Of a stretch of 64,000 nucleotides of DNA, positions 1 to 64,000 are shown piece after piece. The translations under genes and the position numbers were made by a program. The notes below the pieces were generated by a model. That model had not been told where the DNA came from, searched no databases, and was given only the letters and a program-made list of their open reading frames with translations. Origin of the DNA: Sweltsa coloradensis (Eukaryota > Arthropoda > Insecta > Plecoptera > Chloroperlidae); the NCBI GenBank assembly GCA_024449915.1, contig JAMZAV010002000.1:1-64000 (forward strand). Reading direction: 5' to 3'. Each line of letters begins with the position of its first letter. Positions within the stretch are counted from its first letter, which is position 1.

Positions 1-131
1 TCCAGGTTTTTTTAATGTAACATGTTCCACAGTTAAGCTGTCCTGTGCAGCTTGTGGATGGCCGAACTTGTTTGATAAAAAAATGTATAAGAGATATGTA
101 TTTCAATTAAAAAAAAAATATATATATATAT
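1..131 (+). mobile_element. LINE family A, copy A1 (3' terminus only)
   Basis: The sequence from about base 12 matches the last ~100 bases of the family A 3' UTR found again at 981-1100 and 37291-37417, including the stem-loop, the 'gatggccgaacttg' block and the A-rich end. The element enters from beyond the left edge, so its coding part is not seen. Its tail passes directly into (ATT)n, and copy A2 starts at the far end of that tract. Confidence 0.85.
26..58 (+). other. Conserved LINE 3' UTR stem-loop (A1)
   Basis: Two-part hairpin: outer stem TCCAC/GTGGA, four-base 5' bulge AGTT, inner stem AAGCTG/CAGCTT, seven-base loop. The same fold, with compensatory changes, occurs in families B, C and D. 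By analogy with stringent LINEs (UnaL2, ZfL2) it is probably the RNA structure the reverse transcriptase recognises to start cDNA synthesis. That function is inference. Confidence 0.75.
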
Positions 132-133
132 TA

Positions 134-200
<67 letters not shown>
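132..200 (+). repeat. (ATT)n microsatellite between LINE copies A1 and A2
   Basis: About 23 uninterrupted ATT units. It is both the tail of A1 and the 5' flank of A2. Confidence 0.95.
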
Positions 201-593
201 TGGGGAAATGCTTCGTTATCACAGCTAAATAGCATAATCTCTATTCAAAATAAAATAATGAAGATGATCACTTTTGAAAATAATTTAAGCACTTTAGAAT
301 GTTATAGACTACAAAACGTTTTACCTTTACAGAAATTATTCACATATAAATTAGTTTTGAAACATTTTTTCGTTAATACTCACAAAAATTGTATAAATCA
401 CACTACTTCTACTCGCTCCAAATCTTCGGAAGTATACCAGTTGCCACGGGTTGCAAATAAGTATGGTAAAAGAACACTTAGCTACACTATACCTTTCTTT
501 TTTAATAGTATTCCGAAGAACATCAGAGATTTAGAGACTATTTATGAAATCAAAAGAGAGCTAAAGGCATTTTTATTACGAAATATGCAGTGA
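201..593 (+). pseudogene. C-terminal fragment of LINE ORF2 (family A)
   Basis: The reading frame is open from the truncation point (W-G-N-A, part of the post-RT 'YGLLxWGNA' region) to a stop at 591-593. The 111 residues from the methionine at 258 are identical to those encoded at 36577-36909 in copy A3. It contains only the region after the reverse transcriptase domain, with no catalytic residues, so it is a dead-on-arrival fragment. The identical protein sequence reflects recent insertion rather than selection. Confidence 0.85.
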
Positions 594-994
594 AGTTAGG
601 GTTGTTGTGTATTTGTACTTGTGAATTTGTTACATAAGTGTTTCATAATTTAATGTACATGAATTAGCACTCTAATATTTCACTGTTCTATATTGTTCTA
701 TTCAATGTTTATTCACTGTATTATCTGCAAACTGTTGCTTCACAAAAATGTTTTTGGCTGGTATAAGTATTTAATTTGCACATTAATTACTTGTTTTTAT
801 CTACTATTTTAATCTTTTATTTTAGTGTTATATATTTTATTTTTATTTTTTTTTTATTACACGCTGAGTCATTCACTGCTTACTGTTACTTACTGTTACT
901 TCACTAATTATTGTATTGCTATCTAGAATTTTGAAATATTGAATTATTTAAAAATCATTATTTCACATGCATGATTTTCTTTAATGTAACATGT

Positions 995-1027
995 TCCACA
1001 GTTAAGCTGTCCTGTGCAGCTTGTGGA
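995..1027 (+). other. Conserved LINE 3' UTR stem-loop (A2)
   Basis: Same bases as the A1 hairpin: TCCAC, AGTT bulge, AAGCTG, loop, CAGCTT, GTGGA. It lies about 50 bases before the A-rich tail. Confidence 0.75.
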
Positions 1028-1100
1028 TGGCCGAACTTGTTTGATTAAAAAAATGTATAAGAGGTATGTATTTCAATAAAAAAAAAAAAAAAAAAAAAAA

Positions 1101-1178
<78 letters not shown>
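1101..1178 (+). repeat. (ATT)n then (ATTT)n tail of LINE A2
   Basis: ATT units to about 1163, then TATT/ATTT units to about 1178. The sequence beyond is unrelated to LINE A. Confidence 0.9.
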
Positions 1179-2160
1179 TATTTTATTTTTAAATAATAGT
1201 TAGTAATTATTAATTCCTTATTGAGTGCACAGCAAACATGGGTTACTTGGTTAGACTACGTCCCATACCTACTATAGGGGTTAAATATCAATGCTACGTC
1301 CCCAACTACGTGACGCGCCAACTACTTTTATCGACATAGGTCACCCATCAAGGCCTAACGAACGACTACTCAGTACCTTCAAGTCACTCTTCTGTTAGCG
1401 AAATTTGCAACCCTCTAATCATTAGGGCTTGAAGTGTCGTTATATTGCCGGTCTGAACTTGGCTGGGGTTTCTGAAACCCCGCGCGAGTGATCACGTTAC
1501 AGTAACAGCATAGGGAAACTCAATGCTATTTTGGCTTAAATTTTGAAATTTTGGAATTTTGGAAAAATTATTCTTGCAATTTACTAACTGGTTCATATTT
1601 ATTACTAAAAAGTGAAACAAAACTTAAAATTGCATTATTTTGACACCTTTTTTGAATTTTTTGAAAATGTCCATTTTATAAATCTGAAAAATACAATAAA
1701 AAAATATTTCATACAAAAAGGTTCACTGGCATTTTATTTCACTGTCCTCCCAGTAACAACCACCTACATAGTAGTTCCACAAATCATATGAGCACAGAAA
1801 GAAATACCCAAAACATCCTACTGCACTTATTACAGCCCAAAATAATTTGGGGTTTGAGAAACCCCACGCGAGGGATGGTGTTTAGAAATTCCGCGCGAGT
1901 GACGGAGGGTTAACATAAGTATGTTTTTCATTTTCAACATACAATACAATTTTAAGTGGTATCAATGTCTCTGATATTACACTCTATCAATACAAACATA
2001 AGCAATAGTAAATAGCCGCGCGATAGACATGCCCTCGCCTAGCATCCTGCACCAAACCCCGAAGACATCCGAGGTGAATACTGGAAGTTCTATAATACCC
2101 TGGAAAATGTGTAAATATGTACTTAAAAAAAGCCATGTAAATGGCTGGGCTGCATGGGAC
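1179..2160. other. No gene seen; three copies of a GC-rich motif
   Basis: No supported ORF. The words 'gggtttctgaaacccc' followed by 'gcgcgagtg' (1466-1490) recur imperfectly at 1849-1874 and 1881-1905, with a small hairpin GGGTTTC/GAAACCC. They look like remnants of a dispersed repeat of unknown type. Confidence 0.4.
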
Positions 2161-2164
2161 CAAC

Positions 2165-2955
2165 CTAGTGATGTGAAATTACCGGTAATTTATGATTTGG
2201 TTAATTACCTGGTAAATTACCGGGTAATTTACCGACCATCGGTAAATTAAGAATTAGGCAACATATCGAAATGGTACAATTTAGGGTGCCTGGTTTAGGG
2301 AAAAATGTTTTTAAAATGTTTGGGCATTTATTTAGTACTGGTAGGGTAAGCTGTATTTAAGGCTAATTAATTATTTAATTAATTACTAGGCCTAAGTGCA
2401 CCTACACTTGTGTAGCCTAGGCCTATTTGTTTTGTAGAGTGGTGGAACAATGCACCTAGAGGCACACATACATACTTACGGTAAGTGGTAAGTGTGCCAT
2501 GTGGCTTGATTGTATAGCTATAGGCTAAAATATGGTTATAGCCACCTACTATTGAGTCAGTGGGCACAATGTATCACGATTAAGTATTAACGTGTGACTG
2601 TGTCTGTAAAGCCCACTTAAAGTTTCAGCCATAAAAATTAACTTTTTTAGCTACAACAATTTAAAAAGTTGTAGGCATATAGCAGGCCTTAATACAAAAT
2701 ATATGCATCTACCTTCATTGCCCTAGTGGAACCTTAAGAAAATAATGACTTAATGTTTTTAAAATATAACACGAGCAAAGAAAATGTCCCTTGGGATTTT
2801 GAAGGCTGTAAAAATTTCAAATTTACGGTAAATATTGGTATTTTACGGTAAGTTACGGTAATTTTGGTAATTAATCACGTAAATTACCGTAATTTGTAAA
2901 CGGGTAAATTACCGATAATTGGTAACTTACCAGCGGTAATTTGTTGCTGTAATGT
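2165..2955. mobile_element. Putative MITE rich in inverted 'GGTAATTTACC' motifs
   Basis: Both edges (2177-2250 and 2820-2955) are packed with overlapping palindromic words such as ACCGGTAATT and GGTAAATTACC, while the ~570 bases between lack them. The left edge reads AGTGATGTGAAATTACC, similar to hAT-type MITE ends. I could not find a matching right terminus or a TSD, so it may be degraded. Confidence 0.4.
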
Positions 2956-2959
2956 TTCT

Positions 2960-4510
2960 GAACAGATGATACCCACTATGTGGTAATATGCAATGAATCA
3001 TGAGTAGGCCCTATACTATATCTACGAAACAAGAACCTCAACATGTTATGTTTGTTTTAGTTGTTTGAACCGATGGTAAATTGAATGACGGTTCCAGTGA
3101 AGAGAGTAATCAGAAGGAAATTTCTTATTTGGTTTTCATCTCAAGACGGGCGAGGTATTTCCGTTACTGTCACCCAGTGGCTCTAAAGATCGCAACAAGG
3201 TGTAGAGGTCATTGCACCTTTCTCCCTCGGAGTCCGACCGACCAACCGACTGACTGGTTTTGGCACTTCTTGAGATATCATGAAAAAACTGTAATTTCGC
3301 GTGGTTTTAATTTCGCGACTATCCTATACCCCGATCGACGCTCTTAACTCTAAAAGCATTTATAAGCCAACATATTTTTCAGTTTCTCGTTATGCCAGTG
3401 GTTTAAATGACAAAGATATGCGTCGTGAAATGTCGATCAACTATCTTAATTTAGCTTACCTCATCCCACCCGAGATTAGATAATTTCCTCAATCTAATAC
3501 AACTTAGGCCTACTTGTGCTTTTTACGAGCCCGTCGTTCTAAAAGCGGCAGTGTATCACTCTCACTCGGTGTCATTAGTTGACATATTGCAATAAGTTAA
3601 CCTCCGACAATGCAACGTCAATGGATGAGCAAGAAGTGACTAGTTTAGAGGTTCTAATAGGCAATACCGTTGCTCGTTAATCTTTAAATACAACATGAAT
3701 GGCGAGGTTGTAGACATAGACGATTGTTGCTAGATTAACAACGTAAAAATAGATTATTCAAAAGGACTCGGGTGCGTGGCGCGTGTCCTTTACATTTTCC
3801 CTAATATGTTTATATTATAACATAGTTAAATCGAAGTTGTAGGTTGTAGATTTTTTAACACCCTAAATGAAGAGAAACAACAAAATGTCTTCCATAACAA
3901 AAACAGGAATTTCTGGAGTTTTTTTTCTGGCAGATGTTTTTGTTATTTTAGTTTACATGTGAGAAAGTTGAAAAATCACCAACCTTTAACTTTGATTAAG
4001 CTATGCCACAACATTAAAACACATTTTATCATAATTGTTATTTGAAATGGGGAAATCCAAAACGATTATTAAAATTAAGTCTTGACAAATGCAATTTTGT
4101 ATATAAAATAACAATAACTAACAAAAAACTAGTTCTTCCCCGATCGAGGATTGTATCTTAGTATCTAGCTCTCTCATCCTCTAATGAATATTGCAACTAA
4201 CAACCAAAATTAATTTTAATGCAATTTTAAGACTTTTATTTGTTCTTTATAACATTAAATAAATAACATTAATGCGATATTTTTCGATTTTTTATTTTTT
4301 TATTTTTGTTTTTTTATTTGCGATTTTTTGTTTTTGTTCCCGTCTCCTAGCCAAGGTCGATACATCAAAACAAACTGCCATCCTGGTCTCATTAAAATTA
4401 TACAATTATAAAACAAATAAAAAATGATGCCACGACAAACGGGTTTCAAATAGCCGGGAGCTCAATGCTGGGAGGGCTGATAACATAATCAGCAACAGTT
4501 GACTACAAGA
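2960..4510. other. No gene or recognisable element
   Basis: AT-rich sequence with only short chance ORFs (at most 88 codons, no codon structure or recognisable motif). No tRNA, LINE or TIR feature seen. Confidence 0.5.
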
Positions 4511-4515
4511 TAAAA

Positions 4516-5160
4516 CTAGGGAAACGCCAAAGTCGTTGTACGTTAAACGAGTGAGAAGGACAAGTGTTGAGTACCCGGGAACACCCCCTTTCCACCCTAT
4601 ACCTCAGGCTGGATCTAGCTAAGTATGGGGAATGATACCGGGTACTCAACACATGGCTCACTCACTCGTTTAACAACGACTTTGGCGTTTCCCTAGTTAT
4701 TTAAATTGAACATTTAAAATGCGAATCGTGTTCAAAACGTATTAGCGCGAAACATTAACAAATTTCCAAGATAAAACAAAATCACCCCATTTTTCCCCCC
4801 TATTTAACACCCCTCAAAAATAATATGTGGGTGTAAAAATATAAAAAAGTTAACGGGCATCGAACCCCAACCCTCCATGCGGTTGGCTAAATGCTAACCA
4901 CTGGGCCATGTCAGCCAGGTAGATCAGGTCCCGCTAGCTGCTACTAAACAAATGCTATCGATATTTCTAAAAATCACTTTTTTATTTATTGTTGGCTTAA
5001 ATCGCAATGGATCCAGGTGGTTTTGTTAACAGTTCTCAGTAAACTCGTACCGGATGTCTGTTTAAAATTTCTGCTCAATCTGGTCAGCGGCTCGTCAGTT
5101 CTCACCACAAAGTCTCGTTTGAGTTGAATGGTAAGACTCAGTCGCTGCGCTGCAAATCAG
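4516..5160 (+). repeat. Isolated copy of the 15.7-23.3 kb array unit
   Basis: It begins CTAGGGAAACGCCAAAG and has the same order as the array units: left foldback arm, right arm (4628-4699), AT-rich middle, a minus-strand tRNA-like block (about 4850-4920), then the 'accggatgtctgttt' region. It lacks the GACA run and is more diverged than the array members. It shows that the unit is also a dispersed repeat. Confidence 0.85.
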
Positions 5161-6160
5161 TCCAGTCTGTTATAGGAATAGGCCGACATAATTGTGCTCG
5201 GAGTTGGAACATTATCTTGCCAAGTTGCCTATTTCCGATTCAACTTCCATTCTTACACCTAGATGTTCTTGGTATCGACGACGGTGATGAAACCGAAACC
5301 GTCCCCTACTTTGCCTCCTACTACACAACAAGCGCGGGCGTAGAAATCATTTGCTATTTTAATAGACCTCTCATTATGATGTAACATGATGCCAATGTAA
5401 TCCGACTAAGTGGCGAGATAGCGTGCTACTAACTAGAAAGTACTAGACACGAGAGGAACGATGCTATTTCACGTGTAGTACATAGTAATATAATTAGCAG
5501 CAATGTGATACAGGGTACGGGTGCGAAAACACAGTTACGTAAAGAGTGCATATAAATTATCTGCCCCATTGGAAATAACCGTTATCAAACTGGTATCTAC
5601 AACTAATAACTATACTATCCTAGTAGACCAAAATTAATATCCCCCTGGTACTGAACTAACATCTACTAGCATCCAGTGCTGGCCTAAACTACTGCCCGGG
5701 CGATGCAAGTAGCGCCTATATATCTCGTATCCATCAAATACCCAACGCAAATCCACATGGATGATAGTTCACTATACTATTTAACAACTCGCATCCCCTT
5801 GGATTCTATAGTGACTATTAAACTACCCAACTGCTATCATTTTAGCTAGCCAATTAGCACCTACCTTAGCTTTGTATCCAAACTTCAAACATATATATAT
5901 AATATAGTATTATTTATATGTATTATATATTTCTGACAACTGTGGTGGCCCTGTGGGTCATGTTATAATATACATATTTTAATGTCTACTTATTTATGTT
6001 ACGACTATATTTAATTAAATCTATGTCCGTTAAAGTCCCAAGCCGGCCTCCTCTGCTACGCCCCTGAATTAACGTTACAACTTTCAACTTTCTAGCTTTT
6101 TTCGGACAAAGAATTTTAAGTTGTAACTAATCAGCCCAAGCTAGATAACAGGGAAATTAC
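5161..6160. other. No gene or recognisable element
   Basis: No ORF of substance, no terminal repeats and no RNA-like motif found. A short AT-dinucleotide-rich patch lies at 5892-5935. Confidence 0.5.
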
Positions 6161-6162
6161 CT

Positions 6163-6365
6163 CTAAAAATTAGTTTTATCACGTAATCTATTCTAGCATA
6201 ATATACTACACTAAAATTACCGTTTCAAAATTTATATCTTGCAAATTTGATTATACATAAAGATTTTTAAGTTTTTTATCCTGAAATTTGAGAAAATTGG
6301 CATTTTAGTCAATTTCTTGAATCGGCTTGAAATGAAAAAAAGCTTTTGTTATAGGCCCCATTAAT
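6163..6365. mobile_element. Diverged fragment of the 643-bp TTAA MITE
   Basis: Words in the same order as 28310-28475 (cacgtgatt, tagcacaatactacac, aaatgaccgttt, ttatatcttg, gaaaattgg, aatcggctt) appear here in altered form. The ends are not preserved. It is an old partial copy of the family seen intact at 16925 and 28279. Confidence 0.6.
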
Positions 6366-6433
6366 TAATCAATGGAAAAGTGCTACGATACGTGCCTGCC
6401 TTCATAATTCATTTTTGCACAATTATGTAAAAT

Positions 6434-7580
6434 TACTAGGAAGCTTCGCAAACGCTTTTTCAGGCGCGATGTTGGATGAGCGTAATTGGTGCATTGAGGT
6501 GCCATGTGTTATGCAGATGGTATTTAAATTGATTTCGTTTTCCTATTGCTATGGCCTACGAGACACGCTTGGTAATATTGTAGGATGAGCGTAGTGAAGA
6601 TTCCATTCTACTACACTGAGAAAAAAATCCGTAATGTTATGTTTTTTTTTTTCCTTTTTTCCGATTGTATTTTTGTGTTTGTTAACACGATTCCGGCTAA
6701 ACCGACACTCCAATTGCGATGAAATCTTCTGAAGGCCTTCGAAATCTCTGAACTTTGAACTGCCACGTTTTTAAGCGCAATCGAAAAATTATTTCTCGTG
6801 AAAATCGCAATTTTACGATTTTTTTCGATTTTTACAAAATTTCTTCCGACTTATGCTTTATCCGATTGTAATGATTTTTTCACAGAACCTTATTTTAAGA
6901 ATTAATATAATCGTGCGAAACTTTTAGTGTAATCGAAAAATTATTTCTCATGGAAATCGCAATTTATAATAAACTCTTATCGACCTAAAACCTACACACA
7001 ATAAACATTATACACATTAAATAACTATTAATCAAATTTATAAATTTACTAGGAAGCTTCGCAAACGCTTTTTCAGACGCGTTGTTGGGTGAGCGTAATT
7101 TTTTAATCACGAAAAAAGCGTAAAATTGTGATTTTCATGAGAAAAAAAAATTTCGATTACGCTCAAATTTCAAACGAATATATTAATTCAAACATTAAGG
7201 TTCTGTAAAAAAATCATGACAATCGGATGAAGCATGTAGGTGCTTAAAGTCGAAAAAATTTTAAAAAAAGAAAAAAATAGAAAAATTGCGGTTTTCACGA
7301 GAAATAATTTTTCTATTGCGCTCAAAAACGTGGCAGTTCTAAGTTCAGAGATTTCGAAGACCTCTACAAAATTTCATCGTAATTAGAGTATCGGTTTAGC
7401 CGAAATCGTGTTAACAAACACACAAAAATACAAACAGAAAAAAAAAAACATTCCGGATTTTTTCTCCAGTGTAGTTAAATGGAATCTTCGCTTCGCCCGC
7501 TACGCTCATCCAATAAACAAATGTGACTACTAGGAAGCTTCGAAAACGCTTTTTCAGGCGCGTTGTTGGATGAGCGTAAT
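6434..7580. repeat. Three direct copies of a 52-bp motif around the foldback
   Basis: ACTAGGAAGCTTCGCAAACG...GAGCGTAAT occurs at 6434-6487, 7048-7101 and 7529-7580: once left of, once inside and once right of the 6583-7511 foldback. Each copy ends with the 'GATGAGCGTA' word that also forms the foldback terminus, which suggests nested or composite insertions of one family. Confidence 0.7.
6583..7511. mobile_element. Foldback/MITE with ~380-bp inverted arms
   Basis: The left arm starts GGATGAGCGTAG (6583) and the right arm ends CTACGCTCATCC (7511). The arms (about 6583-6965 and 7125-7511) are inverted copies through blocks such as 'aatccg', 'gttaacacgatt', 'gaactgccacgttttt' and 'ttatccgattg'. 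A right-arm relative lies at 31600-32302. No coding capacity, so it is a non-autonomous DNA element of unassigned superfamily. Confidence 0.75.
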
Positions 7581-7922
7581 AGGGAAGTCTTACCAGGTTT
7601 AGATATTAGCGCTGGTGTACAAAATCAGTAGATATTCACTTAATAACACCATCGCCGTAGTTTATAACACTATATTACACAGATGTACAAAGTTTTACGT
7701 TTACTCTTTCCCGCGCTTTTATCGTGAAAAGACGTGTGACGTCATAACCCTGAAGACATAAATAAATAAATTTTATTTAGAGTCTACCCACTCAGTTATA
7801 TAACTGATTTTCAGTGGGGGACTTTAAATCAAAGCGTTGGTAATGAATGAAATTGACCACGGTCTTCTAGATCACGGAGCAAAAGTCGCCGCTCGGCCGT
7901 TCACCAGCTCGTGTTAAAACAA

Positions 7923-8297
7923 ACACACATAACAAAAACTTGTAGAAATACAGCCAAACCTTACACACTCAAAAGGAATGAGATCTAAAAAAAGGGCCAA
8001 GCTCATCTACCCTTCCACATAAACGTACAGTGTCCCATAACAGCATCCTCGAAAAGCTTGGCAAAATAGAATTTGCGATTATTAATTTAACGTAATAGTT
8101 TATCCAAGTTCTTTTTTTCTAATTAATTTAAACGTAATAACATGCAAATTCTATTTTGCCAAGCTTTTCGAGGATGCTGTTATGGTACACTGTACGTTTA
8201 TGTGGAAGGGTAGATGAGCTTGGCCCTTTTTTTAGATCTCATTCCTTTTGAGTGTGTAAGGTTTGGCTGTATTTCTACAAGTTTTTGTTATGTGTGT
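7923..8297. repeat. Near-perfect long hairpin (154-bp arms)
   Basis: The left arm 7923-8076 and the right arm 8144-8297 are reverse complements of exactly equal length; I found one mismatch (a C in the left arm against an A when the right arm is read in reverse complement). The ~67-bp spacer holds two direct copies of an 'attaattta(a)acgtaata' word. No ORF. Transcription would yield a long dsRNA stem. Confidence 0.9.
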
Positions 8298-8416
8298 GAT
8301 CTCATTACTTTTTCAAGTTCCATTACAAAATTATTTGCTAAAATATAATATTTTTATCAAAGTTGATTTAAATTCTATGGTATTAGCAGTAACAATATAG
8401 GATGTAAAATATCTAG

Positions 8417-9095
8417 ACCCGGATTCATGTACATCCTGGGTATAGGTGGTATAACCATGGTATAACGACGGTATAAGGACTGGACCCCAATTCTTGAGTT
8501 CGTGGGAGATGAGTTGAAAACGCAATTTGAAAACGAAGTCGTTTTCGTTTTCGAAGGAATTGGTATTCTTGAACGGTATCGTGGAAAACGTCATGGGTTG
8601 TGAGTTGAAAGCATTGATATTAAACCCTGTCTATGGTTGAAAGAGTATCACGAAATCCAAACACTTTAAAAAGATTTGCGTATAGCAAAGAGCTCGAAAA
8701 AGTTCTATATTTATTCTAGATGGCAGTGCCTTCATAAACGCGGGCCAATCGAAAGACAAGTTGTATGAAATGATTTGATTGTTGCAATTATGTAAACAAA
8801 CAGTTGAGCAAGTTCATATCAGTCCAATGTTGTGCTGGCATAGGGTTGGCTAGGCTTGTCAAACATGTAATGTAAGTATGAATTTTACTAGTCCTATAGC
8901 CAAATGGAACTTTAGACCTACACTTTTGCATTATAAATAATTTTCCACATCTGGGCCTAGGCCAGGGACGGTTTCTGATTTGTTTTATGAGAGTATAATG
9001 ACACTTTTTCTCGTTCCACACAAAGAAGAAAAATTTTAAATGTCCGCTATTTGTTTACGTATCGCACTTTCCCGCCTAACTCTGCTTATACCGTC
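8417..9095. mobile_element. Old copy of the GATTCATGTACAT MITE
   Basis: The left end (GGATTCATGTACAT...GGGTATAGGTGGTATAA) matches 30824-30860. The interior at 8835-9060 (gggttggctag, cttgtcaaac, 'tagtcctatagcc', 'ggacggtttctgatttgtttta') matches 31211-31460. The right terminus has decayed near 'tctgcttatacc' (9080). It is the same family as 30819-31575, but older. Confidence 0.75.
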
Positions 9096-9300
9096 AACAA
9101 GTGTCAAGTAACTATGGTTACTTGTTGATTGTATGCCAAGTGTTTAAGGCTTATTTTAAAACCTTTATTTGGAAGCCTTCCAACAAACTTTTTCAACTTT
9201 TTTTTTCAAAAGAGACTATCATTCTATAACCTTAATGTCCATGTAAAATATGAACATTGTAGTCCCACCCGTCTGGTCAGAATCGCGGGCCGACGTATTA

Positions 9301-9352
9301 GATGTTAGCAGTAGCTAGCAGTAGCTAGCAGTAGCTAGCAGTAGCTAACATC
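9301..9352. repeat. 10-bp tandem repeat capped by an inverted repeat
   Basis: Four copies of AGCAGTAGCT are flanked by GATGTTAGC on the left and its reverse complement GCTAACATC on the right. Confidence 0.85.
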
Positions 9353-10009
9353 CTTAAAGTGATTTTGAGCATGTTTCAAGCCATTTTTTCACCAAGAAGG
9401 AATAATCGTACCCCAATAAAATTTGGCATGTGTTGTCAGGTACCTAAATCCCCTCGATTGTGATAGTTTTCAAGTTCACATCACGTTACATGACGGCTGG
9501 GTAACACCTCGAAATCACCCCAACTCTGCTTGGTGTATAAGGTGCTTGAGTGTGTAGCGCACCGCGGCTTGGCTGCGGCGCCCTAACGGGCACCTAGATA
9601 GTCCATGGTTGACATTTTCTTTATAAATGTTTTCGGAAAACCACTAATCGTTAAAAATGTATACACAAATGGAAAAAATGTTATATCTTGTTTTACAAAT
9701 TATTATTTATTAGTATTTCTTAACCATACTACAAACAAATTTTATTCCAAAAGTGCTTCTAAAAGTAATTAAATCATCATAAATGCTGTTTATTCAATGA
9801 CCACACGGTGACCACACGGGTTGTAGGGTTATGACATATTGCCCTGTTTTTCCCGCCATTATTACGCTAAAACTTTAAGCTCACTTTAGTGACTAAAAAT
9901 ATTTTTGAAATGACGAAAATTTTATATTTATGTAATCAGAAACTGGTCCTGAATATAGTAGAATAACAAGTCGCGCTTGCGCGCGGCTTGAAGCCGCTAT
10001 GCCGGGGGT

Positions 10010-10180
10010 TTGGAAGACCTCGTGGTTAACGGAAGACGTACGTGGATAAAGTCGTAGTTGTGCAGCCTTGTGGTTGGCGGACTCGTAGTTGGGCAACATC
10101 GTGGTTGGCCGACTCGTATTCTTGCAATCTCGTATTTAGCGGACTCGTAGTTGGAAAACCTCGTGGCCGCGACGAACTTT
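10010..10180. repeat. ~33-bp degenerate minisatellite
   Basis: About five imperfect units built on 'cctcgtggttggcggactcgtagttgg'. Chance ORFs run through it on both strands, as expected of a repeat without stops. Confidence 0.6.
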
Positions 10181-10316
10181 CGAATCAGTCCGCGTTCGGT
10201 AGCGACACGGTGGTTTTCGAATAACGTTATAACAGACACGAAGTTTTTTTAAATTGCCAAAAATGCCCAACAATGATTTTGAGAATTCCTAAACACCAAA
10301 AATTTTCTCAGAGGAC

Positions 10317-10950
10317 GTGAAAGGCTATACGCACGGCTTTAAGCAGCGCAACCTCGACGTTGAAATCTTCGAGGCGCGAACCGCCGCGCGGAGGGTCCGG
10401 CGTATCTCGTCTATTCGTCGCGTCCCGGTTGGCCCGTCAGGTTTGAACGCAGCCGCAGCGGGGTCCACGGCACGGCCGAAGAATCGCCCCGACAGATCGA
10501 CTCCGGTCGAGGAGTCTCCTCGTCGCAATGGGGTTCTGTTCCCTTCCTCCACGGGCAGACGCGACCTTGCTCGTTTCTCATCTCGTTTTGACAACCACAA
10601 CTTTATGTTAATCGATTTCAATTTATTTAAAGATCTCCTCCCCCCCAGATCGGAGGATTTCAGCGCCTTTCGTAAAAATCCGGGACAAAAGTTTTTCTGG
10701 GACGCTTTTCCGTACGTCAAATTATTGGCCTCGTCCGTCCAGTTCCGTAGAGCCCGAGATGGACTTGGTTGTCCAATTATTGCGCCTTTTGTAAAAAACC
10801 AGGACAAAGGTTTTTTTCCGGGACGCATTTCCGGTACGTCTAAATCTTTGCCTCGCCTTAGCCTAGAGCCCGAGATGGACCCGATCGGACGAAAATTACC
10901 CGAGCCATTAAAAGAAACAATGTTTTTTGGATTTTCCAAAAATGGCTAAC
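10317..10950. other. GC-rich block with long ORFs on both strands; no known protein
   Basis: A 210-codon ORF on plus (10317-10949) and a 204-codon ORF on minus (10325-10939) almost exactly overlap. Neither shows a motif I recognise. The second half is an imperfect tandem duplication (from about 10662 and from about 10785; 'gcgccttt.gtaaaaa.cc.ggacaaa'). A local CpG-rich composition without stop codons explains both frames, so I do not call a gene. Confidence 0.45.
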
Positions 10951-11037
10951 CATTTTAAAAGAAACGAAACTAATTTAGTATTAGGGCCGTCACCTCTGAT
11001 GCCGCCCTCTGACGCCATTTGAATCGCTCCAAAAATG

Positions 11038-11995
11038 AAATGGCTTGGAGATATTGATGAAATGTCTTAATTTCTATTTGACCCCCCCCCCCCCCCCAAA
11101 CAGTGTCATTACGGCGTCCACTCAAAACAGTCCTCAAAATTCGGATTCGTACCGAAAAAAGTTAATAAATTTCAATGACTTATCAAGGTTTAGATTATAA
11201 AACTCAACTTCCCCCCCCCCCCCCCAACCATCTTCATCACCAATCAACACTTTGTCCTCTCGATTCCCTCGTTGTGTTCGTTGAGGCTAAACACATGTAT
11301 TTCCCAGAACAAAAAAATTGACTTTGGCCCCCCGCCTCCCCCTCCCTTCCAAAAGACCGCTGCTGCCTAACCCTAAAGGAAGTCTGTCCCAAAATGTTGT
11401 CCATGTCGCCCCCATGGACATTGCCCTCTTTGGCATATTATAAAATGCAATTATAATGGCTTGAAGATATTGATGAAATGTCATAATTTCTATTTCAAAA
11501 TCCCCCCCCCCCCCCCCCCCCCAAACAGTGTCATAGCAGCGTCCAGTCAAAACAGTCCTCAAAATTCGGATTCGTACCGAAAAAAGTTATAATCAAGGTT
11601 TAGATATTATAAAACTCGACTTCCCACCCCCCCCAACCCCCTCCATCACCCTCACCATGCACTTTGTCCTCTCGATTCCCTAGTTGTGTTCGTTGAGGCT
11701 AAACACATGTACTTCCCAGAACAAAAAAATTTACTTTGCCCCCCCCCCCCCTTCCAAAAGACCGCTGCTGCCCAACCCTAAAGGAAGTCTGTCCCAAAAT
11801 GTTGTCCATGTCGCCCCCATGGACATTGCCCTCTTTGGCGTATTATAAAATGCAATTATCCTTCTGGTTGACGTCCTTTGATAACCTGGTTGTGTTCACT
11901 GAGGCAAAAACCTTGTATTTTTTAAAACCAAACATTCGTCTTGGTCCCCCCCCCCCCACAACCACCCCACTGCCCAACCCAAAAGGAAGTCGCTA
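11038..11995. repeat. ~417-bp tandem duplication with poly-C tracts
   Basis: Unit 1 starts at 11038 ('aatggcttggagatattg') and unit 2 at 11455. Each has two poly-C runs, 'aaacagtgtcat', 'ttcggattcgtaccgaaaaaag' and 'ggaagtctgtcccaaaatg'. A partial, more diverged third unit spans about 11860-11995. The C runs differ in length between units. No coding support. Confidence 0.85.
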
Positions 11996-11999
11996 GTAC

Positions 12000-12500
12000 G
12001 AAACATATAATTGTGCCCGATCGGACGTAAATTGCCCGAGATATAGATAGTTGTTTAAAAAACATTGCAAAATAGAATTTCTATTACAAATTTTGACTAC
12101 TCAAAATCGACCATTTTAGAAACATTTGACTTGTATTAAATGGCCAAAGTCGAGCACGCATACCCTTAAATAATTGTAGATTTTGTCAATTTTGAAGTAG
12201 GGCCTAATTGTAATTTATTTTCGATATATTAATAACATCGGCAGACCTCGTTGAAGGTCCATATGTTGAGTTTTGCATTGATTGATTTTTTAAAGTGGGT
12301 AGTACATTCTTAGCACCTCCCCCCTTCTATGCCTTGCCACTCATTTCGCCGTACACATGGCTTTTCACAACAAATTTAAATTACTATATAATGTTATTTA
12401 CACATGAACACAAAAGTATGTACACGAATGACGTACCACAATCGGTAGCATGTAGGTTGATTAACGATACATAAAAATTTCATAACAATGCAATATGAAA
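12000..12500. other. No gene or recognisable element
   Basis: AT-rich, no ORF, no repeat boundary seen. Confidence 0.4.
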
Positions 12501-12507
12501 AAAAGTA

Positions 12508-12585
12508 TCGGACTGACCGTGTCTCGAACCCACGCCGACCGCGTGATAACTCGGCATCTTGACCACTCGCCTAAACTGCTGTGCG
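12508..12585 (-). repeat. tRNA-like sequence (probable SINE head)
   Basis: The minus strand reads an A-box-like GGCGAGTGGTCAAGATG and a B-box GGTTCGAGAC about 30 bases apart, resembling Leu/Ser tRNA. The acceptor ends do not pair well, so I regard it as tRNA-derived rather than a working gene. Confidence 0.5.
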
Positions 12586-13410
12586 GATAAGTGCTGAGTA
12601 ATAACTGTAGCGTATATCAAACCAAATAAAAAAAATTGTAAAAACTAGGGAGAAAGAATAAAAAGCTTGGCTCAACTTTTATATCTCACAGCATTCACAG
12701 CCGAAGACTTTTGAAGGAGAGCTTGGCTGCCGTTTTTTTTTTTTTTTTTTTAATTTTATTGGGTTGGATATTACATATTTTTGTTGTTCGTTTGCTATCA
12801 AGGTGTGAATGATGGACTTTGAATGATTAAATTTGTTAAGTTCAAAGTTGTTTTTTGACATTTTTGGGCCCACGGTCCTCCCAAAGATACCCTTTGTGTT
12901 TTATGCACTAGATATTTATAATGGTTAAGAGCATGTTTAATTTCAAGCTTGTACAAATTACTACGCCTGAGTAATTACGCGTTTTGATTTTGATTTTCCC
13001 CGGTCCCAATTGCCCAGTTTTGGTTATATGAGGTACATCTGAGTGTGGCCCAAGTTTCAAAGTTCTAAGATGAACCGTTTTCTCAGTAAAGCGTATTATT
13101 CATAAGAGTACGGAATTACCTACTTTTGAAAATTTTGATTTTCTCCGGTACCCGTTACCCAATTTTGCTTTCCATATTCAAAAGTGATAAAGAATGAGAG
13201 ATATCAAAATGTATTCCACGTTTGGAACATCTCAGTTGTAGCGTTTTCTTTGAATGATTCATTTCTTAAAGTTCCCTGTTACCCGATTTTGGTTTTGAAA
13301 GCAAAAGTCACTGCGTCTGAAGTACATGTACATCTAAGTGTGGTCCAAGTTTCATAGTTCTAAGATTTACCGTTTTCTCTGTAGGCTAAATTAATCTCCG
13401 CAGAGAACTC

Positions 13411-13462
13411 CTAGCCAGCCAGCCACCAGCCACCCGCCCACCCACCTAGCCACCAGCCAGCC
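13411..13462. repeat. CCA/GCCAGCC-type microsatellite
   Basis: A run of ccagccagccaccagccacc-type units, interrupted. Confidence 0.7.
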
Positions 13463-13652
13463 AAAAGGAATTTGACGATGTTGAGTTGAGAGCCTTTTTT
13501 AACACAGAATGAGTTGTCGGATCAGGTTGATTTTTTTTTTGGTATGTCATGGACCACATACCAGGTCATATACCGAGTTTCAAGATTGTTACTCTTTCGG
13601 GGCGGCGTGTGCAGATAGCTGAAAACCCCCCAACTCTGGTAGCTGTATACAG

Positions 13653-14240
13653 TAGGGTGGGCCGAAAAAAATCATTTTTTTTTTAAGTCGTAATACCGCG
13701 GAAAAGTTGCGAATTGTGGAGACAAAAAAAATATAAAAAAATTAAAGAAATCGGTTCATATTTTCTGGTCGCACATGTGCTCTATAAAGTTTTCCAAAAT
13801 TTTGAAAAATTCACATTTTTACGATAATTTTTAATATTTTTAACATAGAAGAAAATTGAAAATTTGAAGAATTCGAGCTATTACATTCGGGAAGAGGCTA
13901 ATTTAAAAATGTTAAAAATTATCGTAAAAATGTGAATTTTTCAAAATTTTGGAAATGTTTAGAGCACATACGCGACCGGAAGATATAAACCGATTTTTTA
14001 ATTTTTTTACCCTTTTTAGTAATCCCAATTCGCAACTTTTCCGCGGTATAACAACAAAAAAGATAAAAAAAAATAATCAAATTTTTCTAAATTTTGGAAA
14101 ACTTAGCAGAGCACATGCGCGACCGGAAGATATGAACCGATTTTTTTATTTTTTATTTTATATTTTAGTCTCCACAATTCGCAACTTTCCCGCGGTATAA
14201 CGACTTTAAAAAAATAAAAGTTGTTTTTAGGCCCACCCTA
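13653..14240. mobile_element. hAT-like MITE, 588 bp, with 8-bp TSD
   Basis: Perfect terminal inverted repeats TAGGGTGGGCC and GGCCCACCCTA, flanked by direct copies of GTATACAG (13645-13652 and 14241-14248). The TSD fits the hAT target pattern nTnnnnAn. The interior is itself largely palindromic (blocks 'ccgcggaaaagttgcgaatt', 'gaaaaattcacatttttacg'). No transposase, so non-autonomous. Confidence 0.85.
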
Positions 14241-14248
14241 GTATACAG

Positions 14249-15684
14249 GGCTGGAGTTCGTGTCGCCTAAGCAGTCGCATCCGCTTGTCTGCCGGGCGAC
14301 GACCGTCGCCCTAGATACGCGCGTTGGAAATTGCATCGCAAAGAATAAGAAAATCAGATCATAAACATATTTTTTCGGCGCTTAGTATGTGAAAACGAAG
14401 GTGTGAAATGTTGTTTTTCGGAATCCTCGAACCAGTTCTGAATTAATTAATAGACCAACAAAGTGAACCCAACCTCTAGAGGCATACCCGTTTTATGACG
14501 TTTAATATTTGCATGCAACTGTAAAAAGTTGATTTTTCTATGCAAAATGGGCACGCATGCTAATTTTGTCGGTCCCCCTTCTACCCCTCAAACGTAACCA
14601 AATGCGTGATGTTTGGTATGACAATTTCCGTAAAGATCGAGAAGAGTGTTTTTTGCCATTCGTGAATTTTACCTTGAATGCAAAGTTCAACTTTCAAAAA
14701 GTGTCCCGGACCGAACTCGAAGGCTTCCACCTAGCCCGGGTTAGAACATAGGTTCTCAAGACAATGTTATTTAAATACCTTCATCCTTCCGCTATATTAA
14801 AGAGCCTTGGTTGTTCCAAATCGAACAGAGGAAAGCCAATATTTTAGACTTTTAAAGTTGCACCGGAAAATTGTAAAAAAATTAAACTTTTTCCGACTTT
14901 GGGATTTTTTTCCGCGCAATCGGCAAAAGATATCGGCACATTTTTTTTCCTTACGCGTTCACCATTTCTTTGAAATTTGGAATTGACAAATCTCGGGGCT
15001 CTACCGCGCACATAAAATTTTTAGAAAATTTAAAACGGAAAATCCAAACTATGTCCAAAAATAAGAAAACGGGTCGTTTCCAAACATGCCCTCGAAGGTT
15101 TCGGGTGCGTATTGGAAATGTCCACGCGTGGGAAGACGAAATTTAAAATTAGGATTTTTTTTCATTTTTTTCTCATCCGGTAAAAAAGTGCTCTCTCCAA
15201 AACGGCACGCGAGCCAAAATGTTCATCGTCGCCAAGGCCAAAGTATGCGAGCGGGTCCAAAACCCTTGGCGATGCCTGTACCCGGAAAGATTCCGAACGC
15301 ACCGGTACCGTCGACGTTCGGGTGCGATGCCCACTTTGGGCGCGGCAACCGTGAATCAAAAAAAAAAATTGTTTTCCGCGCCGAGATCGTGTTATTCAAG
15401 ACTATAGAGATGGCAGATAAATATATTTGTGAGTCTTCCCTATTGTTTCGGGGTTGTTTTACTGAAAATGTATGAAAAACTAGGAATTTTGCATTATTAT
15501 TGTTTTAATTGATTTTTAAGTATACTTTTTTATTTATTGACTACATAAACTTATTTTATTTTATGCTGATATAATGCTAAAAGCAATAAATTAATTTTTT
15601 CTTGAGCGCTGCATGCTATTTTGCATAGGAAAATGGCTTACCGGTACTGATATTAGGCCTAGGGCTGTATAGTGTTATTCATAA
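14249..15684. other. No supported gene
   Basis: The longest frame is a 129-codon ORF at 15086-15475 that overlaps other frames on both strands and shows no motif. No terminal repeats found. Confidence 0.45.
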
Positions 15685-16924
15685 CTAAGGAAACGCCAAA
15701 GTCGTTGTTAAACGAGTGAGTGAGCCATGTGTTGAGTACCCGGTAACGTTCTCTTTGCTCCTTCTATCTAAGGCTAACCGTTAGGTCCTAATGCGCCACT
15801 CTAGCCTAGGGGATGTGGGAGGAAAGTCCAATAATGGTCAGAACCAGCCACGGGTAGGGGGAGGAAAGATTTTTTTTCATGTCATGGTCGTCATCGTTTG
15901 TTATCATCATCATGTTGTCTTGGCTATTGTCGTTGGGGTGGTGGTCAAGGTAAGGTGGAAGGGTTCCCGAAACGACTGCCAACTCACTCTGCTACAATAA
16001 TGATTTAAATTGAACATTCAAAATGCGAATCGTGCTCAAAACGTATTAACGTGAAACATTAACAAATTTCCAAGATAAAACAAAATCACCTAATTTTTAT
16101 TTCCCATTTAACACCCTTCAAAAATAATATGTGGGTGTAAAAATATAAAATAGATCTAACCAACGGGCATCGAACCCCGGCCCTCTGAGCGGTATGCTAA
16201 ATGCTTACCACTATGCAATGCCAGCTCCACAGATCCCGTCCCGCTATAGCTGCTACTAAACAAATGCCATCGATATTTTTAAAAATCACATCTTTATTTA
16301 TTGTAGGATTAAACCGCAACTCGTACCGGATGTCTGTTAAAATTTCAGCGAAATCTGTTCGGCGGTTCGGCTGATTTTCGACATACAGACAGACAGACAG
16401 ACAGACAGAATCACAGAATGAGAGCCGTTTGAGTTAAATGGAGACACTCAGTCGCTCCGCTCCCTCGTTTAACTAGGGAAACGCCAAAGTCGTTGTTAAA
16501 CGAGTGAGTGAGCCAAGTGTTCTGACTTCTAAAACTGGTCTGTCTGGTCACCTTATTTAAACTGGAACTCACTCTGGAACAATAATTATTTAAATTGAAC
16601 ATTCAAGATGCGAATCGTGTTCAAAACGTATTAGCGTGAAACTTTAACAAATTTCCAAGATAAAACAAAATCACCTAATTTTTATTTCCAATTTAACACC
16701 CCTTAAAAATAACATGTAAGTGTACAAATATAAAAAAGTTCTACCTAACGGGCCCCGAACCCCGTCCCTCCGTGTGGTAAGTTAAATGCTTACCACTAGG
16801 CCATGCAATTCAGGTACAACTCCTCCCACTAGCTACTACTAAACAAATGGTATCAATATTTTTAATACTCACATTTTGATTTATTGTAGGAATAAATCGC
16901 AATGGATCTAGCTGATTTTGTTAA

Positions 16925-17567
16925 AGGGGTATTAAACCGCTAAACTCAAAAAATATATTTCATTCAGGCTAACTAATTATGAATTTAGCAACTAACAGAA
17001 AAATTATTGGGGCCACCATGACCTCCCAAACAATTGTCAAACATGACATTTTTCGAGCTAGGTCCCATCGGCAAAAATCTCCCATAAGAAATAACATGAG
17101 GACGATCTTTATGCCCCGTGACCTTGGAGGATTTTGATCCAAAAAAATATTGGCCATTATTGACGTACTCGACAGCCTTTTCTGTAAATTCTCTATATTT
17201 TGTTTCGTAATTTGGGCAAGTAGTTTGGTCAAATTATGCTGATTACCAAGATGGGGTGTGATTTTGGAATGCATATTTTTGCGTGTTTGAGGGTATATTT
17301 GGGCACAGTTTCAAGACACAATGTTGTAAAGGGGCATTTTAGATTGGTACTATGCTCTAGTATCTATGTGGACCAAAGAAGAAGCAGGTCAAAGCCGATT
17401 TAGGAAATTTTCCAAAACACCAATTTTTGCCAATTTCTGGATTAAAAAAATTAAAAAATTCGTGTTAAATCACAGTTACAAGAAATAATTTTTTTAACGG
17501 TCATTTAAGTGTAGTATTGTGCTATAGATCACGTGGTAAAAAATAATTTTAGGGGTTTTTAGCCCCT
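16925..17567. mobile_element. 643-bp TTAA-flanked MITE, copy 1
   Basis: The element runs AGGGGTATTAAACC...AGCCCCT with TTAA on both sides (16921-16924 and 17568-17571). It interrupts the 'gattttgttaacagttc' word present intact in the other array units, so the insertion point and TSD are certain. The imperfect TIRs start AGGGG. TTAA target duplication points to a piggyBac-like non-autonomous element. A 101-codon minus-strand frame is not convincing (see rejected items). Confidence 0.9.
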
Positions 17568-18355
17568 TTAACAGTTCTCAGTAAACTCGTACCGGATGTC
17601 TGTCAAAAATTTCAGCGCAATCTGTTCAGCGGTTCGGCTGATTTTCGACGTACAGACAGACAGACAGACAGATAGACACACACAGAATCACAGAATGAGA
17701 GCCGTTTGAGTTCAATGGAGACACTTAGTCGCTCCGCTCCCTCGTTTAACTAGGGAAACGCCAAAGTCGTTGTTAAACGAGTGAGTTAGCCAAGTGTTTT
17801 GACTTCTAAAACCGGACCGTCTGGTCACCTTACAGGAACTCACTCTGCTTGCCACAATAATTATTTAAATTGAACATTCAATATGCGAATCGTATTCAAA
17901 ACGTATTAGCGTGAAACATTAACAAATTTCCAAGATAAAACAAAATCACCTAATTTTTATTTCCGATTGAACACCCCTCAAAAATAATATGTGGGTGTAA
18001 AAATAAAAAAAAGTTAGAACTGACGGGTATCGAACCCCATCTATCCGTGCGGTAGGCTAAATGGTTACCACTAGGCCATGCAGGCAACGTCAACCTTGTC
18101 CCGCTAACTGCTACGAAACAAATGCCATTGATATTATAAAAAATCACATTTTTATTTATTGTAGGCTTAAATCGCAATGGGTCTAGCTGATTTTGTTAAC
18201 TGTTCTTAGTAAACTCGTACCGGATGTCTGTTTAAAATTTCAGCGCAATCTGTTCAGCAGTTCAGCTGATTTTCGACATACAGACACACAGAATCACAGA
18301 ATGAGAGCCGTTTGAGTTGAATGGAGACACTCAGTTGCTCCGCTCCCCCGTTTAA

Positions 18356-18537
18356 CTAGGAAACGCCAAAGTCGTTGTTTAACGAGTGAGTAAGCCAAGT
18401 GTTGAGTAACCGGGAACATCCCCTTTCCACCTCTATACCTAAGGCTGGATCGAGCCCAGTACGGGAAATGATACCGGGTACTCAACACATGGCTCACTCA
18501 CTCGTATAACAACGACTTTGGCGTCTCCCTTGTTATT
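18356..18537. repeat. Foldback segment of a type-a array unit (example)
   Basis: Arms of about 60 bp (18356-18416 and 18474-18534) are inverted copies: CTAGG(G)AAACGCC...GAGTAACCGG against CCGGGTACTC...GGCGTCTCCC. Equivalent structures occur in units starting at 19048, 20573, 21288 and 22574 and in the isolated unit at 4516. Confidence 0.85.
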
Positions 18538-18691
18538 TAAATTGAACATTTAAAATGTAAATCTTGTTCAAAACGTATTAGCGTAAAACATTAACAAATT
18601 TCCAAGATAAAACAAAATCACCTAATTTTTATTTCCCATTTAACACCCCTCTTAAATAATATGTGGGTGTAAAAATATAAAAAAGTTCGAG

Positions 18692-18762
18692 CTAACGGGT
18701 ATCGAACCCCAACCCTCCGTGCGGTAATCTAAATGCTTACCAATAGGCAATGCAAGCCACGT
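18692..18762 (-). repeat. tRNA-like block inside the array unit (example)
   Basis: In reverse complement it reads GCC(T)ATTGGTAAGCATTTAG as an A box and GGTTCGATACC as a B box, spaced as in a tRNA. Homologous blocks lie in every unit (for example about 16160-16225, 18020-18085, 19380-19450, 20225-20295). The block implies an old pol III promoter or tRNA-derived SINE built into the satellite. Cloverleaf pairing is imperfect. Confidence 0.65.
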
Positions 18763-18951
18763 AATTATCGTCCCACTAGCTGCTACTAAACAAATGCTAT
18801 CGATATTTTAAAAAATCACATTTTTATTTATTGTAGGATTAAATCGCAATGGATCTAGCTGATTTTGTTAGCAGTTCTCAGTAAACTCTTACCGGATGTA
18901 TGTTTAAAATTTCAGCGCAATCTGTTCAGCGGTTCGGCTGATTTTCGACGT

Positions 18952-18984
<33 letters not shown>

Positions 18985-21900
18985 ATCACAGAATGCGAAC
19001 CGTTCGAGTTGAATGGAGACACTCGGTCGCTCCGCTCCCTCGTTTAACTAGGGAGACGCCAAAGTCGTTGTTAAACGAGTGAGTGAGTGAGCCAAGTGTT
19101 GAGTACCCGGAAACATCCCCTTTCCTCCCCTATACCTAAGGATCTAGCCCAGGTTGAGGAATGATACCGGGTACTCAACACATGGCTCACTCACTCGTTT
19201 AACAACGACTTTGGCGTTCCCCTAGATATTTAAATTGAACATTTGAAATGCGAATCGTGTTCAAAACGTATTAGCGTGAAACATTAACAAATTTCCAAGA
19301 TAAAACAAAATCACCTAAGTTTTATTTCCCATTTAACACCCCTCAAAAATAATATGTGGGTGTAAAAATATAAAAACGTTCGAGCTAACAGGTATCGAAC
19401 CTCAACCCTCCGTGTGGTAGGCTAAATGCTTACCAATAGGCCATGCAAGCCACGTAGATGTGGTCCCGATAGCTGCTACTAAACAAATGCTATCGATATT
19501 TTAAAAATCACATTTTTAGTTATTGTAGGATTAAATCGCAATGGATCTAGTTGATTTTGTTAGCAGTTCTCAATAATTTCGTACCGGTTGTCTTTTTAAA
19601 ATTTTAGCCCAATCTGTTCAGCGGTTCGGCTGATTTTCGACGTACAGACAGATAGACAGACAGAATCACAGAATGAGAACCGTTCGAGTTGAATGGAGAC
19701 ACTCGGTCGCTCCGCTTACTCGGTTAACTAGGGAAACGCCAAAGTCGTTGTTAAACGAGTGAGTGCTCGCCATGTGTTGAGTACACGGTAACGTTCTCTT
19801 TCCTCCCCCTATCTAAGGCTAACCGTTAGGTCCTAATGCGCCACTCTAGTCTAGGGGATGTGGGAGAAATGTCCAATACTGGTCAGAACCAGCCAAGAAT
19901 AGGGGGAGGAAAGGGTTTTTTCATGTCATGGTCGTCATCGTTTGTTATCATCATCATGGTGTCTTGGCTATTGTCGTTGGGGTGGTGGTCAAGGTAAGGA
20001 GGAAGGGTCCCCGAAACGACTGCCAACTCACTCTGCAACAATAATTATTTATATTGAACATTCAAAATGCGAATCGTGTTCAAAACGTTTTAGCATTGAG
20101 TATATAACCATCCTTAGCGTGAATCATTAACAAATTTCCAAGATAAAACAAAATCAACTACTTTTTATTTCCCATTTAACGTCCCTCAAAAATAATATGT
20201 GGGTTTAAAAATATAAAAAAGTACTAACCAACGGGCATCGAACCCCCACCCTCCGTGCGGTAGGCTAAATGCTTACCACTATGCAATGCCAGGCACGCAG
20301 AACTCGTCCCGCTAGCTGCTTCTAAACAAATGCTGTCGATATTTTTAAAAATCACATTTTTATTTACTGTAGGCTTAAATCGCAATGGATCTAGCTGATT
20401 TTGTTAACAGTTTTCAGTAAACTCGTACCGGATGTCTGTTTAAAATTTCAGCGAAATCTGTTCAGCGGTTCGGCTGATTTTCGACGTTCATACAGACAGA
20501 CACACAGAATCACAGAATGAGAGCCGTTTGAGTTGAATGGAGACACTCAGTCGCTCCGCTCCCTCGTTTAAACTAGGGAAACGCCAAAGTCGTTGTCAAA
20601 CGAGTGAGTGAGCCAAGTGTTGAGTACTCGGGAACATTCCCTTTCCTCCCCTATACCTAAGGCTGGAGCGAGCCCAGTATGGGGAATGATCCCGAGTACT
20701 CAACACATGGCTCACTCACTCGTTTAACAACGACTTTGGCGTTTCTCTAGTTATTTAAATTTAACATTTAAAATGCGAATCGTGTTCAAAACGTATTAGC
20801 GTAAAACATTAACAAATTTCCAAGATGAAACAAAATTACCTAATTTTTATTTCCCATTTGACACTCCTCAAAAATAATATGTGGATGAAAAAATATAAAA
20901 AAAGTTCGAACTAACAGGCATCGAACCCCAACCCTCCGTGCGGTAGGCCAAATGCTTACCACTGTGCCATGTCAGCCACGCAGATCTCGTCCCGCTAGCT
21001 GCTACTGAACAAATGCTATCGATAATTTAAAAAATCACATTTTTATTAATTGTAGGCTTAAATCGCAATAAATCTAGCTGATTTTGTTAACAGTTCTCAG
21101 TAAACTCGTACCGGATGTCTGTTTAACATTTCAGCGAAATCTGTTTAGTGGTTCGGCTGATTTTCGACGTACAGACAGACAGACACGCAGAATGAGAGCC
21201 GTTTGAGTTGAATGGAAACACTCGGTCGCTCCGATCCCTCGTTTAACAATTTTAGTCAATTTTAAAGATGCCTAGATTAACAGGTTACTAGGGAAACGCC
21301 AAAGTCGTTGTTAAACGAGTGAGTGAGTGAGCCAAGTGTTGAGTACCCGGGAGCATTCTCTTTCCTCCCCTATACCTAAGGATCTAGCCCACTATGAGGA
21401 ATGATACCGGGTACTCAACACATGGCTCACTCACTCGAATAACAACGACTTAGGCGTTTCCCTAGTTATATAAATTGAACATTTGAAATGCAAATCGTAT
21501 TCAAAACGTATTAGCGTGAAACATTAACAAATATCCAAGATAAAACAAAATCACCTTAGTTTTATTTCCCATTTAACACCCCTCCAAAATATAATGTGGG
21601 TGTAAAAATATAAAAAAAGTTCGAGGTAACGGGTATCGAACCTTAACCCTCCGTGCGGTAGACTAAATGCTTACCAATAGGCCATGCAAGCCACATAGAT
21701 ATCGTCCCGCTAGCTGCTACAAAACAAATGCTATCGATATTTTAAAAATCACATTTTTATTTATTGTAGGATTAAATCGCAATGGATCTAGCTGATTTTG
21801 TTAGCAGTTCTCAGTAAACTCGTACTGGATGTCTGTTTAAAATTTCAGCTCAATCTGTTCAGCGGTTCGGCTGATTTTCGACGTACAGACAGACAGAATC

Positions 21901-23269
21901 ACAGAATGAGAGCCGTTCGAGTTGAATGGAGACACTCGGTCGCTCCGCTCCCTCGTTTAATTATTACTAGAGAAACGCCAAAGTCGTTGTTAAACGAGTG
22001 AGTTAGCCAAGTGTTTTGACTTCTAAAACCGGACCGTCTGGTCACCTTACAGGAACTCACTCTGCTTGCCACAATAATTATTTAAATTGAACATTCAATA
22101 TGCTTATCGTATTCAAAACGTATTAGCGTGAAACATTAACAAATTTCCAAGATAAAACAAAATCACCTAATTTTTATTTCCCATTGAACACCCCTCAAAA
22201 ATAATATGTGGGTATAAAAATATAAAAAAAGTTAGAACTGACGGGTATCGAACCCCATGCATCCGTGCGGTAGGCTAAATGGTTACCACTAGGCCATGCA
22301 GGCCACGTCAACTACGTCCCGCTAACTGCTACGAAACAAATGCCATTGATATTATTAAAAATCACATTTTTATTTATTGTAGGCTTAATTCGCAATGGAT
22401 CAAGCTGATTTTGTAAACAGTTCTCAGTAAACTTGTACCGGATGTCTGTTTAAAATTTCAGCGCAATCTGTTCAGCGGTTCGGCTGATTTTCGACGTACA
22501 GACAGACAGAATCACAGAATGAGAGCCGTTTGAGTTGAATGGAGACACTCAGTCGCTCCGCTCCCTCGTTTAACTAGGGAAACGCCAAAGTCGTTGTTAA
22601 ACGAGTGAGTGAGTGAGCCAAGTGTTGAGTACCCGGGAACATCCCCTTTCCTCCCATATACCCAAGGCTGGATCTAGCCCAGTATGAGGAATGATACCGG
22701 GTACTCAACACATGGCTCACTCATTCGTTTAACAACGACTTTGGCGTTTCCCTAGTTATTTAAATTGAACATTTGAAATGCGAATCGTGTTCAAAACGTA
22801 TTAGCGTGAAACATTAACAAATTTCCAAGATTAAACAAAATCATCTAAGTTTTATTTCCAATTTAACACCCCTCAAAAATAATATGTGGGTGTAAAAATA
22901 TAAAAAAGTTCGAGCTAACGGGTATCGAACCTCAACCCTCCGTGCGGTAGGCTAAATGCTAACCAATAGGCCATACAAGCCACGTAGATGTGGTCCCGCT
23001 AGCTGCTACTAAACAAATGCTATCGATATTTTAAAAATCACATTTTTATTTATTATAGGATTAAATCGCAATGGATCTACCTGATTTTGTTAACAGTTCT
23101 CAGTAAACTCGTACCGGATGTCTGTTTAAAATTTCAGCCCAATCTGTTCAGCGGTTCGGCTGATTTTCGACGTACAGACAGACAGACAGACAGAATCACA
23201 GAATGAGAACCGTTCGAGTTGAATGGAGACACTCGGTCGCTCCGCTCCCTCGTTTAATAAAGGGCAATT

Positions 23270-23790
23270 AAATCCAAAAGCCTTCTAGAAGTCAATCGTA
23301 CAAAATTTTTGGGGTAGAAGCTGCCAACATGGTTTTTATCTTCAGGCAATACTTCTTCATCTACCTATCAATGTTGGAAAGTCTACTTTGGGTAGAAGTA
23401 CCAAAAGGGTACCAAAAACCCAAATCTGGTACCACTTATTAAAATATTCAATTGCTTGCAAAATAAACATGCAAAAAATTTGAAAAAAAATCACAAATCG
23501 TAATAGATATCCAGGTTTAATAAGTGTAACCTACTTTTGGCCTACGTGTAGTTTCTAGGGCTATAGTGCCACTTTTATGTCAATTTTTGTTGCGTAATTT
23601 GTGTACCCAAATTTGTACATCAATATATCTCCTAATTGGAAAGATTTGGGATAGCAATATTTTACCAAAATCTGTCTATGTCTATGCAGAACACGCTTGC
23701 CAAATCGGGCCCAGTTTCAACATACCAATCGCCGGTTTTTAATTGTTTACTGAGACAATGCGCAACTAGATTTCTGTCGCGCTAATCCCC
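23270..23790. other. No gene or recognisable element
   Basis: Unique-looking AT-rich sequence following the array. No ORF. Confidence 0.4.
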
Positions 23791-23799
23791 TGCGGGTGC

Positions 23800-24000
23800 C
23801 GCCAGCATCAACCCGCGGCGCTGATTGGCTCTCGGCCTTGCTCACCTAGCCTCCCTACGCGGCCCACTCCACTCCGTCGTAAATAATCGTTGCGATTAGC
23901 AGTTTTTTTAATGGAAGTGTGCGTTGCTGACAGTGGATCTCGTTATAAAAACTAGCTAGGTATGTGATATACCTGCACTACGTCTACGTGATTTGAAGGT
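23800..24000 (+). promoter_or_regulatory. Possible promoter and first-exon region
   Basis: A GC-rich island contains GATTGGCT (inverted CCAAT box, 23823-23830). TATAAAAA follows at 23944-23951, then donor-like words CTAG/GTATGTG (near 23960) and GAAG/GTATGT (GT at 23999). A splice acceptor and cysteine-rich exon follow at 26827 on the same strand. This is pattern-based only; nothing proves transcription. Confidence 0.3.
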
Positions 24001-24083
24001 ATGTAATCACTTACATCTTAGGCTTATAATACTGTAAGCCCTACGCTAATGTGCTATGTTAAAAACATGGAACAAACTCTAAT

Positions 24084-25474
24084 CAGTGTTGAATCCAGCT
24101 ACTGTCATTCGCCCACCCGGGAATAAATTGACTACATGCACTATATATTCCTTCATTTTTCAAATAATGTCACATTGCCGTTTTTGAAAGGGCATTTACG
24201 ATTTTTTTTTTTTTTTTAATAAAACGAATTTAACAAACACTAGTTCAATTCTTAGCAAATTAAATTTTCATATACCTCCCAAACATACACGCCTTCACAA
24301 AACTTTTCAACCAGCCCTAAGTCATCTCGACCTCCATAAAAATTCATGCATCAACAGATTACAGCATTCTTTTAATATGTTAAAACCTCTTGAAGGAACA
24401 GACATTGATCTCTACTCTCAAAATATTTTTAAATTTAAATCTGTGATCACTCAAGCTTTAGGATATTAACGTTATTTACTCACGAGCTTATTTCCATTAG
24501 TCTCTTCTTTCATATAAATTGTTCTTCCATTTTCTTTCAAGAATATCTCTAATTCATTTTCATTGTTAATAATTTTGATAGTTTCACAATTAAATTGATA
24601 ATTTCAAATGTTTAATGAGTTAAATGTATTATTTTGTGTACATTGTATATTTTAATGTCTATAAGTATGTTTTCTATCCATTAGGTTATGCTATGATTTG
24701 CACTTGTGGAGTATTTGTACTCTGTTGTAATATGCATCTTACAAATAAAATATTGCTTTGAAGGTTAAGGTTTATGTTTGTAACTGTAATCAAATAGGAA
24801 GACCCTACGAAAAACGTGTGGGCAACTCGCGAGGTCAAGAACTAGATTTGTAAATGTATGGTAAGGGTTCCGACTTCTGTTTAGGAAATTCCCAAAATAT
24901 ATCTTCTTTTGTATGTTGGCTCACAGTCGCGCCTTGAGAAGATATGCGTTTGCAGGACTGATACAGATGCAGTATGTTGGGTAAATGGTCAGTGTACTTT
25001 TCGATGCGAAAACACTATTATCAGGTAACCAATGCGTAGGCAGCCTGTAAAAGGAGGGGTCAACGCAGTTTTCCTTGTATATTAGGCTAAGAACTGATAC
25101 TTGCTTCCTATTAGTCAAATTTTACAAAATCGTGCTGTGATTGGTCGTAAAAAAAAACAGTTTTTCACCCTGTTTGGAAAATATTGTATTTGTTTTCGTT
25201 TGCTAAAATGACCGTTTTGGGAATCTAGCGGATATTTAGGAACTTTTTGCGTCCATAACACACAAAAACTACATTATTTTGGTATTGCGTTCAGACCACA
25301 ACTCTTGTCAAAAACGCACCAAACGCACTCTAAAAACCTGATTTTCAAAATTTTCGCCTGCGGCGCTATTGTTGGGGGGCGATGGGGGGCGAACCCCCCG
25401 TGCTTGGTCCCTATGTAATACCCCCGGGATCTTAAATAGCCCCACCCGGGATGAAAAGTCTGAATTCAACACTG
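24084..25474. mobile_element. hAT-like element, 1391 bp, with 8-bp TSD
   Basis: TIRs CAGTGTTGAATCCAG and, in reverse complement at the right end, CAGTGTTGAATTCAG, flanked by direct ACTCTAAT (24076-24083 and 25475-25482). CAGTG-type ends with an 8-bp TSD are typical of hAT. No hAT transposase seen. A GC-rich palindrome with CCCGGG and 'ggggggcgaaccccccg' lies near the right end. Confidence 0.85.
24217..24472 (+). pseudogene. Unidentified C-terminal ORF fragment with 3' UTR
   Basis: After a T(16) run, an open frame of about 85 codons ends at TAA (24470-24472). It is followed by ~290 bases with AATAAA (24745-24750), resembling the 3' end of a processed transcript or retroposon captured inside the hAT-like element. 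I recognise no family. It lacks the start and any catalytic motif. Confidence 0.35.
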
Positions 25475-25649
25475 ACTCTAATTGTTTCAAAGTAAGGCCT
25501 AATATAAGCAGTGCGCGGAGTAGTGTGTTGTGTTGGTGACAGGAAATGCTCAGCTACGCCGCTAGTAGACAGAGTGGCATATTACGCTTCTAGGTTATTT
25601 GGAGACTGTAATTTGACCGCATTGTAACATAATTAAATAATTTTTGTGG

Positions 25650-25912
25650 GAAGCTTGTCTGGGTGCAATTCATGCCCCTCTTCAGGTGTCAAACTAGGTA
25701 TGTTGCGGATAGGACAATATTTTATGAAGGGATGTCCGAGGGCTGTTTACGAGGACTCAATGCCTTGCATTCGTATTAACGACTGAGGAAAACCTCGGGA
25801 AAAAACCTGCAGTCAGGATTGCCGGACTCGACGGGATTTGAACCCGGGCCCCCCCCCCCCCCCAATCAGAGTCGCGCGCTTAATGTTCGAGCCAACACTG
25901 TCGGTGCATTGT
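25650..25912 (-). mobile_element. tRNA-derived SINE (family S1), copy 1
   Basis: The minus strand starts near CACCGACAGTGTTGGCTCGAAC and has a B box GGGTTCAAATCCCG. A unique body ('ccgaggttttcc', 'cgttaatacgaatgcaaggcattgagtcctc') ends near 'acacctgaagag'. It matches 32440-32700 in the same orientation. A poly-C run (25848-25863) has expanded inside the tRNA-like part. Confidence 0.75.
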
Positions 25913-25939
25913 AACAATCAACATCGAAAAGAAACATTG

Positions 25940-26125
25940 GTATTATTTAATGCAATTCAGAAATTAAAAAAGTCCGCCCCAACCGGGATTCGAACCACGG
26001 GTCTCCCGCATTCCAGGCGAGCGTCTTAACCACTAGACCATCAGGACGGGTTAATTTTTGTAATTTCTGAATTGTAGTAAATAATAACAATTACACCTAC
26101 GGGAGTGTTTCCCGACTAACCAAAT
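25940..26125 (-). mobile_element. tRNA-like element flanked by inverted repeats (family S2), copy 1
   Basis: The tRNA-like block on the minus strand (25975-26050: TGGTCTAGTGGTTAAGACGC as A box, GGTTCGAATCCC as B box) lies between 'gcaattcagaaatta' and 'taatttctgaattgtag', i.e. inverted copies. A body 'acaattacacctacgggagtg' follows at 26088. Relatives lie at 58454 and 58770. Confidence 0.7.
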
Positions 26126-26826
26126 CGAGAAAGAAACATTGGTGTTCTTTGGCTCATCCAGGCCACCAGAGTTTCTTACACGTAACGTCGTATTGATAAC
26201 ACTAAACCAATAAGTCCATAAAGTCAGCCTCTTTCATCATTTTCCAGGGCGTGTTCATGATAATTTATAATGCTTGTGATTTCAGATTGATGAGTAGTCT
26301 TTACATTTAGGCATAATCAGTAGATGTTCAATTTGAAACAAATAATTTGTTAATTACTTTACAGCATTTTAATTAGTCATTTTTTCTTTTAGGCTGGTTT
26401 GAGCTTTAGATATGACTGCACAGTTGTTTTCTGACAATCTTTGGTTACGATTTGAGCCTTGGTCTAATCTGTCAGTCGTCGAAAAATGGCAATTTACAGA
26501 CACCTTCAGACTAAGGAAAAGGGATATTTGTAAATGCTTTAAAAGACAGAAAAAGTCAACGATGTGAAATACGTAGTCTCGTTTGCTCGCATAAATAATG
26601 CAATAACTAAAGGTTGTCATAATATACATTGGCATAGATCGTGTTACTCCAACAAGTAGGGGCCTAATGCACTCAATATTAAGAGATGTCACTACCAAAC
26701 TATTATATGGGAAACTATCAAGGAACCCGCGGTTCTTTTACTGCTTAGTATTATTTTGTTATTACATTATAAGTTATTTTTAACACCACAAGTATGTTCT
26801 ATAATATTCTCATTTTCCCCCAATAG

Positions 26827-27110
26827 GAACACCAAAAATATAACCCAAGCGAATTTGTGTGGAACATTACTGGGTGCGATATCACCCCTGTTCTAATGAC
26901 TACAGATACTATTCCAGTTGGATGTGCTGAAGTTATTTCTTGTAGCTGCAAATTTGGTTGCTCAAATAATAGGTGTGGGTGTAAAAAAAAAAAACAGGGA
27001 TGCCATGCACTGATGCATGCAAGTATTTTGAACTAGAACGAGGATGTTCGAATATCAATGCAGACGTGATAAGAATTTGGATATTTTACATTACATGCGG
27101 CCGACACTGA
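26827..27110 (+). pseudogene. Probable exon encoding a cysteine-rich (CXC-like) C-terminal tail, frame-broken
   Basis: A polypyrimidine tract and CAATAG acceptor (26807-26826) precede an open frame. It contains V-W-N-I-T-G, then C-x-C-x3-C-x4-R-C-x-C, and beyond the break P-C-x3-C-x6-R-G-C. This resembles the C-terminal cysteine-rich motif seen in many uncharacterised invertebrate proteins and in CXC/tesmin-type zinc-binding segments. The frame breaks in a run of exactly 12 A (26983-26994): as read it stops at 27034-27036, whereas one more or two fewer A would carry it to 27108-27110. Either a pseudogene, a homopolymer sequencing error, or a transposon-derived exon. Function unknown. Confidence 0.5.
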
Positions 27111-27119
27111 TCGGAATAG

Positions 27120-27740
27120 AATAACAAAAAGTAAATTCTACAATAAATGTCAAATAACATATTTAAACATAATTCAATACTACCCACTAACTATATAAAT
27201 GGTTCGTGAAAATTAACAGATTTGCAGCAAGAGTTTTTAATGATTTTTTGAATATATTACACTATATAATATACAATACTATACTTCAATATTATTTAAA
27301 AATGCAGTCACATAACTAAATAAATGTATAATTCTTATACTGTGGTGAACCTAATTGATGCAACTCTTTCCAGAAATGGACGATTTAGATTGATCGGCGC
27401 ACGTAATGTGTTGGGTTAAAACGGTTTGTTAGTCTACAACTCACTTCTTGGTATCTCACAAAAATTAGTTTTAACGCATTCAACTATAATAAAACAGAAT
27501 CACACAGACTTCATGCAGGTAAAATGCACAAAAATGCGAATAATTCTATATTTCAAACGAAGTTAAAATTCGAACCAACACTTATAAGACAAGGTATTAA
27601 TGCTCTTAGCGTAAGACTGTTAGGGTACGTCAGGTGGCGGGTACGTCAGGTGGCTGGTTTAGATCTTAATTCTTGATCAGAGGTATCATTATTATTAACT
27701 TCATTTATATATTTTTTTAAAAATAATTAAAGATAGAAAA
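27120..27740. other. No gene or recognisable element
   Basis: AT-rich, no ORF or terminal repeats seen. A short 'ggtacgtcaggtggc' word is doubled at 27624-27653. Confidence 0.4.
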
Positions 27741-27744
27741 ACAA

Positions 27745-28170
27745 ACAAAAAAGGAATCTCGATTTCCAAAAGTTTGAATTTTGAAGGTGAAGGAGCCATT
27801 TTTGGTTTTCTAAACATTGTTTTTTGAATTCAGCATGGTCGAATTAGTTTAAAATGCATATTAATTGCTTCTACGATAGTAAAACAAAATTAAAAAATGA
27901 TTTCTCGATTTCCAAAATTTTGTGTTTTGAAGGTGAAAGAGTCATTTCTGGTTTTGTCAACATTGTTTTTTTAATTCAGCATGGTCGAATTAGTCAAAAA
28001 AGCATATTAAATTGCTTCTACGATACCAAAACAAATTTTTTTTAATGATTTCTTTATTTCCAAAATTTTGAGTTTTGAAGGTGAAGGAGCCATTTTTGGT
28101 TTTGCCAACATGGTATTTTGAATTCAGCATGGTCGAATTAGTTTAAAAAGCATTTTTAATTGCTTCTATC
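27745..28170. repeat. Three tandem units of about 140-150 bp
   Basis: 'gattt(c)tttccaaaa.ttt', 'ttttgaaggtgaaggagccattt', 'aattcagcatggtcgaattag' and 'ttgcttcta' recur in order three times. The 63-codon frame across it is an artefact. Confidence 0.8.
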
Positions 28171-28278
28171 CATTAACAGCATAGACTTCGAATTTTGCAG
28201 ACTGAATTGCCTATCTAAGTGAATTCATGTAAAAAATAAACTGAACCTTTAGGCTATGTAACACTCAAATTTACTTAA

Positions 28279-28921
28279 AGGGGCTAAAAACCCCAAAAAT
28301 TACTTTTTACCACGTGATTTATAGCACAATACTACACTTAAATGACCGTTTAAAAAATTATATCTTGTAACTGTGATTTAACACGATTTTTTTTATTTTT
28401 TTGATCCAGAAATTGGCGAAAATTGGTGTTTTGGAAAATTTCCTAAATCGGCTTTAACCTGCTTCTTTTTTGGTCCACATAGATACTAGAGCATAGTACC
28501 AATCTAAAATGCCCCTTTATAACATCGTGTCTTGAAACTGTGCCCAAATATACCCTCAAACACGCAAATATATGCATTCCAAAATCACACCCCATTTTGG
28601 TAATCAGCATATTTTGACCGAACTACTTGCCCAAATTACAAAACAAAATATAGAGAATTTACAGAAAAGGCTGTCAAGTACATCAATAATGGCCAATATT
28701 TTTTTGGATCAAAATCCTCCAAGGTCACGGGGCATAAAGATCGTCCCCATGTTATTTCTTATGGGAGATTTTTGCCGAAGGAACCTAGCTCGAAAAATGT
28801 CATGTTTGACAATTTTTTGGGAGGTCATGGTGGCCCCAATAATTTTTCTGTTGATTGCTAAATTCATTACTAGTTAGCCTGAATGAAATATATTTTTTGA
28901 GTTTAGCGGTTAAATACCCCT
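28279..28921. mobile_element. 643-bp TTAA-flanked MITE, copy 2 (inverted relative to copy 1)
   Basis: It runs AGGGGCTAAAAACCCC...TACCCCT between TTAA (28275-28278) and TTAA (28922-28925). Length is identical to copy 1 and similarity is high throughout, in the opposite orientation. No transposase. Confidence 0.9.
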
Positions 28922-29348
28922 TTAAAAACAACATAAAAAACAGAAAATGATATAATCTCAAAACTTTTATTCTAGCACATTCGCTAACATTATTTCCTAC
29001 TTCTTCTACAGTTTTTAAGATAAAAGAATAATTTCTTTTTAATATGTTCACAAGTCTTATTCTGACAAATTCACTAGACACTTTTTTGATGAGATTTATA
29101 GTTTTTTAATTAAAGTATGGGAAATATTGATTTGTTACAAAAAACATACATTTTCCTACAATGCAAAGGAAAAAATTATATTCATCAAACAAAACGAAAA
29201 TTATAAAATCCGTCCGGTAAATGTTTAGATGTATTGTTTTTTAATCTAAAACATCTTTCACTTATTTTTTTTTTAATTGTAAAAACCTTAGCATTATCGC
29301 AGTATCACAGTAAAATCGTATAATTGCAATTATTAAGGCTATTGTACC

Positions 29349-30239
29349 CAGGGGCGGCTCGTGAGTTATTATTGAAGGGGTGTACATAATTCCGAAGTCT
29401 TGTACTGCGGGAAACAAAGGGGTCTGGGGCGCAGCCCCAGCCGCCGGAGGCTGAACATTTTTTCAGACAATAGTGGTCTGAAGTACCCGGTAAACGACTT
29501 TAGAGTATATTTTTCGAATTTATTGGTCGGGAAAAACTCTCCTATGTGTAATTGTTAATTGTGGAAAACCCTCCAAAAAATTAATTATTATATGCTTGAT
29601 AAAAATATTACATACCCGAATAATGTCCCTTCATCTCCTTCGACACGCGCCTCAAACATTTCTAATTGTTCGTCCAATGGTCGTTTTAAAAAACTGTTTA
29701 TTTTTAGATTGCTTATTACCGAAGTCGTATTATAATTTCACTTTACGGCACGATAATAATTTTAATACTGTTCGCTCACTTGAAAACTGCAGTTAATCTC
29801 ACCTCACCAACCCTGTCGCCAACAACTTTCACTGGCTACTGGCCGGAGTGTGAGGGTGAATGAATGGTGTGAGCACAATACCAAGGCGCTTGAATGGAAG
29901 TAACGGTTTTGATCCTTGTGCACGTGCACCAAACCCAGCTATACCAGACGTTCTAATAACAAAGGACCACCTGAGGCGGGTCCTGCCGGCCGATGCGTAG
30001 AAAACGATGCAAAAATGTGTGCACATTCAGAGTGTCATCCCACAGCGGCAGCACTTACTGCAGAATGACTCCTGCCGAATATGCCTTGCTCTGGGCCGGC
30101 CGAAATATCCATAAAAAACAATCCAACGATTTATTGGGAATATTACGAGATTGGCTTCGAACCTTAAATTTGGAATTTAGTTCGCGCAAATATTTGGGGG
30201 TGCACGTGCACCTGTGCACCTATACACGAGCCGCCCCTG
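29349..30239. mobile_element. hAT-like MITE, 891 bp, with 8-bp TSD
   Basis: Perfect 15-bp TIRs CAGGGGCGGCTCGTG and CACGAGCCGCCCCTG, flanked by direct ATTGTACC (29341-29348 and 30240-30247). The CAGGGGCGG start is a common hAT terminus. The interior includes a 'gcagccccagccgccgg' palindrome and no transposase. Confidence 0.9.
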
Positions 30240-30296
30240 ATTGTACCACCTCTGGCCGATAATTTAAAAGTTGAAGAAACATGGCTGACAAGTTTT

Positions 30297-30799
30297 CTGA
30301 ATGAAAGAGGGACTTACTTAAAACAGGAAAAAAATGGAGCGGGACATAACCTCACTATCGGCCATTTTATGTCGTTTTTGACAATAGTGTAGCCAGTTAC
30401 GCTAGTGCAAAATTAAATTTTGTGAATCGGTTTTCTGGATATAGTTTCTTAACGCCTTTAGCTACAACTTCAACTATTAGGACAAATAGTTTTCTGAAAT
30501 AACACTTGGTGTACGATTTATTTTGTCAAACTGTACAAACACGAGTTTGTTTTTAGTTTTAAAAAATCGTACGCAAACTGTTATTTCAGAAATCTGTTTG
30601 TCCTTATAGATGAAGTTGTAGCAAAAGGTGTTAAACTATATCCAGAAAACCGATTCACAAAATTAAATTTTTCACTAGCGTAACTGGCTACACTATTGTC
30701 AAAAAAACGAGATATAATAGCCGATAGCGAGGTTATGTTCCGACCAAAAAAAAATAAAAATTGTTGTCGCTGTTTTATTAAAGGTACTCTTTCATTCAG
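30297..30799. mobile_element. Foldback element, ~500 bp
   Basis: Inverted arms of about 200 bp begin CTGAATGAAAGAG (30297) and end CTCTTTCATTCAG (30799). They share 'gacataacctc', 'gtgtagccagttacgctag', 'aaccg(a)ttttctggatatag' and 'ttatttcagaaa'. The arms are more diverged than the 7.9-kb hairpin. It is immediately followed by another MITE at 30819. Confidence 0.8.
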
Positions 30800-30818
30800 C
30801 CAACTTTCATGGAATTCT

Positions 30819-31575
30819 GGGCCCCGATTCATGTACATTTATCCTGGGTATAGGTGGTATAAGGACGGAATAATGCACGACATGGCAGGATAAGGCCTGG
30901 TTAAGTCTGAGCAACTCTCATCCAATCAAAAATTTTCAATCCAACAACAAACACAACAAATGTTTTATCCACTGCATTCCACAGCCATGTAAATCAGCAG
31001 ATAAGCAAAAGAACACTGAAAATTTGCACCATCTTTTGTTTTACATTTTCATTTAGTGACAGGAGATTGTGTGAGATCATTAAAAGAAATGAAAAGGCGT
31101 ATTATTGCCTTAAATTTTGGAATAGCCATCATAGGCCCTGCAATTGTTTATCTGCATTAGGCTTTTAGTAATCAAAACTAGTTATTTGTGTGGGATGTGT
31201 GTCAAAACAAGGTCGTGCAGGCCTAGGGTTGGCTAGAAGAGGCCTAGGGCTTGTCAAACGTGTAATGTTAGTATATTAATTTCATCTAGTCCTATAGCCT
31301 AATGGAACTTTAGGCCTACACTGTTGTATTATGAATAATTTTCTACATCTGGGCCTAGGCCCGGGACGGTTTCTGATTTGTTTTATGAGAGAAAAGACAA
31401 CTTTTCTCGTTTTACACATAGACGCAAAATTTAAAATGTCCGCCATCTGTTTACATATTTTCTTATCCCCGTGCGAGGCGGGATAAGTCTTCATGAATTG
31501 GATTCAGAGTTATACCGCACTTATACCACCTAAATCTGCTTATACCGGGATAAAAATGTACATGAATCGGGGCCC
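30819..31575. mobile_element. 757-bp MITE with GGGCCCCGATTCATGTACAT ends
   Basis: Left end GGGCCCCGATTCATGTACAT; right end ATGTACATGAATCGGGGCCC, a perfect 20-bp TIR. The next bases (GGTATA/TATACC clusters) are also inverted. No clear TSD longer than one base. An older relative lies at 8417-9095. Confidence 0.85.
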
Positions 31576-31599
31576 TGAGGTATTGACCCTACCCTGATT

Positions 31600-32302
31600 T
31601 CAATAGCCTTAAGAGAAATAATTGTTTGATTGCGCTCAAATTTCACACGAATATATTAATTCATAAAATTAAGGTTTGGTGAAAAAATCATTACAATCGG
31701 ATAAAGCATGTAGGTGTTATAAGTCGAAGAATGTTTTAAAAATTTAAAAATCGTATAATTGCGTTCATAAGAAATAATTTTTCGATTGCGCTCATATTGC
31801 ACACGAACATTTAATTCATAAAAATAAGGTTCTGTGAAAAAAAATCCAATCGGATAAAGCATGTAGGTGTTATAAGTCGAAGAATTTTTTTTAAAAAAAA
31901 AAAAACGTAAAATTGCGATTTTCATGAGAAATAATTTTTCGGTTACGCTCAAATTTCACACGAATATATAAATTCATAAAATAAAGGTTCTGTGAAAAAA
32001 TCATTACAATCGGATAAATCATGTAGTTGTTATAAGTCAAAGAAATTTTTAAAAAATCGAAAAAATCGTAAAATTGCGATTTTCATAAGAAATAATTTTT
32101 CGATTGCGCTAAAAAAACGTGGCAGTTCTAAGTTCAGAGATTTCAAAGTCCTCCACAAAATTTCATCGCAATTGGAGTATCTGTTTAGCCGGAATCGTGT
32201 TAACAAACACACAAAAATACAGAAAAAAAGTAAGAAAAAAAATCCGGATTTTTTCTTCAGTGTAGTAGAATGGAATCTTCGCTTCGCTCGCTACGCTCAT
32301 CC
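31600..32302. mobile_element. Right-arm relative of the 6583-7511 foldback, with internal tandem repeats
   Basis: It ends CTACGCTCATCC (32302) after 'ccggattttttcttcagtgtag', 'gaatcttcgcttcgctcg' and 'gtgttaacaaacacacaaaaat', as at 7390-7511. Upstream, a ~140-bp unit ('gaaataatttttcgattgcgctc' ... 'ttacaatcggataaagcatgtagg') is repeated three times or more (31612-32110). Chance ORFs cross it. Confidence 0.75.
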
Positions 32303-32439
32303 AAAAAATACATTCCAATCCAAATGAAATATCTATCCTTAAACACGTGTTACAAGTAAACCGAACACCACAGCACAATAAGGATACCGCGCAATGAAAT
32401 ATAATAATAAAATTATATATATATTTGTAGGATGCCCGC

Positions 32440-32705
32440 TGTAGGGTATACAAATCTGATTTAACCGGTGAGACCCTCTTCAGGTGACTAACTAGGTATA
32501 TTGCGAATAGGACAATTGGGAAGGGATCTCCTAGGGCTATTTAAGAGGACTCAATCCCTTGCATTCGCATTAACGACTTAGAAAACCTCGGGAAACCTTC
32601 AGTCAGGATTGCAGGTCTAGACGGGATTCGAATCCGGGACCTCCCGAATCGGATTCGAGCGCTTAGAGCTCGAACCAACACTGTCGGTGCGCAATGAAAT
32701 GATTT
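32440..32705 (-). mobile_element. tRNA-derived SINE (family S1), copy 2
   Basis: The minus strand has GCACCGACAGTGTTGG, a B box GGATTCGAATCCCG, and the same body as 25650-25912 ('taatgcgaatgcaagggattgag', 'cacctgaagagg'). The tRNA-like part is better preserved here, without the poly-C expansion. Confidence 0.78.
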
Positions 32706-32709
32706 GGTC

Positions 32710-33117
32710 AACCTAACGGATCTAGTAGACAAGATAACTCTGTTCTGGCAAATCACGTACATTCCCGATCTACCGTTACCTTCCTCGTGTGCTAGGGAGT
32801 GCCAAGGCGGCAACGTGCGAGTGAGACTGCATGCAGTACATCTGACCGAGCTCGAGCTTCACCGCACCACGGCTTAGAGAATTCAATGCAATGACGAGGA
32901 ATATTGTCAATTTAAAAAACTATGTAAAATAATGGGTTTTGAAAACAACAATAATTTTGAACGTCTTATTTCTAGTATTACATAAAAATATTAACCGAAA
33001 TTTACCGAAATATGTTTTAATTAATATAACTATTGATTCATAGATATCAAATTGTAGTAAAACAAAAGTTGGGACAAACTTTTACGACAATTATTGCTTT
33101 AGTAAGATACCATGCTT
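32710..33117. other. No gene or recognisable element
   Basis: Unique-looking sequence between SINE copy 2 and the LINE cluster. No ORF or repeat end seen. Confidence 0.4.
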
Positions 33118-33540
<423 letters not shown>

Positions 33541-33547
33541 CTTATAT

Positions 33548-33548
<1 letters not shown>

Positions 33549-33621
<73 letters not shown>
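33549..33621 (+). repeat. (ATT)n at the 3' end of Dong-like copy 1
   Basis: About 24 units. On the minus strand the element reads 'ccaataaaat' then (AAT)n. Confidence 0.95.
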
Positions 33622-34519
33622 TTATTGGATGTATTTCATACAAACTCTGTTAAAACCGGAGCTAACATGTTGTACGGACTTACGTCAAGTACTTCCATGT
33701 GTACCTATTACATACATTATTACTTTTGTCTTAACTCTAACTAAAATAAGTCATTTATAAATTCTAATATTGTTTGTAGATGATGTTTTCTTTCTGCTGT
33801 GTACGGTCGTGGCCGATTTCTCGTCGCCATCCTAGCATTTGCTCTTCGGACTATGGGAAACCACGAAAACCATGTCAGGATGGAAGCTGTCTCGAAATCT
33901 CGAAGTATCATTCTTAGTTTAGAAATTTACGAACTATTCTACATGTGTTGAGTATTACTGCCTTTTGAGTCTCGATGTATACATTGGGTTGAAGATCTAG
34001 TTGTTTAATGCTTTCATGTAGCTTCTTCGGTATGATGCCGTTGGCTGATATAATGAATGGGATTGTATTTACCTTTTTCTGTTTCCACATCTTCTTGATC
34101 TCAATTGCAAGTTCACTATACTTGTCAATTTTTTTCTTCCACGTGGTCTCGACGTTATGGCACATTGGGATAGCAACGTCGATAAGGGTAGTTTCTTGTT
34201 TCTTCTTGTCAATTATTATTAAATCCGGTCTGTTGTGATGTATCGTTTGGTCTGTTATAACTGTGTGGTCGTAATATAATTTGTAATCTTTACTATCTAG
34301 TACTTTCTCTGGTTTGTATTTGTAGTAAGGTGTGTGCGTGTCAATGAGGTTGTACTTGATTGCTAGTTTTTGATGAATAATGTTAGCTACTTGGTTATGT
34401 CTGTAGAGGTAATCTGTTTGACATAGTGACTTGCACCCGGATATGATGTGTTCGATTGTTTCACCCCTTGCACTACATTTTCTACATTGATCGTTTACTG
34501 TCGCATCTTGTATTATGTA

Positions 34520-34530
<11 letters not shown>
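33622..34530 (-). mobile_element. Dong/R4-like LINE, 3' fragment, copy 1
   Basis: A minus-strand fragment of an RLE-type non-LTR retrotransposon holding the C-terminal endonuclease and 3' UTR. It is bounded on both sides by (ATT)n. It is nearly the same sequence as 48289-49217. Dong of Bombyx is known for insertion in TAA repeats, which fits this context. Confidence 0.85.
33914..34519 (-). CDS. C-terminal restriction-like endonuclease domain of a Dong/R4-type LINE (partial)
   Basis: The frame is open for about 201 codons from the truncation point (34519) to the stop at 33914; the first methionine is only at 34165, so the start is missing. In order: a zinc knuckle C-x2-C-x7-H-x4-C at the fragment's N-terminus, then the RLE core R-P-D followed 14 residues later by a second acidic D in 'T-L-I-D-V-A', then the family-typical 'IPFIISANGIIPKKL' and 'VILNTCRIVRKFLN' ending. 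These features place it in the R4/Dong group. There is no RT domain, so it cannot act alone. Its twin at 48.6-49.2 kb has a frameshift. Confidence 0.85.
   Translation of the reverse strand, partial: YIIQDATVNDQCRKCSARGETIEHIISGCKSLCQTDYLYRHNQVANIIHQKLAIKYNLIDTHTPYYKYKPEKVLDSKDYKLYYDHTVITDQTIHHNRPDLIIIDKKKQETTLIDVAIPMCHNVETTWKKKIDKYSELAIEIKKMWKQKKVNTIPFIISANGIIPKKLHESIKQLDLQPNVYIETQKAVILNTCRIVRKFLN

Positions 34531-34604
<74 letters not shown>
34531..34604 (+). repeat. (ATT)n between Dong-like copy 1 and LINE A3
   Basis: It separates the 5' end of the minus-strand Dong fragment from the 5' end of the plus-strand LINE A3. Confidence 0.95.
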
Positions 34605-34605
<1 letters not shown>

Positions 34606-34617
34606 TATTATATTATA

Positions 34618-36912
34618 TTGACCTAGATGTCAAAACAGCGGTATATACAACAAAGATTAGCGATCACTATATGATAGTTGCATCCACAGGAATTGACCTT
34701 GTTCATATAAATGCAATAAACGAACCAGTTGCGAATAAATGTATTAACGAAGCTAAATTAGTGGAAGTGTTAAAACGCATGAAATGGGATCATTTATTAT
34801 CAGCCAAGAAGTGTATTCCCTTATACGAATCAATCCAGAGCAATTTTAAAATAGCCTACGATGTGGCTTCAAATTTTGAAGAGTCGAAAGTTAAAAGAAG
34901 AGTGAATAAAGTGTGGATGACGAAAGAGTTATTAAAATCAGTAAAGGAGAGAGATCGCGCTTTTCAAAGGTGGAAAAAATGTCCGCAATTCAGTGTATTT
35001 AAAAATGAATATAGGAGAGATTATAATAGGTTAAGAAATAGAACAAATAAAAATATAATCGATGGTAAACGACATTACTATGTACATGCATTAGAACAGG
35101 GTAAAGACTGCAGAAAAGCAACGTGGCAAAATATAAATGAAATAATGGGTCGGAAAAGGAAAGATACAGTTGAGGAAGTTATAAATAAATTTTTAGGTAG
35201 ACATGATACAATTCCAAACATTGCTAATAATTTTGCAAATACCTTTGTAGATGAAATTGAAAATATTGTTCACATTTGCGACATTAAGTGTGTAGATAAC
35301 AATATGAGAGATAATGCATACGAGCAACAATTACAGTCGATATACGTGCCTCCTATTTCAACGACCGGAGTCAAAGAAATAATACTTAAAATGAATAATA
35401 ATAAAAAGGCAGGTATTGACGGAATTAGAGTTAAGGATTTGCAAAATATAGTTGATGAGATCAGTCCAGTTATTGCCCTATTTATTAACTTATCCTTGAA
35501 GGAGGGTATTATTCCAGAAACATTGAAAACATCTGTTGTCAGGCCAATATTCAAAAAGGGCGACCATTTGAAATATGTCAATTATAGGCCAATTGCCATT
35601 ATGTGTAGCATTGAAAAAATACTTGAAAGATACGTGGCAAATTGCTTAATAGATTACATGACGAAATTTAAAATAATAAACGAACAACAATATGGATTTC
35701 TAAGAGGAAAAAGTACAGTTGACCTTTTGGCATCCTTTTCTGACCTAGTTAATACTAAGCTAGACGAAAATTTTAACATCTTATGTATGTTCATCGATTA
35801 TAAAAAAGCATTTGACACCCTTGATTTTAATAAGCTGCTAGATGCGTTGGAAAGTATTGGGGTTAGAGGTACATTGTTAAATTGGTTTAAAAATTATTTA
35901 TCGAGCAGAAAGTTAATTGTAAGAATAGGCGAAGTGTATAGTGAAGCAAAGTCATGTAGCAGTGGCGTACCACAAGGCTCTATTTTAGGACCTCAACTTT
36001 ACTTAATATATGTAAATATTATGGTTAAGTATATTATTAAGTGCATTGCTTTTTGCTACGCTGATGACTTTGCTTTAGTGTCTATCCATAAAAACGTAAA
36101 AATTGCAGAAAGATACTTGCAAAATGATTTTCTAAATTTACTAAGGTGGAACCATGACGTAAGACTAATCGTAAATATTGAAAAAACAAAGATTGTGCAC
36201 ATTTCTATGCCGCTAAACGCGGGTCGAAATACTAATATCAATGTTATTGCCCACAATTTTGAATGCTTACATCTGAACGCGGGTAAAATTGATGGATTGT
36301 TCGTGTGATACATCAATTGCAACTGTTTACAGCCATCCGTATTTGGGGTTGGAGATTGATAATAACTTTAGTTGGAATATACAAGCTGAGAAAATATGTA
36401 AACGCTTAAGATCATGCGCTTACCAATTATATGCAGTTAAAAGTATTTTACCATTTAAATATGTAAATATGGTTTATATAGCCCTTGCAGAGTCGGTTAT
36501 TTCTTACGGTCTGTTAATTTGGGGAAATGCTTCGTTATCACAGCTAAATAGCATAATCTCTATTCAAAATAAAATAATGAAGATGATCACTTTTGAAAAT
36601 AATTTAAGCACTTTAGAATGTTATAGACTACAAAACGTTTTACCTTTACAAAAATTATTCACTTATAAATTAGTTTTGAAACATTTTTTCGTTAATACTC
36701 ACAAAAATTGTATAAACCACACTACTTCTACTCGCTCCAAATCTTCGGAAGTTTACCAGTTGCCACGGGTTGCAAATAAGTATGGTAAAAGAACACTTAG
36801 CTACACTATACCTTTCTTTTTTAATAGTATTCCAAAGAACATCCGAGATTTAGAGACTATTTATGAAATCAAAAGAGAGCTAAAGGCATTTTTATTACGA
36901 AATATGCAGTGA
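34618..36912 (+). pseudogene. LINE ORF2: end of endonuclease, reverse transcriptase, C-terminal region (family A)
   Basis: It starts within the last APE-endonuclease motif (S-D-H-Y at about 34657). The RT domain follows: Y-R-P-I near 35590, Y-G-F-L-R-G near 35700, the F-I-D-Y-K-K-A-F-D block near 35800, V-P-Q-G-S-I near 35970 and the catalytic Y-A-D-D near 36060. All key RT residues are present. A frameshift near 36290-36308 separates the RT from the C-terminal segment (36289-36912), whose last 111 residues equal those of copy A2. The residues before 34618 in the open frame are translated microsatellite. Retrotransposition is not possible from this copy because the endonuclease is missing. 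Confidence 0.9.
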
Positions 36913-37304
36913 AGTTAGGGTTGTTGTGTATTTGTTATACATAATTGTTTCATAATTTAATGTACATGAATTAGCACTATAATTTTTCACTGTTCTATAT
37001 CTGTTCTATTCAATGTTTATTCACTGTATTATCTGCAAACTGTTGCTTCACAAAAATGTTTTTGGCTAGTATAAGTATTTAATTTGCACATTAATTACTT
37101 GTTTTTATCTACTATTTTAATCTTTTGTTTTAGTGTTATGTATTTTTATTTTTATTTTATTTTTTATTACACGCTGAGTCATTCACTGCTTACTGATACT
37201 TACTGTTACTTCACTTTTTATTGTATTGCTATCTAGAATTTTGAAATATTGAATTAGTTAAAAATCATTATTTCACATGCATGATTTTCTTTAATGTAAC
37301 ATGT

Positions 37305-37337
37305 TCCACAGTTAAGCTGTCCTGTGCAGCTTGTGGA
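37305..37337 (+). other. Conserved LINE 3' UTR stem-loop (A3)
   Basis: Same sequence and fold as at 26-58 and 995-1027. Confidence 0.75.
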
Positions 37338-37417
37338 TGGCCGAAATTGTTTGATAAAAAAAGTGTGTAAGAGATATGTATTTCAATAAAAAAAATAAAA
37401 AAATAAAAAATAAAAAA

Positions 37418-37487
<70 letters not shown>
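37418..37487 (+). repeat. (ATT)n shared by LINE A3 and a minus-strand retroposon
   Basis: About 23 units: the tail of A3 on plus and an (AAT)n tail of the element at 37488-37870 on minus, a tail-to-tail junction. Confidence 0.92.
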
Positions 37488-37870
37488 TAGTGTCTATTTA
37501 CAACGGATAATGTAATCCACTAGTGCAAATTTAATAGAGAAGGGAGGAGCCCGGTTTACCGGCACGTAGCCTACTCCTTTCGAAAAGTACCAAGGGGACC
37601 AACAGCTTAACGTCCCATCTGAAAGGACAATGTAACTTTGACAGACATATAGGTTCCTCCACTAACCCGGACCAAAGATTTTTGCCCGGACTGCCGAGCA
37701 GACGTCAAGGAGTATGAAGCCGTCACACAAAGCTTTCGGACCCTAGTCTGCTCTAGCCAGCGGTATACGTGTGTTTCAGGGCAGAGCGGTCACCCACTCA
37801 ACCCTTGTTCACGTGTTCGAGTGAGAACTGGTCAAACGACCGCGGCTAAATCGCTGGCTTTTTTTTTTAG
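37488..37870 (-). mobile_element. Non-coding retroposon or SINE with (AAT)n tail
   Basis: Read on the minus strand, a GC-richer block of about 370 bp follows an A-rich stretch, contains 'gggacgttaagctgttggtcccc' as a short hairpin, and ends 'agacactaaat' directly into (AAT)n. No ORF. It resembles a LINE 3' UTR or SINE body, but I cannot assign a family. Confidence 0.5.
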
Positions 37871-38328
37871 GACTTCACTTTATTTTATTTATTTTCTTAT
37901 CCGTCCACATTTCCAAACTAATGCTCAGGATGCGGGGAGCTCAAGCTATTTTGGCTTCCTCTGATGCCGGTTAGCCAGACCTGACACTTACACAACATCC
38001 CATATAATATTTTAATCGTCGGCTTGACTGCTTGACGTACGAATGCTCTACCAAGTGACCTATCTGGACTCAGGAGCACGTTCGATCGGGGTCAGAAGTA
38101 AATACCGACTCACTCGGCCAATCTCGGGTCACAGATAGCACTTAATACAAAAAGCTATAGCCCCAGCGAATTGTCAAAGTGTCGAAGTCTTGCCCTATTT
38201 ATATGTCACTAGAAAAACTGGCCCTATAATTATTTTCTACACAAGACATAAACCTGCGCTAATGTTATGCAGTTTTTGTTGAATCCAATGATGTATACAA
38301 ACCTTGAATTAGTATTAATTACGCTCTG

Positions 38329-40713
38329 CCCAAGTAGCAAAGAAAATGTGTGCGCTTATGGGCCATCAGCGGCAAAGTGATGGTAAAGTTTTGCGTTGAT
38401 GGGCCGCCTATGGCCCATAAGCACACAACCGACAGTCGGCGTACAGTAGGCGGCCCGCCTATGGCCCATACGCACACTTCCGACAGTCGGCGCTGCAAAA
38501 GTTTTGCGTTGATGGTCCGCCTATGGTCAATAAGCACACAACCGACAGGCGGCGAACAGTAGACGGCCCGCCTATAAGCACACAACCGACGGAAATCTAA
38601 TGCGAGTATTATAGATGTAGATTTAAAGGAATAATTTAATTGACAATTTCATCATGTTACGTAAATCATTCTTGCTCTTCTTCGTCGATGTAAGGAATAT
38701 TGACGCTCTCACATTCAAGGAATATCATTTTAGTATCATTTAAACTTATTATTTGATAATATTAATATTATGATAATATATTATTATATATCATTCCGAT
38801 ACCGAATACTCCACGTAGGGTTTCCAAAATAATACTTTGATTATTGCATTCAATCGACATATTTTTTTAAATTAATTTCAAACATGTTTAGGTATAAATA
38901 ATTAATTTCATTGCAATATGCAAAATTAATCCGCTGTCGATAATGCTGTCACGTATCTATAATATGCCTTTGCACTTGCCGTTTTGTAGTGCAAATTTCA
39001 CATACTTGACGCAGATGAAAGAAAATGAAAAATCTCTTTTAATAGAAATATATTCATTGCAAATAAATAATTTGTATATTTTATGTTTGTCGAACTACAG
39101 CAAATAAATCGGCCTAATTAATATTTAAAATTTTCCTAAATCTTTAGTTTATCAAAACAACGGAAATAGTTTATCAATAATATGATCATATTATGACATT
39201 GCCAAAACTATTTGTTATTTATTTTTGGGTTGAGCAGTACGACCAGTATAGACGATTATAGTAAAAATTATGACACGTTTATCCAGGACATAATTATTCC
39301 TGCTAGTAATTTTTTGGTTGAATGGCAGATTTTTTTCTATTTGTAACACATACTTTTGTGTACAAACTGACATACTTGGAAAATTTGTCTCGTTAATATC
39401 TTGCACTTGACGATTTTTTTTCCGCCGGTACGAATAGGTGGAAGAAATAAATTATATAGTGCAAGATATTAACGACAAAATTTTTCCAAGTAATAGAAAC
39501 AAAAATCATCCTTCAAACCAAAATTTATGAGCAGGGATATGTCCGGGGTATACGTAATTAATTTCTCTGTAATCATCTATATAAGGCAAATAAAAATAAA
39601 AAGTTTTGAAAATGTCAGATGATCATAATTGATAAATTATATCCGTTTTTTGTTTTAGGCTATACAAAAAAAATTAGCCGATAGGGAATATTTGGTGTAG
39701 GCCTATATCAAATTAGGGAGAGAGGCTTAGATTTAGCGATTACTTTACTGTCTGTCCGTGTGTGACTGGTAAAAATAATAATAAATACAAATCCATTCTG
39801 AGCTCCTAATCAATTTCCGTCAATTTAATTCATACCATTTAGATATATGGGCATGATTCTCTTTGGTCAATTTAAATATGAACAAGAGTAGGCCTACGCT
39901 TAAAACAACTCAATTTGAATACATATAGAATCTTTAGTTTGATAAACAACCTGAGATGGCATTTATTTAGTTTCCATGTAAACAAGGTACGAAATGTTGA
40001 ACAAGACGTTCCACAATGCATACACGCTGGGTACATCTTCATAAGGTAGCTAGCGCGCGGCTCTTTCAGTGATCACGGTGGTGTAGCGGTCAGCGTTCCA
40101 GAGTCCGGCGCAGCAGGTTGGGGTTCGAGTACGGCGATGGTCGATAAAATTTGTGTATGTCTAATTATTCTCTCTGTAATTACTTGAATTTGTTCTCTTA
40201 CACACAGTTTAAATAAATTGAAAAGCTCGCACACTTGAAAAGATATAATTTTAAACTTTAAATATTAACTTAACTTTAAAAAAAAAATATTTAAAAAAAT
40301 TTAAATATTTTCGGTTGTGTGCGTGACTTCCTCGCGTCTCTACAAGATGGTGCTAGTGTTCCCGAAACATTCTCACCGCCGGGCCGTAAGCATCCCGCTG
40401 TGACAAAAGTGAAGCAACTGTCGGATTTGCCTGTGTACCATAAGCGGCGAACTGATGGCAAACTGTGTATCGCCCGCTTTGGCCCATAAGCGGGCCGTTG
40501 TCACAAAAATGCAGCAAAGTATTTTCGAAACTGCTGGTTTCGCTACAGTGGGCCGCTTATGGCCCATAAGCGGCGCGTTGCTTATGGCAAAGTTATGGGC
40601 GCCTGGCCAACCCCATAAGCGGGCCGTAAGCGCATCGCCACTTATGGGCCATCAGCTCAACTGATGGCAATGTTACAGCTCGCCATAATCGCCATCACTT
40701 TGTGCTACTTGGG
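38329..40713. mobile_element. DNA-transposon-like element, 2.4 kb, with CCCAAGTAGCA TIRs
   Basis: Left end CCCAAGTAGCA (38329), right end TGCTACTTGGG (40713). Both subterminal regions (38345-38590 and 40375-40700) are packed with short words in both orientations: GGGCCATCAG, GGCCCATAAGC, 'ccgacagtcggc' and 'cataagcgg'. The middle is AT-rich with no transposase. Clear TSD not found. The subterminal repeat architecture is shared with 57841-59994. Confidence 0.65.
40070..40145 (+). repeat. tRNA-like block inside the 2.4-kb element
   Basis: 'GGTGTAGCGGTCAGCGTT' as an A box and 'GGGTTCGAGTAC' as a B box, spaced about 30 bases. Probably a SINE head or tRNA relic. Confidence 0.4.
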
Positions 40714-40719
40714 TGGGCC

Positions 40720-41880
40720 CAGTATTTAAAAGTCCCAATAGGCCAAATGATACGTAAAATAGGGCGGCCATGTTTCCTCACAATTTAATATTTTAGATGC
40801 ATAGATATTAAACACCTATAGTAGGCTAGATCCGCAGTCATTAATCCACTTCCGTGACAATTTGAAGCCATCGTTAATATGGCAGTTTGCATGTTAGGTA
40901 AATGGGAGCGATTTGGAGCCCAAATAGTTCTCAAGATTGCCGCCAGGTTGACAGCTGAGCATACGAGCCTTTAACATCAAATGATTACTAAATTCCCTTG
41001 TGCAATAACTTCTTATTGTTTCTGTTTGTTCAATATCATGCTGCACAAGCTAAAACCAAATCACACAATCCAGTAAAATACTTAAATGCATTAAAAAAGC
41101 ATAAATTAAAACGCCAAATCGCCATTTTGATGATGGCAGATGGGCTCTTCAATTTGCTACGCTCACGCCTGTGCGGAGGTATTGGAGACTGCGTCAGCGA
41201 GTGATAGCGCTGTGAATATAGCGTCGCCAGAACGAACCGAATATTCACGAGCGAGGACGATAACCGTAGGTATCTTCCAGACCCCTTGATTTGCTTATGC
41301 TCGCTGGTGTACATCGTATAACAGAAGATTCTAAAGATCTACTCTCCAAAGTTTAATCGTCTGGACCCAGGTAGATACATAATATATAGTTATGCAAGCC
41401 GTACAGGGAGTAGGCACACAGTAACCTTTTTTAGTGGACTATCCCAAAATCAATCTGCTTTAAGTAAACTCACCGCATACGATGCGATCAAAAAGGCTGC
41501 GTTTACTCTCTTATTTGCGTCAGTCGTTGTGTAGTGGATTATCTTCTTCTTAGCAAGGCTTGCCGTCTGAAACAAAACAAGAAACACATTCTTTTAAGTT
41601 TTCTCGCTGTTGATATTGACATGTACTTGACTAGGGTAGGCACGTATTGATGGTTGAAGTTCGCAAATCGATCTATTAGTGTAGGCCTTAGTTAGTTTCC
41701 GTGCACATATCCAATGTAAATACAATATAATAGGCTGGCGGTCACATGAAACTAGCTATGACGTGTATTTTATAAAAGAAGAATCCGCTGCTATGTGTGG
41801 TGGGTGGGTGAACCTTGCATTTCATTCTAGAGGCGAACCACTTGGCACAGTTATCGCAGATAATATATCACCCTACACTT
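40720..41880. other. No supported gene
   Basis: Short frames only (at most 92 codons, overlapping on opposite strands). No terminal repeats recognised. Confidence 0.4.
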
Positions 41881-41925
41881 ATTAGATCCAATTAATTGAT
41901 TGATTGATTGATTTAATTGATGTTA

Positions 41926-41953
41926 TAGGGCTTTGCGACGCCCAAACGCCCTA
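41926..41953 (-). other. 3' terminal hairpin of the minus-strand LINE
   Basis: Six-base stem TAGGGC/GCCCTA with a 16-base loop, about 12 bases before the CAAT repeats. It is analogous to, but different from, the A-D stem-loop. Confidence 0.55.
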
Positions 41954-42624
41954 TGCATCGTAACAGGACTTGTAAGGAAGGTGGAAACAAACTCGTATCC
42001 TACTACTTAATAGAATACAGCTTATCGCAATACTCAATCACGAAAGGCGCATGAGACTCTTGCAAAACGTCTAAAACAATTAAGAGTATATATTATGAAT
42101 TTCAGCCAAATTTCACTACAAGCATGTAAGGGGGGATTAAGGCTAGTGAAGCCTTATCTTCCATCCAACCTAATACTATTAATAATAATAATAATACAAA
42201 TGATAATGATAATGAAGGCCTAATGAAAATTATAGATAATTTGAACACAAAGTAATTGGCCTGATGAAAATAACACATAATTAACTGAAAACAAAAACAT
42301 TTGAAATTATGATAAACAATTTACACAATTTACCTATCATTTCATTCTCCGCATTCATCCATCGCTTTCATACAGTTTCATTACAGTAACAAAGAAGGCG
42401 TCCTCGTAAAGTAAATAGAGTAACACAGGTAACCGAGCATATTAATACGTAATTTATTTTTCATTATTTGGGTTGTTTGGGTGTTTTGATATTATGTACT
42501 TATTGTTTGTACAGTTATCATTAGTATTTGAAGAATTTGAATAATAGGAAGTAGTGGCACTTTTAAAAGCATAGAAGTTATTTATATTTTTGTCTCTGAT
42601 TTCAGATGGAAGAGCATTCCAAGT

Positions 42625-44070
42625 TCAAATAGCGTGGATTTTGAATGAGTGGTCAAGGAGATTAGTTCTGTGTATGGGAAATGAGAGTTGTGTACCGGAC
42701 CTAGACCTGGTATTAAACATGTGGTTTGAGTGAAGGTATTGAAAGTTAGAGGCGAGATAAGACGGTGACGATGTTGAAAGTAGTTTGTGAACTAGGCATA
42801 CGGAGTGAAGGTTTCTACGATCCTTTAATCTAGCCCAACCAAGCGTCTTAAAACCCGGGGTTATATGGTCAGATTTTCTTATTCCTAATATAAATCGGAC
42901 ACAGGAATTTTGTGCACTTTGGAGACGAATAGCCAGGTCCTCGGTCAAGTCATTGTAAACAACGTCGCAGTAATCGAAATGGGGAATAATAAGAGATTGT
43001 ACTAGCATTGTTTTTAGTTTAGTCGGAAAGAAGTTTTTTTAGTCTGTTTAATGAGTGCAGTGCAGCATACGTTTTTTTACAAACGTGTTTGACATGTTCC
43101 GTCCAAGTCAGGTCATTAGTCATAAGTCCTAGGTTTCTGACTCCTTGTTGAAAGGGTATTGTTGTACCGTTTAAAGAAACGTTGTCGATTGTCGAGTGGT
43201 CTAATTTTGCTAAAAGTTTGTTGTAGCCTAAAATAATGATTTGTGACTTATTGGGGTTTATTTGCAAAACGTTTTTAGCTGCCCACAAAGCAAGAGATTG
43301 CAGGTCTTTGTTTATCATTTCAATTGCTTGATTAATTAGTGAGGGAGAGACATGTTTATAAATTTGCAGATCGTCTGCGTATAGGTGGTGATAGCAATAA
43401 ATGAGTGAATTTGAAATGTCGTTAATGTACAATGAGAATAACAAAGGTCCTAAAACACTTCCTTGCGGCACACCTGCCGTCACTGGTAGCCAATTCGATT
43501 GATTGTCACCTGAGATAATGCACTGTTGCCTGCCGCGGAGATACGAATTCATCCATTGTAGTGTGGAAGGAGAAAAATTTATAGATTGAAGTTTTCTTAT
43601 AAGAATGTCTATGTCAACGGAGTCAAAAAATTGCTTAAGTCAAGAAGTGTCAGTATGGTAAGTTGTCTACTGTCCATGTGAGTTCTTACGTCATCAGTTA
43701 CTTTAATGAGTGCTGTGGATGTACTGTGATTACATCGGAAACCAGATTGGTGCTCGTCTAGAATTTGATTTAATTTCAGAAAATCTGATATTTGACAGTG
43801 GACAATATATTCCAGGGCTTTAGACAGGGCGGGTAGAATGCTAATTGGTCGGTAATCATTGGGTGTAGAAGGATTTGTCTTTTTAGGCAGAGGGCAGACA
43901 AAGGCTTGTTTCCACATATTAGGGTAGGCGTTATATGTAAGAGAAAAATTAAATATATGTAATATTGGCTCGATTAGGATGGGGGAGAGATTAATCATGA
44001 ATTGAATAAGTTTAATAGGTATTAGATCTATTCCTTGAGCATTTGATTTTATTCGTTTTATGGCGTGCAA
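42625..44070 (-). pseudogene. LINE ORF2: reverse transcriptase and C-terminal region
   Basis: Three frame blocks in order. 44070-43609 has N-D-Y-R-P-I and H-Q-S-G-F-R. 43552-43019 has V-P-Q-G-S-V-L-G-P and the catalytic L-Y-A-D-D-L. 43008-42625 is the post-RT domain. One indel at about 43620 disrupts the F-D-S-V (first catalytic aspartate) block; another at about 43010 separates the C-terminus. RT catalytic residues are otherwise recognisable. The post-RT part ('IIPHFDYCDVVY') is typical of Jockey/CR1-group LINEs. Non-functional as read. Confidence 0.9.
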
Positions 44071-44159
44071 GGCCGTTCTTGGGGTAACATGTTTAAAGTG
44101 AAATGGGTCGTAGGTTGGCTTAGCTTGGTTGTCTTCGATGTCTTTTATATGTGAATGTT

Positions 44160-45440
44160 TTATTGAAGGATCAAAATTAAAGGGTAGTGTAGTGAAATGG
44201 GTATATTAATTGTATCTAATGGTATTTCAAGTGGAGCTTCTTCATCTTTTTGTTTACCAATGCCCATTTGTGACAGACTTTGCCACATTTTTTTAATAGG
44301 TGTTTTAGGGTCCAATAACTTATAAGTGTGTCTCTTTTTTTCTGTTCTAATTGTCTGGTTTGTCTTGTTTCTTAATGTCCTATATGTCTCTTTGTTGTCG
44401 TCAGTAAGGTTACGTTTGTATATGTTGTAAGCAGCGTCACGTCTAGACATAAGGTCTTTTATTTCTGTGTTTAGCCAAGGTGACGGAGGCTTACTTACCC
44501 TAACCACTTTAAGAGGGGCGTGTTTGTCGTAAAGTTGTAACAACAGAGTGTTGAACACGGATAGTTTATCGTCAATAGTAGTTGCAGTCAGTATATCATC
44601 CCAGGGCAAAGATAGCGAGTTTAATTTAAATTTGTCAGTGTCGATAAATTTCAAGGCTCGACGAGAAATTAATTTTGGTTTATGCTTTGGAGTTCGTATT
44701 GAGTATTGAAGATATATTAAATCGTGTGCGGAAATTCCCGGAATCGAGAGTTGGCCATGATTTAGCACTTTGTCCTGATTAGATGTCATCATAATATCAA
44801 TCCATGTGTGAGAGGTTGAAGTATGGTGTGTTGGCTCTAGGGGGAGTACAGTTAAATTACAGGATTCGAATATAGTTTTTAATTGTTTTGTATCGGTGTG
44901 ATTGACTAACTGCAAATTTGTGATGAAGTCTCCCATCACGATTATGTGTTCATAATGTGCAATATAATTTAATAGGGCTGTTTCAAATTCAGATAAAAAG
45001 CCGATTTTGGGTGGACGATAAACGAGTGAAATAAGCACTGTTTGGTTTCTTAATTTAATTTCAAAGATAATGTATTCGGGCCTAGCGTTATATTCGCTTG
45101 GTAACTGACTTAATATTTTACATTTAATGTCGGAACGGACATAGGCACATACACCACCACCTCGCCGCTTAGTGCGGTCGTTTCGTATTAGACGGTATCC
45201 ATCTAATTTGACTACACTAGAAGAAAGTGACGGTTTTAACCAGGACTCGCTTACGAGAATAACATGCACATTATTGTCGTTGACAATAGCCTCTAGCTCC
45301 AGGCAGTGGGCCATCAGTGACGAAGCGTTCAGATGCACCACTGAGAGAGACCTTGGGTGTCCCCGCCAACGTGTATTTAGAACAATCCCAGTCGAAAGGA
45401 TGAATGGTAGGCGACATGGTGGGGAGAGAGAGGGTCGTTT
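44160..45440 (-). pseudogene. LINE ORF2: APE-type endonuclease and linker
   Basis: The open frame from about 45440 to 44160 carries L-N-A-S-S-L, S-E-S-W, R-R-G-G-G-V, Y-R-P-P and M-G-D-F motifs of the APE endonuclease. Two active-site motifs look damaged: the residue after G-D-F is isoleucine where family members have asparagine, and the S-D-H motif reads S-A-H. The frame is lost at 44160, about 90 bases before the RT block, so ORF2 is broken there as well. The first in-frame methionine is internal; the true start is uncertain. Confidence 0.88.
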
Positions 45441-45923
45441 ACTACGTCCGGTAACGTCATTAAAATGTCAATAAAGTTTGAAGTGTTGTCTGGCAATGTG
45501 GGTGTGGATGTGGGTTGGGGTGGGGTGGGGTGGAACTTGGAATGCTCAGTGTTGCCAACTTATAATTGCGAACCATTTTTAAACAAAATTAAGTTTAACT
45601 GGATAACAACAATAATGATAAAGATACTAACAATAATAATTAGGACTATATTTATATAAGAGAATTTCCCAATCGTTGATAATGTAATCAAATTAATATG
45701 CTTGGTTAACTCACCATTTCCGATTCTGTCTTCTTTGTTAATCATAATGAAACGCACACACACACATACATGCACACTGAACAAAATTGGAATAACACAA
45801 GTAGGTTTGCTTAACATTTAGGTAAAATTAAAAAGAGTTTTCTTTACGAATAATAATTAGATAATAGAGTGAAGAAAGTCCCACACGTAGAAACGCAATT
45901 TTTATCAAATGTCAGTCCGGGGT

Positions 45924-46516
45924 TTATTGGGGGTTATACACCGCTCGTACTTTGTGGATGTCGCGTTCGCGTGTGACGTACAGTCGCGTGTTGTCTGGAC
46001 AAAGGACGACGATCCTCCCATCCTGGGTCCAGACGCTCCGTTTGCCGGCGATCTCCTTGGCAGTGGCGTAGAGTTTCGCCCTCACATTTGTGAGCGATTC
46101 CGTTATAAGGAGCCCCTTCTTCGCCAACCCCCTCTTGACGCTCCAGATTTGATCCCTGACGATATATCGAGACGGTCCGAGTGCTCCTCGGACGCCGCCG
46201 TGAGGCGGGCGATGTCAGCCCGCGCTGCCCTCATCTCCTCGGCGATGCTGGCCTTCACGGCCGCGATCTGAGACTCCAGCAGAGTCTGCAGTTCGCGTAT
46301 CTCCTGTGGAGACGGGGCGCCGCTCCGGAGGTGGTTGCTAGAGACGTCGGTCGCCGAGCCGGACTTGGTGGCAAGGAGGCTTATCTGCGTCATCAGGGTC
46401 TCCTGTAACGTGGCCAGCTGTGCCGAGAAGGAACCCTCCAGTCTGTAGTGAAGTTCAGCCAGTTCCTTGACAGTTCTGGGGGAGTTTTTGTCTGTTGCGT
46501 TGTTAGTGGCTGTCAT
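45924..46516 (-). pseudogene. LINE ORF1 (coiled coil plus C-terminal nucleic-acid-binding part)
   Basis: It starts with ATG at 46516. Residues ~15-120 are heptad-like and charged (coiled coil with 'EMRAARADIARL'). A frameshift near 46110-46127 leads into a second frame (46127-45924). That frame has 'LLITESLT' and 'SVWTQDGRIVV', matching the C-terminal part of LINE ORF1/baculovirus-FP-like proteins. At about 200 residues it is shorter than usual, because the central domain between coiled coil and tail is missing or deleted. Confidence 0.75.
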
Positions 46517-46698
46517 AGTTCTGCTGGTGCTACGAAGCTTTAACGATAGATAGAGATAATTGGTAAAAACACACGATGAGTAGAGAGTTGAAGTTGTCGG
46601 CTAGAATGATGCAAAGTTGAGAAATATTTTATGTGAAGATACGCCGATTAGGGAAGATACCCCGGAGACTCGAAAAACTATCAACCAACAAACATCAT

Positions 46699-48060
46699 TT
46701 CAAGTTTGGGCCTGAATGCCATATCTTTGGACCTTGGAAAATGCCACGTTTAATTTGGATTGGATCTGTAGTTATCTGCTGGTTTTTCATATTTAGTTTT
46801 AGTGTTGTTCTCCATGTCTTCATTACTGTCTTCAAAAAGTTTACAATTACTGGGTTGATTTTATACATTTGTAAAATCTGAATAAGCCATGTGTGTGGTG
46901 TTGAGTCATAAGCTTTCTTGTAGTCAATGTAGTTTACATGAATATTCCTTTTCTTATTGTGTGCCTGGTTCATTACAGTAGAGTCGATAATGAGTTGTTC
47001 TTTACATCCCTGCGAGTTCTTACAGCATCCTTTTTGTTCCTCGGCCATGATATTGTATTCTTCGCAATGCTTATATACTTTATTTATTATGCATGAAGTC
47101 AATATTTTATATATAGTTGGTAGACATGTAATTGGCCGATATTAACTTGGGATCTTCGTGTCATTATCTTTCGGTTTGAGAAAGGTTACTCCTTCAGTAA
47201 AGAATTCGGGTATTTCTTTAACTCCATTTATAAACTCGTTGAGACATTTTCTAATTTGATTGTGAGTAGTATTGAATTTCTTATACCAAAAATTTTAAAT
47301 ATTATCATTACCTGGTGCTTTTCAGTTATGTGTAGCACTGATTGTCGACATTAATTCATCAACAGTTATACCTTCGAATCTCATCTCATTAACATCGCTC
47401 ATCCTAGCTCTTTCGTCTTGAATCCATTGTGCATCATGGTTGTGTGCTACCGGGTTACCCCATATTCCTGCCCAAAACTCTTCTATCTCCGTCTTAGTTG
47501 GTGTTCCATTTCCTGTTATTTCTTCGGTACTAGATAGTTTTTGGTAAAACTGTTTTTCCTTTTCTTTGAACATTCGGTTTTGTTCTTTTCTAATGCTACA
47601 TTCTCTATATCTTTTTAATCTCTTAGCAAGAGCACTTACTTTTTGTTTAAGTGTATCCAAATATTCGTGAATGAATTTGTTCAGTGTTTCATGCTTTGTG
47701 TGAACCTTGATTCTTTCAAATATATTTTGGCAGTAGATTACCACATTTTTAGATCGATTACCCATTCGCAATTGTTCCAATCTACCGATATCTTTCCTAA
47801 ACTCATCTATTCTCCCAATTAGTTGCTGTTCCCATTTCGGAATTTTCTTCTCTTGTTTTGTCTTTGAAGAGGTAGCAGATTTTACCTTTAAGCCCAAGTA
47901 TCTAACCACTGCTACAGCTGCACAGTAAATTGCCGCATGAACGTCTGCAAATGATAGTTCGTCTTGTGTGTATTCTGATAAAATATGTGTGTTCATTATG
48001 TTTACCGCTGTCTTCATTTCCTTTGAATGCTTGGGTTTAGGTATGTATGGTCTTTTGTTT
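46699..48060 (-). pseudogene. Dong/R4-like LINE: N-terminal region and half of the reverse transcriptase
   Basis: One reading frame can be followed from above 48017 to 46699, interrupted by stops at about 47322 (TGA), 47296 (TAA) and 47140 (TAA). The first part (48017-47322) is a charged region with 'KIPKWEQQL' and 'EEFWAGIWG', typical upstream of R4-clade RTs. The second has Y-R-P-I-T-C-L, E-E-Q-K-G-C and I-D-Y-K-K-A-Y-D-S (first catalytic Asp). It ends at G-I-F-Q-G, before the Y-x-D-D motif, where unrelated sequence and the 5' end of the minus-strand LINE begin. It is not collinear with the 3' fragment at 48289-49217, which lies upstream on the minus strand. Confidence 0.85.
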
Positions 48061-48074
48061 GGTTCTATGTTTTA

Positions 48075-48269
48075 TTATTAAGTAATTGTAATGGAAATAT
48101 CATCTGTATTGACATAGGAACTGGATTCCAAGGGATTGATTTAATGTATTACTAAGTACAAATGTATAAAAAGATTTGAACCTGCAGATAAGCTGTTTTG
48201 CAGCTTCGCAGGACAATCGATTGTATCTGTAAATAAATTGTTCAATAAAGACAACTTTAAAAAAATATA
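48075..48269 (+). mobile_element. LINE family D, 3' terminus only
   Basis: About 190 bases resembling the ends of families A-C: stem-loop at 48181-48212, 'caataaagac' polyadenylation-like signal, A-rich run, then (ATT)n. No coding part remains. Confidence 0.7.
48181..48212 (+). other. Conserved LINE 3' UTR stem-loop (family D)
   Basis: Outer stem CCTGC/GCAGG, bulge AGAT, inner stem AAGCTG/CAGCTT, loop TTTTG. Compared with B and C the outer stem has changed on both sides and still pairs. Confidence 0.72.
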
Positions 48270-48288
48270 TATTATTATTATTATTATT
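48270..48288 (+). repeat. Short (ATT)n between LINE D and Dong-like copy 2
   Basis: Six ATT units shared by the plus-strand D tail and the minus-strand Dong tail. Confidence 0.9.
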
Positions 48289-49217
48289 TTATTGGATGTA
48301 TATCATACAAACTCGGTTAAAACCGGAGCTAACATGTTGTACGGACTTACGTCAAGTACTTCCATGTGTACCTATTACATGCATTATTACTTTGTCTTAA
48401 CTCTAACTAAAATAAGTCATTTATAAATTGTAATATTGTTTGTAAATGATGTTTTCATTCTGCTGTGTACGGTCGTGGCCGATTTCTCGTCGCCATCCTA
48501 GCATTTGCTCTTCGGACTATGGGAAACCACGAAAACCATGTCAGGATGGAAGCTGTCTCGAAATCTCGAAGTATCATTCTTAGTTTAGAAATTTACGAAC
48601 TATTCTACACGTGTTGAGTATTACTGCCTTTTGAGTCTCGATGTATACATTGGGTTGAAGATCTAGTTGTTTAATGCTTTCATGTAGCTTCTTCGGTATG
48701 ATGCCGTTGGCTGATATAATGAATGGGATTGTATTTACCTTTTTCTGTTTCCACATCTTCTTGATCTCAATTGCAAGTTCACTATACTTGTCAATTTTTT
48801 TCTTCCACGTGGTCTCGACGTTATGGCACATTGGGATAGCAACGTCGATAAGGGTAAATTCTTGTTTCTTCTTGTCAATTATTATTAAATCCGGTCTGTT
48901 GTGATGTATCGTTTGGTCTGTTATAACTGTGCGGTCGTAATATAATTTGTAATCTTTACTATCTAGTACTTTCTCTGGTTTGTATTTGTAGTAAGGTGTG
49001 TGTGTGTGTCAATGAGGTTGTACTTGATTGCTAGTTTTTGATGAATAATGTTAGCTACTTGGTTATGTCTGTAGAGGTAATCTGTTTGACATAGTAACTT
49101 GCACCCGGATATGATGTGTTCGATTGTTTCACCCCTTGCACTACATTTTCTACATTAATCGTTTACTGTCGCATCTCGTATTATGTATTTTTTATAATTG
49201 TTCGTCGCTTATCGTCG
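48289..49217 (-). mobile_element. Dong/R4-like LINE, 3' fragment, copy 2
   Basis: Nearly the same as 33622-34530 (a few substitutions per 100 bases at most), bounded by (ATT)n on both sides. It extends about 20 bases further at its 5' end than copy 1. Confidence 0.85.
48580..49195 (-). pseudogene. C-terminal restriction-like endonuclease domain, Dong/R4-type, frameshifted
   Basis: Same domain as at 33914-34519: zinc knuckle, R-P-D...D core, identical last 83 residues. A two-base expansion of a GT run (about 48996-49010) shifts the frame between the zinc knuckle and the nuclease core. The last 251 bases (48580-48831) remain open. Confidence 0.8.

Positions 49218-49293
<76 letters not shown>
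49218..49293 (+). repeat. (ATT)n between Dong-like copy 2 and LINE B
   Basis: About 25 units. The junction into LINE B reads through 'atatattatatatta'. Confidence 0.95.
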
Positions 49294-49298
<5 letters not shown>

Positions 49299-49309
49299 TA
49301 TATATTAGA

Positions 49310-51866
49310 GGCGCAATCAACGCCTCTAGAAATGAAAATAAACTTTGTCCAAGAACTTGAATCTGTGTTAATAAGTAAATTTAAAAATCCAAATGTTATA
49401 ATTATGGGGGACATGAACATTGATTTACTTGACGAGCGTGATCAATGCGTTCATTCTTATGAGAACTGTTTGGCGAGTTTGGGTTTTTTAAAATGCATAA
49501 ATGGAGTAACGAGAGAAGAAGCAATTCGAGATATGTGGTCAAAAACGTGTATTGATCATATTTTTGCGCGGGGGAAATTTGATTATGCTAAGTCGGCCAT
49601 TTTTAGGTGTAAAGTAAGCGATCATTACATGGTCGTGTCATCTTTGGTCTTCAAAAACACCAATCACAGTAATTTAGTAAACAAACCTCATGTTTCATTA
49701 GACGAGAGGAAAGTGTTTACTGCTTTGAAACGCGTGAATTGGGCAGATTTAATGGAAATTAATGATTGCAATAAGCTCTACGACTCTGTACGGGCTACTA
49801 TACATAACATACATGAGAACTCGTATTTTGTTGCAACCGGTCGCAAGAGGAAACGAGTAAACAAGGAGTGGATGACTGATAACCTTGTTGATATGGTTCG
49901 ACATAGAGACAGGTTGTTCCGTAAGTGGAGGAATGCTAGAGTAACTAACCCTTTGAGGCAGACTTATGAAACTGAATATAAACATTACCGCAATGAGGTA
50001 GTGAAGGAAATTTATAAAGTGAAACGTGATTATTATAAAAATAAATTTGAAGTACATAAAGGTGATGCTAAACAAACTTGGCAGATAATTAATGAAGTAA
50101 TAGGGAAATCAAAGCGTAACTCAGTTGACATGGTGATTAACAAATACTTACGTAATAAATATAGTGAGGAAGAAGTTGCTAATAGATTTGTTGATACCTT
50201 TGTTGATGAGATTAATATGATTCAACATAATTGCTCTATTGTAACTTCTAAGCTTGTGCCTCCTTCACCTCAGAGTCAATCTATGTACCTAGGGAAAGTA
50301 AGTGTAGCAACTGTGCTAAAAATTATCCGTAAATTAAATGTAACCAAACAACCTGGAATTGATGGGATTAGAGTGACCGACTTGCAATACACGGCTGAGG
50401 ATATTAGTCCCGTAATTGCCAAAATAATAAACCTGTCTTTAGAAAAGGGAGAAATACCTGATTTATTGAAAGTTTCTATTGTAAGACCGGTTTATAAAAA
50501 AGGCAGCCATATGGACTTTAGTAATTACAGGCCAATTGCCATTTTATCTGTTATTGAAAAAATAATGGAACGTGTAGTAGCTGACGCTCTATGCAACTAT
50601 TTAGATAAATTTAAAATTATTACTAATAATCAGTTTGGATTTCAAAAAGGTAAGAGCACAACCGATCTTCTAGTGAAATTTGCGAACCTGGTTAATAACA
50701 AATTAAATGACAATATGCACATTGCGGCCATGTTTGTGGACTTAAGCAAGGCATTTGATACATTAAATCACGCTAAACTTTTAATATGTCTTGAGCGAAT
50801 TGGTATTCGTGGCCCAATTTTAAATTGGTTTAAAAATTACTTAACAAATAGGAGAATAAGAGTTAAGGTTGGTGATTTTTTAAGCCACGAACGTGATGTT
50901 ATTTCAGGAGTTCCTCAGGGTTCTATTTTGGGTCCAATTCTATTTCTGGTCTACGTAAATGATTTGGTTAAATGTTTTAAATATTGCTATGTATTTTTTT
51001 ATGCCGATGACATTTTGATTGTTTCAGTTCATAAAAACTTTGAAATTGCACAGTTGTATTTACAAATAGATTTTATTAACCTACTTAAAGAGATTCATGA
51101 TAGAGTTTTAGTAATTAATGCAAATAAAACAAAAATAATTCATTTGTGTGCACCTCAAAACAGAGATTGTCTCCGAGAGGTCAGGGTGATCACTCATTCC
51201 AATGAATGTTTGCATAATCAAGTAGATCCACAGACGTGTGCATGTAGTGATTTACTCGAGAATGTTGACTCGCATAATTATTTGGGATTGGTGATTGATA
51301 AACATTTCAGCTGGGCACTTCATATTGATTCCATCTGTAAGCGCCTAAGAGCCTGCCTCCGGCAATGTTTTTTTCTTAAATACGTTTTACCATTTTCTGT
51401 GTTGCGTAATGTATATATCGCTCTTGCAGAATCTATTATATCTTATGGTCTACTAGCGTGGGGGTATTCCACTGACTGCCACTTAAATAAAATTCGAGTA
51501 CTACAAAATAAGCTTTTACGCGAAATAAGACCTCGCAATTGTCAAACTCTGTCGACTCGGGAGACATACCTATTTTGCAACCTTCTGCCAGTTGACGGCC
51601 TTTTCACGTACCAACTGTTAATAAAATATTACTTTAAAAATGATTATAGAATTCTTGTGCAGAAATACAAACGGACACGTAGTCAGGAAAAACAAAAATT
51701 TGTAGTTCCTAGAAGTAATAATAAATACGGTCAAAGGCGCCTAGAGTGTTTAGTCCCCGAGTCTTTTAATAAATTACCCAATCAATTATTAAACTTAACA
51801 AAAATTTCCGAGGTCAAGCAACAAATAAAAAGACATTTGTTGTCTCAATTGAGTGCTCTTACCTAA
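49310..51866 (+). CDS. LINE ORF2, 5'-truncated: partial endonuclease, complete reverse transcriptase
   Basis: An uninterrupted frame of about 850 codons. The start is missing; the frame is open upstream only through microsatellite. Endonuclease remnants: I-M-G-D-M-N (near 49405), I-D-H-I-F (near 49552), S-D-H-Y (near 49618). RT: N-Y-R-P-I (near 50523), F-G-F-Q-K-G (near 50634), F-V-D-L-S-K-A-F-D (near 50734), V-P-Q-G-S-I-L-G-P (near 50909), F-Y-A-D-D (near 50998). The post-RT region ends at the TAA at 51864-51866. All RT catalytic residues are present and there are no stops, so this copy is young. Without the 5' part and ORF1 it is probably immobile by itself. Confidence 0.93.
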
Positions 51867-52100
51867 ATCTGTTTTGCTCATACCTTGTTTTTGTAATCAT
51901 CTTTTAGCTATATTTCTGTTAGGTTTCTGAAATGCCTATGAAACTTAAAAACCTTGGCGTTGTGTTGTGTCTCATTTTATTTTAAGTAACGGTCATTCTA
52001 CTTCGATTTGTTTATTTAATGATTGTGATTTGTTAATGTTTTTTTTCATAATGATTCCTTCCTCTACGGTTGTTTTTGTTTTAGTTTATTTGATGTTATT

Positions 52101-52132
52101 CCACAGATGAGCCCGCATAATGGGCTTTGTGG
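52101..52132 (+). other. Conserved LINE 3' UTR stem-loop (family B)
   Basis: Outer stem CCACA/TGTGG, bulge GATG, inner stem AGCCC/GGGCT, loop GCATAAT, single 3' bulge T. Confidence 0.75.
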
Positions 52133-52209
52133 GTTTCATTGAGATAAAACTATGTAATATGTGTTTTGTGAAATAAAATGAATTGAATTAAAAAAAAAAA
52201 AAAATATAT

Positions 52210-52333
<124 letters not shown>

Positions 52334-52409
52334 CACTCGTTCAGTTGACGGCGGAGAGGACGGACGTGTTTCGAGGACTGCTGCTGCTCGAGGATATCGT
52401 GAGTTTGAT

Positions 52410-53252
52410 ATGAGTAACTGCGCGGAGTGTTTTCTAGAGTTGCCGAGCGACGGTGACTTTGTTGGTTGCACGGGTTGTGATGGTGGCTACCATTACGATT
52501 GTTCCGGTGTTCGAAAATCCACAAATAAATCTAAATCGCAATCCCAAAAACAACAGTGGCGATGTGTTAAGTGTCGCGAGGTAAAGAATGCGGGGGACGT
52601 CAATGTTGTAAGCAGTGATGGAAGCGTAGCTGCCACGTTAAAAAGCATGGACGCCAAACTTCATGAAATTCTCGACAAACTTAACAAAAGCGAAGATAGA
52701 GTTAAAGAACTTGAGCGTGAGTCAGCGGAAAGAAGTGTTCTAGTATCAACGCTGATAAGTCGGGTTAATTTTCTTGAACAATACAGCCGTAATAAAAATA
52801 TCGAGGTGTTAAACGTTGAAGAAACTAGCGGCGAAAGCGTTGAAGACATAGTTATACAGGTCGCTAACAAATTAAATGTGAATTTAGTTAGTAGTGACAT
52901 TGAAGCTGCTCACCGGTTGCCTAACAAACGGAACGCGGATTACCCACCCAAGATATTAGTGCAATTTGCGTCTAGGAAAAAGCGCGAAGAAGTACTTGAA
53001 GCCAGGCGCAAGAAAAGTGTAAAGAGCTCGCAAATATTAGGGGACAACTGCACGCAGAATACGAATATCTACATAGGTGAGAATCTATCTCCCTACTACC
53101 GTAGTCTGCTTTGGGAAGCGAAGCAGCGAGCCAAGGACGCCGGATTCAAGTTCGTGTGGTGGAAGAGAGACCAGATATTTGTGCGCAAAGACGAAAACAC
53201 CCGTCAAGTCATTAAAGTAAAGGACGACAACGACCTACAACTCATTGCATGA
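52410..53252 (+). CDS. LINE ORF1: PHD-type zinc finger, coiled coil, FP-like C-terminal domain
   Basis: 280 codons from ATG. Residues 4-55 form a C4HC3 PHD finger (C4, C7, C20, C23, H28, C31, C52, C55, with W50 two residues before C52). Residues ~70-115 are a coiled coil ('LDKLNKSEDRVKELERE'). The rest resembles the baculovirus-FP/LINE ORF1 C-terminal domain: 'EAAHRLPNK', 'KILVQFASRKKRE', 'IYIGENLSPYYR', 'DQIFVRKDE'. Such ORF1 proteins bind the element RNA and chaperone nucleic acids in a ribonucleoprotein; the PHD finger may bind chromatin. The frame is intact. It ends at TGA 53250-53252, eight bases before the likely ORF2 ATG. Confidence 0.92.
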   Translation: MSNCAECFLELPSDGDFVGCTGCDGGYHYDCSGVRKSTNKSKSQSQKQQWRCVKCREVKNAGDVNVVSSDGSVAATLKSMDAKLHEILDKLNKSEDRVKELERESAERSVLVSTLISRVNFLEQYSRNKNIEVLNVEETSGESVEDIVIQVANKLNVNLVSSDIEAAHRLPNKRNADYPPKILVQFASRKKREEVLEARRKKSVKSSQILGDNCTQNTNIYIGENLSPYYRSLLWEAKQRAKDAGFKFVWWKRDQIFVRKDENTRQVIKVKDDNDLQLIA

Positions 53253-53259
53253 AAACGGA

Positions 53260-54066
53260 ATGCGAAATAATACCGACTGGCTAACGGATACGGGACAAGA
53301 AAGTGAAGAAGTGGTGGTAAGTGATTTGGACTGCTGGGTTGAGAGAAATCACGGTCATATTTTGTTACACCTCAATATAAGGTCATTAAAAAAACACTGG
53401 GATGAACTTCAAGTTGTACTTAGAAAACATATAGGGCAATTTGATGTGTTAGTACTGAGTGAAATTTCCATATCTGAAGATGAAGTGTCATTTGAGTTGG
53501 AGGGTTATACCAGTATTTATAGTGTTCGGAAAGGAAGGAGAGGCGGAGGTTTGTTATTGTTTGTGAAATCTAGTATTAACGTTGAGCAGTGCGTGAATAA
53601 GTTCACGTGTTGTGAGTGTATTTACTGTAGGCTCACCTTCCCTGATAACAGAGTAGTGGATGTGCTGGCTATATACCGGCCACCAAATAATAGCAAGGTC
53701 GGTTTTATTGACGAGTTGGAGTCGTTCGTGGATGACAATCACAACAGCAATGTTGTCATATTGGGTGACGTAAATATTAACCTGTTAGATGAAAGTAATG
53801 AATATGTACAAAGGTACGCTAATGTGTTGAGTTCTACTGGTTTTAGAAGTTACATTAATAAACCAACACGGGAGGAGATTGTTGGAGGATATTTAAAGAC
53901 ATCTTGTATTGATCACATATTTGTTAGATGTAATGCTAAGGTAACCTCATCTGCAATATGCACAACAAAAATATCTGACCATTACTTGACATTGGTTTCA
54001 TTTCAGTTTAGTGGGGAGGCGAGATCACTAAAAAATGAACATTTTGAAAGGGATGTTATAAAATAA
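53260..54066 (+). CDS. LINE ORF2, first part: APE-type endonuclease (ends at a frameshift)
   Basis: I chose the ATG at 53260; a TTG in the same frame lies at 53245, overlapping ORF1. Endonuclease motifs in order: L-N-I-R-S-L (near 53370), L-S-E (near 53455), G-R-R-G-G-G (near 53535), Y-R-P-P (near 53676), I-L-G-D-V-N (near 53758), I-D-H-I-F (near 53908), S-D-H-Y (near 53978). All expected catalytic positions are present, so the domain looks functional. The frame stops at TAA 54064-54066 because of a one-base change in the A-rich stretch around 54058-54066; the RT continues in the next frame. Confidence 0.92.
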   Translation: MRNNTDWLTDTGQESEEVVVSDLDCWVERNHGHILLHLNIRSLKKHWDELQVVLRKHIGQFDVLVLSEISISEDEVSFELEGYTSIYSVRKGRRGGGLLLFVKSSINVEQCVNKFTCCECIYCRLTFPDNRVVDVLAIYRPPNNSKVGFIDELESFVDDNHNSNVVILGDVNINLLDESNEYVQRYANVLSSTGFRSYINKPTREEIVGGYLKTSCIDHIFVRCNAKVTSSAICTTKISDHYLTLVSFQFSGEARSLKNEHFERDVIK

Positions 54067-56194
54067 TGAAAAGTATCTGCTAAATAGCTTGCATTCCGTT
54101 CAATGGGCTGATTTATTAAATGTTGATAGTTGTGTGCGATTATACGATGTTATCTGCTCAAAGTTTGAATCGTGTTACAGACATGCCGCGTTTACGAAAT
54201 CTCAAACAAACAAGAGAATTCGGAAGACGTGGATGTCTGATGACCTGGAAAAATTAATTATCCAGAGAGATTCATTATTTAAAAAATGGAAGCAAGCTGA
54301 TGTGTTTAACCCTTCAAAAACAAGATTTAGGCATGATTATGTTATATTCAGGAACAAAGTAAGTAGACTCATTTTAAATGCAAAGCGAAAGTACTACAAG
54401 AGCCAATTAAAACAAAATCAGAATAATATTAAAGAGACGTGGCAAACCATAAACGAAATTCTAGGAAAGAAGAAGAAAAGTTCGGTCGATGAGGTAGTAA
54501 ATAACCATCTAGGCAAAAAACACACTCAGAAGGAAATTGTTAATAAATTTGCTGATTCTTTTACAAACGAGGTTGAAAATTTGAAACATTCTTGTGAAAT
54601 TAAAACTTCAAAAAATATGCACAAACCTTCACAGATGCAATCTATGTATATGCCACGTGTAACCGTTGAAAGGGTTGCGACTATAATTGCAGGAATGAAC
54701 TCTGAAAAATCACCTGGTATTGACGGTATTCGTGTAGTAGATTTAAAAAATATATGCGACCTTATATCTCCGGTAATTGCTCACTTCATTAATTTGTCTA
54801 TAAAAGAAGGCGTTGTGCCTGATAAGCTAAAAATATCAGTAGTGAGACCCATATACAAAAAAGGGGATCACACACTTTTTGAAAATTATAGACCAATTGC
54901 GTTGTTACCCGTCATAGAAAAAATAATGGAACGATGTATTGCAGATCAATTAACAACATATCTTGAAAAGTTTAATATCATTAATAAAGAGCAATATGGG
55001 TTTCAAAAAGGTAAAAGCACTTCCGATCTCCTGGTGCGCTTTTCAAATTTGATAAATTCAAAATTAAATGACAACTTCCACGTGTTAGCTATGTTTATAG
55101 ATTTTAAGAAAGCGTTTGATACGTTGAACCATGAGAAACTTTTGGAATGTTTTGAAAATATTGGAATACGTGGTAATATGTTGAACTGGTTTAGAAGCTA
55201 TCTTAAAAGTAGGAAGATTGTGGTTAAAGTAGGGGATTCTTACAGCTACGAGAAAGAATCTAATACTGGTGTAGCGCAAGGCTCAATTTTGGGACCTATT
55301 TCTTATTTGATCTACGTAAACGAAATTTGTAAATATATTAAGCACTGCGTTATACTAATGTTCGCCGACGACGCTGCTCTAATCTCTGTTTATAAGATTT
55401 TAAAAGTTGCAGAACAAAACCTAAACGCAGATTTCAGGAGCTTGGCGTGTTATGCTCACGATTGTGAATTAACCCTGAATTCAATTAAAACTAAAGTTGT
55501 ACACATTTGCTCGCCTTTTAATGATTCACGTTCGGATAGCATTCACATAATAAGTCATTCCAATGAGTGTTTGCATACTAGTAATAGTGTGGTGGTATGT
55601 GAATGTGTTGAGGAGATCGAGTGTGTTGATACTCACGCGTATCTAGGGTTGATAGTAGATAAATATTTTAGTTGGAAGCCTCACATTGATTCAGTTTGCA
55701 AAAAGCTTAGAAGTTGCGCATTTCAATTATATAAATTAAAATATATTTTGCCTTATACTACCTTGCGAACTGTTTATATCTCCTTGGCAGAATCAATAAT
55801 TTCTTATGGTCTATTAGCATGGGGCAATGCGAGTAACATTCACTTAACTGAAAATAAAAACTCAATCGTTTTCCATACACATGACTTGTACACATATTGC
55901 TTTTTATTGCCTGTTTCTTTACTGTATCGATTTCGCCTTTTGGTTAAATATTATTTTAGTGACATCTACAAAAATTCACGCAATGAGCATCAATATAATA
56001 CAAGATTTGTGTTAAAAACTAACTTTGATATTCCAGAATACGTCAATAAGTACGGCCAGAGAACTCTTGAGTATTCCTTTCCGCATACGTTTAATCAATT
56101 ACCAGAGGACATGAAAGATTTGCAATCGTATAGTGAGGTTAAAAATAAACTTAAAATTTACTTACTTTGTTCCATAGATAGGCCTATTGATTAA
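54065..56194 (+). pseudogene. LINE ORF2, second part: reverse transcriptase and C-terminus
   Basis: This frame aligns from 54065 onward with families A and B ('QWADLL' against 'NWADLM'). RT motifs: N-Y-R-P-I (near 54885), Y-G-F-Q-K-G (near 54992), F-I-D-F-K-K-A-F-D (near 55096), V-A-Q-G-S-I (near 55270), F-A-D-D (near 55361). The usual V-P-Q-G is V-A-Q-G here. About ten residues after 'WGNAS' are missing compared with A and B, an in-frame deletion near 55850. The stop is at 56192-56194. Marked pseudogene only because of the single frameshift from the endonuclease part. Confidence 0.9.
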
Positions 56195-56448
56195 CTTATA
56201 AATCATTTTAGTTTGATTAATTTAAAAACTATTTCTTTGTTATACAGTCGCGATTTTTGCCATGTAAGAATGTTCTCGCCTGTCATATCAAATTCAATTA
56301 GTATATTTCAGTATTGTAAAGTCGTATTCTCGTTGTTGTATAATTATTTATTTCAGTTTTAATTTAGCCTATGAACATTATTTGTGTAATAAAATTAGAA
56401 TTTAATTAAGTCTGTCTGATCCATGTACAATATCATATGTTTCATAAT

Positions 56449-56478
56449 CCACAGACAAGCCGCTATGTGGCTTTGTGG
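56449..56478 (+). other. Conserved LINE 3' UTR stem-loop (family C)
   Basis: Outer stem CCACA/TGTGG, bulge GAC, inner stem AAGCC/GGCTT, loop GCTATGT. Confidence 0.75.
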
Positions 56479-56542
56479 ACGACGATGTCAAATTGTTTTT
56501 TTGTAAAAAATGCATGTAATATTATTATATAATAAAAAAAAA

Positions 56543-56686
<144 letters not shown>

Positions 56687-57350
56687 GAAACAGAAGGAAA
56701 TGAAATGAAAGGAAACTGCTAGTTTATAAATAAATAAAACGTTATTCGCAATGTTTTTATTTCTTATGGTCAAATTTCCAAGGCCTCCACAATGCAGGAA
56801 AAAAGTGAACATAAACAGCGTTGCAATATGATTAAATTGTAAACTATTTGTGTTGACGACATAGCCTATAGGTAACGAGTTGGTTCAGTAAGCGTGGCAC
56901 GTTACACAAGCAACTCGAGGTGTAAAGTAGCTAGCAGCTCGCGATCCCGGAGATCGAACCCACGTTTGAGTGACAACACCCACTATTGAAAATATTGGTT
57001 CCTGACAAAGATCCATGTGTCACAGTAGAATGGTAATTATAGCTGTCGGAATTTATTTGTTTGAGTGATGAATCATTAGTTCCAGCAGGGTGCACAAAAG
57101 CGAGGACATACATCGGCATGCAGGATGTACCCGTGTCGGCCATAGAAGCAGCTCAGTTCAAATGCCAATCAATTGGAAACGTTTTATCAATCTACTTCTT
57201 TTTGCATTGGTCCCCATTTCCAAACTAATGCTCAGGTTGGGGGTGGGGGCTAACTACAGTAAAACAAATTTAGAGATTCTTAAGGTTCGCGGGGATATTG
57301 AGTTGCAACGATCAGTAACCTCGTGGTTTTAATTAAAACACATTAAGTAC
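56687..57350. other. No gene; possible tRNA-like block near 56935-57000
   Basis: On the minus strand 'GGGTTCGATCTCCGGG' resembles a B box, but I see no convincing A box. Otherwise unremarkable. Confidence 0.35.
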
Positions 57351-57419
57351 AAGATGAACTCCAGACAGGTATACTTAAAAACACCATAAGGGCACACATT
57401 GCAACCAATAACAGGTTTC

Positions 57420-57840
57420 CCTCTTTTTAATGCACACTAGACAAGTATGATATACTTATAACCAACAGAATATACTTATGAACACCAGAGATGTATGATA
57501 TATACTTATGGACAGCAGAGAGGTATGATAACCACCACCAGAATACTAAAACTCCAGAAATATATGATATTCTTATAACCAATAGAATATATGTACATCC
57601 GAATTAATGATCAACAGACAGGTATGATTTACATATAGGCCGAACTACCAGAATATACTTAAAACCACCAGAATAAACTTATGAACAGCAGACAGGTATG
57701 ATATACTATAACCACCAGAATATACTTATGAACACCAGAGAGGTATGATATACTTAAAAAAAAAACAGAATATACTTATGAACACCAGAAAGGTATGATA
57801 TACTTATAACCAACAGAATATACGTATGAACACCACAGAT
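57420..57840. repeat. ~48-bp minisatellite, segment 1
   Basis: Units of the form 'gaacaccagagaggtatgatatacttataaccaacagaatatactta' with substitutions and small indels. It continues at 59997-60150 and 63868-64000. Confidence 0.88.
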
Positions 57841-58381
57841 CCCTAGTAGCACACGATTTTGAGCATAGAGTGGGCCATGTAAGGCACACACTTGGCTGCC
57901 ATGCATGCAGCTAAGGGTGCATGGGCATCATCTGGCCCAGATAAGTCTAGCCATGAAACTTAACATTCATGGCTAGCATTAGAGGGCCATATCCCAGCCA
58001 CACACGGCGAGCCATGACTTGGCAAACAACTGGCTTGCCATACGTGGCCCAGATGCGTCGTAACCTAGCTCAGCGGTATGTGGCACGACAGATGCTAGCC
58101 ATGTCATTTCCACACACGGCCAGCCAGACTCGTCTCGACAAAGAACTGTTTAGTCATTAGGGCAGAAAGAGGGTTGGGGGTAGCGTCCAGTTTGAATTTG
58201 AAAAGTTTGAATTACTTTTTCGTTATGGCGTTACCTCTCTTTGGTTAGTTGCGAATGCTCTCTCGAGAAGGTTGGATCTATGCTGGTCACTGTGGTGTAG
58301 CTATTTATGCTACGAATAATGCACACGCACATAGCACACGTTTTTGGAGTATTATGGAAAGGTAATACTTACGCAGTAAAC

Positions 58382-58385
<4 letters not shown>

Positions 58386-58450
<65 letters not shown>
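58386..58450. repeat. (AT)n microsatellite
   Basis: About 31 AT units. Confidence 0.95.
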
Positions 58451-58451
<1 letters not shown>

Positions 58452-58453
58452 GG

Positions 58454-58660
58454 TATAATGCAACTACAATTCAGAGCTTAAAATGTACCCGTCCCGATGG
58501 TCTAGTTGCCGACCCCTGGTCTAGTGGTTAAGACGCCTGTCTGGAATGCGGGAGATCCGTGGTTCGATTCCCGGTTGGAGCGGACTTTGTTAATTTCTGA
58601 ATTGTAGTAAATAATATCAATTACACCTACGGGAGTGTTTCCCGACTAAACAAATCGAGA
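58454..58660 (+). mobile_element. tRNA-like element (family S2), copy 2
   Basis: 'actacaattcaga' precedes and 'tctgaattgtagt' follows a tRNA-like block (A box TGGTCTAGTGGTTAAGACGC near 58520, B box GGTTCGATTCCC near 58560). Its 5' part carries a duplicated 'gatggtctag.tg' piece. The body 'ttacacctacgggagtgtttcccgac' matches 26091-26116. Confidence 0.7.
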
Positions 58661-58769
58661 AATAAACCCTCGCTCATACCTGCGTAAAGGTAATGACATT
58701 ATAATTAATGTTTGGTGGTCAGTTCAGAGGCAGCAGATATTCGTTGCAGTACCGTTCCATCCATTCAGA

Positions 58770-58920
58770 TGTATAATGCAACTACAATTCAGAGCTTAAA
58801 ATGTACCCGTCCTGATGGTCTAGTGGTTAAGACGCCTGTCTGGAATGCGGGAGATCCGTGGTTCGATTCCCGGTTGGGGCGGACTTTTTTAATTTCTGAA
58901 TTGTAGTAAATAAATAACAC
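58770..58920 (+). mobile_element. tRNA-like element (family S2), copy 3
   Basis: A near-repeat of copy 2, including the shared upstream 'ataatgcaactacaattcag' word, so the two are a tandem duplication about 315 bp apart. It lacks the 'ttacacctacggg' body. Confidence 0.7.
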
Positions 58921-58924
58921 CCCA

Positions 58925-59450
58925 AAGGATTCATATAGGCGCACCGCACCAGCCAGAAACGGTAGTCGTCCTGAAGGTGAATGGTAATGTATAAAGCTAT
59001 ACTACACATCTGTTGCCAGAAAGTGTTAAAATACTCAAGGTTAAAACACAGTAATCACTCACCCATATAGCAGAAGATGGATTCATATAGGCAAAGTCAG
59101 GAGCAGAAGTCGAACTGAAGGTAATGTTTAACCACTCAGCCCTTGCCAGAAGGATCGTGACTTCATACTTATGGTAATACATGCAGTACGCACGCACCGT
59201 TCTAGTAAGAGGATGATTCATATAGGCACACCGCGCAAAGCCAGTAGCTGAAGTCGTACCGAAGGACTAATGCAGCCCTTGCCAGAAAGAACGTGTGTTC
59301 ATATTAATAGTAGTGCATGCAGAACGCACCACTTAGCCCTTGCCAGAAAATTGGGTCTACATACTAATGGTAACACATGCAGTACGTACGCACCCCTAGC
59401 AATAAGGTGGATTCATATCGGCGCATGGTGCCAGAAAGTCTCCATGTTTC
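58925..59450. repeat. ~130-150-bp degenerate tandem repeat
   Basis: 'ggattcatataggc', 'cagcccttgccagaa' and 'atgcagtacgcacgcacc' recur three or more times in order. Confidence 0.7.
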
Positions 59451-59996
59451 ATGTAAGTATACACTCGCTCACATCCATCGCAAGAAAACACAAAATATGA
59501 AATATATCATTGACAGTTATATATGAAATTGTGAATAAATATGTATGCGTATCATTATTTACCCCATGATGAGTCCTAAACATCCTGTCTGGCCCACATA
59601 TGGCAACATGGCTACCTGGACTTGTGGCAAACTCATGGCTAGCCGTATCGGGGCTATGTGCAACAACATTGCATGGGCCACACACGGTTCCACTTCCAAA
59701 ATCTAATACCAGCCACACATGGCTAGCCAGACGAGAAACCGACGCTTTCATCTGGCAGGCCATGTGTCTGCCTTACAAGGCCCAGATGCTAGGGCAATAC
59801 GTGGGGTGACTGCCAAAAACTAGTCATTGCCCATTTGGCTGCCCAAAAGTAATACTAACGTTTTTATCCGGCTGGCCATGTGTCTGCCTTACAAGGCCCA
59901 GACGCACGGACCATACGTGGGGTCACTGCCAAAAACAAGTCGCCTGGCTGGCCATACGTGGGCCTAGTAATGCCCAAACGTAAGTGTTCTCTGGGA

Positions 59997-60150
59997 CATG
60001 ATATACTTATAACCAACAGAATATACTTATGAACACCAGAGATGTATGATATATTTATTACCACCAGAATATACTTGTAAACACCAGAAAGGTATGATAT
60101 ACTTATAACCAACAGAATATACTTACGAACACCAGAGGTACGATATACTA
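59997..60150. repeat. ~48-bp minisatellite, segment 2
   Basis: Same units as 57420-57840, lying between the 2.15-kb element and the minus-strand LINE. A short (TA)n follows at 60148-60175. Confidence 0.88.
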
Positions 60151-60179
60151 ATATATATATAATATATATATATATACAT

Positions 60180-61499
60180 AATGTAGAAGACTTAACAGCT
60201 CTCTTGAAAGCAGACATGGCAAGACCTTGTGTTTCTTCGGACAGGGAGTAGTTCCAAATTTTGGCAGTTCGGCAGTAGAACCCACTTATGTACGCGCTGG
60301 TTCGGGCAAATGGTGGCGTGATGGACTGGGCCTGGTGACGTCTTGAATCGGGAAGATTCCAAGACACCCGATGGAATGGGTCAAGGTCTACACAGCCAGT
60401 CAACATCTTTTTGAAGAACATAACTTCCACTTGCTTCATGAGTTGTTCAATGGTGGAAAGGCGACATTGACCACGACGTGTAGAGGCACTTGGTTCTTTG
60501 TAACCCATACTATGTCTGGTGGCACCATTTTGAATTCTTTCCAACTTGCTCATGTTGTCCTTTGTTGTTGGATGCCACGCTGGTAGGCCATGAGTGATAA
60601 TTGGCCTAACCAGCGCTAAGTATGCGGTGCGAAGGGTTCTTGGCTTGCCACCCTTTAGAGAGCGCGATACAAATCCTAAAGTTGTAGACGCTCTGTTACG
60701 CACATACTCACAATGTAGATTCCACCGCAGATCACAAGTAACAATTATTCCAAGTAGTTTGACTTTTTGGCAACACGGTATTATATCTCCATTTATACTA
60801 TACACAATGTTTATGTGTCCGGTTCTTCATCGCGTGATTCGAAGTAACTGTGACTTGCTAACATTAAGTGACATTTGGTTGTTTTGACATCAAACTTGGA
60901 TATTGTTTAGGTCATTTTGTAGAGCCTTTGCATCTTCTGAAGTAGATATGTTTCTGTACAGAGTTGTATCGTCAGCATATTGGAGAATACTTGACGTTAC
61001 AACATCAGGTAAGTCTATGATAAAGATTGTAAAAAACAAAGGACCAAGTACCGATCCCTGCGGAATTCCAGAAGTAACGTCAATTAATGATGATGAGGCT
61101 CCATCATGCACTACACGCTGAGATCTGCCCTTAAAAAAACGATTTAATCCAATTAAGAAGCTCACTTTGAATTCCATAATTATGTAGCTTATGTAGAAGT
61201 CTCTCGTGTGGCACACTATCAAACGCCTTACTCCAGTCCAACGCTATGCAGTCAATTTGCCTTGTTTTTCCTTGGTCAAGCATATTCTGCCAGTCATCAA
61301 TAGCCTTTGTCAGCATAGTTGTGCATGATCGACGAGGTAAAAATCCATGCTGGTTAGGCGGTATCAGACTGTTCACTTGTATGTGCGTATAAATGACTGA
61401 AGTAATTAGACGCTCCGTTACCTTGCAAACCGTACTGGTAAGTGATATTGGCCTGTAGTTAGATACATCTGATCTATTCTTTGATTTGTAGACAGGCAC
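60180..61499 (-). pseudogene. 2A-LINE: reverse transcriptase and post-RT domain
   Basis: Motifs in order on the minus strand: N-Y-R-P-I (near 61455), N-Q-H-G-F-L (near 61345), L-D-W-S-K-A-F-D-S-V (near 61225), I-P-Q-G-S-V-L-G-P (near 61065), Q-Y-A-D-D (near 60975), then the post-RT region with 'LGIIVTCDLRW' and 'PIITHGLPAWHP'. A frameshift lies at about 61140 and in-frame TGA codons at about 60890 and 60832. Residues beyond 60180 in the open frame are translated (TA)n and minisatellite. RT catalytic residues remain visible. Confidence 0.9.
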
Positions 61500-61544
61500 A
61501 ACGTTAGCTACTTTCCAATCGTTAGGAACAACTCCGGACTCGTT

Positions 61545-62990
61545 TCACAAGTTAAACAGTGCAGTGAGGGATGGAGCAAGCAAAGAAGCACACTGGTGAA
61601 GAATTGTAGTAGGGATTCCATCAGGACCACTAGCCGCACCAGGACGAGTGTTGAGAAGTACTTGCCTCACCTCGTTGACTGAGAAAGAAAGTTTTGTAAG
61701 AGGCTTTTGAACTGATGGATTTCCTAGAAATAATTTCGTACAGTTTGTCGCTAATGGAGTAAAGTTTTCTTGGAACTTTGAATTAAATGCATTGGCAATT
61801 TCTTTTGCATCAGTTAAAACCTTACCATTTGCTGAGAAGTGAGAAGGAGCTGCACTGCCACTCTTAGAACGGATAAATTTCCAGAGTCCTTTAGAATTGC
61901 TCCCTAAGTTCCAAACATGTTGTTGCTGAGCATTTTGTATTGTTGTTTTCACTTGATTAAGAAACTTTCTGTAAGAGTTCCATAAATCATCAGACTGGAT
62001 CCTCTTACATTTGATGAAGAGTTTGTCAAGCTTTTTAATCAATTTCAGAAGATCCGAAGTAATCCATGGTGCCCGGCATTGACTCTTCATTATTACTTTT
62101 GGAATTGCAACTTCAACACAATTCCTAAACACCGAACACCAATCTTTCCACATCAGATTAACGTCATGCTGTTGATTTAATATTGTAAGGCGCTCTACGA
62201 AAAGAGTACTAAGTAGCAGCCAGCCAGCCCTTTTACAGTTCCATACAGATTTGTTAATGTATTTGGTTCTAGGAACAGTGAATTTTATATTAGCCCATAC
62301 TGCCAAATGGTCACTCACACCTGGAATAACAATCGTGTCTTCAATAATATTTGGGTTGTTGCACAGCAATAGGTCAATGATAGATCGCGAAGTATCCGTT
62401 ACTCGAGTAGCTTCGGTGACTGATTGCGTGAAAGATAGCTCGTGGAACGCAGATAAATAAAGATTGGCAGTAGCATCGTTGGGAATAGGAGCTACAGAAT
62501 CCCAAGTTATATTCAAATTAAAATCTCCACACAAAACTATTGCGGTATACTTGGTTACTAACTTGTCAACACGGCATAAAGATTCGATTAGTTCCTTGTC
62601 TAAATCTGCGGTCGAATTAGGCGGCCTGTAAGCAGACCCAAGTAACAGTTTTTTATTTCCGCATGTTACCTCCACCCATATGATCTCTGCATTAAGTTAG
62701 ATAGTTCAGGTACATGCACCGGCTTAAGCTCAGATTTTGCTGCTATGAGAACTCCATCTCCTGGTCGGGCATCTCGGTCCTTCCGAAATAACATGTAGGA
62801 TGTGGCTAATATTTCCGAATCTCGTACACTTGCATCGAGCCACGTTTCACAGACGACAATAACTGATGGGGTGAGCGCTTCAATCCAGGTATGAATTATG
62901 GGATAGCGTTTCGAATGTTTAAGACTACGAGCGTTAAAACATAGTAATTGTATACCAGAATTATTGGAGCCAGAATCGCTATTGGTGCTT
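61545..62990 (-). pseudogene. 2A-LINE: APE-type endonuclease and linker to RT
   Basis: The N-terminal half (about 62990-62695) reads L-L-C-F-N-A-R-S-L, C-E-T-W-L-D and R-P-G-D-G-V. After a one-base frameshift near 62690, the frame from 62675 gives Y-R-P-P, L-C-G-D-F-N and V-S-D-H, i.e. all main endonuclease motifs. The linker follows, with 'PWITSDL' and the pre-RT 'PDGIPTTIL'. The frame is stopped by TGA at 61545-61547 just before the RT block. Confidence 0.9.
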
Positions 62991-62994
62991 TGGT

Positions 62995-63222
62995 TAAGTT
63001 GAAGCGCATCTCCAGCAATGAAAAATTAATCATTAAACTGTGGCACTGTGCACTCCCAGCACGTCCAAGTCTGTGCAACATAAACTACGCGCCTGTGCAA
63101 GGATGGCAGTATTTTGACGCATGTATTGTGGAACGGTCTCGTACATTCAGATCACATTGTAAAAAGTTGGTTTTTACGCCCCTCAGTTTTACAATTATGG
63201 CAACGCTTGTTCTGCCCGTTGA
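62995..63222 (-). pseudogene. 2A-LINE: PHD-like zinc finger region
   Basis: Immediately after the second 2A motif the same frame has C-x2-C, then a TGA where a cysteine codon (TGC/TGT) would complete the next C-x2-C (followed by S-E-C), then H-x3-C and later W-T-C-W-E-C, a PHD-type last pair. A TAA follows, and the frame runs on toward the endonuclease. It is a PHD finger broken by nonsense changes. Confidence 0.65.
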
Positions 63223-63223
63223 T

Positions 63224-63283
63224 TGGACCGGGATTTACTTCTACATCTCCAAACAAAGTAAGAAGGAGGCAAATTATATCCAT
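63224..63283 (-). CDS. N-terminal segment with 2A motif no. 2
   Basis: In the frame continuous with the zinc finger, ATG (63283) starts M-D-I-I-C-L-L-L-T-L-F, then G-D-V-E-V-N-P-G-P (63224-63250). The consensus is complete again. It repeats the hydrophobic-leader + 2A arrangement of motif 1, 87 bases downstream of it. Confidence 0.85.
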
Positions 63284-63336
63284 GTGCGACACAGGTGGTC
63301 TGCATGAGTCACTAGCAAGCGAATAACACACTGCGA

Positions 63337-63426
63337 AGGACCAGGGTTTAGCTCCACATCCCCAGAAAGAGCAATAAGCAACAGGAAAATGCTGCTGAAT
63401 GTTAAAGTCAAAATACTCTTGGCCAT
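63337..63426 (-). CDS. N-terminal segment with 2A motif no. 1
   Basis: From ATG (63426) a short hydrophobic, signal-like stretch (M-A-K-S then 'ILTLTFSSIFLLLIALS') leads to G-D-V-E-L-N-P-G-P (63337-63363). This fits the 2A consensus D-(V/I)-E-x-N-P-G-P, at which ribosomes skip the Gly-Pro bond and release the upstream peptide. In 2A-bearing LINEs the motif separates an N-terminal leader from the endonuclease/RT polyprotein. The hydrophobic leader suggests a 'signal 2A' that could also direct targeting. A frameshift follows just after NPGP. Confidence 0.85.
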
Positions 63427-63867
63427 TATGCAGGTTCGTCGCCTTCTTGTCCGTTGTTTACGTTGTCCCAAACATCTAGTCGATGCAACCGGTCTTATTT
63501 TTCCTAGAAAAATATTTCCACACAGACTTCCGGAGGAAACACAGCATCTTATTGAAACCAACTCACTTTCCAAAGGGATACCATAGACCTGTCTACATTT
63601 AGTTGGAATAAGTCGTGTTACCAGTTGCAATTTGCATCCATAATTGATCATTCTAAAAGTCAGAAAAGAAACAATATAAACAAGCCACCAAAAGTACGAA
63701 ACCTTTCTTGCCCATTTCTGTCTTCTTCAGCTAGGCCTCGCCCTAGAAATTTGGCATCTGCGATAACTAACAGCCATAGTAAATGTTCTGATTATTGCCA
63801 ATCTTACCTCTTGCCGAATTAGGATCTTCCAATAGGTACTCAAAATGATAGGAATGTCAACATATCA

Positions 63868-64000
63868 CACATAACTTATAAACACCAGAGAGGTACGATA
63901 TACTTAAAACCACCAGAATATACTTATGAACACCAGAGAGGTATAAACTTATATCCACCAGAATATAGTTATGAACACCAGAAAGGTATGATATACTTAA
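63868..64000. repeat. ~48-bp minisatellite, segment 3
   Basis: Same units as segments 1 and 2, continuing past the right edge of the window. Confidence 0.88.

What the first reader, a model, noticed from the sequence alone, without database searches (positions are those of the whole stretch)
63224..63426. Two tandem 2A (NPGP) translational-recoding motifs at the start of a LINE polyprotein
The minus strand encodes hydrophobic leader + GDVELNPGP and, 87 bases later, a second hydrophobic leader + GDVEVNPGP, followed by a PHD-like finger, APE endonuclease and RT. Single 2A motifs are established in some APE-type LINEs (sea urchin, molluscs, trypanosomes). A duplicated leader-2A module in one element is unusual. 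Both copies keep the full D-V-E-x-N-P-G-P core although the rest of the element has stops. The arrangement would release two short hydrophobic peptides before the replicase.
Basis: partly seen in the sequence, partly recalled or inferred. Interest (0 to 1): 0.85.

Follow-up and report, generated by a model that had tools for sequence, protein, structure and literature searches.

The report
Tandem 2A ribosome-skipping motifs in LINE
A family of jumping genes in this genome carries two ribosome-skipping signals, one after the other in a single reading frame, so one reading frame would yield three separate proteins; the copy in the window is a broken member of that family.

Summary
The two 2A motifs are real (window minus strand, 63337-63363 GDVELNPGP and 63224-63250 GDVEVNPGP). 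The window's own 1.45-Gb genome explains it: a 13-nt deletion seen in no other copy compared; the family keeps both modules in one frame. Of the 39 other copies scored and fetched, 27 have both DxExNPGP cores, 23 have spacing divisible by three (20 exactly 126 nt, 42 codons), and 18 have both cores in one frame with no stop between. Two of the 20 copies whose frames were listed are open throughout (1204 codons from ATG). Two skips would give 146, 42 and 1016 residues; the first is a basic protein, not a short hydrophobic peptide. Outside relatives mostly have one 2A at this place (1 of 63 listed 2A-bearing relatives has two), as do 3 of 4 other LINE loci sampled in this genome. Multi-2A LINE ORFs occur elsewhere too; P0123 and P0127 share three conserved cores. 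New variant of a known kind. Skipping itself is untested.

The parts
60150..63873 (-). LINE copy carrying the tandem 2A; lacks about 280 nt of the family's 5' UTR and the family's 3' UTR
   Evidence: flanks; compared with other copies
63874..63904 (-). putative target-site duplication, 5' side
   Evidence: about 29 nt shared with 60121-60149; only these two of the 8 minus-strand satellite units found read GTATATCGTAC
60121..60149 (-). putative target-site duplication, 3' side
63337..63699 (-). N-terminal domain running into 2A-1 (2A-1 frame)
   Evidence: HMM of relatives' N-terminus + 2A, E 2.2e-14; without leader and 2A E 2.8e-4
63364..63426 (-). hydrophobic leader 1, in-frame ATG at 63426
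63337..63363 (-). 2A-1 core GDVELNPGP
63284..63336 (-). linker between the modules; 13 nt shorter here than in L045 (junction near 63324/63325), which puts the modules in different frames
   Evidence: alignment to L045; 113 nt between cores here, 122-129 nt in the 39 other copies, 126 nt in 20 of them
63274..63276 (-). stop codon of the 2A-1 frame in this copy
63251..63283 (-). hydrophobic leader 2, ATG at 63283
63224..63250 (-). 2A-2 core GDVEVNPGP
63029..63223 (-). PHD-like zinc finger, interrupted by a stop
   Evidence: HMM of relatives, E 2.1e-10 and 1.6e-9 for the two pieces; no Pfam match in these pieces (one search scanned the first piece only)
61545..63025 (-). APE-type endonuclease and following region, two frames
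   Evidence: Exo_endo_phos_2 E 3.5e-9 in 61545-62696; the piece 62666-63025 matches only weakly (E 0.043)
60182..61544 (-). reverse transcriptase and C-terminal part, with a frame change and stops
   Evidence: RVT_1 E 2.1e-17 and 8.6e-8

Best explanation
This is a decayed copy of a single-ORF LINE family (PHD-like finger, APE endonuclease, RT) whose ORF carries two consecutive leader-2A modules in one frame, 42 codons apart. SHOWN: both modules in one frame in many genomic copies; two copies with the whole ORF open; about 370 nt of 5' UTR before the ORF, so no room for a separate ORF1; fewer nonsynonymous than synonymous changes between subfamilies; a 13-nt deletion found only in the window copy. 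INFERRED: recent activity of the family; a ribosome skip of the Gly-Pro bond at each NPG/P, releasing a 146-residue basic protein (pI 11.7, net charge +25, with a hydrophobic, signal-anchor-like stretch), then a 42-residue peptide, then a 1016-residue PHD-EN-RT that starts with Pro. INFERRED FURTHER: the first product stands in for an ORF1 protein, and the second skip is a fail-safe that keeps the replicase from staying fused to membrane-directing leaders.
For: Own-genome search: 40 of 87 candidates scored, 39 besides the window. All 39 fetched and compared: core 1 intact in 30, core 2 in 34, both in 27; spacing a multiple of three in 23, exactly 126 nt in 20; both cores, one frame, no stop between in 18. 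L045 and L051 carry a 1230-codon stop-to-stop frame with both cores, 2 of the 20 copies whose frames were listed (same places). L045 against L040: dS 0.113, dN 0.017. The two cores differ at 7 of 27 nt but in 1 of 9 residues; chance of at most one residue change given 7 changes 0.001-0.002, so the duplication is old. A 5' boundary shared by 9 of 16 other copies compared puts the ORF start about 370 nt in. Product sizes and charge. Other in-frame multi-2A ORFs: P0123, P0127, P0128, P0126; the three cores of P0123/P0127 are identical at 25 of 27 residues against 37 of 99 in the spacers, Fisher p 1.5e-7.
Against: No translation data. 21 of 39 other copies do not show both cores in one open frame (indels, stops, changed residues); some of these are over 99% identical to L045, so part may be assembly indels (my inference, not checked). 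The nearest outside relatives with a complete N-terminus (P0002, P0003, P0004, P0006) have one 2A, and so do three other LINE loci in this genome within the 351 nt read, so two are not needed. The ORF1-substitute and fail-safe roles are untested. Among relatives the first product is not always basic: 24 of 53 have pI 9.5 or more, median net charge +4.
Confidence: 0.75

Rival explanations
1. Only one of the two 2As is active; the other is a tolerated relic, perhaps of 5' module exchange between LINE subfamilies.
For: Relatives manage with one 2A. 5' exchange does occur in this family: L040 differs from L045 at 3 of 441 sites up to the end of core 1 but at 129 of 3155 beyond, and is closer to L046 there (73 of 3153), with a breakpoint between nt 369 and 477.
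Against: Both cores are kept as DxExNPGP in 27 of 39 other copies, and the two cores differ from each other almost only at synonymous sites.
Confidence: 0.2
2. The leader-2A modules serve mainly as dual-targeting signals, as reported for sea urchin NLR proteins: unskipped product enters the secretory pathway, skipped product stays in the cytosol.
For: Leaders are hydrophobic; 45 of 53 relatives that start with M and have the 2A at residue 60-200 begin with a hydrophobic, signal-peptide-like stretch, against 2.6% of random EN-RT windows. Precedent: PMC4981915 (passages).
Against: The modules are internal in the intact ORF; N-terminal use of the second would need initiation at the ATG of leader 2, for which there is no evidence. 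No signal-peptide predictor was run.
Confidence: 0.2
3. Two-ORF arrangement: the 2A-1 frame ends at the stop overlapping the ATG of leader 2, and the replicase is made by termination-reinitiation.
For: In the window the stop at 63274-63276 begins 7 nt after the first base of the ATG at 63283; reinitiation is described for the SART1 LINE (PMC5972666, passage).
Against: The out-of-frame state goes with a 13-nt deletion seen only here; 18 of 39 other copies read through both.
Confidence: 0.02
4. Recent local duplication, private to this copy, or an assembly artefact.
For: Only the frame difference in this copy.
Against: Both cores are intact in 27 of 39 other copies, all on separate contigs (L061 and L062 share flanks, so they are one insertion counted twice); third positions of the two cores differ at 6 of 9.
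Confidence: 0.01

Closest known systems
APE-type non-LTR retrotransposons with one 2A (Odon et al. 2013; recalled, and cited in passages of PMC11512398 and PMC4981915; the paper itself is not held, and was not seen)
   Same: APE endonuclease and RT; DxExNPGP upstream of the replicase
   Different: two modules in one frame, with a 42-residue peptide between the skips; whether that paper notes elements with two is not known to me
P0123/P0127, P0128 and P0126 (database LINE-type ORFs, the last named Mytilus galloprovincialis)
   Same: two or three leader-2A modules in one ORF ahead of PHD and/or EN (and RT in P0123/P0127)
   Different: other branches of the EN-RT tree (quick method) and other spacings (47 to 150 residues); separate origin likely
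Multi-2A picornaviruses (Paavivirinae), PMC11512398 (passages)
   Same: several NPGP motifs in one polyprotein, spacer peptides of unknown role
   Different: RNA viruses; spacers about 50-150 residues
Sea urchin NLR 2A signal sequences, PMC4981915 (passages)
   Same: hydrophobic leader joined to DxExNPGP
   Different: cellular immune genes, 2A at or near the N-terminus

Membership tests
APE-type non-LTR retrotransposon (LINE) | APE-type endonuclease domain | tested here: met
   Exo_endo_phos_2 E 3.5e-9
APE-type non-LTR retrotransposon (LINE) | reverse transcriptase domain | tested here: met
   RVT_1 E 2.1e-17; groups with other EN-RT proteins
APE-type non-LTR retrotransposon (LINE) | dispersed copies | tested here: met
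   40 scored places on 40 contigs
APE-type non-LTR retrotransposon (LINE) | target-site duplication | tested here: inconclusive
   about 29-nt putative duplication in the window copy, but inside a satellite; other copies not examined for it
named LINE clade (CR1, L2 or other) | grouping with named reference elements | not tested
   no named reference element was in the tree
2A / StopGo element | D(V/I)ExNPGP core | tested here: met
   both cores
2A / StopGo element | suitable upstream leader | tested here: inconclusive
   hydrophobic leaders like those of relatives; the required context is only loosely defined
2A / StopGo element | location inside one open reading frame | tested here: met
   not both in one frame in the window copy, but so in 18 of 39 other copies
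2A / StopGo element | skipping of the Gly-Pro bond in translation | not testable with these tools
   needs a translation assay
NLR-type 2A signal sequence | 2A at the N-terminus | tested here: not met
   cores start at residues 139 and 181 of the intact ORF
NLR-type 2A signal sequence | secretion when unskipped | not testable with these tools
   needs a localisation assay

The most novel reading that the evidence does not exclude
A LINE with no ORF1 that makes three proteins from one ORF by two successive ribosome skips: a basic, membrane-associated 146-residue protein taking the place of ORF1p, a 42-residue hydrophobic-leader peptide, and the replicase; such arrays arose several times in LINEs, by exchange of 5' modules at the 2A boundary.
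Probability: 0.4. Interest if true: 0.75.

Novelty: new variant of a known kind. Interest (0 to 1): 0.6.

Why it matters
How single-ORF LINEs supply the functions of ORF1p, and why a retrotransposon keeps a 2A at all, are open questions (my view of the field). A family with intact copies and two in-frame 2As, and other LINE-type ORFs with two or three, makes them testable: the products, their ratio and their location can be measured with reporters. It also gives naturally paired 2A sequences for multi-protein expression.

Tried and rejected
Recent local duplication: rejected by the codon pattern of the two cores and by the genome copies. Chimera of two distant LINE lineages as the source of the frame change: not supported, since the N-terminal part (E 7.9e-4) and the finger (E 4.9e-16) both match P0007 best among the proteins held. 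Two-ORF reinitiation: rejected, because the frame difference goes with a deletion seen only in this copy. Insertion preference for the satellite: flanks of the other copies differ by eye. A first search with the two-2A region returned one protein at E <= 1 (P0001, single 2A) from 323 candidates. Viral contigs gave no relatives; genome contigs gave 7 loci at 22-28% identity, not useful. The EN-RT tree (quick method) puts the window in a set with P0002 and P0005 (support 82) and multi-2A rows on several branches; long branches make the place of P0123/P0127 unsure. A SAP-like stretch seen by eye between 2A and finger in P0007 was not listed by Pfam at E 0.01.

Literature: the listed titles (lists capped: 3 of 3, 30 of 36, 7 of 7, 20 of 34, 20 of 170, 20 of 43) show no paper on multiple 2As in LINEs. 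Only passages of four papers were seen: PMC4981915, PMC11512398, PMC5972666, and one reference-list passage of PMC12846837. The key paper on 2A in LINEs (Odon 2013) is not held, so I cannot say that tandem 2As in LINEs are unreported.

Full report
OBSERVATION. A search for the degenerate 2A core finds two matches in the window and none in 100 shuffles: GDVELNPGP at 63337-63363 and GDVEVNPGP at 63224-63250, minus strand. They are 113 nt apart, so in this copy they are in different frames. The 2A-1 frame (63277-63726) stops at 63274-63276, and the 2A-2 frame is open at 63155-63457. Downstream lie a broken PHD-like finger, an APE-type endonuclease and an RT, with further stops and frame changes.

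WHAT RELATIVES OUTSIDE THE GENOME SHOW. A protein joined from the LINE's frames found 4693 relatives at E <= 1e-20 among 7968 scored candidates (a capped set), of which the best 120 are listed; the best full-length ones are 41-45% identical. Of these 120, 63 have an NPGP, all within the first 200 residues, and one of the 63 (P0007) has two, the second without a hydrophobic leader. An HMM of relatives' N-terminus plus 2A matches the window's 2A-1 frame (E 2.2e-14); an HMM of 2A plus finger matches the 2A-2 frame (E 2.1e-10). So each of the two modules sits where relatives have their only one. The part before 2A-1 and the finger after 2A-2 both match P0007 best among the proteins held. In 45 of 53 relatives that start with M and have the 2A at residue 60-200, the first 35 residues hold a hydrophobic, signal-peptide-like stretch, against 2.6% of random EN-RT windows; 29 of 53 pass the same mark for the leader just before the 2A, against 1.0%.

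MULTI-2A ELSEWHERE. A query made of many 2A variants returned 26 proteins from 6616 candidates, 18 of them new. Fifteen of the 18 have two or more NPGP. Six of these have RT or EN domains in the table (P0123, P0125, P0126, P0127, P0128, P0134); P0135-P0137 carry virus-type replicase domains. P0123 and P0127 have three modules ahead of finger, EN and RT. P0128 has two, 47 residues apart, ahead of EN; its second core (GDVSLNPGP) departs from DxE. Between P0123 and P0127 the three cores are identical at 25 of 27 residues and the spacers at 37 of 99 (Fisher p 1.5e-7). The query was built to find such cases, so 15 of 18 is not a frequency. In P0122, P0125, P0130 and P0134 the stretches before the cores are not hydrophobic.

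THE DECISIVE TEST. The window lies in a 1,448,894,888-base assembly. Its 306-bp module region has 40 scored matches (87 candidates), 39 besides itself, 88-92% identical, mostly 314-319 nt long against 305-306. All 39 were fetched and aligned to L045. Core 1 is DxExNPGP in 30, core 2 in 34, both in 27; spacing is a multiple of three in 23 and exactly 126 nt in 20; both cores in one frame without a stop in 18. Results against: 21 of 39 fail at least one of these, 16 of them by spacing that is not a multiple of three; four copies (L043, L070, L071, L074) match L045 over part of its length only, and L061 and L062 share flanks and are one insertion counted twice. Several failing copies are over 99% identical to L045 with single-base indels, which may be assembly errors (inference, not checked). 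Of the 20 copies whose frames were listed, L045 and L051 are open for 1230 codons from stop to stop, including both 2As, EN and RT; from the first ATG of that frame this is 1204 codons followed by TGA in L045. One search lists the same two places with no stops. The window differs from L045 by a 13-nt gap in the linker; no other copy has that spacing (122-129 nt in the rest).

SELECTION AND HISTORY. L045 against L040: dS 0.113, dN 0.017. In copies whose N-terminal part is older, that part also changes less at nonsynonymous sites (L065: dS 0.151, dN 0.022; L046: 0.092, 0.034; window: 0.114, 0.048), so it is coding. The two cores differ at 7 of 27 nt with one residue change (L/V); chance 0.001-0.002. 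The third positions of the cores (6 of 9 differ) are far more diverged than the putative target-site duplication (2 mismatches in 29 plus a 2-nt gap; Fisher p 7e-4), so the duplication predates the insertion. L040 is a mosaic: nearly identical to L045 through 2A-1 (3 of 441) and diverged beyond (129 of 3155, p 6e-5), where it is closer to L046 (73 of 3153, but 24 of 437 before), with the breakpoint between nt 369 and 477; L039, L041 and L048 show the same pattern of differences to L045. Of four other LINE loci sampled in the same genome (351 nt each; 46-50% identical to P0002), three show one NPGP (L078, L079, L080) and one (L077) shows none in the stretch read; a second 2A outside the stretch is not excluded. 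Two modules are therefore probably a derived trait of the window's family (inference).

ANATOMY. Of 16 other copies compared with L050, nine share a 5' boundary at its position 318, which puts about 370 nt before the ATG: there is no room for an ORF1. The 3' UTR is about 245 nt. L045 and L051 lack part of this 5' UTR, and the window copy lacks more of it and the whole 3' UTR.

MECHANISM. Two skips would give 146 residues (pI 11.7, net charge +25), 42 residues (pI 4.2) and 1016 residues. That both 2As skip is inferred from the motif, the leaders and conservation. The ORF1-substitute and fail-safe roles are hypotheses; in relatives the first product is basic (pI 9.5 or more) in 24 of 53 only. 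Published work reports that 2A leaders can act as signal sequences in sea urchin NLR proteins (PMC4981915, passages), and that some 2As of multi-2A picornaviruses apparently terminate translation without detectable restart (PMC11512398, abstract passage), so activity cannot be assumed.

VERDICT. New variant of a known kind; interest 0.6.

Noticed in passing
window 63874-63904 and 60121-60149: The LINE is inserted in a 45-48 nt satellite; a variant shared only by the two flanking units (of 8 found on that strand) marks a putative target-site duplication of about 29 nt.
   Followed up: partly
L040, L039, L041, L048 (window's genome): Mosaic copies: the 5' part up to 2A-1 is nearly that of L045, the rest is another subfamily's; 5' module exchange with a breakpoint at the 2A region (nt 369-477 in L040).
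   Followed up: partly
P0007 and L077: A SAP-like stretch (by eye; not listed by Pfam at E 0.01 for P0007) lies upstream of the finger in two related LINE ORFs.
   Followed up: no
P0122, P0125, P0130, P0134: Proteins (two of them with RT) with three or four GD(V/I)ExNPGP motifs, mostly far apart and without hydrophobic leaders: another type of multi-2A polyprotein.
   Followed up: no
P0124 (named Amphimedon queenslandica), P0132: Proteins with three and two NPGP motifs whose listed Pfam domains are PF01048 (nucleoside phosphorylase) and PF21107/PF20209, not EN or RT.
   Followed up: no
window 60150 to about 60180: This copy ends at the ORF's end in a TA microsatellite, without the family's 3' UTR, unlike the usual 5'-only truncation of LINEs.
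   Followed up: no
window 25975-26047, 33373-33445, 58517-58574, 58809-58881: Four stretches pass the Rfam tRNA threshold; the two near 58.5-58.9 kb lie in similar surroundings and look like a tRNA-derived SINE (by eye).
   Followed up: no
window 34491-36909, 42.6-45.5 kb, 49098-56191: Several other LINE-like ORFs, some next to long ATT-type microsatellites.
   Followed up: no
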